A DNA stretch of 38,187 nucleotides from Chloroflexota bacterium (GTDB lineage Archaea; Iainarchaeota; Iainarchaeia; Iainarchaeales; GCA-2688035), in contig JAFCCG010000014.1 in assembly GCA_017610335.1 (NCBI GenBank), forward strand, positions 1 to 38,187, given 5' to 3'. The translations under genes and the position numbers were made by a program. Within the stretch, counting starts at the first letter, position 1. Each line of letters opens with the position of its first letter. Positions 1 through 38,187 of the stretch are shown one piece after another. The notes under the pieces are model-generated. The model was not told where the DNA came from. It did no database searches and worked only from the letters and a program-made list of their open reading frames with translations.

Positions 1-86
1 CTCCTTCCAATTGGGCCTTTTCCCTTTCCTGTTCCAAGGCCTCTTCCTTTTCCTTTACTTCTAATTTTGTCTCCGGGACAAGCCAT
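1..86 (-). CDS. Gly/Lys/Arg-rich small protein, partial (cut by window edge)
   Basis: The first 28 residues are visible, starting MACPGDK and continuing into a run of G, K and R (GKGRGLGTGKGKG). The start is supported by a strong GGAGGT site 7 nt upstream and by its position just after the ArsR stop codon, in the same direction. The composition resembles the DUF5320-type small proteins that often lie beside NifX-like genes in anaerobes; that assignment is inferred from composition and context only. The C-terminus lies outside the window. Function is unknown. The same GR-rich character recurs in the ArsR tail, a NifX tail and a zinc-ribbon protein in this island. Confidence 0.6.
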   Translation of the reverse strand, partial: MACPGDKIRSKGKGRGLGTGKGKGPIGR

Positions 87-104
87 TGCCTGCCACCTCC
101 TTTT

Positions 105-488
105 TTACATCCACCTTCTTCCCCTTCTTCCTCTTCCCATAAAGGGATGAAGGGATTGGGGGAAAGGTGTTAATTCCATGTTTTTTGCTATGTCTTCCAA
201 AGTGTTCTCCAAACTATTAATCAAATCAGCAATTTTTTTTGTTGCCGTGCTGTAAAATACAAAGCTGCCTTCTTTTCTTGCTTTTATCAAACCTGTTGCC
301 TTAAGAGCAGACAGGTGGTGTGAAACCAGCGGCTGTGAAAGGGTTAATTCAATCGCAAGCTGGTTTACCGACTTTTCCTTGTCTCCAAGCGCTTTCAATA
401 TCAGTAGTCTGTTTGGGTCTGACAGGGTGCTGAATACTCTCGCGAAAGCAATCGCGGTTTGTGAGTCCTTTGGGTTAATCATTTGCAA
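105..488 (-). CDS. ArsR-family winged-helix transcriptional regulator with basic C-terminal tail
   Basis: A 127-residue protein with the ArsR winged helix-turn-helix at about residues 12-90: the dimer-helix motif LSDPNRLLILKAL, the recognition helix around QPLVSHHLSALKATGL, and the wing RKEGSFVFYS. No CxC metal-binding motif is present, so the signal it senses cannot be read from the sequence. The last residues form a basic GR-rich tail (MGRGRRGRRWM) unusual for ArsR proteins. A TATA-like TTTATAT lies about 30 nt upstream of the start, which suggests a leaderless or very short-leader transcript. An inverted repeat overlaps that TATA box, so autorepression is likely. The downstream GR-rich gene follows at 18 nt and is probably co-transcribed. 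Nearby Mrp and FAD oxidoreductase genes suggest a redox or metal regulon. Confidence 0.88.
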   Translation of the reverse strand: MQMINPKDSQTAIAFARVFSTLSDPNRLLILKALGDKEKSVNQLAIELTLSQPLVSHHLSALKATGLIKARKEGSFVFYSTATKKIADLINSLENTLEDIAKNMELTPFPQSLHPFMGRGRRGRRWM

Positions 489-512
489 CTAATAGTAATA
501 TGAAGCAAAAGG

Positions 513-534
513 CATATAAACGTTTGTTTATGTG
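513..534 (-). promoter_or_regulatory. Promoter and candidate ArsR operator
   Basis: The core ATAAAC-GTTT-GTTTAT (516-531) is a perfect 6-bp inverted repeat, and the arms extend to 9 bp with one mismatch. A third GTTTAT half-site sits at 534-539. On the minus strand the left arm is the TATA-like TTTATAT, placed 26-32 nt before the arsR start. Binding here would block TBP, the classic autorepression layout of ArsR proteins. The operator role is an inference. Confidence 0.55.
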
Positions 535-573
535 TTTATTTGATTTATACTCTTGACCGGCCTTTTTTTTCCT

Positions 574-1347
574 TCAAAAGCTTTTGTTGCCTATGTTTTT
601 GATTATATCAGTGAAGGTTTTCTTTATTTTTGGGTTAAGGTGGTTTAGCTTGATGCAGCCTTTGTCAGCCATTTCCCTTAGTTTAATGTCTATGGGAATT
701 TCACCCAAAAAAGGCATTTTTTCCTCTTTTGCCAGCTGTTTTATTCTGCCTTTTCCAAATAAGTCAATTTCTTCTTTGCAGTGCGGGCAAATGCAATAGC
801 TCATGTTCTCCACAAAACCACAAATATGGACATTGAAGGTTTTCATCATGTTTACTGCTTTTCTTACATCATATACTGACGCTGTTTGCGGCGTTCCCAC
901 AATTATTGCTCCATTCAAATCAACCAATTGGGTTAGGGTAATTATTTCGTCACCTGTTCCAGGTGGGTTGTCAACAATGAGAAAATCGAGGCTACCCCAG
1001 TCAGTCTGCTCCACTGCCTGCTTTATAAGGTTTGACTTTAGCGGCCCTCTCCAAATAAGCGCTTGGTCTTCTTTAAGCATAAAACTAGTGGAAACGACTT
1101 TCAAGTTTGGTCCAACCTTAACAGGCAGCAGCCTTTTGTCGCTGTCAACGCTCATGTTTTTTCCCTCAATCCCAAGCATTAGAGGTATATTTGGGCCATG
1201 CACATCAATATCAAGCAAGCCTACCTTTTTTCCTTCTTCTGCCAAACTCAAAGCAAGCAAAGTGGAAAAAGTGCTTTTTCCTGTGCCTCCCTTTCCACTA
1301 ACTACAGCAATTCTTTTTCCAACATTTTTTAATTCAATTTTGTTCAT
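574..1347 (-). CDS. mrp: Mrp/NBP35-type iron-sulfur cluster carrier ATPase
   Basis: A 257-residue P-loop protein of the Mrp/ApbC/NBP35 family, which carries Fe-S clusters and delivers them to apoproteins. The deviant Walker A motif GKGGTGKS lies at about residues 19-26, followed by the LLDIDVHGPNIP switch region, the FLIVDNPPGTGDE Walker B-like segment, and a C-terminal CPHC motif for a bridging [4Fe-4S] cluster. Length is normal for the compact archaeal form. It starts 24 nt after the stop of the upstream FAD oxidoreductase gene on the same strand, so the two are probably one operon. The island also has several NifX-like proteins, with which Mrp proteins commonly co-occur. Family assignment is firm; its clients are unknown. 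Confidence 0.93.
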   Translation of the reverse strand: MNKIELKNVGKRIAVVSGKGGTGKSTFSTLLALSLAEEGKKVGLLDIDVHGPNIPLMLGIEGKNMSVDSDKRLLPVKVGPNLKVVSTSFMLKEDQALIWRGPLKSNLIKQAVEQTDWGSLDFLIVDNPPGTGDEIITLTQLVDLNGAIIVGTPQTASVYDVRKAVNMMKTFNVHICGFVENMSYCICPHCKEEIDLFGKGRIKQLAKEEKMPFLGEIPIDIKLREMADKGCIKLNHLNPKIKKTFTDIIKNIGNKSF

Positions 1348-1371
1348 AGCAACCTGCCCCCTAAAAAATGG

Positions 1372-2715
1372 CTAAAGTTTTGCCATTGCTGCTTCTGCTG
1401 CAAGAACAAACGGGTGGTTTGTCGGTGCAGGCGTAAGCAAAGGATGTGTTCCGATCTGCAAAGTGATTATTTCTGAAACCGTGGCATTGTTTTGTATTGC
1501 AAAGCCTGCAAGGTTTATTAATTCTCCAACATCCTTGCCGCCCATTGCCTGGCATCCAAGCAATACACCACTGTCCCTTGAAAAAATCATTTTAATCCTT
1601 AAGTTGCTTGAGCCAGGCAGACAACCTGGATGCATATCTTTTGCTTCTGCTTCTCCTGCAACATATTCAAAGCACTGTCTTTTTGCCTCTGTTTCTGTAA
1701 GACCTGCTGCTGCCAAGCCAAGGCCTGCAACAAATGTTGAAAAAATTGCAATGGTTCCCTTGTTTTGTCTTATTACTCTAAATTTAAAAATGTTATTGCC
1801 TGCAATTCTTGCCTCTGACGCAGCGGTTGAAGCAAGCATTATGTTTGAAACTTGTCTTGTGAAAAAGCTTTTCTTTTCAGCGCAGTCTCCAATCGCAAAA
1901 ATGTCTTTTTCGCTTGTCCGCATATATTCATCAACAACAATTCCTTTTTCTGTTCCAAGTTCTATTCCTGCTTTTTCCGCAAGCGAAGTATTTGGTTTTG
2001 CTCCAACGCAGACAATTACCAACTCCGATTTCAGTGTTTTTGACTGCTTGCCTGAAAGTTTAATGCCTTCAACCCTTTGGCTTCCGGTTATCTCTTTCGC
2101 TATAGTGCCTGTGTAAACTTTTATTCCAGACTTCTTCAAACGCTGTTCAACTGCTTTGCAGAACTCTTTGTCAAAAGCCTGCTGCAATAGACTAGATGCT
2201 GCCTCAATAATGCTTACATTTTTTTTAATTTTGCGCAACTCGTCGGCAATTTCAACACCAATAAAACCACCGCCGACTATGGCAATGTCTTCAACTTTAT
2301 TGGCAGCGTTTTTCAGGTTTTTAATATTTTGCATGTTTTTCTCAACAAAAAATACATTATTTAATTCAATTCCCTTAATCTGAGGCTTAATTGCAACAGA
2401 GCCAGTTGCAAGAACAAGCTTATCATATTCAATCTCTTTTTTTCCTGAAGTCAAAACCCTTTTGCCTTTCACATCAATCCTTTCAACACATTCAAAAACA
2501 AGTTCAATGCCTTTTTTTTCCAAAGGCTTGTTTGGCATGCAATCATTTTCAACGCTTTGCAGGGTTTCAAAAACATAGGGAATCCCGCAAGGAATAAGGC
2601 AATTTTCGTCTTCTTTTACCTGCACAACCTTTTTTTTGGAATAATTTTTCTTAACAGTCAAAGCGGCAACTGCTCCTGCAGGGCCTCCTCCGACAATTAA
2701 TACATCCGATTTCAT
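1372..2715 (-). CDS. FAD-dependent pyridine nucleotide-disulfide oxidoreductase (CoA-disulfide reductase/NADH oxidase type)
   Basis: A 447-residue flavoprotein with an N-terminal FAD-binding Rossmann motif (VLIVGGGPAGAVAA), a redox-active cysteine in LIPCGIPY at about residue 43, a second Rossmann motif for NAD(P)H (IAIVGGGFIGVEIA, near residue 145), the FAD-contacting IFAIGDCAE motif, and a dimerisation domain. The single-cysteine SFxPCGxPY-like site places it with CoA-disulfide reductases, NADH oxidases and polysulfide reductases, so the substrate could be CoA-disulfide, persulfide or O2. The start is supported by an AGGAGG site. It lies upstream of mrp in the same direction and is divergent from the uracil-DNA glycosylase gene. 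A role in thiol or sulfur redox balance is inferred. Confidence 0.9.
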   Translation of the reverse strand: MKSDVLIVGGGPAGAVAALTVKKNYSKKKVVQVKEDENCLIPCGIPYVFETLQSVENDCMPNKPLEKKGIELVFECVERIDVKGKRVLTSGKKEIEYDKLVLATGSVAIKPQIKGIELNNVFFVEKNMQNIKNLKNAANKVEDIAIVGGGFIGVEIADELRKIKKNVSIIEAASSLLQQAFDKEFCKAVEQRLKKSGIKVYTGTIAKEITGSQRVEGIKLSGKQSKTLKSELVIVCVGAKPNTSLAEKAGIELGTEKGIVVDEYMRTSEKDIFAIGDCAEKKSFFTRQVSNIMLASTAASEARIAGNNIFKFRVIRQNKGTIAIFSTFVAGLGLAAAGLTETEAKRQCFEYVAGEAEAKDMHPGCLPGSSNLRIKMIFSRDSGVLLGCQAMGGKDVGELINLAGFAIQNNATVSEIITLQIGTHPLLTPAPTNHPFVLAAEAAMAKL

Positions 2716-2863
2716 TCACAATCCTCCTTAATAAAATATTGCCCTTAAATAATTGCAATATAAACTGTAATAAATAACAATACAATTCCATTTAAACATT
2801 TTTATATAATTTTTTTATGAAAAAGAACCAAAAAAAAAATTTGAATGGCAGGTTTGAAGAAAA

Positions 2864-3442
2864 ATGTCAGAAAACAAAGTAATTGCAGGACTGCAACAGG
2901 CAGTGTCAAATTGTAAGCGCTGTGACCTGTGGAAAACAAGAAACAATTCGGTTTTGGGCGAAGGCAATCCAAATGCCAAAATACTGTTTGTAGGTGAAGC
3001 ACCAGGCTTTAACGAAGACAGGCAAGGTAAGCCATTTGTTGGAAAAGCAGGGGCAATATTCAACCAGCTTTTGGATTCTGTTGGCTTGAAAAGGCAGAAC
3101 ATCTACATCACAAACGTTTTAAAATGCAGGCCTCCCAAAAACAGGAACCCGTTTCCAAACGAAATCAAAGCATGCTCGCTTTACATCAACAGCCAAATTG
3201 AAACAATAAAACCGGAAAAAATCTGCTGCCTTGGAAATTTTTCAACATCATTCATTATGAAAAAATTCGGCCTGCAGGACAAGCTTGCAGGAATAAGCAA
3301 AATACATGGAACTACTTTCAATGTGTCAACCCTTACAGGCACAATAAAAATAATTCCCTTATACCATCCTGCAGTGGCAACCTATGACCCTGGAATGCTT
3401 GAACCGCTCAAAAAAGACTTTTCCATTTTAACAGAAACTTAA
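2864..3442 (+). CDS. udg: Family 4 uracil-DNA glycosylase with [4Fe-4S] cluster
   Basis: A 192-residue protein that removes uracil from DNA to start base-excision repair. Visible are the active-site motif GEAPG (residues 44-48), the conserved GKPFVGKAG segment, the TNVLKCRPPKNRNP segment, and the second motif HPA (168-170). Cysteines 17, 20, 88 and 104 have the family-4 spacing for a [4Fe-4S] cluster. Length fits the thermostable archaeal and bacterial type. The gene is monocistronic on the plus strand, and an A/T-rich promoter (TTTTTATATAA near 2800) lies in the divergent intergenic region. Confidence in family and activity is high. Confidence 0.95.
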   Translation: MSENKVIAGLQQAVSNCKRCDLWKTRNNSVLGEGNPNAKILFVGEAPGFNEDRQGKPFVGKAGAIFNQLLDSVGLKRQNIYITNVLKCRPPKNRNPFPNEIKACSLYINSQIETIKPEKICCLGNFSTSFIMKKFGLQDKLAGISKIHGTTFNVSTLTGTIKIIPLYHPAVATYDPGMLEPLKKDFSILTET

Positions 3443-3486
3443 ATTGCAGGAAACCTAACCTAAATTGCAGGGAACATAAAACGCAG

Positions 3487-3681
3487 TTATTCCAACAGGC
3501 TTTTATCAATTTTTCCATTTGGAAGCATGTTGTCGGGGCACAGCCCTCCTTCTTCCACAATCTTGTACCTTTTGCACTTGTTCCAATAGCCTTTGCAATA
3601 TTCTTCAACCCATTTACTGCCAAGCTTTCCTTCTTCCCAGAACCTTTTTATTGGGCAAATCCAAAACCACTTACACTCCAT
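3487..3681 (-). CDS. Small cysteine-rich conserved protein
   Basis: A 64-residue protein beginning MECKWFWICPIKRF, with cysteines at 3, 9, 29, 36 and 48 and motifs such as WVEEYCKGYWNKCKRY and DNMLPNGKID. The cysteine spacing suggests bound zinc or an Fe-S cluster. I recognise the pattern 'CPxKRFxEEGKL..KWVEEYCKG.W..C.RY...DNMLP.G' as recurring in anaerobic archaea and bacteria, but I know no proven function. A longer in-frame reading from 3807 overlaps the upstream MBL-fold gene; the ATG at 3681 is preferred because it lies 16 nt after that gene's stop and begins the conserved part. It is probably translated from the same message as the MBL-fold protein. Confidence 0.72.
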   Translation of the reverse strand: MECKWFWICPIKRFWEEGKLGSKWVEEYCKGYWNKCKRYKIVEEGGLCPDNMLPNGKIDKSLLE

Positions 3682-3697
3682 ACTAAACTGCCTTACC

Positions 3698-4351
3698 TCA
3701 TCCAAATTCAAATTCTTTTCCAGCAGCGCATTCAACAAAAGCCTCTGGAAAAAGTTTTTGAATTTCTGCCTTGTGCTCAGTGCAATGTGTTGCAGCAATA
3801 ATCTCAATTCCTTTCAGCGTATCAAACTTGTTAAAGCCGTGGAATCCGCCAATAACAGCGTAAATTTTGCCAAATAGATTTGCCTTTTCCAAAATTTTTT
3901 CCAGGCCGGGATGCGAGCAGCCCACCAAAACCACCAATCCTTTCTTTGTCTTCAGTACCAAAGCCTGCTCGTCAATGCTGTTGTTTAGTTTTCCTGTAGA
4001 AAAAATTCCTTTGCTCACTTCGGCTGATTCGCTTACTTCAATCAATTCTGCATTCTTTCCAATCCTTTGCTTTGTTTTTCCACTAAACGAGTCCAAAGCA
4101 AAAACCTTAAGATTTCGATTTTGCGAAATCCACTCAAGCCCGCCTGTGTGGTCCCGATGGTCATGAGACAAAACAAGCTTGCTAATCTGCTCAGGCTTTA
4201 CACCAAACTTTTCTGCATTGAATGCCAGCATACTGGCGCTTGCTCCTGTATCAAACAGAACATTTTCTTTTGCTTCAACAAAACAGCTGAATCCCCACTC
4301 TGCCTTAAAACCAGGCATTGCTTGGTTGTCAACCAAAATTTTTAGCTTCAT
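3698..4351 (-). CDS. MBL-fold metallohydrolase (COG1237-like)
   Basis: A 217-residue metallo-beta-lactamase-fold protein. The metal-binding HxHxDH motif appears as [10 protein letters not shown] at about residue 63. It is followed by [11 protein letters not shown], a further ligand region IGGFHGF, and the C-terminal [10 protein letters not shown]. This set matches the COG1237 group, which includes archaeal enzymes related to the methanopterin-precursor (beta-RFAP/dihydropterin) proteins, but the protein is shorter than that group's usual 250-280 residues. Substrate cannot be assigned. The small cysteine-rich gene follows it directly, suggesting a two-gene unit. A 127-nt gap with a hairpin separates it from the NifX gene upstream. 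Confidence 0.85.
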
Positions 4352-4419
4352 TCTATTCCAAACCTATTTTTCCTGTAATACCTTGAGTAAACCGCTCCAA
4401 GAGGGTTGTGTGCAAGAGC

Positions 4420-4449
4420 CCTGCCTTTTACAACAAGGGTTGTAACAGG
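4420..4449 (-). other. Stem-loop between NifX-like and MBL-fold genes
   Basis: TTACAAC (4428-4434) and GTTGTAA (4439-4445) form a perfect 7-bp stem with a 4-nt loop. Flanking CCTG (4420-4423) and CAGG (4446-4449) can extend it after a 4-nt bulge. It lies in the 127-nt gap between two minus-strand genes, after the NifX stop. No T-run follows, so it is not a classic terminator. It may be a 3'-end or processing element. Confidence 0.3.
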
Positions 4450-4478
4450 TGTCTAGCGCACTTCATTCTGCCAACTTC

Positions 4479-4856
4479 CTATTCGCCGTGCCCATCCTCT
4501 TTTGGAATGCCGTACCCTTTTCCTGCACCAGGGCTGCAGCTTCCTTCTCCTCCTTCAAGCTTTCCTTTGGCAAGAGCTTGCAATGCATCATCAACCCTTC
4601 CTGAAACACCAACCACAAGCTTTATTCCAAACTCTTCAAAAAACTGCTGTGCCCTAAAGCCTGCACCGCCTGCAATCACAGCCGAAACCTTTTTCTCCTT
4701 GAAAAACCGCGGCAAAGACCCTGTTGCATGCCCGGGATTTTCAATAACCTCTTTTTTTACAACCTTGCCGTTTTCAATTTCCGCAATTGTGAACTGCGGG
4801 CACCTTCCAAAATGTTCTGCCACATTTTCATTATCTGTTGAAATCGCAACCTTCAT
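4479..4856 (-). CDS. NifX/NifB-type dinitrogenase iron-molybdenum cofactor family protein
   Basis: A 125-residue protein of the NifX/NafY-like fold. It shows the N-terminal MKVAISTDNENVAEHFGRC, the conserved HFGRCPQFTIAE segment, VIENPGHATGSLPRFF, and the AVIAGGAGFRAQQFFEEFGIK core. A Gly-rich tail with one Cys follows (near residues 100-125). The start at 4856 is fixed by a strong AAGGAGG site 7 nt upstream; a longer reading upstream overlaps the tail of the next gene in another frame and is rejected. In organisms without nitrogenase these proteins are thought to bind Fe-S or metal clusters; that role is inferred here. It is the last gene of the NifX-membrane protein-CDF group. Confidence 0.9.
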   Translation of the reverse strand: MKVAISTDNENVAEHFGRCPQFTIAEIENGKVVKKEVIENPGHATGSLPRFFKEKKVSAVIAGGAGFRAQQFFEEFGIKLVVGVSGRVDDALQALAKGKLEGGEGSCSPGAGKGYGIPKEDGHGE

Positions 4857-4872
4857 AATAAAACCTCCTTTT

Positions 4873-5382
4873 TTACATTGGTCGGCCTCTTCCTTGGCCT
4901 GCTCCCATTCCTCTTCCTGTGCCTGAACCTTGGCCCATACCGCCCCCAGCTCCTCTTCCTGTCCCTTGACCCATTCCTTGGCCTCTTCCTGCGCCCATTC
5001 CTTTGCCTTGTCCCATTCCAAAATGGCCTGGCGCAGTTGAGCTCTTTACTTCTTCAAGCTTTCCTTCAGCAAATTGCTGTAACGCCTGCTCCACGCTCAA
5101 ATCTGCTACTCTATAAACTTTTATTTCTGATTGCTGCAAAACCATAAATGCATTTGGCCCTACATTGCCGCTAATAACTGCTTGTACATTCTGTGATGCA
5201 ACTGCCTGTGCTGCTGCAATGCCTGCTCCCATTCCTGAGCTAATTCCAGGGTTTTGTACAAACTTTGTTTCTTTCACTTCTTTTCCGTCAATTTCTGCTA
5301 TAACATAGCCAGGGCACCTTCCAAACACAAGGTTTACCGGCTGTTTCAAATCCTCTGATACTGCGCTAACTGCTACCTTCAT
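4873..5382 (-). CDS. NifX-type protein with long Gly/Arg/Gln-rich tail
   Basis: A 169-residue protein. Residues 1 to about 115 form a NifX-type domain (LVFGRCPGYVIAEIDG, NPGISSGMGAGIAAAQAVA, VQAVISGNVGPNAF). Residues 116-169 are a low-complexity tail of GMG, GQG and GRG units ending GRGRPM. The tail may bind metal, RNA or partner proteins; this cannot be told from sequence. The start codon overlaps the stop of the upstream membrane-protein gene as ATGA, implying translational coupling. The stop lies next to a GGAGGT site for the following NifX gene. The last codons and that site match the equivalent junction after the ArsR gene over 16 nt. Confidence 0.85.
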   Translation of the reverse strand: MKVAVSAVSEDLKQPVNLVFGRCPGYVIAEIDGKEVKETKFVQNPGISSGMGAGIAAAQAVASQNVQAVISGNVGPNAFMVLQQSEIKVYRVADLSVEQALQQFAEGKLEEVKSSTAPGHFGMGQGKGMGAGRGQGMGQGTGRGAGGGMGQGSGTGRGMGAGQGRGRPM

Positions 5383-5666
5383 TTAGTTTCCTCCTTTTTT
5401 TCTTCTTTTGCTTTTTTTTCTTCCACTTCTTCTTTTCTTATTTTTATTCCGTATCCCTTATATCCACTGTAAAATAATGCAGCTGAAACTGCAATCATTA
5501 ATGCCGCAATTGTTTCTTGCAAAAACATTATTGCTATAACCAATAGCATTGCAGGAACAATATATCTTCTGTAAGTGCATTGGGCAAGTGTTCCTGTATA
5601 TGCAAATATCAGTGAAAAAACAAGAACAATAAATCCAATCAAATTAATTGTTTCATTTTCAATCAT
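5379..5666 (-). CDS. Small membrane protein with charged C-terminal tail
   Basis: A 95-residue protein with hydrophobic stretches at about residues 8-24 and 37-70 (two or three membrane segments). A highly charged Lys/Glu tail (from about residue 75, IRKEEVEEKKAKEEKKEE) probably faces the cytoplasm. No known domain is recognised. It lies between the CDF transporter and the NifX gene and overlaps the latter by ATGA, so it is probably made with them; a role in membrane-linked metal handling is only a guess from context. Its start codon lies inside one copy of a 59-nt-period tandem duplication whose other copy contains the CDF stop codon. Confidence 0.7.
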   Translation of the reverse strand: MIENETINLIGFIVLVFSLIFAYTGTLAQCTYRRYIVPAMLLVIAIMFLQETIAALMIAVSAALFYSGYKGYGIKIRKEEVEEKKAKEEKKEETK

Positions 5667-5737
5667 TTGAATTTCCCCAAAAAGAAACCAAAGGCATTCA
5701 AATTAATTTTTTTACTTTTAATCACTTGAATTCCTCC
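5640..5737. repeat. Imperfect tandem duplication, period 59 nt
   Basis: The 39-nt segments 5640-5678 and 5699-5737 match at 32 positions. One copy covers the start codon of the small membrane protein gene, the other the stop codon of the CDF gene. The layout suggests that local duplication created the present gene junction. Confidence 0.65.
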
Positions 5738-6906
5738 AGCAATTCATTAAATGTTTTTTTCTCGGTTTTTCTCATTTCAACAAACGATTCCTGCAAAGCA
5801 TAAAAAGCCCCGCCTTTGCGCATTTCTTCCCTTGAAAAAAGCACGTCAACCTTGTTCTTTGCAAGCAATTGTGCAGCAAGAATTCCTTTCCTTTCCTCGC
5901 TTTTCCAGTAAGGGTTTTCAATTATCTTGTTTTCAACAAGCTCGCTTTTTCCTGCCCTGTTTTCCGCTTTAAAAATTCCAAAAAATTTTGCAGTTCCAAA
6001 TTCCCTTACAATAGGGCTTTTTTCGCTTCTTTTTTCCAAGGCAGCAGCGTAAACAAGAACAGGTTTTTTCTTGTAGTGAATATCAACCATTATCTTGTCA
6101 ATTCTTGGCACTGCCTTCATTATATTTGTTTCGCATTGCTTGTGTATCTGGTCAACTCTTTTCAAATCCTTTAAGCCTGTTTCAAGCTTTAAATCAACAA
6201 AGATATAACGGCCGCTGTTTCTTGCAAGAATCTCCTTGATCTTAATACCACTTTGTGCAGAGGCAATTTTTTCAATTTTTTTCATTGTTTTGTAATCAAG
6301 GCTTATATCAAGCAAAACTTTTGTTGAATCAATGAAAATTTCCAAGCCTGCTTTGAATACAAGAACCGCAATAACAAGTCCTATCAGCGGGTCAAATATT
6401 GGAAAGCCTGCAAGGCTTAAGCCAATGGCTGCAACAACGCCGACGCTTCCATATGCGTCAAGCATGCTATGTTTTGCCTCTGAAATCATGCTTGGGCTGT
6501 GCTCTGTCTTGCCGACCTTTTCCTTATACTTTGCCAAAGCGTAAACGATTGCAAGGGCAACGATTGCAACAAGTATTGCTTCAAAGTTTGTTACCTGGGT
6601 TGGTGCAGAAAGTTTTGCAATTGATTCCAATGCAATTTCAATGCCTGACCAAAAAATTATAAGAGCAATGAAAAGGCTTACTAGGTTTTCAATCTTGTAT
6701 AATCCATAAGGAAATTTTTCGCTTTTAACATCTGCAAACCTTACTCCAAAGAAAACAGCGATGCTTCCAATTATGTCGGTGAAAGAGTGTATGGCGTCTG
6801 CTATCAGTGCCACTGAACCAAAAGCGGTTCCGGCAGCAAATTTGATTACTGAAACAAATGCGTTTCCCAAAGCTGAAATAACAGCCGCTTTTTCAAGTTT
6901 ATTCAT
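5722..6906 (-). CDS. Cation diffusion facilitator fused to a C-terminal NifX-like domain
   Basis: A 394-residue protein. Residues 1 to about 200 are a CDF (cation efflux) membrane domain with six predicted helices and the two HxxxD metal sites, HSFTD (H40, D44) and HSMLD (H146, D150). Residues 200-285 are the usual cytoplasmic CDF dimer domain ending VDIHY. From about 288 on there is an extra domain (VLVYAAALEKRS, REFGTAKFFGIF, KIIENPYWKSEERKG, AAQLLAKNKVDVLFSRE) that follows the NifX/FeMo-cofactor pattern. CDF proteins export divalent metals in exchange for protons. The fusion suggests that transport and a cluster- or metal-binding module work together; similar fusions are known in archaea. 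The metal (Fe, Zn or Mn) is not determined. Confidence 0.9.
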   Translation of the reverse strand: MNKLEKAAVISALGNAFVSVIKFAAGTAFGSVALIADAIHSFTDIIGSIAVFFGVRFADVKSEKFPYGLYKIENLVSLFIALIIFWSGIEIALESIAKLSAPTQVTNFEAILVAIVALAIVYALAKYKEKVGKTEHSPSMISEAKHSMLDAYGSVGVVAAIGLSLAGFPIFDPLIGLVIAVLVFKAGLEIFIDSTKVLLDISLDYKTMKKIEKIASAQSGIKIKEILARNSGRYIFVDLKLETGLKDLKRVDQIHKQCETNIMKAVPRIDKIMVDIHYKKKPVLVYAAALEKRSEKSPIVREFGTAKFFGIFKAENRAGKSELVENKIIENPYWKSEERKGILAAQLLAKNKVDVLFSREEMRKGGAFYALQESFVEMRKTEKKTFNELLEEFK

Positions 6907-6935
6907 TGCAAATTCTCTTTATTTTTGAATAAAAA

Positions 6936-7091
6936 TCACATTTCTCTTGTCATAATACTTCCGCATTTTGGGCATTTTTGCTGAGTGCAAGGCATACCTC
7001 TTTGGTGCACTGCTGTTGCTCCACATTTTGGGCAAATGCAGTTGCCTCCTAGGCCCATGCCAAAGCCGCCCATTCTTCCTCTTCCAGGCAT
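6936..7091 (-). CDS. 51-residue Gly-rich double CxxC (zinc-ribbon/rubredoxin-like) protein
   Basis: A 51-residue protein starting MPGRGRMGGFGMGLGG, then two metal-binding pairs, CICPKC (18-23) and CPKC (40-43), with another Cys at 35. The start is supported by a strong GGAGGT site lying inside the end of the DUF134 gene, whose stop is 1 nt away. The cysteine pattern fits a small zinc ribbon or Fe site, and the GR-rich N-terminus matches other proteins of this island. Such small proteins are often found beside NifX and DUF134 genes. Function is unknown; a metal chaperone or DUF134 partner role is an inference. Confidence 0.8.
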   Translation of the reverse strand: MPGRGRMGGFGMGLGGNCICPKCGATAVHQRGMPCTQQKCPKCGSIMTREM

Positions 7092-7092
7092 T

Positions 7093-7398
7093 TTATGTTA
7101 CCTCCTTTTCAAGGGCATAATGCCCTCCTTCAATTCTAATGGCCTTGCCGTTAATTAATGCATCGGAAACCTTTTTGCCGGCGCTGTTAAACACACGCCA
7201 AAAGGTTGTCCTGCTTACCTTCATTTTCTTTGCGGCCTCTTCCTGCTCAAGTTTTTCTAAAAACTTAAGTTTCAATGCCTCAATTTCCTCCAATCCCAAA
7301 ATAACCTCTTCAAGTTCTGCCAAAGGAATCGCCCTTGGCTTAAAGTAAGTAACCTCTGGATTGCATGCGATAAATCTTGCTTTTTTCGGCCTAGCCAT
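7093..7398 (-). CDS. DUF134-family HTH DNA-binding protein
   Basis: A protein of about 101 residues starting MARPKKARFIACNP, the usual DUF134 N-terminus. The helix-turn-helix sits at residues 53-80 (EEAAKKMKVSRTTFWRVFNSAGKKVSDAL), and a C-terminal strand ends RIEGGHYAL. A start 9 nt upstream (MFI) is possible. ATG at 7398 is preferred because a TTTAAATAA box is centred about 26 nt upstream, giving a leaderless message. DUF134 proteins are small predicted regulators that occur with NifX-like proteins. This one heads a unit with the zinc-ribbon gene and probably controls the neighbouring metal genes. An imperfect palindrome overlaps the start region. Confidence 0.88.
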   Translation of the reverse strand: MARPKKARFIACNPEVTYFKPRAIPLAELEEVILGLEEIEALKLKFLEKLEQEEAAKKMKVSRTTFWRVFNSAGKKVSDALINGKAIRIEGGHYALEKEVT

Positions 7399-7399
7399 A

Positions 7400-7428
7400 A
7401 TGAACATATGCTCATAATATTATTTAAA
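7400..7428 (-). promoter_or_regulatory. DUF134 promoter with overlapping palindrome
   Basis: ATGAACATATGCTCAT (7400-7415) is a 16-bp palindrome with one mismatched pair. A TATA box, TTTAAATAA on the minus strand (about 7420-7428), adjoins it. The palindrome lies between the TATA box and the likely transcription start, a good place for autoregulation. Operator function is inferred. Confidence 0.45.
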
Positions 7429-7455
7429 GCTTTGCTTTGATTGGAAAAATGCTTT

Positions 7456-8196
7456 TTATGCCCCGGAAAACAGTTTTATCGCAATCATAAAAGCTATTCC
7501 TATAATGAAAAAGGCAAATGCTGTCATTGCCTTTTTCATGTTTTCCTGCTTGTGCAATTCAGGAATTAAATCGCTTGCGCCAATGTAAATGAAACCACCA
7601 GCGGCAAAAGGCAGCAGATAAACTGCAAGGCCGCTTGAGCCAAGGAAAAAGAATCCAATCATTCCTCCGGCAACGCTTGTTAGCTGTGCTGTAAAATTGT
7701 ATAATAATGCCTTTTTTCTGCCAAATCCGCCGTAAACCAAAACACCAAAGTCTCCAAGTTCTTGAGGGAGTTCATGGCTCATTACTGCAATTGTTGTTAC
7801 AATGCCAACGCCAATGTCTACCAGAAAGCTTGCTGCAATAATTAGTCCGTCAATAAAATTATGAATTGCATCCCCAAAAAGAATCATATAAGAAAAGGCA
7901 TGCACGTCACATTTGCCTTTGTGGCAGTGATGCCAGTGTAAAAACCTTTCAATCAAAAAGAACAGAATAAAGCCAACAAAAACGATGTAAAATGTTTCCA
8001 TTGTTGGCATTTCCTCCAATGATTCTGCAATAAGGTGAAAGAATGCGCCGCCAAGCAAGGCTCCTGCGCTAAAGCCCACAAGTGCGTGAAGAATTCTATT
8101 AAGTGTTTTTTTGCTCCATCCAAGTGTTACTGCGCCTGCAAGAGCCAAAAGGCTGTTTGCAATTGTTGCAAGAAGAATCCATGCAAGGGTTTCCAT
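7456..8196 (-). CDS. ZIP-family divalent metal transporter
   Basis: A membrane protein of about 246 residues and eight predicted helices. It carries the ZIP signature residues: HNFIDGLIIAASF in helix 4 and MSHELPQELGDFGVL in helix 5, which form the binuclear metal path. A short His-rich loop (HWHHCHKGKCDVH) lies between helices 3 and 4. ATG at 8196 is preferred over the TTG at 8205. ZIP proteins move Zn, Fe or Mn into the cytoplasm, opposite to the CDF exporter encoded nearby. The gene lies just beyond the DUF134 unit; the repeat-flanked toxin-antitoxin cassette is immediately upstream. Confidence 0.93.
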   Translation of the reverse strand: METLAWILLATIANSLLALAGAVTLGWSKKTLNRILHALVGFSAGALLGGAFFHLIAESLEEMPTMETFYIVFVGFILFFLIERFLHWHHCHKGKCDVHAFSYMILFGDAIHNFIDGLIIAASFLVDIGVGIVTTIAVMSHELPQELGDFGVLVYGGFGRKKALLYNFTAQLTSVAGGMIGFFFLGSSGLAVYLLPFAAGGFIYIGASDLIPELHKQENMKKAMTAFAFFIIGIAFMIAIKLFSGA

Positions 8197-8260
8197 ACTC
8201 TTCAATTAAGCGCAAACTCTCTTTTATTTCTTTCCTATTTTGCAGGGGCGGGGGATAGGT

Positions 8261-8330
8261 GGTTTAATTCCCGTCTCCCGGATTTGCGCGAATTTGGTTT
8301 GTAGCTGATAGTAAGTAGTTTGTGGTTCTG
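8261..8330 (-). repeat. tRNA-Tyr-derived repeat R6 (with A/C-rich arm)
   Basis: On the minus strand an A/C-rich arm (about 8290-8330, CACAAACTAC...CAAACC) begins near the RelE stop. It is followed by GCAAATCCGGGAGACGGGA, which matches the T-arm and acceptor 3' end of tRNA-Tyr (32103-32126) with few changes. The trailer and the CGCCGGACGG-like box of other copies are not evident. It forms the outer end of the RelE cassette. Confidence 0.75.
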
Positions 8331-8338
8331 CATTTTTT

Positions 8339-8620
8339 TTATCTTCTATACATATCGTCATGGTGACCGAATTTATCAAACATGATAAAGTTTTTTTCTT
8401 TGAATACTTTGAAGAAGAGTACAAAGCTTTTTGCGATGTGAACTCTTTTGTATTCCTTTAAGCCATGTCGCATATTCTTGTAGTGGTCAATTGTTATCTT
8501 ATCTGAATTAGCTATTTGCTTGATTTTCTTATTCAGTATTTCCACAGTCTTTTTGTCTTTTTTTGCTAGAACTCTGATTGTAGCCTTTAGTTCATCTGAA
8601 AGGTCAAATGAAAAAGGCAT
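8339..8620 (-). CDS. RelE-superfamily toxin
   Basis: A 93-residue protein of the archaeal RelE/ParE-fold toxin type, starting MPFSFDLSDELKATIRVLAKKD. It has the central DHYKNMRHGLKEYKRVHIAKSFVLFFKV and the C-terminal DKFGHHDDMYRR that carries the basic and His residues expected to act on ribosome-bound mRNA. It directly follows the antitoxin gene (TAA-ATG junction), the usual antitoxin-first order. The pair lies alone between two repeats related to the tRNA-Tyr 3' end, between mscS and the ZIP gene, which suggests it arrived as a unit. mRNA cleavage is inferred from the family. Confidence 0.88.
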   Translation of the reverse strand: MPFSFDLSDELKATIRVLAKKDKKTVEILNKKIKQIANSDKITIDHYKNMRHGLKEYKRVHIAKSFVLFFKVFKEKNFIMFDKFGHHDDMYRR

Positions 8621-8884
8621 TTACTCGCCTCTACAAAGCTTGTCCAATTCTTTTACACTCATCTTTCTGAAGCCGTATTTCTTAATATGCCTGTTGCAGG
8701 ATTCAATAACCTCTCTGATGACTTCTTCCTTAACCTCTGGCTCAACAAATTCCTCGCCGTACATTTCAGCAAACTTGTCCAGTGCATCCCCTTTGTCTCT
8801 CAAGCCATACTTTTCTTTCACTACACCAAGAACTCTGCTGGTGTAATCCTTTACTTTAAAATTCACAGCAACCTCTTTACCCAT
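8621..8884 (-). CDS. Antitoxin of the RelE pair (DUF2683-like)
   Basis: An 87-residue acidic protein, MGKEVAVNFKVKDYTSRVLGVVKEKYG, with a ribbon-helix-helix-like N-terminus followed by helices (KGDALDKFAEMYGEEF) and a C-terminal segment likely to wrap the toxin. It resembles DUF2683-type archaeal antitoxins that precede RelE toxins. It has its own promoter (TTTATAAATAA near 8920) and an AGGTGA site. The promoter begins right after the conserved CCGTCCGGCG box of repeat R7, so the cassette carries its own promoter. Neutralisation of the toxin is inferred from the pairing. Confidence 0.82.
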   Translation of the reverse strand: MGKEVAVNFKVKDYTSRVLGVVKEKYGLRDKGDALDKFAEMYGEEFVEPEVKEEVIREVIESCNRHIKKYGFRKMSVKELDKLCRGE

Positions 8885-8931
8885 ATAATTTCACCTAATA
8901 TAGACTTAGTTAGAATTATTTATAAATCTTT

Positions 8932-8990
8932 CCGTCCGGCGTTCCTTTTTCTTGATAGAAAAAGTCCTGCCTCCCGGATTTGCATCGGGC
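8932..8990 (-). repeat. tRNA-Tyr-derived repeat R7 (T-arm, acceptor end and trailer)
   Basis: Over about 58 nt this copy matches the tRNA-Tyr 3' part and its downstream flank (32071-32128) at nearly 90 per cent, including the trailer hairpin CTTTTTC-TATCAA-GAAAAAG and a CGCCGGACGG box. It lacks the A/C-rich arm of the other copies and instead abuts the mscS stop codon (8998). It therefore looks like the left (host-side) junction of the RelE cassette, with R6 as the right one. Confidence 0.85.
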
Positions 8991-8997
8991 TGCTGAT

Positions 8998-10053
8998 TCA
9001 AGCCTTTGTTGTGTAAATCATTTGAGTTGGATAAGCAAAGTCTATTTTGGCCTTCTCAAAGGCTTCCTTGATTGACATGTTTATGTCATGCCTTGCCGCA
9101 AACCATTTTTCGTTGCTTGCATAGTATATTACAAGAAGGTTTAGTGAACTGTCCTTGAATTCTGAAAATTGCACAGTCGGGTAATTTTCGCAGTCATCGT
9201 GGTCGTTGATAATTTCTGTAACAAGTTCTATTGCCTTGTTTATTTTCTTTGCTGGTGTTTCGTATGTAAGCCCAAGGTTGAACATGATTTTTCTTGACGG
9301 GGCAGAACTGATATTTACAACCGCACTTTTTGAAATCTTGCTGTTTGGAACACTTACTTCTCTTTTGTCATAGTTTCTTATGATTGTGTGCCTTAAGCTT
9401 ACTTTTTCTACCTGCCCAACAATGCCGTCGAAGTCAACCCAGTCCCCTACCATAAACGGCTTGCTTATGAGAATGCTTAGCCCTCCAAACATGTCGGCAA
9501 TCGTTTCCTTGGCTGCAAATGCAAATGCAAGGCCTCCTATTCCAAGCCCTGCAAGTATTGCCGTTATATCGTACCCAAATCTGCTGACTATTATCAAGAG
9601 CGCAAAAATTATCACAAGCCATTTCATTGTCTTGCTTGCAATCGGAATAAGCTGGTCATCAAGCCTGGTGTCTGTTGCCTCTGCCAATGGCATAAAGTAA
9701 AGTTTTATTACTGCATCAATAAGGTTTATCACAATCCACGCGGCTCCAATCGTAATCAAAATGCCTGAAATTACATCAACTGTTGGAAGCGCATCTGCAG
9801 AAATTGTCAAGACATTCAAGCCAAGGCCTATTCCTATTATTATGAGAAAAAAAATCAGCGGCTTTTCAATAGTGTGCAAAAACAGGTCGTCAATTTTTGA
9901 CTTGCTTTTCTTTGTAATTTGCCTGGCCCTTGCCTTAATCATATAGTAAATTACTTTTCCAATGATAACAGACAGCACAATGCATGCAAAGAAAAGAATC
10001 ACTTGGTAAAGGGAATTTCCCCAGTAATTCGGTGCAAAAAGCCATTCAATCAT
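8998..10053 (-). CDS. mscS: MscS-family mechanosensitive channel
   Basis: A 351-residue small-conductance mechanosensitive channel that releases solutes on hypo-osmotic shock. Four or five N-terminal membrane helices occupy residues 15-165. The pore helix region ITAILAGLGIGGLAFAFAAKETIADMFGGL has the typical Ala/Gly pattern. It is followed by the beta domain (KPFMVGDWVDFDGIVGQVEKVSLRHTIIRNYDKREVSVPNS) and a C-terminal alpha/beta domain. Length is usual for archaeal members. The stop codon adjoins tRNA-derived repeat R7, so the last codons may have been supplied by the insertion; the C-terminal YPTQMIYTTKA still looks natural. Confidence 0.95.
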   Translation of the reverse strand: MIEWLFAPNYWGNSLYQVILFFACIVLSVIIGKVIYYMIKARARQITKKSKSKIDDLFLHTIEKPLIFFLIIIGIGLGLNVLTISADALPTVDVISGILITIGAAWIVINLIDAVIKLYFMPLAEATDTRLDDQLIPIASKTMKWLVIIFALLIIVSRFGYDITAILAGLGIGGLAFAFAAKETIADMFGGLSILISKPFMVGDWVDFDGIVGQVEKVSLRHTIIRNYDKREVSVPNSKISKSAVVNISSAPSRKIMFNLGLTYETPAKKINKAIELVTEIINDHDDCENYPTVQFSEFKDSSLNLLVIYYASNEKWFAARHDINMSIKEAFEKAKIDFAYPTQMIYTTKA

Positions 10054-10140
10054 TTTAATTAAGGAAGCCCAAAATCCTTTTTAATACTTGTTTTTTCTCT
10101 CACAGAAACTATTAAAAATTTGGAATGCCTTTATTCTGTT

Positions 10141-10791
10141 ATGAATGTTCTTGTTTTTGCACCACATCCTGATGATGCAGCAATAAGCTGCGGAGGCACA
10201 ATTGCAAAACTTGCCAAAAAAAATTCAGTTATTGTAGTTTACATGACAGGCGGTGGCGGCGGAAGCATTTCTATTGCTGAAAAAAAGCTTGTAAAATTAA
10301 GAAAAACAGAGGCAAAAAATGCTGCAAAAATTCTTGGTGTAAAAAAAACAATTTTTTTGGGAGAGCCAGACGGCTTTTTGGAATTCAACAAAAAAACAAG
10401 ACAAAAGGTCATTACAATAATAAGAAAAGAAAAACCAGGCTTGATTTTTGCACCTTATACAAACGACAAGCACACTGACCATAAAGCAACAGCAAAACTT
10501 GTTTTGGATTCTGTCTGGAAAGCATCAGGTCCATGGCACATGGGTGCAGGCAAAAAGCCATGGAGAACAGAAAGTGTTTTAATGTACGAAACATGGACCC
10601 CGATTCAGGAACCTGAACACTTTGAAGACATTTCAAAAGTAATTTCAAAAAAGGTAAAAGCAATTAATTGTTTTAAATCACAAGTCAAAGACATTAACTA
10701 TGCAGAAGCTGTAAAAGGTCTGAACAGGTTTCGCGGAGTGATGTCTGGCTTGGGGACATACTGTGAATGTTTTGAAGTAAAAGAAGGCTAG
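10141..10791 (+). CDS. PIG-L/LmbE-family N-deacetylase
   Basis: A 216-residue zinc-dependent deacetylase of the PIG-L family. The metal motif HPDD (FAPHPDDAAISCGG) lies at residues 9-12 and the second metal motif HTDHKA near residue 114. A Gly-rich loop, MTGGGGGSIS, follows the second strand. ATG at 10141 is preferred to an upstream TTG because an A/T-rich TATA element (TATTAAAA near 10110) sits about 28 nt before it, which gives a leaderless message. The family removes acetyl groups from N-acetylglucosamine conjugates or related compounds; the substrate here is unknown. The 3' end overlaps that of the convergent acyl-CoA synthetase gene by 4 nt. Confidence 0.9.
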   Translation: MNVLVFAPHPDDAAISCGGTIAKLAKKNSVIVVYMTGGGGGSISIAEKKLVKLRKTEAKNAAKILGVKKTIFLGEPDGFLEFNKKTRQKVITIIRKEKPGLIFAPYTNDKHTDHKATAKLVLDSVWKASGPWHMGAGKKPWRTESVLMYETWTPIQEPEHFEDISKVISKKVKAINCFKSQVKDINYAEAVKGLNRFRGVMSGLGTYCECFEVKEG

Positions 10792-12965
10792 TTATTTTTT
10801 TTCTTTGGCATTATTGCAAGATGTTCAAAGCCCTTTTTTGGATTTTTTGACAAAATCATTCTTGCATCAACTGCATAAAATTTTCCTTTTGAAACAATTA
10901 TTGGATTAATATCAACCTCTTCAACTTCAGGGAAGTCTACAACAAACTGTGAAAATCTGGTAAGTATTTCGGTAATTTCTGAAACATCTGCTTTCAGTCT
11001 AATTCTTGGACTGCAAAGAAGTTTGTTTACTTTTGTTGCCTTTATCATTCTGCGAGCAAGATTTTGATTAAGCGGCGGAAGTCCAATACTTTTGTCCTTA
11101 AAAATTTCTGTTGCAATTCCCCCTGTTCCAAAAATTATTACAGCACCAAAAACACTGTCGTTCTTTTTTCCGATAATCAGCTCAATGTTTCCTGCTTCAA
11201 TCATCTTCTGGACACTAACACCCTTAATTTTTGCGCCCCTGACTTTTTTTGCACTTGTAATTATTTTTCTAAATTGTAATTCAACATCTTTTTTGGATAC
11301 AATGTTTAATGCCACGCCTCCAACATCTGTCTTATGAGTTATTTCATCGGAAACAACTTTCATTGCAACAGGAAAACCGATTTGTTCAGCTTTTTTAACT
11401 GCCTGTTTTGAGTTTTTTGCAAGAAATGTGTTGTTTACCGGAATGCCGTATTCGTGAAGTATTTCTTTACTGTCTATTTCGTTAACAACAATCTGTTCCT
11501 TTTTCAAATAGCTTTCTATAATTCCATTGATTTTTTTCTTATCTGGTTTAATTTTTAATTCGGCTTCAACAGGTGATTCATACAGATTTTTGATATTTTT
11601 TCTATAGGCGTCCATATAACTGAAGACTCTTATTGCTTCTTCAGACGTTTTATAGCATGGAACATCCATTTTTCTTAAAATCTCACGGCCTTTTTCAACA
11701 AAGCTTTCACCAAGCCAGCATGCCAAAATAGTTTTGTTTGTTTCTTTGGATTTTTCCACAATTGCTTTTGCAACCTCTGCAGGCTTTGAGATTGCCTGCG
11801 GACTGAGAATAACTATAATACCATCAACGTTTTTTTCTTTCAAAACTATTTCAATTGCCTTTTTGTACCTTTCAGGGTTGGCGTCACCAAGCAAATCAAT
11901 CGGGTTGCCTCTGCTCCAATGCATCGGCATAACTTTTTCAAGTTTTTTCATTGCATTTTTTGAAAGTGATGCAAGCTTACATTTTCTTTTAATTATGGCA
12001 TCTGTTGCCATTACTCCTGGCCCACCAGCATTTGTGATTATTGCAAGTCTGTTTCCTTTTGGCAATGGCTGTTTTGCAAGTGCCTGGCTGCATCCTACAA
12101 GATCCTGTATATTTTCAACCCTGACAATTCCTGCTCTTTCAAATGCTGCATCAAAGACCTCATCATTTCCTGCCATGCTTCCAGTGTGTGAAATTGCCGC
12201 CTTTGCGCTTTTATCAAACTTTCCTGATTTTACCACCATGATTGGTCTTCTTTTTGAAAACTTTGTTGCTGCCTTCATAAATGCTTTAGCATCTTTGATG
12301 GTTTCCATATACATTACAATGCTTTCAACCTTTTTGTCATCCTGAATAAATTCTATCAAATCTGAAAAGTCAATGTTTAGCATTGCACCAATTGAAATGA
12401 AATATTTAAATCCAACCTTTTGCTTTAATGCCCAGTCAAGAATTCCTGAACAAAGTGCACCACTTTGACTTATCAATGCCACCTTTCCAGGCAAAGAATT
12501 TCTAATTGCAAAACTTGCATTGATTTTTTTATCAGTTCTGATATAACCAAGACAATTCGGGCCAAGCAATCTTATTCCTGTTCCTTTGAGAATTTTTTTA
12601 ATTTCATTTTCAAGTATTTTTCCTTCTTTGCCAATTTCTCCAAATCCTGAACTAACAACAATAATTGACTTTGTTTTTGCATTAATACATTGCTTTATAA
12701 TTATTGGAACTATTTTTGCATGGGTTGCAATAATCGCAAGGTCAACCTCTTCAGGGATGGTCAAAACGCTTTTGTAACAGCGAATTCCAAACACATTTTT
12801 CCTGTTTGGATTTACAGGGTAAACAGTTCCCTTGTATCCGCTTCCAACCAGGTTTTTCATTAGTGAAAGACCAACGCTTCCAGATTCATTGCTTGCTCCG
12901 ATAATAGCAATTGATGCTGGGTCAAACAGCTTTTGCAGTCCTTTCACAAAAACATCTCGTTTCAA
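10788..12965 (-). CDS. acd: ADP-forming acyl-CoA (acetyl-CoA) synthetase, fused alpha and beta subunits
   Basis: A 725-residue protein that converts acyl-CoA, ADP and phosphate to acid, CoA and ATP, the main substrate-level ATP step in many fermenting archaea. The N-terminal CoA-binding Rossmann domain (FDPASIAIIGASNESGSVG) and ligase-CoA domains hold the phosphorylated histidine in SHTGSMAGND (H260). The C-terminal part, from about 485, is the ATP-grasp beta domain (FPVAMKVVSDEITHKTDVGGV, VEEVDINPIIV). In Thermococcales the two parts are separate genes; here they are fused. No ATG is near the N-terminus: TTG at 12965 gives the fuller domain, GTG at 12947 is an alternative. It fits with the ferredoxin-linked hydrogenase encoded next door. 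Confidence 0.93.
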   Translation of the reverse strand: MKRDVFVKGLQKLFDPASIAIIGASNESGSVGLSLMKNLVGSGYKGTVYPVNPNRKNVFGIRCYKSVLTIPEEVDLAIIATHAKIVPIIIKQCINAKTKSIIVVSSGFGEIGKEGKILENEIKKILKGTGIRLLGPNCLGYIRTDKKINASFAIRNSLPGKVALISQSGALCSGILDWALKQKVGFKYFISIGAMLNIDFSDLIEFIQDDKKVESIVMYMETIKDAKAFMKAATKFSKRRPIMVVKSGKFDKSAKAAISHTGSMAGNDEVFDAAFERAGIVRVENIQDLVGCSQALAKQPLPKGNRLAIITNAGGPGVMATDAIIKRKCKLASLSKNAMKKLEKVMPMHWSRGNPIDLLGDANPERYKKAIEIVLKEKNVDGIIVILSPQAISKPAEVAKAIVEKSKETNKTILACWLGESFVEKGREILRKMDVPCYKTSEEAIRVFSYMDAYRKNIKNLYESPVEAELKIKPDKKKINGIIESYLKKEQIVVNEIDSKEILHEYGIPVNNTFLAKNSKQAVKKAEQIGFPVAMKVVSDEITHKTDVGGVALNIVSKKDVELQFRKIITSAKKVRGAKIKGVSVQKMIEAGNIELIIGKKNDSVFGAVIIFGTGGIATEIFKDKSIGLPPLNQNLARRMIKATKVNKLLCSPRIRLKADVSEITEILTRFSQFVVDFPEVEEVDINPIIVSKGKFYAVDARMILSKNPKKGFEHLAIMPKKKNN

Positions 12966-13078
12966 ACTTCTTTAGTTAATTAAAAGGCAACTGAACTATA
13001 AAAATGTGGCTGAAAAGGCTTTTGCAGAATAGGTTCAAAAAGCAAATATTTAAATAGAAATTTTGCTTTATTGTTTGC

Positions 13079-13549
13079 ATGAAGAAACTTTTTACAATAG
13101 CTGTTTTGTTGATTGCTGCGGCAGTTCTTTCAGGCTGTGTTGCTCCAGTAGAAGGAGAAACAGGCGTGATTTTAAAGGACTGTGGTTCAGACCAGAGCTG
13201 TTTTGAAACCGCGACACAAACATGTGAACCCGCAAAAATAGTTGTGTCTACTGAGGACGAATCAAGCATTATAGGAATATACTCTGAAATCAGGGGACTT
13301 GAAGGTGATAATTGTATTTTATATCTCAGAGTAACACAATTTGAGATGAAAACATCTGATGTACCTTTAGATCCTTCAGAACAAGAATTGTTTGACCAAC
13401 TGCAAGAAGGTTTTAAAATGCTTGAAGGAAAAGACATGGTTTGCGATATTCCAAAAGATATAATTGCAGAATCAGATTTGCTTTCAATGGCAAATCCTGA
13501 AGAATCGTGTACAGGTTCGCTCATTACCGCTATAGGACAAATGCAGTAA
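13079..13549 (+). CDS. Predicted lipoprotein, function unknown
   Basis: A 156-residue protein with a signal peptide (MKKLFTIAVLLIAAAVLSGC), its lipobox LSGC at residues 17-20. The mature part is acidic and has five further cysteines (around residues 36, 42, 49, 77 and 122, plus one near the end) that could form disulfides outside the cell. No known domain is recognised. A TATA box (TATTTAAATAG near 13050) sits about 27 nt before the ATG, suggesting a leaderless transcript. It precedes hypA on the same strand but has its own promoter and 59 nt of spacing, so a link with hydrogenase is not shown. A minus-strand reading of the same DNA was judged a shadow. Confidence 0.8.
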   Translation: MKKLFTIAVLLIAAAVLSGCVAPVEGETGVILKDCGSDQSCFETATQTCEPAKIVVSTEDESSIIGIYSEIRGLEGDNCILYLRVTQFEMKTSDVPLDPSEQELFDQLQEGFKMLEGKDMVCDIPKDIIAESDLLSMANPEESCTGSLITAIGQMQ

Positions 13550-13608
13550 TTGGCTTTTCCAAAAAGGACAAAAGGACAATTGGTAAGTTCTTTTTATGAG
13601 GTGATTAA

Positions 13609-13986
13609 ATGCATGATATTGGAATAATTCAAGGCATTTTGGACGCGGTTATTACAGAAGCCAAAGGCAAAAAGCCAAAAGAGATAAGGCTTGATGTGGG
13701 AATCGGCACATTAAAGAATGTACATGCCGACAATGTCAAATTTTGGCTTAAAGAAATGCTCAAAAAAGAATTTGGACAGAATCTGAAGACAAAAATTAAA
13801 GTGAAAGAAATATTTCCTGAAATAAAATGCAAATGCGGCTTTTCTGGCAAGGTTTCAGATTTCAATGTAACGCATGAAATGGCGCATATTGGAACTTTTG
13901 AAATGCATTGCCCGAAATGCAAAAGCCATAGTTTTGAAATTGAAAAAGGAAACGAAGTTTTGATTCTTGCGCTGGAATTCAAATAA
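13609..13986 (+). CDS. hypA: Hydrogenase nickel-insertion protein HypA
   Basis: A 125-residue HypA homologue, which with HypB delivers nickel to the NiFe large subunit. The N-terminal nickel-binding region is MHDIGIIQGIL (H2, with D3 in place of the usual E3). The zinc domain has a C-terminal pair CPKC and an N-terminal pair reading KCKCGF, that is CxC rather than the usual CxxC. The start is supported by a GGTGA site. hycI follows after 23 nt on the same strand, so they form a maturation pair convergent with the mbh operon. hypB, hypC-F are not in the window. Family assignment is firm; the changed zinc site may be tolerated. Confidence 0.92.
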   Translation: MHDIGIIQGILDAVITEAKGKKPKEIRLDVGIGTLKNVHADNVKFWLKEMLKKEFGQNLKTKIKVKEIFPEIKCKCGFSGKVSDFNVTHEMAHIGTFEMHCPKCKSHSFEIEKGNEVLILALEFK

Positions 13987-14009
13987 AATTTTTGGTTGGA
14001 AGATAGCTT

Positions 14010-14462
14010 ATGAAAAAAATATTAATGGGCATTGGTTCGGAACTCCAGGGCGATGACGGCATTGGCACAAGGATTGCATTAGATTTTCAGGCCTGCAAAA
14101 AAGAGGGCTGGCTTTCGCTTCCATGTGAAACAGTTCCTGAAAACTTTGCAGGCGTGGTTGAAAGGGAAAAGCCAAAGCTTCTCATAATAGTTGATACGGC
14201 AGGCATGGGCGTTGCCGCAGGCAAATTCAGGCTTTTGCAAAAAGAAAGGCTTAATTCCGCAGTTGTCGGAACACATGGAATGCCTTTAAGGCATCTTGTT
14301 GAAAGGCTTGAAAAAAGTGCTGAAAAAATTATTTTTATTGGAGTGCAGCCTGGCAAAATAAGGCTTGGTGAATTCCTTTCGCCGGAAGTTGAACTTGCAA
14401 AGAAAAAACTGCTTGAAATAATTTCAAACGAAGATTGGAATAAAATTCGAAATCTCTGCTAA
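14010..14462 (+). CDS. hycI: Hydrogenase maturation endopeptidase (HycI type)
   Basis: A 150-residue nickel-dependent protease that removes the C-terminal extension of the NiFe large subunit after metal insertion. Visible are GIGSELQGDDGIG (residues 7-19), VDTAGMG with D62, and GTHGMPL with H89, corresponding to the three metal-contacting positions of HycI/HybD. The likely client is MbhL, encoded convergently 1.4 kb away, which has 34 residues after its last CxxCTNR motif. hypA lies immediately upstream. The 3' end meets the mbhN 3' end with no gap (14462/14463), so transcripts from both strands must end close together. Confidence 0.93.
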   Translation: MKKILMGIGSELQGDDGIGTRIALDFQACKKEGWLSLPCETVPENFAGVVEREKPKLLIIVDTAGMGVAAGKFRLLQKERLNSAVVGTHGMPLRHLVERLEKSAEKIIFIGVQPGKIRLGEFLSPEVELAKKKLLEIISNEDWNKIRNLC

Positions 14463-14840
14463 TTATTTTTTATTGTAATCTGAAAGCAAAAATTCTTTTG
14501 TTGAAACCAAAGCATTTACAGGGCAGACGTCAACACACTGTGCGCAAAAAGTGCATCTTGACAAATGGTACTTTACCTTGCGCTCTTTTTCCAAATACTC
14601 AAAAGCATTTGCAGGGCATACCTTTATGCAGAGTTTGCAGCCAATGCATTTCTCTTTATCATAAGCAATCTTCCCCCTAAAGCCTTCAGGAATTGGAACA
14701 GGCTCATTTAATTTTGCCTTTCCTTCCTCGACCTTTTTCAAAAACCCAACAGTTGACTTTGGCGCATGCTTTGCAGGAAACATGTTGGTAAAAGGTTTTT
14801 TGAACAACTGTTTAAATAATTCTTTTGCCATCTCAAACAT
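14463..14840 (-). CDS. mbhN: Membrane-bound hydrogenase subunit MbhN (two [4Fe-4S] ferredoxin-type)
   Basis: A 125-residue NuoI-like subunit that passes electrons from ferredoxin to the small subunit. Two cluster motifs are clear: CIGCKLCIKVCP and CTFCAQCVDVCP in the C-terminal half. The N-terminal 55 residues are basic and amphipathic and probably dock on MbhM. ATG at 14840 lies 1 nt after the mbhM stop; TTG at 14849 is a less likely alternative. It is the last gene of the operon, as in Thermococcus Mbh clusters, and converges with hycI. Confidence 0.94.
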   Translation of the reverse strand: MFEMAKELFKQLFKKPFTNMFPAKHAPKSTVGFLKKVEEGKAKLNEPVPIPEGFRGKIAYDKEKCIGCKLCIKVCPANAFEYLEKERKVKYHLSRCTFCAQCVDVCPVNALVSTKEFLLSDYNKK

Positions 14841-14841
14841 T

Positions 14842-15831
14842 TTACACAACTCCCATTAAGTCAATTGCAATAAGTAAAAGTCCAAACAATGCCATAAAGC
14901 TTGCATAGCCCCAGTAAACTTTTACAACTTGTGTTATTCTAAACCTTGCAATAGCAACCCTTATGAAAGTCGAGCCAATAAATACAATAATGAAAATCTT
15001 TACCAAGAAAAACAATGCATCTGCTAAAATTGCTCCTATTCCAGTAAGAAACAATGTGTTTGAAATATTTCCTGGAAAGAATAAAGCAACAATAAATGCA
15101 GCAAAGGCAATTGTTTTTACCGAAGCTGAAATATAAAAAAGACCAAGGTTTCTTCCACTATACTCTGTTAAAACACCGCCTCCAATTTCTGTTTCTGCTT
15201 CAGGTGAATCAAACGGAATTGCACCAACTTCTCCTGGCATTACAAATAACATTACCAGAAACAAAAGAATTAATCCTAAAATTCCAAGCGGACCAACAAG
15301 AGCCCAAATTGAAATTGCGCCAAGTGAAAAGGCAGGACTGCAGGCAGTTGTGCTCGAAACAAGCCATGCAATTGCAATAATTGAAATTGCCAGTGGGAAT
15401 TCATAACTTAGCATTGTAACCATTTCCCTTTGAGCTCCAATTGTTGCATATCTTGAGCTTGAAGCAAAGCCTCCCAAAACCATTGCAAGCGAAGGAATTG
15501 CAAAAAGATAAATTACAAGAATTGCATCACCGTAACCGTCAAGCAATGGCTTAAAACCAAACAATGGGATATAAAACAAAACAGCAATTGATGCTGTTAG
15601 GGCAACAACCGGCATCATCCCGAAAATCCATTTAACCGCATTTTTTGGAACAATGTTTTCTTTCATGAAAAGCTTTTTTACATCAATAAAAGGCTGGCTT
15701 AAAGGTGGGCCAATTCTTGCCTGCATTCTTGCAGCCAAAATCCTGTCAATTCCCTTAAACAAGAGCGCAATAAAAATTCCGACAATTGCAATAATCGGAA
15801 TTAATACTATTGCTTGTAATGCATCAATCAT
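14842..15831 (-). CDS. mbhM: Membrane-bound hydrogenase subunit MbhM (NuoH/HyfC-like)
   Basis: A 329-residue integral membrane protein of about eight helices, homologous to complex I NuoH. It anchors the hydrogenase arm and links it to the ion channel. Family motifs include DRILAARMQARIGPP near the N-terminus, the acidic loop MPGEVGAIPFDSPEAETEIGGG and EYSGRNLGLFYISASVK. Length fits the family. It overlaps the mbhL stop by 4 nt (ATGA) and is followed directly by mbhN. Confidence 0.95.
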   Translation of the reverse strand: MIDALQAIVLIPIIAIVGIFIALLFKGIDRILAARMQARIGPPLSQPFIDVKKLFMKENIVPKNAVKWIFGMMPVVALTASIAVLFYIPLFGFKPLLDGYGDAILVIYLFAIPSLAMVLGGFASSSRYATIGAQREMVTMLSYEFPLAISIIAIAWLVSSTTACSPAFSLGAISIWALVGPLGILGLILLFLVMLFVMPGEVGAIPFDSPEAETEIGGGVLTEYSGRNLGLFYISASVKTIAFAAFIVALFFPGNISNTLFLTGIGAILADALFFLVKIFIIVFIGSTFIRVAIARFRITQVVKVYWGYASFMALFGLLLIAIDLMGVV

Positions 15832-17126
15832 CTTCCAAGTCTCCTTTTCAAGGCATTTGTTTTTTCAACTGAAAGACGGCGCATTGCTTCATTGTCCAAA
15901 ATTTTTTCACTATTTCCATCAGCCACAACAGCTCTGTTTGTACAGGACATACATGGATCGGTTGAAGCTGCAATTATTGGCACATCTGCAACCTGTTCTC
16001 CCATTAGCATTGGACCCCACGGTAAAAGGTTGTTGTATGTTGGTGCTCTAACCTTCCAGCTGTACGGAGCCTCTTTTCCAACCATTTTAACATAATGAAT
16101 CACTTCGCCCCTTGGCGCCTCAAGCCTTCCGATGCCATCCCCTTCAATATTTCTTAATTCTGCCAAAAGCTTTGGAATTTTTTCCTCATGCAATATTTTG
16201 CCTTTCGGCATCTGCTTAAGGCATTCCTCTATTATTTCAATGGATTGCTTTACTTCCAAAAGCCTTACAACAATCCTATCAAACACATCTCCCTTAACCT
16301 CTCCCAAAAAGTCTTTCGGGGTTATTGCCTTTACATCCAAATCAGAGTAAGCGGCATAGGGCTCATCCTGCCTTACATCCTTTTTTATTCCCGAAGCCCT
16401 TGCTGTCGGGCCGACAGCGCAAAGCGCAAGCCCGTCGTGCCTGCTCAAAATTCCTGTGCCAACGGTTCTTGACTTTATCACCGGGTCTTTCAGGAAAATG
16501 CTTTCAAGTTTTCCAAAGCCTTTTTTATAATACTCCAGGGCTTCTTTTACCATTGGAACCTGCTTTTCATTAATGTCCCGCCTTACTCCTCCAATCATCA
16601 TTATTCCCTTTGTTATCCTGTTTCCAGTAAGCGCTTCCATGACATCCAAAACCTTTTCCCTAATCTTCCAAGTATAATGCATTACGCTGTCAAAGCCAAG
16701 CTCGTGTGCCGCTACGCCAGCCCACAAAATATGTGAGTGTATTCTTTCAAGCTCTGCATGAATTGTCCTAAGGTAATGAGCCCTTGCAGGAACCTCAATG
16801 TTTGCAATGTTTTCAACAGCAATACAAAAGCAGGTTGAATGGCAAATATTGCAGATTCCGCAAATTCTTTCCGCAAGGTAAAGAATCTGCACAGGATTTC
16901 TCCTCGTGCCTATCCATTCAATTCCCCTGTGCACCTGGCTTAGCTCAAAATCGACCTTTACAACCTTTTCCCCTTCAATCTGCAAATCAAACCTTATAGG
17001 TTCCTTGAGTGCCGGGTGAATCGGGCCGATTGAAAGGCTGTAGCTGTTGCTTTTCCTTTTTTTCTTAACAGGCTCATCAGGCTTTCGTTCCCTATCCTTT
17101 TTCTCAATCACTTTGTCAGGATTCAT
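15828..17126 (-). CDS. mbhL: NiFe-hydrogenase large subunit MbhL (group 4)
   Basis: The 432-residue catalytic subunit. The four cysteines that bind the NiFe site are present: RICGICNICH (C89, C92) and DPCMSCTNR (C392, C395). Their presence separates it from the cysteine-free complex I NuoD type and argues for real hydrogenase activity. There are 34 residues after CTNR (to R432), consistent with proteolytic maturation by HycI, encoded nearby. The N-terminal 28 residues form a Lys/Glu/Arg-rich extension before SLSIGPIHPALKEP. The gene overlaps mbhK and mbhM by 4 nt each. Proton reduction with electrons from ferredoxin is the inferred reaction. Confidence 0.96.
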   Translation of the reverse strand: MNPDKVIEKKDRERKPDEPVKKKRKSNSYSLSIGPIHPALKEPIRFDLQIEGEKVVKVDFELSQVHRGIEWIGTRRNPVQILYLAERICGICNICHSTCFCIAVENIANIEVPARAHYLRTIHAELERIHSHILWAGVAAHELGFDSVMHYTWKIREKVLDVMEALTGNRITKGIMMIGGVRRDINEKQVPMVKEALEYYKKGFGKLESIFLKDPVIKSRTVGTGILSRHDGLALCAVGPTARASGIKKDVRQDEPYAAYSDLDVKAITPKDFLGEVKGDVFDRIVVRLLEVKQSIEIIEECLKQMPKGKILHEEKIPKLLAELRNIEGDGIGRLEAPRGEVIHYVKMVGKEAPYSWKVRAPTYNNLLPWGPMLMGEQVADVPIIAASTDPCMSCTNRAVVADGNSEKILDNEAMRRLSVEKTNALKRRLGR

Positions 17127-17662
17127 TTTTTATCAGCCTCATTAAGATTTCTCACAAGCTTTTGAAGACCCTTGCTGTCTCTTCTCCAAGGATAAACGCC
17201 TTTTGGAATTTCTTTTGGTAAAAACAATCTTCTTGAATCAGGAATTCCTTTTATTTTCACACCAAGCATTTCCTGTAATTCTCTTTCTGAAATAAGCGCG
17301 CCCGGAATCAAATCAGTAATGCTTTCCAAAACCAAATCATTCTTTGGCAAAACAACTTTCAAACTGAAAATAAATTCATCCAGTTTTCCTCCAAAGCCAA
17401 TAGCAAAATGATAAATGAGTTCAATTGTTTCGCCCATATCATAACCTGATGCAACACTAAAATGCGGCATTGGATAGAGTTCGCAAAGAAATTCAACAGC
17501 TTTCTTAAACTGACTTTTGTCAATCTCTGCCCAAACCCTTTTTAAAATCACGGTTTTTTTTGCCTTGTGCTTTCTTGTTTCAATTCTTGCACTGAATTTT
17601 TCGCCAAACTTTTTTTCAAAAGCATTGACAACCTGTTCAGGTTTCAATTTTACAGTAGTCAT
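17123..17662 (-). CDS. mbhK: Membrane-bound hydrogenase subunit MbhK (NuoC-like)
   Basis: A 179-residue NuoC/30-kDa-like subunit lying between the small (mbhJ) and large (mbhL) subunit genes, the same place as in Thermococcus. The central FLCELYPMPHFSVASGYD, the ELIYHFAIGF strand, and the C-terminal motif RELQEMLGVKIKGIPDSRRLFLP fit the family. It has no cofactor; it stabilises the catalytic arm. Overlaps of 4 nt at both ends suggest tight translational coupling. Confidence 0.93.
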   Translation of the reverse strand: MTTVKLKPEQVVNAFEKKFGEKFSARIETRKHKAKKTVILKRVWAEIDKSQFKKAVEFLCELYPMPHFSVASGYDMGETIELIYHFAIGFGGKLDEFIFSLKVVLPKNDLVLESITDLIPGALISERELQEMLGVKIKGIPDSRRLFLPKEIPKGVYPWRRDSKGLQKLVRNLNEADKK

Positions 17663-18087
17663 TTTTTTTCACCTTGTTTTTCAATCTTTGTCCATGCCTT
17701 TACAACACCCTCAATTATTGCTTCTGGTCTTGGAGGGCATCCGGTAACATAAACATCAACAGGAATAACTTGATCCACCGGTCCTGCAAGATTGTAAGAT
17801 TCATAAAAAACTCCGCCCGTGCTTCCGCAATTTCCAATAACCATCACAACCTTTGGATCAGGTGTCTGCTCAAAAACTCTCTTAAGCTTTTTTTCCATAT
17901 CTCTTGTCACAGGTCCTGTTACAAGTAATACATCAGCATGTCTTGGCGTGCCAACAAGTTTCATTCCAAACCTTTCAATATCATACCTTGGAGTCAACGA
18001 AGCAACGATTTCAATATCGCAGCCATTGCAGCTTCCTGAATTTACATGAAACACCCACAAAGACCTATTCAAATCCTTCAAGCTCAT
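17659..18087 (-). CDS. mbhJ: NiFe-hydrogenase small subunit MbhJ (NuoB-like)
   Basis: A 142-residue subunit carrying the [4Fe-4S] cluster next to the NiFe site. Ligands are visible as GSCNGCD (C20, C23), IGNCGSTGG (C87) and VTGCPPRPE (C117). The start at 18087 overlaps the mbhI stop as ATGA; a longer reading upstream overlaps mbhI and begins with an unlikely Cys-rich leader, so it is rejected. Length is typical for the compact group 4 small subunit. Together with MbhK, L and N it forms the soluble arm of the complex. Confidence 0.95.
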   Translation of the reverse strand: MSLKDLNRSLWVFHVNSGSCNGCDIEIVASLTPRYDIERFGMKLVGTPRHADVLLVTGPVTRDMEKKLKRVFEQTPDPKVVMVIGNCGSTGGVFYESYNLAGPVDQVIPVDVYVTGCPPRPEAIIEGVVKAWTKIEKQGEKK

Positions 18088-18425
18088 AAAATTCCCCCCA
18101 AAGCCATCGCAGCAAGCATTACAACTGCAAGCAACACAAGCCAAAAAACATAATCATTTACAATTCCTGAATGCATTTTTTTCATAAACTCATAATAACC
18201 CTCTAGTGATTTGAAAAATCCCCAGTAAAGATTTTCACTTTCAATTCCTTCATCAGGGTGCCTGTTGCCTGAAAAGAACGACATTGCCTGTTCTCCTGAA
18301 TTCTTGTGCTTATTACTTCCTTTTGATCTAATAATATAAACTATTACAATTGTAATTGCACATCCTGCGACAAGCATTAAAGGACTCCAAGAACCAGGGC
18401 CTGTGCTAAAAATTATTTCACTCAC
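18084..18425 (-). CDS. mbhI: Membrane-bound hydrogenase subunit MbhI
   Basis: A 113-residue protein with one membrane helix near residues 15-33 and another at 91-112. A soluble middle segment contains GIESENLYWGFFKSLEGYYEFMKKMHSGIVNDY, characteristic of MbhI, which bridges the antiporter-like and hydrogenase modules. The start is GTG at 18425, overlapping the mbhH stop as GTGA. Position and size match Thermococcus MbhI. Cofactors are not expected. Confidence 0.88.
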   Translation of the reverse strand: MSEIIFSTGPGSWSPLMLVAGCAITIVIVYIIRSKGSNKHKNSGEQAMSFFSGNRHPDEGIESENLYWGFFKSLEGYYEFMKKMHSGIVNDYVFWLVLLAVVMLAAMALGGIL

Positions 18426-19954
18426 AAAATCCCCCCAATATATGCCTGGCTGTTAACCAATGCATTTGCTGCCGGCAGGAACACAAATTCAATTGCCTGT
18501 TTTGGAAAAAGCCCAAGGAACAAAATAAAGAATGCAATAATTCCCATAACTAAAAGCATACTTTTTGGCAATGGCTCAATCTTTCCCTTATAAGGCGGAC
18601 CAAGGAAAATTGCAACAAACACTTTTACAAAGATTGCCAAAAGCATAATGCTCCCCAAAATTCCAACAATTGAAAACACAGGGCTTGCCATGTAAACAGA
18701 TTCATAAATTATAATCTTGCTTGCAAAACCATTAAGCGGAGGCATTCCTGAAATTGCAAGCAAACCAATGAGGAAAAGAACTGCAAGAACAGGGCTTTTG
18801 TGAGCAAGACCGTTTACTTCTCCAACTTTTTTCTTTTTTGTGACAAAAGCAACAGCGGCAATTACAAGGAAAAGCAATCCAATGTTAAGAGCATCATTAA
18901 CTAATTGGAACATTCCTCCAACCACTGCTTTGAATGAAAAAATATCCCTGGTTGTTATTGCTGCCAAACCTGTTCCAAGTGCAAGTAATACAAATCCTGT
19001 TTCAGCAACAGCTGCATAACCAACAAGTCTTTTCAAACTGTTTTGCTTCAAAGCCATTGTTACTCCGATAAAAATTGAAATCGTCCCAAAAATTGCAATA
19101 ACCCATCCAATCATTGCACTAAGAGGAGTGTTTGCAAGCATTAGGAAAAGAATTCTAAACAATACATAAATTCCAACGAGGCCTGAAGCCACAAGTACTG
19201 CCGAAACAATTCCGCTTGCTTTTTGATAAACATCTGGCTTCCACATATGCACCGGAAAAGAACCGCATTTTAACAAAAGAGCAGAGGCAATTAGTGCAAC
19301 TGCTGCAAAGTCAATAAACGATGCTTCAACCGCAACAAGGGCTGCAATTGCTCCAATGTTAAGCAAGCCATATTTTCCATAAAACATTCCAACACCAAAA
19401 AGCAAAAGCAATGCTCCAATTGATGAAAGTACAAGGTATTTGAAAGTAGCTTCAAAACTCTCTTCTTCTCTGAAAAATGCAATAAGTCCTGCTGAAGAAA
19501 TTGAAACCACTTCGAGAAAAACAAACATTGTGAAAAAGTCTCCTGTAAAGCTAAGACCAACTAGTCCCGCCGACAAAAGTAAAAGTAATGAATAAAATTT
19601 TTCGCCTGCATTTTTTTCTTTCAAAAAACTAAACGAAAAAAGAGCTGCAAGCAAACAAGCAGACATTGCAACAAGCGCAACAAGAGTAGAAGCCGCATCA
19701 GCTGCAAGAACAATTCTTATCGGAAATCCACCAGGGCTTATAATGCTTGGAAACCGTGCTCCAACAGCATAAAAATGACTAATGCCTGATACAGCATCCA
19801 TAGTCAACCATATAACAAATATTTCTGCCGCCAAAAGTCCTGCGACAACCCATGCTTTCATTGCTCTCTTTCCAATCTTTCCAATGAAAAACACTGCAAA
19901 GGCTGCAAAAAGCGGAATGCCAATTGCAAGAGCAGGAGCATTCTCAAGAATCAT
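18422..19954 (-). CDS. mbhH: Membrane-bound hydrogenase subunit MbhH (MrpD/NuoN antiporter-like)
   Basis: A 510-residue polytopic protein of about 14 helices, the ion-pumping subunit homologous to MrpD and NuoL/M/N. It has the helix-5 Glu region FTMFVFLEVVSISSAGLIAFF, the helix-7/8 segment FPVHMWKPDVYQKASGIVSA, and a Lys-containing LKQNSLKRLVGYAAVAETGF. These charged residues lie in the proton or sodium path. The pumped ion cannot be read from sequence; Mbh of Thermococcales uses Na+/H+ exchange. It overlaps both neighbours by 4 nt. Confidence 0.95.
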   Translation of the reverse strand: MILENAPALAIGIPLFAAFAVFFIGKIGKRAMKAWVVAGLLAAEIFVIWLTMDAVSGISHFYAVGARFPSIISPGGFPIRIVLAADAASTLVALVAMSACLLAALFSFSFLKEKNAGEKFYSLLLLLSAGLVGLSFTGDFFTMFVFLEVVSISSAGLIAFFREEESFEATFKYLVLSSIGALLLLFGVGMFYGKYGLLNIGAIAALVAVEASFIDFAAVALIASALLLKCGSFPVHMWKPDVYQKASGIVSAVLVASGLVGIYVLFRILFLMLANTPLSAMIGWVIAIFGTISIFIGVTMALKQNSLKRLVGYAAVAETGFVLLALGTGLAAITTRDIFSFKAVVGGMFQLVNDALNIGLLFLVIAAVAFVTKKKKVGEVNGLAHKSPVLAVLFLIGLLAISGMPPLNGFASKIIIYESVYMASPVFSIVGILGSIMLLAIFVKVFVAIFLGPPYKGKIEPLPKSMLLVMGIIAFFILFLGLFPKQAIEFVFLPAANALVNSQAYIGGIL

Positions 19955-20289
19955 TCCTTAAGCCTCCTTTTAAGAGTGTCGAGTGAGCCATAATGCCTAT
20001 AAATCATTATTACCAAAGAAAGCATCAAAGCTGTCACCGCAAGGTTTATTACAATTGAAGTAAGAGTCAAAGCCTGTGGTGTTGCAAGAGCCATATTAAG
20101 TGATTCAGTTCCTGTAAAAATCGGCGCAATGCTTTCGCTTCTATAACCAAGGCTTACAAGGAAAAGATTTACTGCAGAACCAATAATGTTTATACCAACA
20201 ACAATCTTTATCAGATTTCTTTTGAACATTACTGCATAAAGACCGATTACTATAAGTGCAATTACTGCGAGGAAAATAAGGTCAATCAT
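19951..20289 (-). CDS. mbhG: Membrane-bound hydrogenase subunit MbhG (MrpC/NuoK-like)
   Basis: A 112-residue three-helix protein related to MrpC and NuoK, with the motif KIVVGINIIGSAVNLFLVSLGY and PQALTLTSIVINLAVTALMLSL. Between the helices is a short loop (RSESIAPIFTGTESL). It is part of the antiporter-like module and overlaps mbhF and mbhH by 4 nt. The size and order are as in other Mbh operons. Confidence 0.94.
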   Translation of the reverse strand: MIDLIFLAVIALIVIGLYAVMFKRNLIKIVVGINIIGSAVNLFLVSLGYRSESIAPIFTGTESLNMALATPQALTLTSIVINLAVTALMLSLVIMIYRHYGSLDTLKRRLKE

Positions 20290-20759
20290 TTTTTTCCCTC
20301 CTTGCTGCTTTCGTCACTGGAAAACATTATCGGTATAATAATTGAAAGTGCTGCAAAGACTTCTAATCCTACAGCAATATTCATTAAAGGAATTGTTCCT
20401 CCGGTCCACAAAAACCCCTGATTTGGTCCAAAAGGAATTGACATCCCAAACAAGGAATTTGAATTTGCAAGGAAATTATTGAAAAAGCTTGTTCCAAGAC
20501 CAAGGAAGGCAAGCAAGCCAAACAATGCAAGACCAATACTTTCACCCCAAGATAAAATTCCTTTATTGATTTTTTTAGCCCATCCTGTTCCAAAAGCAAT
20601 AAGGAACAATGCAACAAGGCTTGCCATTATTGCTCCTCCTGGGAATCCTCCTCCAGGAGTCAAATGCCCATGCAAAATTATGTATAAACCAAAGATGATT
20701 ATTGGAATTGCAAGTACGCATGCAACATTTTTTACAATTGGAGACATTTCCTTACTCAT
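20286..20759 (-). CDS. mbhF: Membrane-bound hydrogenase subunit MbhF (MrpB-like)
   Basis: A 157-residue protein with four predicted helices, matching MrpB: YIILHGHLTPGGGFPGGAIMAS is the family signature, and the C-terminal NIAVGLEVFAALSIIIPIMF follows. ATG at 20759 is preferred over an upstream reading that overlaps mbhE. It overlaps the mbhE end by 8 nt. It belongs to the sodium-proton exchange module. Confidence 0.94.
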   Translation of the reverse strand: MSKEMSPIVKNVACVLAIPIIIFGLYIILHGHLTPGGGFPGGAIMASLVALFLIAFGTGWAKKINKGILSWGESIGLALFGLLAFLGLGTSFFNNFLANSNSLFGMSIPFGPNQGFLWTGGTIPLMNIAVGLEVFAALSIIIPIMFSSDESSKEGKK

Positions 20760-21021
20760 TTTTTGTCGCCCCCAGAACAATCAAGACGCCAATTGCCGCA
20801 GCAAAAAGCACACTTGCCTCTCCCAATGTGTCAAGTCCCCTATAATCAAACACTATTGCGGCAACAATATTGTTGCTTCCTGTTTCAACCTGCCCATTTT
20901 CAATAAAATAATCATCCATTTCTGTTTCATCAGGATTTCCTTCTTCATGCAAGAACATACCTGCCATTAGGAGAAATGCGCAAAGCAACAAAAGAACACT
21001 TACTTTAATTCTTTTTTCCAT
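20752..21021 (-). CDS. mbhE: Membrane-bound hydrogenase subunit MbhE
   Basis: An 89-residue membrane protein equivalent to the C-terminal part of MrpA. A first helix (residues 6-24) is followed by an acidic loop and then NIVAAIVFDYRGLDTLGEAS, the MbhE signature, leading into a second helix. Overlaps with mbhD (17 nt) and mbhF (8 nt) show compact operon structure. Assignment rests on motif and gene order. Confidence 0.92.
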   Translation of the reverse strand: MEKRIKVSVLLLLCAFLLMAGMFLHEEGNPDETEMDDYFIENGQVETGSNNIVAAIVFDYRGLDTLGEASVLFAAAIGVLIVLGATKNE

Positions 21022-21262
21022 TCTCCCACCTTTCTGTTTTTTTGATTGTTATTACAAAAATTGCAGTTGAAAGTCCTACCCCAACAGCTGCCTCTGCAAT
21101 CGCAACATCAGGCGCTTGAAACAAATAAAACTGGGATGTCAAAAGCAGGCTCATTGCCGCAAGAAAAATTACTGCTTTTAGCAAATCCTCACTTTTCACT
21201 GCCAAAAAGCCTGCTGCAACAATTCCCAAAAGCAAAGCAGCCTGTAAAAATTCAAAAATCAT
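21005..21262 (-). CDS. mbhD: Membrane-bound hydrogenase subunit MbhD (DUF4040)
   Basis: An 85-residue, three-helix DUF4040 protein, with SEDLLKAVIFLAAMSLLLTSQFYLFQAPDVAIAEAAVG covering helices 2 and 3. This is the conserved MbhD/MrpA segment whose Asp and Glu line the ion path. It overlaps mbhC by 4 nt and mbhE by 17 nt. Order and sequence both fit. Confidence 0.94.
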   Translation of the reverse strand: MIFEFLQAALLLGIVAAGFLAVKSEDLLKAVIFLAAMSLLLTSQFYLFQAPDVAIAEAAVGVGLSTAIFVITIKKTERWENGKKN

Positions 21263-21621
21263 TTTCTTGCCACCTTATCTTTTGTCTTAAGCATATCAAC
21301 AACTGCGCCCTTTGGCATAATTCCTGACCTGTAAGCAGCTCTTGCAATTGCATGGGCTCCTGTAGGATTTGTTACCAAAAGCAAGACCATTATAATAATT
21401 GTATGAATTGAAAGAACAGCATATTCAGGATTTCCTGAAAAAGCAAACCATGCACCGTAAACAATCACTGCCAGATAAATAAAAATTGAGCCAAAAGTCG
21501 TGCACTTTGCTGTTCCATGTAATCTTGTGTAAACATCTGGAAATCTGTACAATGAAAGCACGCCTAATATCTGGAAAATTATTCCAATTGCAAGTAATAT
21601 ATAAATTATTAACATAATCAT
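21259..21621 (-). CDS. mbhC: Membrane-bound hydrogenase subunit MbhC (MrpG-like)
   Basis: A 120-residue MrpG homologue of three helices, with the family motif LYRFPDVYTRLHGTAKCTTFGS and the segment LVTNPTGAHAIARAAYRSG. It is a structural subunit of the Mrp-like module. It starts within the mbhB stop (ATGA). A second ATG two codons in is an equally possible start. Confidence 0.94.
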   Translation of the reverse strand: MIMLIIYILLAIGIIFQILGVLSLYRFPDVYTRLHGTAKCTTFGSIFIYLAVIVYGAWFAFSGNPEYAVLSIHTIIIMVLLLVTNPTGAHAIARAAYRSGIMPKGAVVDMLKTKDKVARK

Positions 21622-21884
21622 GCTTTTGCCTCCAGATAATTTGAAATAAACAAAGTTGACACAAATGAAAGCAATGCATAAACAATTGCTACATCAATGT
21701 AAATAATTGCATTAAAGGCAGCGCCTAAAATAACAAGAAAAGCAATTACTAACGTGTTAATTGTATCAAGTGCAACAACCCTATCTGGAATAGTTGGACC
21801 TAACAAAATTCTTGCAAAACAAACAAGCATTAGTACAACCAGGACAATTGCAATAATCATAAATTCTAATTCAAACAAAACCAT
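21618..21884 (-). CDS. mbhB: Membrane-bound hydrogenase subunit MbhB (MrpF-like)
   Basis: An 88-residue protein of three helices matching MrpF, with the family motif GPTIPDRVVALDTI between helices 1 and 2. It follows mbhA after 17 nt and overlaps mbhC by 4 nt. Its role is structural within the ion-translocating module. Confidence 0.94.
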   Translation of the reverse strand: MVLFELEFMIIAIVLVVLMLVCFARILLGPTIPDRVVALDTINTLVIAFLVILGAAFNAIIYIDVAIVYALLSFVSTLFISNYLEAKA

Positions 21885-21901
21885 TCAAAACCACCAGCTG
21901 T

Positions 21902-22414
21902 TTATTCAACAATCCTCTTAATCCATTTTGGAAAACTTGAACAAATATCCTCCACTCTTGGTTCCTTAATTTTAACAAAAATCCAGTGCACGTAAATATT
22001 TCCTTTGTCATCAACATCAACAGCCAATGTTCTAGGTGTAAGAGTAATGCTATTTGCAACCATCATTGTTCCAAAATCTGTTTTCATTCCAGGCGAAATT
22101 TTTACAATCCCTGGTCTTATTTTTCCTGTTATAACACGACATGCAACATCAAAGTTTGCTTTTGTTATTTCAAAAAAAAGCGGACCAATTGCATAAATTA
22201 AAAAAAATGCCCATCTTTTTGGATTCAAAATCCTTAAATCAGGCTTTGCACCAACAGACAACCAGAGCTTTTTTACAAGAATTGCAGTCAAAATGGAAAA
22301 AATAATTCCAAAGCAAATTTCTTCAATTGACCAAACCAATACCTTACCGGAACCGGCTGTTAAGACCAGATAGAACAAAAACGAAAAAATAAAAGCAATT
22401 GCAAGTACGGTCAT
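21902..22414 (-). CDS. mbhA: Membrane-bound hydrogenase subunit MbhA (MrpE-like)
   Basis: A 170-residue MrpE homologue with N-terminal helices (residues 3-20 and 28-47), a third at about 68-82, and a soluble C-terminal domain. The family signature appears as SPGMKTDFGTMMVANSITLTPRTLAVDVDDKGNIYVHWI. In Thermococcus this is the first mbh gene; here a small extra gene lies 9 nt upstream on the same strand. Confidence 0.93.
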   Translation of the reverse strand: MTVLAIAFIFSFLFYLVLTAGSGKVLVWSIEEICFGIIFSILTAILVKKLWLSVGAKPDLRILNPKRWAFFLIYAIGPLFFEITKANFDVACRVITGKIRPGIVKISPGMKTDFGTMMVANSITLTPRTLAVDVDDKGNIYVHWIFVKIKEPRVEDICSSFPKWIKRIVE

Positions 22415-22423
22415 TTTTTTTCC

Positions 22424-22714
22424 TCAAATTTTTATTTTTGTTTTATTTGCTGTAAATGTTTTTTCTGAAACAATTACAATTGCCCAAAATGCAGCCGCAC
22501 CCAAAGTCATAACTGCACCTAATGCGAGATCGAATTCAATGTTTTCCCCTATTAAGAAAAGTTCTCCATTAAGCCAATGATCTATTACAAGCATAACAGT
22601 ACCGCTTGCAAAAATCATGTTCAAAAGCCAAAGATTCCTGTCCTTGTTGTGTCTGATTTTTCTTGCAATAAAAAGAATCACTGCAGCCGCAAGCGGAATA
22701 GAATAACAACTCAT
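22424..22714 (-). CDS. Unidentified small membrane protein heading the mbh operon
   Basis: A 96-residue protein with three predicted helices (residues 5-18, 28-45, 60-85) separated by a charged loop (RKIRHNKDRN) and an acidic loop (GENIEFDLA). The start is fixed by an AGGAGG site. Its stop is 9 nt from the mbhA start, so it is very probably co-transcribed with mbhA-N. I do not recognise it as one of the fourteen standard Mbh subunits. It could be an accessory or assembly subunit, or a lineage-specific component. No catalytic or cofactor motif is visible. Confidence 0.72.
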   Translation of the reverse strand: MSCYSIPLAAAVILFIARKIRHNKDRNLWLLNMIFASGTVMLVIDHWLNGELFLIGENIEFDLALGAVMTLGAAAFWAIVIVSEKTFTANKTKIKI

Positions 22715-22755
22715 TTATTATTTCCTCCTTTTCTTTGCTTTAATGAACGGGGAAC

Positions 22756-22815
22756 AAAAAGTAATAAAAATGCAAGCAATCGAAGCTTTTATCACCCTCC
22801 AGAAAGGTATAAAAA
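22756..22815 (-). promoter_or_regulatory. Candidate promoter region of the mbh operon
   Basis: In the 224-nt divergent gap between the mbh operon and the helicase gene, two TATA-like elements face the minus strand: CTTTTTATACC (about 22804-22815) and TTTTTATTAC (about 22760-22769). Either could drive the operon with a short leader. The choice cannot be made by eye. Confidence 0.35.
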
Positions 22816-22938
22816 GACTCATGAACTTGATTATGTAATACAATAGCGTATCTAATTCTTTAATGAATTAACATATTATTTGTATAATTGCAAATTACAA
22901 AATTAAAATTTGTATAGGACTAAAAAGGTGAAAATATA

Positions 22939-24332
22939 ATGGTAAATTTTGAACAAATGCCCTTAAGCAAAGAGCTCAAAAGGGCATTAAAGGGGCTTGA
23001 TTACAAGACCCCTACAGAAGTGCAGGAAAAAACAATTCCTCTCATACTAAAAGGAAATAATGTCATCTCAAAAAGTTTTACAGGTTCAGGCAAAACAGCT
23101 GCTTTTGGAATAGCACTTGCAGAAAGAATGCTTCAAGGCAGAGCAAAATCTGTTCTTATACTTTGTCCAACCAGGGAACTTGCAACTCAGGTTGGAAAAG
23201 AGATTGCATCAATAATAAAGTTCACTGGTTTTAAACTTGTAACCGTATATGGTGGTCACAAAATAAGTACAGAACTTCGTGAAATAGGCCGTGGCGTTGA
23301 CATTCTTTGTGCCACTCCTGGAAGACTTTTAGATCACTTTAAACGCAGAGCAATTGACCCAAGAATCTTTGACACAGTTGTTTTAGATGAAGCTGACAGA
23401 ATGCTTGACATGGGATTTATTTCAGATATAAAAGAAATACTTGCATTTGTAAGACCTGAGTACACTCATCTCTTTTCAGCAACACTTGACGGAAGTGTTG
23501 CTCAGTTAATCCAAAAATACATTCCTGATTACAAAGAAGTGCTGATAGAGGATGAAATTATTGGAAAAAATATAATTGAAAAAACAATAACTGTTTCAAG
23601 AAACAGCAAACTAAGAGAATTGATTGGAATAATCAAAAATGCAGGTGAAGGAAGAGTTCTGGTATTTGTTTCAACAAAAAGATATGCTGACAAGCTCAAT
23701 TATGAATTAAAAGACCATCTTTAAAAAATTTCAAGCTTGGAAGAAAAAACATTTTGATTGCAACCGATGTTGCAGCACGAGGTTTGCAAATAGACAATAT
23801 TGAATTTGTCGTAAATTTTGACAGGCCAAATGATGCAGACACTTACAAGCACAGAGTTGGAAGAACCGGAAGAATGGGCGCAGTAGGTCATGCAATAACT
23901 TTTATGCCTGACGATGCGGAAAGTCGTGAACTATGGTTTGATTCAATGAAATCAAGAAGGCCGCCGATGGGCAGAGGTGGTAGAGGCAGTTTTGGAAGCA
24001 GAGGCGGTTCAAGTAGCAGAAGTAGCTATAGTAGCGGAAGCAGAGGCGGTTCAGGCGGTAGAGGCAGTTTTGGAAGCAGAGGCGGTTCAAGTAGCAGAAG
24101 TAGCTATAGCAGCAGAAGCAGAGGTCCTAGTAGGGGTTCTGGTGGCGGAAGCAGAGGTCCTAGTAGGGGTCCTGGTGGAGGAAGCAGAAGTCCTGGTAGC
24201 AGGAGCTCAAGTAGAAGTTCTAAAAGCAGAGAGCACCAAGAACCAGAACACCGTGGCTTTCATGGAAGCAGTGCAAGGAAACGCAAGCCAAGAAAAAACA
24301 GTGACGTAAGCGATTTTGTTTACAGAAGCTAA
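22939..24332 (+). pseudogene. DEAD-box RNA helicase with internal deletion and frameshift
   Basis: The first part (22939-23724) holds the Q-motif region, FTGSGKTAA (motif I), PTRELA, TPGRL, VLDEADRMLD (motif II), SAT, and motif IV (VLVFVSTKRYADKL). It then stops at KDHL. The reading resumes in another frame with FKLGRKNILIATDVAARGL (motif V) and HRVGRTGR (motif VI). Between them about 18-20 residues, including the usual HGDxxQxxR block, are missing, so about 55 nt were lost and the frame broken. The C-terminus is an RGG/RSS-rich tail for RNA binding. Upstream there is an AAGGTGA site and TATA-like sequence. Either the gene is inactive, or the assembly has an error here; both halves otherwise look well conserved. 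Confidence 0.85.
23979..24125 (+). repeat. 78-nt tandem repeat in the helicase RGG tail
   Basis: Two copies of a 78-nt unit (23979-24056 and from 24057), identical over about the first 53 nt, encode a 26-residue block of GRGSFGSRGGSSSRSSYSS type. Shorter GPSRG units follow. The repeat is in frame and produces the low-complexity RNA-binding tail. Confidence 0.8.
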
Positions 24333-24375
24333 TTTACATTAATTGAAATTAGTTTGTATTAATTGAGTTGATGTT

Positions 24376-25038
24376 ATGACAAAAGTCATTGCTTTGGTTT
24401 CAGGCGGCATTGATAGTGCTGCAGCAATTTCTCTTGCATTAGAGCAAGGAATGGAAGTTATTGCATTACATTATAGTACACAACCCTTTGCAGATGAAAA
24501 AGCCGAACAAAAAACAATTGCTTTGATTAAGTATTTGCACAAGAAATTTGACAAAGAAATAAAATTAATTGTTGTTCCTTTTGGAAAAGTCCTTGCAGCA
24601 ATTGCAAAAAATTGTGACCGAAAATTTAACTGTATTTTATGCAGGCGAATGATGTTAAGAATTGGTGAAAGAATTGCCAAAGAAGAAAATGCATCAGCTC
24701 TTTTAAGCGGTGAAAGTCTGGGACAGGTTGCATCACAAACCTTAACCAATCTAAATGCCGAAGCAGGCTGCACTTCAATTGCTGTATTAAGACCGTTACT
24801 TGGAATGGACAAACTTGAAATTGAAAAAATCGCAGAACAGTTTGAAACATTTAAGATAAGCACACAGGCAAGTTCTTGTTGTTCAATTCCTGACAAGCCT
24901 TCAACCGCAGCAAAGCGTGCTTTTATCAAAGAAGAAGAAAAAAAGTTTGATGTAAAAGAACTTGTTGAAACAGCTTTTGCAGAGCGTGAAGAGAAAACTG
25001 CAGAACGTGAGAAGTGGGATTATAATGCAGCCAGATGA
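24376..25038 (+). CDS. Stand-alone ThiI-type PP-loop sulfurtransferase/adenylating domain
   Basis: A 220-residue protein with the PP-loop SGGIDSAAA at residues 9-17, the ThiI motif SGESLGQVASQTLTNL near residue 115, and a CILCRR pair at about 87-90. It corresponds to the C-terminal AANH domain of ThiI, which adenylates U8 of tRNA for 4-thiouridine formation, but it lacks the N-terminal ferredoxin-like and THUMP tRNA-binding domains and any rhodanese. It may act with a separate THUMP partner or on another substrate. The 3' end overlaps the next small gene by 14 nt. Confidence 0.85.
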   Translation: MTKVIALVSGGIDSAAAISLALEQGMEVIALHYSTQPFADEKAEQKTIALIKYLHKKFDKEIKLIVVPFGKVLAAIAKNCDRKFNCILCRRMMLRIGERIAKEENASALLSGESLGQVASQTLTNLNAEAGCTSIAVLRPLLGMDKLEIEKIAEQFETFKISTQASSCCSIPDKPSTAAKRAFIKEEEKKFDVKELVETAFAEREEKTAEREKWDYNAAR

Positions 25039-25312
25039 TTTTTCTCAAAAGAAATGCAACAGTGGCAAAAACATTCAATTCATGCCAAAGAAAAACATAA
25101 GGCTTGCTCTTGAGAAAATTGTTCCGTTGCTTGAAAAAGAAAAAGCCCTGATTGAAATTGAAACTCATTCGCTTCTAATCTTCAGGCTTGAAGGTTTTCA
25201 AATAGACCTTAATGCAAGCGGAAAAACAATTGTAAAAATTGAAAATCCAGAACTTGCAAAAAAAGCCTTTTTAAGAATTTTTCCGGCAATTTCAAAAAGC
25301 ACTAAACAATAG
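25025..25312 (+). CDS. Small protein of unknown function coupled to the ThiI-like gene
   Basis: A 95-residue basic protein, MQPDDFSQKKCNSGKNIQF at the start, followed by an alpha/beta segment (LALEKIVPLLEKEKALIEIETHSLLIFRLEGFQIDL). I recognise no family. It begins inside the end of the ThiI-like gene, so the two are probably translated together. Since the ThiI-like protein lacks its tRNA-binding domains, this protein could be a partner, but nothing in its sequence shows that. A longer upstream reading within the ThiI gene is less likely. Confidence 0.6.
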   Translation: MQPDDFSQKKCNSGKNIQFMPKKNIRLALEKIVPLLEKEKALIEIETHSLLIFRLEGFQIDLNASGKTIVKIENPELAKKAFLRIFPAISKSTKQ

Positions 25313-25369
25313 TACTAAATATAAAAACTTTGCATTTATCTTTTTGCAGAACAAAAGTGGTTTTTTAAC

Positions 25370-25954
25370 TTGAAGGAAACTTTGAAGAATTTGGCAAAAG
25401 CGTTTATTGGCGAAAGCCAGGCAAGAAACAGGTATGCTTTTTATTCAAAGATTGCCCAAAAAGAGGGTTTTGAGCAGATTGCAGAGATTTTTCTCATAAC
25501 AGCAGAAAACGAAAAAGTGCATGCAAAAAGGATTTTTGAACACATTCAGGAACTGAAGAAGGAAAGCGGTGAAGAGCTTGACGAAATAGCCGTTGAGTCC
25601 TCAGCTCCAGCAACCTATGGCACCACGGCAGAAAACCTCAAAGCCGCAATTGCGGGAGAAAACCACGAGCACTCGCAAATGTACCCTGAGTTTGCAGCAA
25701 CCGCTGAAAAAGAGGGTTTGACAAAAATTGCCAAAAGGCTTAAGTCAATTGCAAAAGCTGAAGAGCACCATGAGGAAAGATATGCCAAGCTTTTGAAACA
25801 GCTTGAATCAGGAACAGTTTTCAAAAAAGACAAAAAGGTTTGGTGGATTTGCAGAGAATGCGGTTATGCCCACTTTGGCAAAGAGCCTCCGGAAAAATGC
25901 CCAAGCTGTGACCACCCTAAAAGTTTTTATCAGATAAAATGTGAAGAATACTAA
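25370..25954 (+). CDS. rbr: Rubrerythrin
   Basis: A 194-residue peroxide-reducing protein of anaerobes. The N-terminal four-helix ferritin-like domain has the diiron ligands in [40 protein letters not shown] and [11 protein letters not shown]. The C-terminal rubredoxin domain has CRECG and CPSCDHP. No ATG lies near the conserved start, so TTG at 25370 is used; a TATA element (AATATAAAAAC near 25320) lies upstream. The superoxide reductase gene follows after 14 nt, forming an oxygen-defence pair. Confidence 0.95.
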
Positions 25955-25968
25955 AAAAAGGTGAAAAA

Positions 25969-26352
25969 ATGGTTGTAGAAAAAACAGGACAAGTGTACAA
26001 ATGCAGTATTTGCGGAAACACTGTTGACGTGCTTCACGTTGGCGGTGGCGAACTGGTTTGTTGCGGCCAGCCAATGAATCTGCTTGAAGAAAAGATAGAC
26101 GATGAAGGAAAGGAAAAACATGTTCCGATAATAGAGAAAACTGGGAACGGCGTGAAGGTAAAGGTCGGCTCAGTTCCTCATCCAATGGAAGAAAAGCATT
26201 TCATTGAATGGATTGAAATAATTGCCGACGGAAGCTCTTGCAAAAAATTCCTAAAGCCGGGACAGGCGCCAGAAGCCGAATTTGAGACATCTGCATCAGG
26301 CATTACTGCAAGAATTTATTGTAATGTACACCGTCTGTGGAAATCAAAATAA
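25969..26352 (+). CDS. dfx: Superoxide reductase (desulfoferrodoxin, two-iron type)
   Basis: A 127-residue protein. Residues 1-36 form the desulforedoxin-like centre I (YKCSICG and VCCGQPM). The catalytic domain follows, with ligand residues in [24 protein letters not shown] and the C-terminal CNVHRLWKS. It reduces superoxide to peroxide, which the adjacent rubrerythrin can then remove. Spacing of 14 nt after rbr and a GGTGA site support co-expression. Confidence 0.96.
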
Positions 26353-26377
26353 GATTTGCAAAATCAAAGTCAGGGCA

Positions 26378-27016
26378 TTACTTTAGGACTTTTCCTGTTT
26401 TCATATACCACATAAACAGGTCAAGTTCTGCTCCTGGCATTTTAAGCTCTTTTGCAAGCTTCAAAAACTTTTCCTCTATTTCAAGATACTTTTTCCTGCC
26501 AAGGGTCTTTGGCCTTTCTCCAATTAAGCCTTCTTCCAACATAAGGTTCAGGATATGCCTGTCCAAAATTGCAAAATTCTTAAAGCCAGCATTTCTTAAA
26601 AAATGAGAAGCTTCCTTATAGCCAAGACCTTTGACATTTTCTACAAGCCATTTCCTTGCAGCCTGCTCTCCTTCTTTCCCTGCAATTTCCTTCACAATTC
26701 CCTTAACATTTAAGTGTTTTCTTGCCCTCACAATAAACTTTGCCTTGTTGTTGTGAAACCTGTGGCCTTCTTCTCTGATGCATTTCATTACCTCAATTTC
26801 GCCTGCTTCACAAAATCCTTTAGCGCCAAGCGTTTCCTGAATTTTAATGGCTGTTTCCGCCCTGCTGTTTGCTGTAAGAATGCAAAAGCACAGTTCTGAA
26901 AACCATTGCTTTCCACTTTTTCTTTTGAATGACTCAAATTCAAGAAGCTGTTCCTTAACCTTTTTAGCAACCGGCTTTTTTTGCAACTGCCTTACTTTTT
27001 GAACAATATTTTTCAT
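26378..27016 (-). CDS. ogg: 8-oxoguanine DNA glycosylase/AP lyase, archaeal Ogg2 type
   Basis: A 212-residue HhH-GPD protein. The hairpin and catalytic lysine lie in VKGLGYKEASHFLRNAGFKNFAILDRHIL, with the catalytic Asp in LDRHIL, as in Ogg2 enzymes such as that of Methanocaldococcus. It excises 8-oxoguanine and cleaves the abasic site. The C-terminal ELDLFMWYMKTGKVLK is typical of the group. Its start codon overlaps the stop of an upstream ribbon-helix-helix antitoxin gene as ATGA, so a repair enzyme sits where a toxin gene would be expected. It lies at the distal edge of the cassette array. Confidence 0.93.
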   Translation of the reverse strand: MKNIVQKVRQLQKKPVAKKVKEQLLEFESFKRKSGKQWFSELCFCILTANSRAETAIKIQETLGAKGFCEAGEIEVMKCIREEGHRFHNNKAKFIVRARKHLNVKGIVKEIAGKEGEQAARKWLVENVKGLGYKEASHFLRNAGFKNFAILDRHILNLMLEEGLIGERPKTLGRKKYLEIEEKFLKLAKELKMPGAELDLFMWYMKTGKVLK

Positions 27017-27225
27017 GCATTTAATCCTTTTTTTATTCTTGCCTCACCGTCTCCCTCTTCAACAAGTCGTTTGTAGGCGTATGCTATAAGTGATTCTTTT
27101 TCCGCTTCAAGAATATTTATCTTTTCTCGAAATGTTTGTCTTGCTACTTCTACCCATTTTATTTCAGCGTGCTTTCTCATCTTGCTGTGCAATTCATCAG
27201 GAATAGCCATAGTCATGTTAACCAT
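27013..27225 (-). CDS. Ribbon-helix-helix antitoxin-like protein (copy 1)
   Basis: A 70-residue RHH protein, MVNMTMAIPDELHSKMRKHAE, with the KWVEVARQTFREKINILEAEKE helix. It is closely related, at DNA level too, to the antitoxin of the RHH-MazF pair at 31813-32016, including the CTTTAAATAG-type promoter about 35 nt upstream. Here no toxin follows; ogg starts in its stop codon. It may be an orphan that regulates its own promoter, and hence ogg, or a remnant of a lost pair. Confidence 0.85.
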   Translation of the reverse strand: MVNMTMAIPDELHSKMRKHAEIKWVEVARQTFREKINILEAEKESLIAYAYKRLVEEGDGEARIKKGLNA

Positions 27226-27264
27226 TAAATCACCTTAAATAAGTAAAATTCTATTTAAAGCTTT

Positions 27265-27660
27265 TTATGTCTGACTTTTCAGGTGTTTGATTAAGTCCTG
27301 AATATCCTTAGCAATGTAGTCAAAAAAACTTTCCAGCCAATCGGAATATTTTCTTGTTTCTTCTACTTCTACAGCGTAAATTTTTTTGCCTAGTGCCTTT
27401 GCATAGCCTGCTTCCAAATATGCCCCTCTTGTATCAGACAAAATCAGGATAAGAAATTCGCAATTTTTTATTACCCCCAATTGTTGCTCCAATGTTTCTT
27501 TACCATTTCTCTTCTGGTTTTCTTGTGGGAGAAAAATGTCAAAGCCCGCGTCTCTTAGGTTTTTTGCAATGTTGAGATTTCTTTCTGTCTTTGATTCGGA
27601 AATAGAGTAACTATTTGAATTGCCTGTAAAGGCCATCGGACTTGCCAAATATACTGCCAT
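27265..27660 (-). CDS. Nucleoside 2-deoxyribosyltransferase-like protein
   Basis: A 131-residue protein starting MAVYLASPMAFTG, with the family signature DTRGAYLEAGYAKALGKK (from D76, catalytic Glu probably E83) and the middle segment DIFLPQENQKR. The fold is shared by nucleoside deoxyribosyltransferases and related nucleotide hydrolases, which act in salvage and in some defence or signalling systems. Substrate cannot be read. It lies just beyond repeat R5, as a further cassette in the minus-strand array, before the orphan antitoxin and ogg. Confidence 0.82.
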   Translation of the reverse strand: MAVYLASPMAFTGNSNSYSISESKTERNLNIAKNLRDAGFDIFLPQENQKRNGKETLEQQLGVIKNCEFLILILSDTRGAYLEAGYAKALGKKIYAVEVEETRKYSDWLESFFDYIAKDIQDLIKHLKSQT

Positions 27661-27700
27661 AATTAAACTGACTCACAAACAGTATAAAAGATTAATAGGC

Positions 27701-27778
27701 GCTCGGCGTGATTGTGTAATCCAGCCTCCCGGATCTGCGGGTTGGTGGGTAGTTTTTAGTGTGTGGTTTGTGATTCAT
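27701..27778 (-). repeat. tRNA-Tyr-derived repeat R5
   Basis: On the minus strand an A/C-rich arm (ATCACAAACCACACACT...) starts 2 nt after the stop of the 203-residue gene. It is followed by CGCAGATCCGGGAGGCTGG (T-arm and acceptor end of tRNA-Tyr) and then ATTACACAATCACGCCGAG, the type-B trailer shared with R1 and R3. Confidence 0.85.
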
Positions 27779-27779
27779 T

Positions 27780-28391
27780 TTAATTGCCTCTTTTTGTGGC
27801 AATAACTAAGTAACGCTTCGTTCTTTGATTTACCATTCCAAAGAAGGGGTGCTTTTTTGATAGCATATCTAAGATGTTTTTTTCTGCCAAGGCAGTGCTG
27901 CTGCGGGAAATAATTCTTGGGTCATCTGTTTCAAAAAATCTAACTTTAAAATCAGCTTTTTGCAATTCGTCAACAAGGTTTACTGTAGCAAATCTTTTGC
28001 CTCCTTGCCTAGCGTGACCTTTTCTATTTGGTGTAAAATCTGTTAGAATGATAATGTTGCCATTTTTAGTCAAAACGTCTTTCATTTTTTGACAAAGCAA
28101 ATCAAACCTTGCTTTTTTATCAATTATTCCTACGTGGGGCATATCCAACCGTATCGTGTGGTATCTTTCCTGTTTTTTTATTGCAGAATCTAAGAATTTA
28201 TGCGCTCTTTTTGGAACAAACTCAAAATGCCGGAATTTTTTTCCCAATGATGAAATAGTTGGCTCACGATGCAGGAATGCAGAATCCAGTGCGGTGTGTT
28301 GCCCTTTTCCTTCCTTAGAGGCTTCAATATCTTTCATCGGAATGCTTGAACCAAGATGCAAATAGCCCTTGCTTTTCCTGCGTGCTTTCAT
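27780..28391 (-). CDS. Unidentified 203-residue cassette protein
   Basis: A basic protein with no family I can name. It starts MKARRKSKGYLHLGSS. The middle reads ERYHTIRLDMPHVGIID, then an alpha/beta section (NIIILTDFTPNRKGHARQGG, VNLVDELQKADFKVRFFETD, KRYLVIATKR) looks like the second half of a Rossmann-type methyltransferase, without a visible SAM-binding glycine motif. It stands alone between repeats R4 and R5 with its own promoter (CTTTTAAATAAG near 28420). A nucleic-acid-related or defence role would fit the context, but that is a guess. Confidence 0.65.
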   Translation of the reverse strand: MKARRKSKGYLHLGSSIPMKDIEASKEGKGQHTALDSAFLHREPTISSLGKKFRHFEFVPKRAHKFLDSAIKKQERYHTIRLDMPHVGIIDKKARFDLLCQKMKDVLTKNGNIIILTDFTPNRKGHARQGGKRFATVNLVDELQKADFKVRFFETDDPRIISRSSTALAEKNILDMLSKKHPFFGMVNQRTKRYLVIATKRGN

Positions 28392-28427
28392 ATTACAATT
28401 TATGCCTCTTTCTTATTTAAAAGAAAC

Positions 28428-28495
28428 AGATTCCTGCCTCCCTAATCTGCACACGAGGGCATTAGTGGGTAGTTGGTGGTTAGTGGTCTGTAATA
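28428..28495 (-). repeat. tRNA-Tyr-derived repeat R4
   Basis: The minus strand reads ACAGACCACTAACCACCAAC and onward (A/C-rich arm), then TGTGCAGATTAGGGAGGCAGG (T-arm and acceptor end, diverged). The trailer and the CGCCGGACGG box are missing. Upstream of the arm (28500-28518) it shares CTTGTCTCATCTTA with the equivalent place before R2. Confidence 0.75.
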
Positions 28496-28532
28496 TATCC
28501 TTTTCTTGTCTCATCTTATCAAACCTCCTAAC

Positions 28533-29090
28533 TCAAACATTTCCTTGGATTACATATTTCCATCCGGGTTTCCATTGTTTTTTCTTTCGCCAGTCTTCTT
28601 CTATGGCTTGTTGCCATGTCTTTCCGTTGGCTATAACTTCCAATGCAAGTTGTGGCGCTTGGTGTGCCACGATGGCAACTTTCTTGTTGGTATATTTCTC
28701 CAGTAAGTCTTTTAGGAAGCTTCTGATTCTTTTTTCCACGTCTTTGTAGCTTTCCCCATTTGGAAATGGATTGTCAACATATTTTTGTAAAGAGGCTTCC
28801 ATTTTGGAAAAGTCTTTGCCGGTTAAATCTCCGTAATTGCATTCTCTTAATCTTTTGTCTTTTGTGAGTGGAATTCTTTTTTCAAACACTATTTTTGCTG
28901 AATCTACTGCTCGCTTTAAATCAGAAGAAAAAACCGCATCAAATTTTTTGTCCTTTATAATCTCTCTTAGCTCAATTGACTGCTTTTTTCCAAGTTCTGA
29001 CAGTTCTCCTTGTTGCCAGCCGGTAGCAAATCCTTTCTCGTTGTCTATTGTTGTGCCATGAACAAAATAGATTATCTTAATGTTTCTCAT
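28533..29090 (-). CDS. Histidine phosphatase superfamily protein lacking the usual RHG arginine
   Basis: A 185-residue phosphoglycerate mutase-like protein. The catalytic region reads IIYFVHGTTIDNEKG, where nearly all relatives have V-R-H-G, so the Arg before H11 is absent. Other features are kept: DLKRAVDSA (R60), RLRECNYGD (E83) and the second histidine in VAHQAPQLAL (H143). I recall a similar VHG subgroup in candidate-phyla bacteria, so this may be a subfamily trait rather than a new mutation. The phosphatase substrate is unknown. It follows the Fic gene with a 4-nt gap and shares its cassette. Confidence 0.85.
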   Translation of the reverse strand: MRNIKIIYFVHGTTIDNEKGFATGWQQGELSELGKKQSIELREIIKDKKFDAVFSSDLKRAVDSAKIVFEKRIPLTKDKRLRECNYGDLTGKDFSKMEASLQKYVDNPFPNGESYKDVEKRIRSFLKDLLEKYTNKKVAIVAHQAPQLALEVIANGKTWQQAIEEDWRKKKQWKPGWKYVIQGNV

Positions 29091-29094
29091 TTAA

Positions 29095-30066
29095 TCACTT
29101 CTTCACTTTTTTCAACAGTTTTCCAATTATGAGTTTTTTGTTTTCGTTGATTATTTCTTCTATTTCTTTTGCTCTTTTTTCCAGGCAGGAAACTATAAAC
29201 CTGCTGAACTTGTAGTACTGTTTTGACAACTGGACTCTTTCAAGCAGCACAATGTAGTTTTGCCTGTTTTCTAAATTGATTATTGCTCTTGGGAATCCCT
29301 CTTTTTGCAGTGCCCAGTTCAATATTTCTCTTCCTGTCCTGCCGTTTCCGTCTCTGAACGGGTGTACTTGTTCAAATCTCGCGTGGAATTCCGAAGCCAG
29401 TTCAATAATGTGTTTTTTCCCTTTTTGGTTCCATTCAACCAGTTTTTTCATTTCTTTTTCTACTTCTTCTGCCTTAACCGGCTTTACTTTGGATGCCTGA
29501 ATGAATATTGGCCCGTCCCTGTATTCGCCTGGCTTTTTTTCCTTAAAGCCGTCCATTATCGCGGCATTAATTTTCTTGACAGCCTTCTCATTAAGTTCTT
29601 TTATTCTGCTTGAAACCTTTGCGGCCTTTTTCATGTTTTCGATTTCTTTTATCTCATCAATTTTTTTTCCTGCCACTGCTGCACCCTTTGTTAGGACAAT
29701 ATTCGCTTCCTGCAAGCTTAGCGAATTCCCCTCAACTGAAGCGCTTCCTTGTGCGTATCTTACAAACTCGTCTTCTTTGAACGATTCGAATCCTTCGGGA
29801 AAAAAGTCTTTCACTATCTCAAAATCGACTTTCAGCCTTTCAAGGGCTAGCAAGTCAGAAAAGGACAAAACCTTCAAATCAGATTCTTTCTGGCTTTTCT
29901 TTGTATTCTCCAGGGCCTTCTTTCTGACCAGTTCATCAAATGCGTTTTCTATTTTTTCTTCCACTTGTTCTTTGTCGCCCAGAAAAAAACTTACTCTTTT
30001 TCCGTTTACTCTGTCCTCTAAGTAAAAGTAGTCTTTTCCCTTAATTTTGCGTTTTGAAACAAACAT
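29095..30066 (-). CDS. fic: Fic-domain AMPylase/nucleotidyltransferase with built-in inhibitory motif
   Basis: A protein of about 323 residues. The catalytic motif HPFRDGNGRTGR (H235 to R246) is complete. An N-terminal inhibitory helix with SASVEGN (E112) matches the (S/T)xxxEGN motif that holds Fic enzymes inactive. The C-terminus is helical. ATG at 30066 (MFVSKRKIKG) is preferred over 30090, because a TATA element (ATAAATAG near 30112) puts the transcription start about 30086. Fic proteins transfer AMP or other groups onto protein Ser/Thr/Tyr; the target is unknown. It lies in a cassette bounded by R3 and R4, together with the histidine phosphatase gene. Confidence 0.93.
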   Translation of the reverse strand: MFVSKRKIKGKDYFYLEDRVNGKRVSFFLGDKEQVEEKIENAFDELVRKKALENTKKSQKESDLKVLSFSDLLALERLKVDFEIVKDFFPEGFESFKEDEFVRYAQGSASVEGNSLSLQEANIVLTKGAAVAGKKIDEIKEIENMKKAAKVSSRIKELNEKAVKKINAAIMDGFKEKKPGEYRDGPIFIQASKVKPVKAEEVEKEMKKLVEWNQKGKKHIIELASEFHARFEQVHPFRDGNGRTGREILNWALQKEGFPRAIINLENRQNYIVLLERVQLSKQYYKFSRFIVSCLEKRAKEIEEIINENKKLIIGKLLKKVKK

Positions 30067-30140
30067 ACAACAGTTAACACCAGAAAACATTAAAAAGTAA
30101 TATGTTGCTATTTATGGTGATAACTGGTTTTTGGTTCTTT

Positions 30141-30225
30141 TGCCGTCCGGCGTGATTGTGTAATCCCGCCTCCCGGATCTGCACATGGGGCGTTTGGTTA
30201 GTAGAGGCAGTTAGTGGTTTGTGAC
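30141..30225 (-). repeat. tRNA-Tyr-derived repeat R3 (most complete)
   Basis: Minus-strand order: an A/C-rich arm (CACAAACCACTAACTG...) beginning a few nt after the UPF0175 stop; CCCCATGTGCAGATCCGGGA then GGCGGGA, identical to the tRNA-Tyr T-loop, T-stem 3' side and acceptor end; a type-B trailer ATTACACAATCA; and the box CGCCGGACGG. The Fic promoter follows. Confidence 0.9.
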
Positions 30226-30229
30226 TTTT

Positions 30230-30586
30230 TCATTTCCAAACCTTTTGAAGGTTTTTCAATCCTTGTGCGAATTCTTCTTCGCCTAATGGGTTCACTATGT
30301 TTCTTTCTTTTAGCTCATCCATTATCTCCCATAGGCTTATTCCTGCGTTTTCTGCTGCCTTCCCTATACTTATCTTCCCTTCTTGGTATTGTTTTATTGC
30401 TTTCTCCAGTTTGTACTGTTTTGCCCCGGGCGATTTCTTCTTGAATCCTTCTGAAATAATTTTCTTAAGAGAAGTAAATGGATCTATGCCTCTCCGGTTT
30501 GTAATATTGTGTGTTACAAGTACTCTCTTCTCCCTTCTCTTCTGCTTTTTCTTAATCTCAAATTTCCTTCTTTTTGGTTTAGGCAT
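30230..30586 (-). CDS. UPF0175-like HTH (antitoxin-type) protein
   Basis: A 118-residue basic protein. The C-terminal half (YQEGKISIGKAAENAGISLWEIMDELKERNI) matches the helix-turn-helix of UPF0175 proteins, usually antitoxins paired with PIN-type toxins. The N-terminal 25 residues are very basic (KPKRRKFEIKKKQKRREKR). No toxin gene accompanies it, so it is an orphan in its own cassette between R2 and R3. It could act as a regulator, or complement a toxin elsewhere. The start codon directly follows the GTCCGGCG box of R2. Confidence 0.72.
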   Translation of the reverse strand: MPKPKRRKFEIKKKQKRREKRVLVTHNITNRRGIDPFTSLKKIISEGFKKKSPGAKQYKLEKAIKQYQEGKISIGKAAENAGISLWEIMDELKERNIVNPLGEEEFAQGLKNLQKVWK

Positions 30587-30600
30587 TTAAGTCACTTTTT

Positions 30601-30720
30601 CTGTCCGGCGGGTTCTATCGTATCATTTATGCATTTGTCCTATTTAAGAATTAGTAATCCCGCTTCCTGGATCTGCACATGGGATGATTGGTTTGTGGTA
30701 GGTGGTTAGTGGTTTGTAGT
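30601..30720 (-). repeat. tRNA-Tyr-derived repeat R2
   Basis: Minus strand: A/C-rich arm (TACAAACCACTAACCACC...), CCCATGTGCAGATCCAGGAA and GCGGGATTACTAAT (acceptor end and trailer start). Then there is an extra segment of about 45 nt that holds a promoter-like TTCTTAAATAGG, and the box CGCCGGACAG. The inserted promoter makes this copy the longest. Confidence 0.8.
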
Positions 30721-30759
30721 ATGGCTTCTTTTTCTTGTCTCATCTTAATTTGCTCTTAA

Positions 30760-31128
30760 TTATTTTATGAATTCAACATTCTTCATTTCCTTGAACTGCC
30801 TGTCGCCTGTGAGAAATTTGATGTTTTTTTCCAACGCTATTTGGTAGCCTATTGCGTCAACGTAAGAGATTTTTTTTGCTTTTTCTTTTAGTCTTAGTTG
30901 CATCGCTTTTTTGATTGTTTCATCTTCTATGTCTTCTGTTATTGGTAAGAAAGAATCGTATGCCGTTTCTGCTTTTTCTTTGCTTATATCTTTTAGCATC
31001 ACATAATAGAGTTCCATCAAGTTAAGCCTGCTTGTTATTCCTATATGTTCTTGGAAATATTTCTTGAAATTTTTGTTGGCGTTAACGTATTCTATTAGTG
31101 CATATGTGTCGTAGAAGTATTCTGCCAT
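30760..31128 (-). CDS. vapC: VapC-type PIN-domain toxin
   Basis: A 122-residue PIN ribonuclease. Acidic residues expected at the active site are visible: YDTYALIEY (D7), MELYYVML (E39), SYVDAIGYQIA (D near 91) and TGDRQFKEM (D near 108). PIN toxins cleave tRNA or rRNA. It abuts the VapB gene (TAA-ATG), the normal antitoxin-first order, and the pair fills one cassette between R1 and R2. Confidence 0.9.
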   Translation of the reverse strand: MAEYFYDTYALIEYVNANKNFKKYFQEHIGITSRLNLMELYYVMLKDISKEKAETAYDSFLPITEDIEDETIKKAMQLRLKEKAKKISYVDAIGYQIALEKNIKFLTGDRQFKEMKNVEFIK

Positions 31129-31341
31129 TTAATTCCATCCTGCTCTTAACTCGTCTTTAATCTCTTGTGCGCTTCTTTTGAATTTTGCAATGCCAAATAA
31201 CTCTTTTATCGGCATAATTTTCCTTACTTCCACAACAAGTTTGTCGTTTGGCCTGATTTTTTCCTTTTCAATTGTTTCGGCTGGGAAGGTTGCGCCAATG
31301 CTGTTTCCCCATTTTCTTGCAGTAACAACAACTTCAGACAT
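31129..31341 (-). CDS. vapB: VapB-type AbrB/SpoVT antitoxin
   Basis: A 70-residue protein with an N-terminal swapped-hairpin AbrB fold (VVVTARKWGNSIGATFPAETIEKEKIRPNDKL) that binds DNA. The C-terminal helix (FKRSAQEIKDELRAGWN) should wrap VapC. A TTTAAATATAA promoter and GGTGA site lie between it and repeat R1. Expected to repress its own operon. Confidence 0.9.
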   Translation of the reverse strand: MSEVVVTARKWGNSIGATFPAETIEKEKIRPNDKLVVEVRKIMPIKELFGIAKFKRSAQEIKDELRAGWN

Positions 31342-31392
31342 AATTATATCACCAATATAATTATATAATAAGTTATATTTAAACCTTTCCTT

Positions 31393-31480
31393 TGTCGTCC
31401 GGTGTAATTGTGTAATTCCGCTTCCTGGATTTGCATACCGGGGATTTGGTTGGTGGTCTGCGGTTATCGGTTTGTTGTTT
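31393..31480 (-). repeat. tRNA-Tyr-derived repeat R1 (closest to the tRNA)
   Basis: Minus strand: A/C-rich arm (ACAAACCGATAACCGC...) beginning 1 nt after the mazF stop, CCCCGGTATGCAAATCCAGG and AAGCGGA (T-arm and acceptor end, diverged), type-B trailer ATTACACAATTACACCGGAC. The T-loop reads TGCAAAT, keeping A58, where the tRNA itself now reads TGCAGAT. Confidence 0.85.
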
Positions 31481-31481
31481 C

Positions 31482-31838
31482 TTATAATTCATACAATTCC
31501 TTGATTTTTTGTTTTACTTCTTTTAGTTTTTGGCTTGAGATTTTTCCTATGTTTTTGGTAATCAACTTTTTTTCTATTGTTGTGGGAAAATCCACAAGAA
31601 TTTTGCTTTCTACTTTTAGTTCTCCTCTGCCCAAATCTTTGTTTGTCAGTTTTACATCGTATTTTGCTTTTGCAGATGTGGAGGAAACACTTAAGACAAT
31701 CAAGTCTTCTGAATGCTTGTTGTAATTGGAATTACTTATTACAAGAACTGGCCTTCTCTTAAAGCCCACTTGCTGCGAGTAGAGAATGTTTGCTACTATT
31801 ATGTTGCCTTGTTCAAAACTTGAAGAGTTTTTCTGCAT
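31482..31838 (-). CDS. MazF/PemK-type toxin
   Basis: A 118-residue endoribonuclease-type toxin. QGNIIVANILYS at the start, the substrate-loop segment FKRRPVLVISN, and EDLIVLSVSST in the core are typical of MazF/PemK. ATG at 31838 is chosen because it starts this conserved region; it lies inside the end of the RHH antitoxin gene (26-nt overlap), implying translational coupling. mRNA cleavage is inferred. With the RHH gene it makes the cassette nearest the tRNA-Tyr 3' end. Confidence 0.88.
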   Translation of the reverse strand: MQKNSSSFEQGNIIVANILYSQQVGFKRRPVLVISNSNYNKHSEDLIVLSVSSTSAKAKYDVKLTNKDLGRGELKVESKILVDFPTTIEKKLITKNIGKISSQKLKEVKQKIKELYEL

Positions 31839-32016
31839 CGTCTCCCTCTTCAACAAGTCGTTTGTAAGCATATGCTCTAAGTGGTTCTTTTTCCGCTTCA
31901 AGAATATTTACCTTTTCTTGAAATGTTTGTCTTGCCACCTCGGCCCATCTTATTTCAGCGTGCTTTCTCATCTTGCTATGCAGCTCATCAGGAATTGCCA
32001 TGGTCATATTAGCCAT
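31813..32016 (-). CDS. Ribbon-helix-helix antitoxin of the MazF pair (copy 2)
   Basis: A 67-residue RHH protein, MANMTMAIPDELHSKMRKHAE, strongly similar to copy 1 at 27013-27225 and differing mostly near the C-terminus (GDDAEKLFKF). Its promoter, CTTTAAATAG near 32050-32060, lies just after the tRNA-Tyr trailer, so the cassette carries its own promoter. Compared with copy 1 the leader has about 10 extra nt from a short AAGTA-type duplication. Confidence 0.88.
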   Translation of the reverse strand: MANMTMAIPDELHSKMRKHAEIRWAEVARQTFQEKVNILEAEKEPLRAYAYKRLVEEGDDAEKLFKF

Positions 32017-32082
32017 AAAATCACCTAAATAAGTAAAATAAGTAGAAGTCTATTTAAAGCTTTCTTTCGCCGTCCAGAGTGC

Positions 32083-32102
32083 CTTTTTCTTGATAGAAAA
32101 AG
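32083..32102 (-). terminator. tRNA-Tyr trailer hairpin and T-run
   Basis: Directly after the tRNA discriminator base the minus strand reads CTTTTTC-TATCAA-GAAAAAG, a perfect 7-bp stem with a 6-nt loop that includes a T-run, a likely archaeal termination or 3'-processing signal. The same sequence occurs after the acceptor end in repeat R7 at 8 kb. Confidence 0.6.
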
Positions 32103-32241
32103 TCCCGCCTCCCGGATCTGCACCGGGGACCTCTCGGTAACTGCTTTTGCAAGCAGTACATTCAAAATGAATGCTTGCTCCCATTTTCTGGAAGTATTAA
32201 AAAACTACAGCCGAGCGCTCTAACTGCTGAGCTAAGGCGGG
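32103..32241 (-). tRNA. tRNA-Tyr (GUA) with 66-nt intron
   Basis: Acceptor stem CCCGCCT/AGGCGGG (C1-G72, the archaeal Tyr identity pair), D-stem GCTC/GAGC, anticodon stem CTCGG/CCGAG with anticodon GTA, 5-nt variable loop AGGTC, T-stem CCCGG/CCGGG, discriminator A73. The intron (32139-32204) lies after position 37 and can form two hairpins (CTTCCA/TGGGAG and GCAAGC/GCTTGC). Unusual: the T-loop reads TGCAGAT (G at 55 and G at 58 instead of T and A), and the D-loop AGCAGTTA lacks the GG pair. The 3' half is repeated seven more times in the window. CCA is not encoded. Confidence 0.9.
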
Positions 32242-32277
32242 GGTTTACTGTAGATTAATTTAATCAAGGAATCTATT

Positions 32278-33174
32278 TTAAGCTATTGTTTTGGCTTTGA
32301 ATCCTTTTTCAAACAGCATTGGCCAAAGCCAGCTTATCCAAAATCCTCCGAATGCGTATAATAGAAATGCCTGCGGAACTGTTAAAATAAAGCCAATCGA
32401 AACAATTCCTTCTCCAATTACGCCAATTCCTGCCAGCAAAGCAAAACCAACTGCATATTTTGCCGCAAGGAATTTTCTCAAAAGAATGCTTTGGCTTGCT
32501 CCCATTTCTTTGAATAGGAAAAATCCTGCATAAAAGCCAATGAACATTCCTGCCATTGGAAAGCTTTTCAAAAACATTACTGCCAAAACAGCAATTGCAA
32601 TCAATACTACTAATACAAGTTCGTCTTCAAGTTTGCTTGGTTTAAAGTTTCTGTGAAACAGTTTGTTTTTTGCAATAATGTTTAATTTGCCAATAACAAT
32701 TCCTAAAGCAAGTCCTGCAAGAACATCTGTAAGATAATGCATTCCAAGATACATTCTGCTGTATAAAACCAGTACAACAATTATTACAAAAATTGCTTTC
32801 CAATACTTTTCAATTGCGCCATAGCAATATGTAAAACCAGCGGCAATTATTGTAGCATGGCCACTTGGAAATCCATGTGTGTCATATCCATCGCCTGCCA
32901 TTACTTTAAAATCAGTTGGAGACGGTCTTGGTCTTGCAAATGCGTATTTTAAAGCACCTGCTGCAGCAGAAGCAAAAACTACAAGATTCATCATAAAAAA
33001 GCCCCTGTTTTCCTGGCCTCTCCAATACAATGCTGCCGCAATAGTGACCCAAAAAATAGGATTTCCCAAAAATGTTATTGCAAGCATTATCGGTGTAAAT
33101 AATGGGTGAATTCCTGTCTGTATTGCTTGTAAGAACGCATAGTCAAATTGTTCTATTGCAAAAAGTATGCTCAT
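32278..33174 (-). CDS. PAP2-family membrane phosphatase
   Basis: A 298-residue membrane protein with the three PAP2 phosphatase motifs: KYAFARPRP, PSGH (in HGFPSGHATIIAAG) and SRMYLGMHYLTDVLAG. About eight membrane helices are predicted; the C-terminal third is an extra membrane region that is not part of the core fold. The likely substrate is a polyprenyl or lipid phosphate, acting on the outer face. tRNA-Tyr follows 36 nt downstream on the same strand. Confidence 0.93.
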   Translation of the reverse strand: MSILFAIEQFDYAFLQAIQTGIHPLFTPIMLAITFLGNPIFWVTIAAALYWRGQENRGFFMMNLVVFASAAAGALKYAFARPRPSPTDFKVMAGDGYDTHGFPSGHATIIAAGFTYCYGAIEKYWKAIFVIIVVLVLYSRMYLGMHYLTDVLAGLALGIVIGKLNIIAKNKLFHRNFKPSKLEDELVLVVLIAIAVLAVMFLKSFPMAGMFIGFYAGFFLFKEMGASQSILLRKFLAAKYAVGFALLAGIGVIGEGIVSIGFILTVPQAFLLYAFGGFWISWLWPMLFEKGFKAKTIA

Positions 33175-33200
33175 TGGAAAACCAAGTGCTTTTTTCCTAT

Positions 33201-33641
33201 TTAAGCCTTCTTTTTCATCATTCTTTTCATGCCTGGAATTTTAACAGATGTATAATCTACAAATAATTCTGTTTCAGTTAAAGCCTTTCTCATGGCATAA
33301 ACTTTACAAAATCCAATCAATTCAGTTTGTTCGTTTTTCTGCAATTCAGGTTTTGTACAAATTTCTTTTATAACAGAATTAACTTTTCTTCCACCAACTT
33401 CGGCAATAGCAATTGCAACACTTTCCTTTCCTTTGCTTAATCCAAGTTCGGCAATTGCGGCATCAACCTTGTCTAATTCAATAATTTTTCTTAAATTGTC
33501 TTCTATTTTTCTGTCAATTCCTGTTTCCAAAGAAGCCAAAAATTCCATTATTGTCTTTGGCTCTGTTGCAGCCTCAATTTTGAGCTTTTTGATTGATTTC
33601 CAATTCTCATAATTTGCAATAAATTGAATAATTTCATCCAT
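33201..33641 (-). CDS. Hypothetical helical protein
   Basis: A 146-residue, mostly alpha-helical protein, MDEIIQFIANYENWKSIKKLKIEAATEPKTI, ending in a basic GMKRMMKKKA. ATG at 33641 with a GGTGAG site is preferred to an upstream TTG. I recognise no family. The EAATEPKTIMEFLASLETG segment could be a degenerate helix-turn-helix, but this is weak. It sits 26 nt upstream of the PAP2 gene on the same strand, and may be co-transcribed with it. Confidence 0.65.
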   Translation of the reverse strand: MDEIIQFIANYENWKSIKKLKIEAATEPKTIMEFLASLETGIDRKIEDNLRKIIELDKVDAAIAELGLSKGKESVAIAIAEVGGRKVNSVIKEICTKPELQKNEQTELIGFCKVYAMRKALTETELFVDYTSVKIPGMKRMMKKKA

Positions 33642-33768
33642 TTCACTCACCAAACAAAAATATGCTCTAACTTGTTTTTAAGCCTTGCCCTCTTTTTTCC
33701 ATGTTTTTACTTTGCCAAAACGCTCTTAAATTCTTCCCTGATTATTAAATTCAAGGAGTTACTTTTAA

Positions 33769-35253
33769 ATGAGGGAAGAAATCAGAAAAACAACCAGCCT
33801 TTGTCCTGAATGCATTGAAATTTTGCCAGCAACTGTTTTTGCAGAAAATGGCAAAGTATTCATTGAAAAGACTTGTCCAAAGCATGGTTCTTTCAAAGAA
33901 CTTTACTGGAGCAGTTACAAACTCTACAAAAAGTCTGCCAAGTTTGCTGCTAAAGGTCGTGGTATTGAAAATCCAACTGTAAAAGGCAAAATAGAATGTC
34001 CAAAAAGCTGCGGACTCTGCATCCTGCATAACACAAACAGTTCTCTTACAAATATTGTTCTTACAAACAGATGCGATTTGAATTGCTGGTATTGTTTTTT
34101 TTATGCCCAAAAAGCAGGCTATATTTACGAGCCTTCAAGACAGCAGATTAGAGACATGCTCAAACACATCAGGGATGAAAGGCCTGTTCCAGGAAACGCA
34201 GTACAAATTACTGGTGGCGAACCTGCTTTAAGAGAAGATTTGCTTGACATAATTCAGGACATTAAAGCAATGGGTTTTGATCATGTTCAGGTTAATACAA
34301 ACGGAATAAAGCTTGCAATTGATTCAAAGTTTGCAGCAAGATTGAGGCATGCAGGAACAAACACTCTTTACCTTAGTTTTGACGGCGTAACTGAAAAAAC
34401 AAATCCAAAAAACCATTTTGAAATTCCAAGAGCGTTAGATAATTGCAGAGAAGGAGGGCTTGGGGCAGTTCTTGTTCCGACAATAATAAACAATGTAAAC
34501 GATCACGAAATAGGAGATATTCTTCGTTTTGGATTTGAAAACATTGATACAATCAGGGGAATAAATTACCAGCCTGTTTCACTCGTTGGACAAATGCCTC
34601 GCAAGGAAAGGGAAAAGCACAGAATTACAATTCCTGATGTTATAGCAAAAATTGAAGCGCAAACAAATGCACAAATAACAAGTGAAGACTTTTTTCCTGT
34701 ACCAATTGCTGTTCCTGTGGCAAAATTCATAGAACATTTAAGAGACAAACCACAATATGAATTATCAGCACATCATGCCTGCGGGATGGCAACATATGTT
34801 TTCAAAGACAGAAATGAACTCATGCCAATTACCCGTTTTTTGGATGTTGAAGGATTTGTTGAATTCTTAAATGAACAAGGAAAAATTCTTTTTGATGTTC
34901 TTGTAAAACACGATTACAAAGCGCTTTCAGCATTTCATCACAAAAGTCTTTTCATTGGAATGATGCATTTCATGGACTTATACAATTACGACATTCAAAG
35001 GGTTCAAAACTGCGCAATCCATTATGCAACACCAAGCACGGAACATCCAATTGTTCCATTTTGTGCATTCAATGTTTTGCCAGAGCTTTACAGGGACAAA
35101 ATCCAAAAAGAATTCGGAATGCCAATAAAGCAATGGGAAAAAGAAACAGGCCGCAAATTGAAAAAAGAATTTTACAAAAGGGACAAAAAAGATTTAATGG
35201 ATAAAGTTTATTTCAAAACCTACAAAAATTTTGCTCCTGATTCAAAAGATTAA
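33769..35253 (+). CDS. Radical SAM protein of the Tes (tetraether synthase)/COG1964 type
   Basis: A 494-residue radical SAM enzyme. The cluster motif is CDLNCWYC (C102, C106, C109), followed by ITGGEPALREDL. Extra cysteine groups precede it: CPEC with CPKHG (C12, C15, C36), and CPKSCGLC (C77, C81, C84). Further ones follow (HHACGM, QNCAIHY, VPFCAFN). The layout matches the archaeal group that includes Tes, the enzyme that joins two archaeol lipids to give tetraether membranes. Length fits. If it is Tes, this cell has GDGT lipids. Other COG1964 members have different or unknown roles, so the exact reaction is not certain. It has its own promoter region and precedes tRNA-Thr (opposite strand). 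Confidence 0.85.
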   Translation: MREEIRKTTSLCPECIEILPATVFAENGKVFIEKTCPKHGSFKELYWSSYKLYKKSAKFAAKGRGIENPTVKGKIECPKSCGLCILHNTNSSLTNIVLTNRCDLNCWYCFFYAQKAGYIYEPSRQQIRDMLKHIRDERPVPGNAVQITGGEPALREDLLDIIQDIKAMGFDHVQVNTNGIKLAIDSKFAARLRHAGTNTLYLSFDGVTEKTNPKNHFEIPRALDNCREGGLGAVLVPTIINNVNDHEIGDILRFGFENIDTIRGINYQPVSLVGQMPRKEREKHRITIPDVIAKIEAQTNAQITSEDFFPVPIAVPVAKFIEHLRDKPQYELSAHHACGMATYVFKDRNELMPITRFLDVEGFVEFLNEQGKILFDVLVKHDYKALSAFHHKSLFIGMMHFMDLYNYDIQRVQNCAIHYATPSTEHPIVPFCAFNVLPELYRDKIQKEFGMPIKQWEKETGRKLKKEFYKRDKKDLMDKVYFKTYKNFAPDSKD

Positions 35254-35254
35254 A

Positions 35255-35326
35255 AGCCCTCGGTGGGATTTGAACCCGCGACCCCAAGTTTACAAAACTT
35301 GTGCTCTACCACTGAGCTACGAGGGC
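35255..35326 (-). tRNA. tRNA-Thr (UGU)
   Basis: Acceptor GCCCTCG/CGAGGGC, D-stem GCTC/GAGC, anticodon stem CAAGT/ACTTG with loop TTTGTAA (anticodon TGT), T-arm GCGGG-TTCAAAT-CCCAC with one C-A mismatch, and T73. No intron. It has a normal TTCAAAT T-loop, in contrast to tRNA-Tyr. Confidence 0.95.
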
Positions 35327-35376
35327 AAAAGCTTTTTTTTCCTTTTTATTTTCTTCAATAAAAGAATTAGCCCTCC

Positions 35377-35970
35377 TCACTTTTTTAACTCTTTTGTTTC
35401 CAAAAGCCTTTTGTCAATTAATTCCATTTTTTCCCTTGCTTCTGTAATATTTGCCTTTGTATCCTTGCAGCCGTCATTTAACAAAAGGCAAGCCTGAGTA
35501 TGAATTTTTGTTCCCTTAAAATTGTCAAATGCAAGATTTGCCTCATGATAACAGCATAATCCCATTGTTGCACTTGGCTTGTATTTTTTCACAAGCTTTG
35601 TAACCATACTTCCTCCAGGTGCAACAAATGTCTTTGCATAACCCAATTCTTCTGCAATTCCAATAAGTTCTGCAATATCGCATTTTCCGCATCTTTTGCA
35701 CTGCAATCCTTCATCATTATACTTTGCCTTGCATTCCTTGCTGTTTCTAAGACAATGAGGCAAAAAAAGAATTCTTTTATTGTAAGGTGTTGCCTTAAAG
35801 CCGTATTCGTTAAGTTTATTTCTTAACTCTACATGCGTATAATTAACCAGTCTTTTGTTCAAGCCAAAAGTTTGCGCAATAGCTTGCGTTGCACCTGCAA
35901 CATCAAGGTGGGTGGCTCTGTCAACGGTTTCAGCAACAGCTTCCTTTATTTTCTCAGTAATTTTTGGCAT
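35377..35970 (-). CDS. DUF116 family protein
   Basis: A 197-residue protein of DUF116 (COG1852). The signature includes LFLPHCLRNSKECKAKYNDEGLQCKRCGKCDI, with cysteines spaced for a metal or Fe-S site, then FVAPGGSMVTKLVKKYKP and LCCYHEANLAF. Family function is unknown; members occur in methanogens and other anaerobes. It lies alone between tRNA-Thr and the methyltransferase-like gene. The cysteine cluster suggests redox or sulfur chemistry, but this is inferred. Confidence 0.85.
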   Translation of the reverse strand: MPKITEKIKEAVAETVDRATHLDVAGATQAIAQTFGLNKRLVNYTHVELRNKLNEYGFKATPYNKRILFLPHCLRNSKECKAKYNDEGLQCKRCGKCDIAELIGIAEELGYAKTFVAPGGSMVTKLVKKYKPSATMGLCCYHEANLAFDNFKGTKIHTQACLLLNDGCKDTKANITEAREKMELIDKRLLETKELKK

Positions 35971-36127
35971 AATTTAACAGTAAAAATAGGAGTGGAAAGG
36001 GTTAAATAATTAAAGAAAAATTGCCAAGACTGAGCTATAAATGGTTTCGTTTAATTTACTTGTTTTCCTGCAGTGTGCTTAGCTTATGGTTGCTAAATTT
36101 ATTATACTACTTTAAGAGAATACTTAT

Positions 36128-36823
36128 ATGGTTTCTCCAATAAAAAAGTGGTTAACTAGAAAGTTATTCCATTTTCAGAGGCGAGGAAAGGCAAGACAGT
36201 TTCGCGAGTGGAGAAAAAACTCTTTGCCTTCATGGACTGAAAATGCTCGCACCTTGGAAGATATAAAAAGAACTTATAATGTTGACTTAGTTGATATTGT
36301 AAGAGCGTCTGGTAAGAAACCAAGAGTTTTTGATGCTGGGGCTGGGTTGTTAAAAGTTTCTATAGGGTTAAAGGAATCTTTGGGCAGTAATGTTTTTGTT
36401 GAAGCTTTAACTTTAGTTTGTCCAAGACCAATGACTGCTAAGGAAAAAGAAAAAGAGGAGGGGCAAAAAAGATACGTTAGAGAACATGGTTCAGTTTCCT
36501 TGTTGAGAAAACTTGAGAAATATGATGCTGGCTTAGAGCACGCTCTAAGAAACAAGCATTTAGTTGACAAGGTTTCTATTTCCACTCTGGAAAAATATGA
36601 CCCTAATGGAAGTTTTGATGTCATTGTTGATCTTTTTGGTCCTGCACAACATGGGAACAGGAAAAAAGTTTGGAGAAAGTACTTAGCTCTTAGTAAACCC
36701 GGCAGTGTAATACTTACAAACTCTCTGCCTGAAAGAAGAGCAGCAAAATTTTTCCGCGTTCAACAAATTGGAAAAAAACCTGAAGGCCAGTATGGCTTGT
36801 TTTTAGTAACAAGGATAAAATAA
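36128..36823 (+). CDS. Methyltransferase-like protein
   Basis: A 231-residue protein with a basic N-terminus (KKWLTRKLFHFQRRGKARQF) and a Rossmann-like core: RVFDAGAGLLKVSIGLKESL resembles SAM-binding motif I, and FDVIVDLFGPAQHG the motif IV region, followed by KPGSVILTNSLPERRAAKFF. This supports a class I SAM-dependent methyltransferase, possibly diverged. The target is unknown. A TATA element (TTATTATACT near 36100) is placed for a leaderless message. Codon use is somewhat different from that of neighbours, with more G/T-ending codons, possibly a sign of transfer. Confidence 0.65.
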   Translation: MVSPIKKWLTRKLFHFQRRGKARQFREWRKNSLPSWTENARTLEDIKRTYNVDLVDIVRASGKKPRVFDAGAGLLKVSIGLKESLGSNVFVEALTLVCPRPMTAKEKEKEEGQKRYVREHGSVSLLRKLEKYDAGLEHALRNKHLVDKVSISTLEKYDPNGSFDVIVDLFGPAQHGNRKKVWRKYLALSKPGSVILTNSLPERRAAKFFRVQQIGKKPEGQYGLFLVTRIK

Positions 36824-36887
36824 CTGTTATTCTTTTATTTGATTGCCCTTATTTGTCTACACAGGTCTTATTCTTATTGCACATGGA

Positions 36888-36962
36888 TGCCCCAACCGGG
36901 ATTTGAACCCAGGCTACGACCGTGAGAGGGTCGCGTGCTTAACCGGACTACACTATCGGGGC
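36888..36962 (-). tRNA. tRNA-Glu (CUC)
   Basis: Acceptor GCCCCGA with TTGGGGC (one G-T pair), anticodon stem CGACC/GGTCG with anticodon CTC, T-arm CTGGG-TTCAAAT-CCCGG, A73. No intron. The opposite-strand lytic transglycosylase gene begins 62 nt away. Confidence 0.93.
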
Positions 36963-37024
36963 TTGAAAAAATTGCATATGCCAACAATTATATTTGGGTT
37001 GTGGTTACTTTTATATAGGTTGCT

Positions 37025-37975
37025 ATGAATCCTTCGAGAAAAACAAGGCGTCAGATTGAAAAGGCAAAAGCCAGGCATTTAAAAGACCAGCGCAAGGCAA
37101 GACAAAGATATGAAAAATCCAAGCAAAAATTTTCCAGGCGGCACCTTTTTCGCTGGATTGCGGGAGGAAGCATTGCCTTTGGAGCAATTGCCGGCCTTTC
37201 AGGCAGGCATGCCAATAAGGTCCGGGAGCCATCTTCCAAACCTGTTTCAAGTCAAGTTCAATCTGTTGCTGAGCCAAACAGGCCTGTTGAGCCGAACAAG
37301 CTTGCCAAGCCGAACAGGCTTGCTGCAAAAGCTGTTGCTGAGCCGAACAGGCTTTCTAATCCGAACAAGCCTGTTGAAAAAAAGCTGCTTAGGGTGAAAA
37401 GACCGTTCGCTGAGATTAGGGCAGATGACTTTCTTTTGTTCAGGCAAGAGCAAGCCAAAAGGTTTGGAGTGGAATTTACAGCTAAGGCAATGGATAAGGA
37501 AGGTGAGTTTAAGCCGTCTGCTTCCCTGATGAGGCTGGTAAAGTCTGTCATTTCCGAAAAGTGCAAGGCGTTGAGAGCTAACAGAATAATGGTTTATTCA
37601 ATAATCTTTCACGAGTCCCGATTTAATCCAAACGCAAAGAGTTTCAAGGATGCAAGGGGGCTTGGCCAACTGCGGGACATCCAGATTAAACAGCTGAAAA
37701 AGCTTGGCTTTACTGTTTCAAATCCTTATGATATTGAACAAAGTGTTGAGGGCTGTGTTAGGTCAGTTAATTGGATGTGGGCAAATTTGAAGGTTAATGG
37801 CTCTAGAAAAAAGTTTTTGAATCTTACGAGGGAAAAACAGCTTAACATGCTGTTCACTGCCTACAACGGTGGGCTTTCCAGGTCAAACGAGCGCGGTCCA
37901 AACTACAAGTCAGGTTATAGCAAAGATGTTTTTTCTATTTACCAGCAAAACCTTAAAAGAAACCCTTTTAAGTAA
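37025..37975 (+). CDS. Lytic transglycosylase-like (SLT) protein with Tat-like signal
   Basis: A 316-residue protein. The basic N-terminus leads to SRRHLFRWIAGGSIAFGAIAG (residues 37-57), a twin-arginine-like motif plus hydrophobic segment that would export it or anchor it. Residues 82-117 are a linker with repeats of the type EPNRP, EPNKL and KPNRL. The C-terminal SLT fold has HESRFNPNAKSFKDARGLGQL (catalytic E197) and FTAYNGGLS. SLT enzymes cut peptidoglycan, which archaea lack, so the target may be bacterial or a different polymer. A TATA element (AATTATATTT near 36985) lies upstream. Activity is inferred from motif conservation. Confidence 0.85.
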   Translation: MNPSRKTRRQIEKAKARHLKDQRKARQRYEKSKQKFSRRHLFRWIAGGSIAFGAIAGLSGRHANKVREPSSKPVSSQVQSVAEPNRPVEPNKLAKPNRLAAKAVAEPNRLSNPNKPVEKKLLRVKRPFAEIRADDFLLFRQEQAKRFGVEFTAKAMDKEGEFKPSASLMRLVKSVISEKCKALRANRIMVYSIIFHESRFNPNAKSFKDARGLGQLRDIQIKQLKKLGFTVSNPYDIEQSVEGCVRSVNWMWANLKVNGSRKKFLNLTREKQLNMLFTAYNGGLSRSNERGPNYKSGYSKDVFSIYQQNLKRNPFK

Positions 37976-38079
37976 TTTTTTAGCATTTTTTTTCTGTGAT
38001 GAACAGGCTGAGAACAGAGCAATAAGGCTTTTTGCCCAAGTTGTGGTGAAGAAGATTATGAGTTCTGAAAACGCATTTT

Positions 38080-38187
38080 TTTAAGTCGTGTCATCGAGCA
38101 TGTTGAGCGAAGCGAAACCCAGCTCCGCCGGCTGCTCGGTGGAAGATGGCTTTCCCGCACCAGCTGGATGTGGCGGCTCTCGCACCA
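38080..38187. other. GC-rich structured segment at the window edge
   Basis: After AT-rich sequence the last 108 nt become clearly GC-rich and can fold: CGAGCA/TGCTCG (38096-38101 with 38129-38134), GAGC/GCTC inside it, and GGTG...CACC. No open reading frame is convincing. In an AT-rich archaeon this often marks a non-coding RNA gene, but I cannot match it to SRP RNA, RNase P RNA or another family. The segment is cut by the window end. Foreign or repeat DNA is an alternative (it contains TGAGCGAAGCGAAAC). Confidence 0.4.

Follow-up and report, generated by a model that had tools for sequence, protein, structure and literature searches.

The window, by which we mean the whole stretch of DNA analysed (38,187 nt, a single contig of an Iainarchaeales (Diapherotrites) MAG), carries behind its tRNA-Tyr gene what appears to be a series of small mobile gene cassettes that lack an integrase and have that tRNA as their anchor, an array built by site-specific accretion mediated by a tyrosine recombinase. 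From sequence comparison, we give this reading a probability of about 0.82. The comparison brings out the anatomy of the repeats, units edged by the repeat core, the turnover of these units from one species to another, the presence of one cassette at several loci, and integrase elements at the site. The distribution of the repeats, the turnover, the occurrence of one cassette at two loci and the integrase at tRNA-Tyr are what lead us to cassette accretion at tRNA-Tyr, and the differences between species point to movement of cassettes, as exact units, between loci and between species.

The anchor is an intron-containing tRNA-Tyr gene that both default ARAGORN and Rfam miss. The intron option recovers it at 32102-32241 on the minus strand, in agreement with the sequence-only reading, which had placed it at 32103-32241. 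Its 3' end, with the core at 32103-32116, is the predicted attB-like site of the array. When up to 3 mismatches are allowed, this 14-nt core, TCCGGGAGGCGGGA, matches the whole 38-kb window at exactly 8 places, all on the minus strand, and the same scan of the reversed window, used as a control, gives none. The matches are at 32116 (the tRNA), at 31429, 30671, 30177, 28445 and 27733 (R1 to R5, the five repeats already claimed downstream of the tRNA), and at 8978 and 8282, two cores that had been overlooked. From the tRNA outwards, the array reads:

32102-32241, minus: tRNA-Tyr gene, complete and intron-containing, the array anchor (ARAGORN with introns; T-stem 5/5 paired)
32068-32101, minus: cassette 1 trailer, T-rich hairpin CTTTTTCTATCAAGAAAAAG and box CTCTGGACGG, read from the sequence
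31482-32016, minus: cassette 1, RHH antitoxin-like gene (31813-32016; weak VapB match) and MazF/PemK toxin (31482-31832; PF02452, E=2.4e-18)
31388-31478, minus: R1, C/A heptad leader, core 31416-31429, trailer TTACACAATTACACCGGACG
30760-31341, minus: cassette 2, MazE-fold antitoxin (31129-31341; PF04014, weak) and VapC PIN toxin (30760-31128; PF01850, E=1.4e-10)
30601-30720, minus: R2, leader, core 30658-30671, displaced box CGCCGGACAG at 30601-30610
30230-30586, minus: cassette 3, UPF0175 protein (PF03683, E=8.3e-13)
30135-30225, minus: R3, leader, core 30164-30177 exactly as in the tRNA, box CGCCGGACGG
28533-30090, minus: cassette 4, Fic (29095-30090; PF02661; SoFic-like in PADLOC) and histidine phosphatase (28533-29090; PF00300)
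28420-28494, minus: R4, leader, diverged core 28432-28445 (TTAGGGAGGCAGGA), without box
27780-28391, minus: cassette 5, 203-aa protein without known family (family searches and order genomes)
27693-27774, minus: R5, leader, core 27720-27733, box CGCCGAGCGCC
27265-27660, minus: distal unit, nucleoside 2-deoxyribosyltransferase-like (Nuc_deoxyrib_tr, PF05014, E=3.5e-10), without a distal repeat
27013-27225, minus: truncated RHH gene, matching that of cassette 1 over 194 nt at 89% identity

Each repeat consists of a C/A-rich leader of 7-bp units and the tRNA-Tyr 3' end, in most cases with a CGCCGGACGG-like box. The leader is conserved, about 40 nt long, present upstream of each core copy and absent from the tRNA, and its 7-bp periodicity is strong (z=13.9 at lag 7 and z=7.8 at lag 14, over 24 leaders). 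The earlier description of the repeats had the tRNA end right but lacked this non-tRNA leader, and the box that it took as usually trailing follows directly after R1, R3 and R5 but is displaced by about 45 nt in R2 and missing from R4. At each repeat of the window, the core lies 46-88 nt behind a stop codon. Since R1, R2 and R4 have diverged more from the tRNA than R3 and R5, core divergence provides no clean clock for the order of insertion. Core and box also form an imperfect inverted repeat, CCGGGAGGCGGGAT-TACACA-ATCACGCCGGACGG, whose spacer measures 6 to about 34 nt depending on the lineage and whose core is nearly invariant. We considered it as a dif-like or attC-like hairpin and set it aside, the spacer being variable and the core too uniform for covariation.

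The gene units between the repeats are 0.5-1.7 kb long (494-1732 bp exactly in the window), and most seem to have a TATA-like promoter of their own. Profile matches agree with the gene identities first assigned (PemK/MazF, VapBC, UPF0175, Fic, histidine phosphatase and Nuc_deoxyrib_tr). The 203-aa protein of cassette 5 has no match in Pfam or NCBIfam, and among the 73 order genomes searched it is present in this one and in none of the other 72; equivalence to a methyltransferase-like cassette of G005 was rejected, as the two are not similar. Beyond R5, the deoxyribosyltransferase-like gene is present as claimed, but there is no distal repeat and the truncated RHH copy further on had been missed. 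In the sister genome G002, a complete RHH-MazF pair occupies the place of that truncated gene, before an Ogg gene, and the truncated gene is probably what is left of an old RHH-MazF cassette at the distal end.

The two additional cores belong to a sixth cassette, with both its repeats, at 8266-8985 behind an MscS gene, a site absent from the sequence-only reading:

8959-8985, minus: left repeat, a short distance after the stop codon of MscS; T-rich trailer as in cassette 1
8339-8884, minus: cassette, antitoxin-like gene (8621-8884) and YafQ/RelE toxin (8339-8620; TIGR00053, E=2.5e-16)
8266-8325, minus: right repeat, leader and core 8269-8282

The hairpin trailer of cassette 1 (32068-32101) recurs after the MscS-site core. 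In relatives without a cassette at MscS, there is no core at that position. As both repeats of the site have a core and the cassette-free relatives have none, the simple insertion of a circle at an attB does not explain it.

Across the order, the tRNA-Tyr 3'-end pattern is found in 46 of 75 genomes, and the control yields no match. Additional 3'-end copies lie downstream of tRNA-Tyr at 14 loci or more, with about 10 copies in one genome (G045, where the leader is of another type). The downstream copies match the host's own tRNA-Tyr variant, as in G025; G070 retains the heptad leader with a different core (TCTGGGAGGGGGGA-type). The tRNA-Tyr loci that we compared lie behind a conserved PAP2 gene and contain the following, G000 being the window's own genome (87% complete):

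G000: five cassettes and the distal unit
G001: none
G002: RHH-RelE and ABM-like/RHH-MazF
G003: integrase element
G004: one RHH-MazF
G005: integrase element; seven-core array on a different contig

The sequence-only reading had named beforehand two findings that would speak against cassettes, a fixed gene order and repeats scattered without relation to genes. As far as the data reach, neither is the case: sister species differ in the cassettes that follow this tRNA-Tyr, and the copies in the window are confined to the tRNA, the array and the one further cassette site. Cassette families recur, in up to 10 of 26 arrays, and recurring cassettes are 76-89% identical between genomes and loci (tRNA-Tyr in one species, MscS in another). 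In most comparisons across loci and genomes, the cassette edges fall on the core. A PIN cassette is 88% identical over 989 bp, core to core, between the MscS site of G003 and the tRNA-Tyr array of G005; the RHH-RelE cassette at MscS in G000 is 89% identical over 635 bp to the first tRNA-Tyr cassette of G002; and the RHH-MazF cassettes of G004 and G005 are 84% identical over 685 bp. Some homology edges end 30-60 nt before the core, as for RHH-MazF of G000 compared with G002 and G006.

The tyrosine recombinase for which a search had been suggested is found directly behind tRNA-Tyr in related genomes, with an integrase ORF that starts 55-71 nt behind the tRNA in G003 (435 aa, L063:5356-6660), G005, G011 and G039. 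In G003 and G005, one end of the integrase element is at tRNA-Tyr and the right end abuts cassettes. In G039, a heptad match in opposite orientation lies between tRNA-Tyr and the integrase start. In the window's genome, at 87% completeness, searches by pattern, model and family reveal no intact tRNA-Tyr integrase and only a C-terminal remnant on contig C79; in G045, integrases are found solely at other places. The tRNA-Tyr integrase scores 36.8 bits against the integron integrase model TIGR02249, for which the cut-off is 265, and its best model, XerA_Arch, is likewise below cut-off. The 11 core matches in viral contigs lie in sequence that appears unrelated, and none of them marks a free element.

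An alternative that we consider unlikely is independent decay, in which successive tRNA-Tyr integrative elements were each stripped of the integrase and reduced to a single gene (CIME accretion), with no dedicated cassette system. The integrase elements at the same tRNA in relatives are consistent with it, the remnant on C79 shows that decay does occur, and CIME-IME accretion is documented in bacteria (PMC5704250). However, the units are uniformly small, in the window as in G005 (666-970 bp), they have a standard leader in common, and they recur in different genomes and loci; on these grounds they seem to move in small form. Decay would also often leave integrase fragments, and the cassette ORFs include neither an integrase, as had been claimed, nor fragments of one. 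A bacterial-type integron or CALIN, with IntI-driven cassettes and attC sites, is very improbable. The early label "integron-like" stands for the architecture (small cassettes of short, same-oriented ORFs, one site each, with toxin-antitoxin-rich cargo), and both integrons and CALINs have been described from archaea (PMC9668308), but none of the six repeats searched has an RYYYAAC or GTTRRRY attC box, the integrase score shows that the enzyme is not IntI, and the sites are tRNA-derived and follow host tRNA variants. If elements like casposons or DDE transposons had inserted serially at one tRNA end, each repeat being a target-site duplication, similar short direct repeats would result; we give this almost no credence, since terminal inverted repeats are found in 0 of 12 cassettes (all z between -1.7 and 1.6), the conserved block takes in the leader and exceeds a target duplication in length, and a tyrosine integrase holds the same site in relatives. 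That the repeats are RNA signals spread with genes, such as tRNA-like 3' ends maturing mRNAs, is hardly believable: they are just behind stop codons, resemble a T-arm and acceptor strand and have a box partly complementary to the latter, but cassette copies retain no more than 0-4 of the 5 T-stem pairs, all 5 of which are present in tRNA genes, while the DNA core persists, so that it is the DNA sequence and not the tRNA fold that is conserved, and turnover and movement at the core are left without account.

Under cassette accretion at tRNA-Tyr, a cassette would consist, in order, of box, promoter, one or two genes, stop codon, C/A heptad leader and tRNA-Tyr 3'-end copy. A tyrosine recombinase would insert the cassette, presumably in circular form, by joining its core to that of the tRNA 3' end or to any other, and recombination at the putative crossover position would restore the tRNA and leave one repeat per cassette. 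The array would grow by repeated insertion, presumably on the tRNA-proximal side, and cassettes could be lost or relocated when two cores recombine. The recombinase probably binds the heptads as arm-type sites, and it probably acts in trans from integrase-bearing elements at the same tRNA-Tyr site in relatives. Toxin-antitoxin and Fic genes make up most of the cargo and would also keep the arrays stable. The odds seem to us about even for a broader proposal, that this is an independently evolved gene-capture platform of Iainarchaeales and a second invention of the integron principle. In this view the cassettes are standard packages of one or two genes with heptad arm sites and a site derived from tRNA-Tyr; tRNA-Tyr tyrosine integrases shuffle them in trans, and the order as a whole shares them. 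An integron-type architecture is seen here in DPANN archaea with another site, a tRNA end, and probably another member of the tyrosine recombinases. The arrays illustrate how ordinary tRNA-targeted integration could give rise to a cassette platform, and they suggest a possible route for the exchange of toxin-antitoxin and Fic genes among small-genome archaea. The mobilisation of integrase-less cassettes becomes testable, and the site is simple enough for sequence searches in many more genomes.

Integrons are the textbook gene-cassette platform, and Tycheposons are tRNA-end-bounded cargo elements of cyanobacteria that need tyrosine recombinases and are larger than the cassettes described here. 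For Diapherotrites/Iainarchaeota, we found no description of such arrays in the open-licence literature. As in tRNA-targeted integrative elements, the target tRNA is complete and 3'-end copies are displaced downstream; unlike in those elements, the cassettes contain no integrase, which is confined to distinct elements inserted at this tRNA. Archaeal elements of this kind (SSV, pNOB8 and cryptic integrated elements, the thaumarchaeal ones 2.6-98 kb long) share the tyrosine integrase, the tRNA target and tandem integration at one site, but they are larger and normally encode their integrase, and the available text of the two papers (PMC8371274, PMC6563490) does not describe arrays of integrase-less cassettes. 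Integrons and CALINs, including archaeal ones (Ghaly et al. 2022, PMC9668308), are alike in their tandem small genes with one recombination site per cassette, in their toxin-antitoxin-rich cargo and in cassettes often without a local integrase. They differ in that the site here combines a heptad leader with the 3' end of tRNA-Tyr and lacks attC motifs, the anchor is a tRNA gene where theirs is attI beside intI, the integrase available is not IntI, and most cassettes here seem self-promoted. In CIME/IME accretion at tRNA or gene ends (the ICESt1 family and others, PMC5704250), integrase-less elements likewise stand in tandem, with att copies of the targeted gene end between them, and integrase-less units adjoin same-site integrase elements, as in G003 and G005; those elements are mostly larger and decayed and form short tandems, whereas here the units are standard, 0.5-1.7 kb long, and number up to about 10.

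The array is anchored on one gene of the window, a complete contig from a 1.29-Mb metagenome-assembled genome (MAG) of 87% completeness:

32102-32241, minus strand: tRNA-Tyr, complete, with intron

When we scan the window for the 14-nt core taken from the 3' end of this tRNA, allowing up to 3 mismatches, we find eight matches, all on the minus strand: the tRNA, the repeats R1-R5 downstream of it, and cores at 8978 and 8282. The reversed window, used as a control, has zero matches at that threshold. The sequence-only reading had described R1-R5, which the scan recovers, but its list missed the last two cores. Each repeat consists of a C/A-rich leader of about 40 nt, the stretch of tRNA-Tyr that runs from the T-loop to the acceptor end, and a variable trailer, mostly with a CGCCGGACGG-like box, just upstream of the TATA-like sequence of the next gene. 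The leader sequence is absent from the tRNA, and its 7-bp period is clear in 24 leaders from several genomes (z=13.9 at lag 7, z=7.8 at lag 14). A second leader type, approximately AAAACCGGCAGGANTTGCACCGGTAGAGCAGTGTTGGGAGGCGGGATT, replaces these C/A heptads at the ends of some units (loci L083, L085, L090 and L066). In all six window cassettes (6/6), the core starts 46-88 nt after the stop codon. The T-stem is intact in tRNA genes but broken in the cassette copies, which retain 0-4 of its 5 pairs, so it is the DNA sequence that is conserved and not the tRNA fold.

Homologous cassettes from different loci and genomes were aligned together with their flanks. Genome G003 has a PIN cassette at its MscS site (the second cassette site, behind an MscS gene) that aligns core to core with one in the tRNA-Tyr array of G005, with 88% identity over 989 bp. 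In G002, the first tRNA-Tyr cassette corresponds to the RHH-RelE cassette at the MscS site of G000, the genome of the window (89% over 635 bp), and RHH-MazF cassettes match between G004 and G005 (84% over 685 bp). In these three alignments, the flanks beyond the repeats have no match; a few cassette alignments stop 30-60 nt before the core. Judged by such comparison, the cassettes are units with edges and a shared site. At the MscS site of the window, cores 8978 and 8282 bracket an antitoxin-like/YafQ-RelE pair. The cassette after MscS differs between G000 and G003, and the stretch read behind MscS in G001, G002 and G004 has neither cassette nor core. Since the core stands at both junctions and is missing in relatives, the MscS case is only partly explained. 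As a separate observation, the R2 trailer and promoter (window 30590-30660) are near-identical to those of a G005 repeat (L080, 10115-10183). The genes behind them, UPF0175 and a methyltransferase-like gene respectively, both start MPxPKRR, which looks like a single 5' end attached to two different genes.

Across the genus, a conserved PAP2 gene lies upstream of tRNA-Tyr, but the sequence behind the tRNA varies between genomes.

Content behind tRNA-Tyr in six genomes of the genus
G000: RHH-MazF, VapBC, UPF0175, Fic-phosphatase, 203-aa ORFan, NDT-like, truncated RHH
G001: no cassette
G002: RHH-RelE, ABM-like, RHH-MazF, degenerate repeat, Ogg
G003: integrase element; RHH-MazF next, on another contig
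G004: only RHH-MazF
G005: integrase element; array next, on another contig

Cassette content differs among these related genomes (G000-G005), the kind of change that the sequence-only reading had wanted looked for at tRNA-Tyr loci, and the comparison shows turnover. The sole distal unit common to G000 and G002 is RHH(-MazF) adjoining Ogg, truncated in G000, which fits insertion on the tRNA-proximal side, with the oldest cassettes presumably distal.

A tyrosine recombinase had been suspected in the sequence-only reading, and in relatives its gene lies directly behind tRNA-Tyr (G003, G011, G005 and G039). In the first three, a 435-aa protein (PF00589) with a zinc-ribbon-like C-terminus starts 71 nt behind the tRNA, its frame broken in G005; in G039, a related integrase N-terminus starts 56 nt behind. 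An IntI identity was rejected, as this integrase failed the integron-integrase model test. In G003 and G005, the integrase element adjoins the cassette array with its right end. Both ends of the element share GGGAGGCGGGATTA, except that the G003 copy differs by one substitution. In G039 (contigs C38 and C56; loci L254 and L253), tRNA-Tyr is followed by the integrase element on one contig and by other sequence on the other. The two contigs are 98.6% identical up to GGCGGGATT and diverge right after, so this MAG seems to hold both occupied and empty alleles. G039 also has a heptad match, in opposite orientation, in the stretch that separates tRNA-Tyr from the integrase start; this would be compatible with arm-type sites, though it is no more than suggestive. 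In the window's own genome, G000, we find a C-terminal integrase remnant (C79) and, at other places, an intact gene (C18) and a fragment (C61), with no integrase beyond these.

About 25 arrays yielded 88 cassette proteins as cargo. The commonest are PemK/MazF (10), Fic (8), YafQ/RelE (7), PIN, HicA and UPF0175; the remainder includes single metabolic or other enzyme genes. None of the 88 matches the integrases described above, which bears out the claim that the cassettes carry none.

We surveyed the order Iainarchaeales (Diapherotrites), including Ca. Iainarchaeum sp. STA_60. The tRNA-Tyr 3'-end pattern is present in 46/75 genomes, many of these matches being the tRNA gene by itself, and a control pattern in 0/75; in 12 additional genomes of the class the tRNA-Tyr pattern is absent. 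Extra copies, one or several per locus, lie downstream of tRNA-Tyr at no fewer than 14 loci (control, zero). G045 has about 10 repeats within 18 kb of tRNA-Tyr, and G005 has seven cores on a single contig. Downstream copies in G025 and G012 resemble the host's own tRNA-Tyr variant, and in G070 the heptad leader is attached to a core of the TCTGGGAGGGGGGA type. A public record labelled Thaumarchaeota (JAFCCH010000062.1, L137) matches G004, which belongs to the genus of the window, so its label is probably wrong. Several other tRNA genes, for Ile, Lys, Gln, Trp, Ser (twice in tandem) and Leu, also have a copy of the tRNA's 3' end about 70-115 nt downstream. The copies in G045 come after a T-rich hairpin (e.g. 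CGCCAACCTTTTTCTAAAAGGTTGG); such units are short, palindromic and non-coding, and carry a duplicated tRNA end.

Loci with a copy of the tRNA's own 3' end
G045: L310, L313, L315, L324, L325, L331, L332
G000, weaker: L306, L307

L128 (G006, contig C84) has a tRNA-Thr with one 3'-end copy about 0.76 kb downstream and an integrase gene just past it, possibly a cassette at another tRNA.

The most likely mechanism is site-specific recombination between tRNA-end cores, with an integrase that would be supplied in trans by elements using the same tRNA. We infer a circle, arm sites and a crossover within about 17 bp, from the T-loop end to GGGATT; new cassettes would enter behind the tRNA, pushing older ones downstream. 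All the evidence is comparative and comes from fragmented MAGs, in which binning errors could touch single loci but hardly the recurrence over many genomes.

Each of the parts is of a known kind: tRNA-targeted tyrosine recombination, tandem accretion and CIMEs (PMC5704250, PMC8371274, PMC6563490). What appears new is the combination: arrays of up to about 10 standardised, integrase-less gene cassettes at a tRNA-derived site, of which we found no description in the openly licensed literature searched. A thaumarchaeal survey lists mobile integrons as an element class undetected in archaea at that time, and a later report of archaeal integrons (PMC9668308) is based on IntI and attC. The array fails these two defining tests, an IntI-type integrase and attC, and to that extent the proposed term "integron-like" does not hold; it is apt in that the array works in the manner of an integron.
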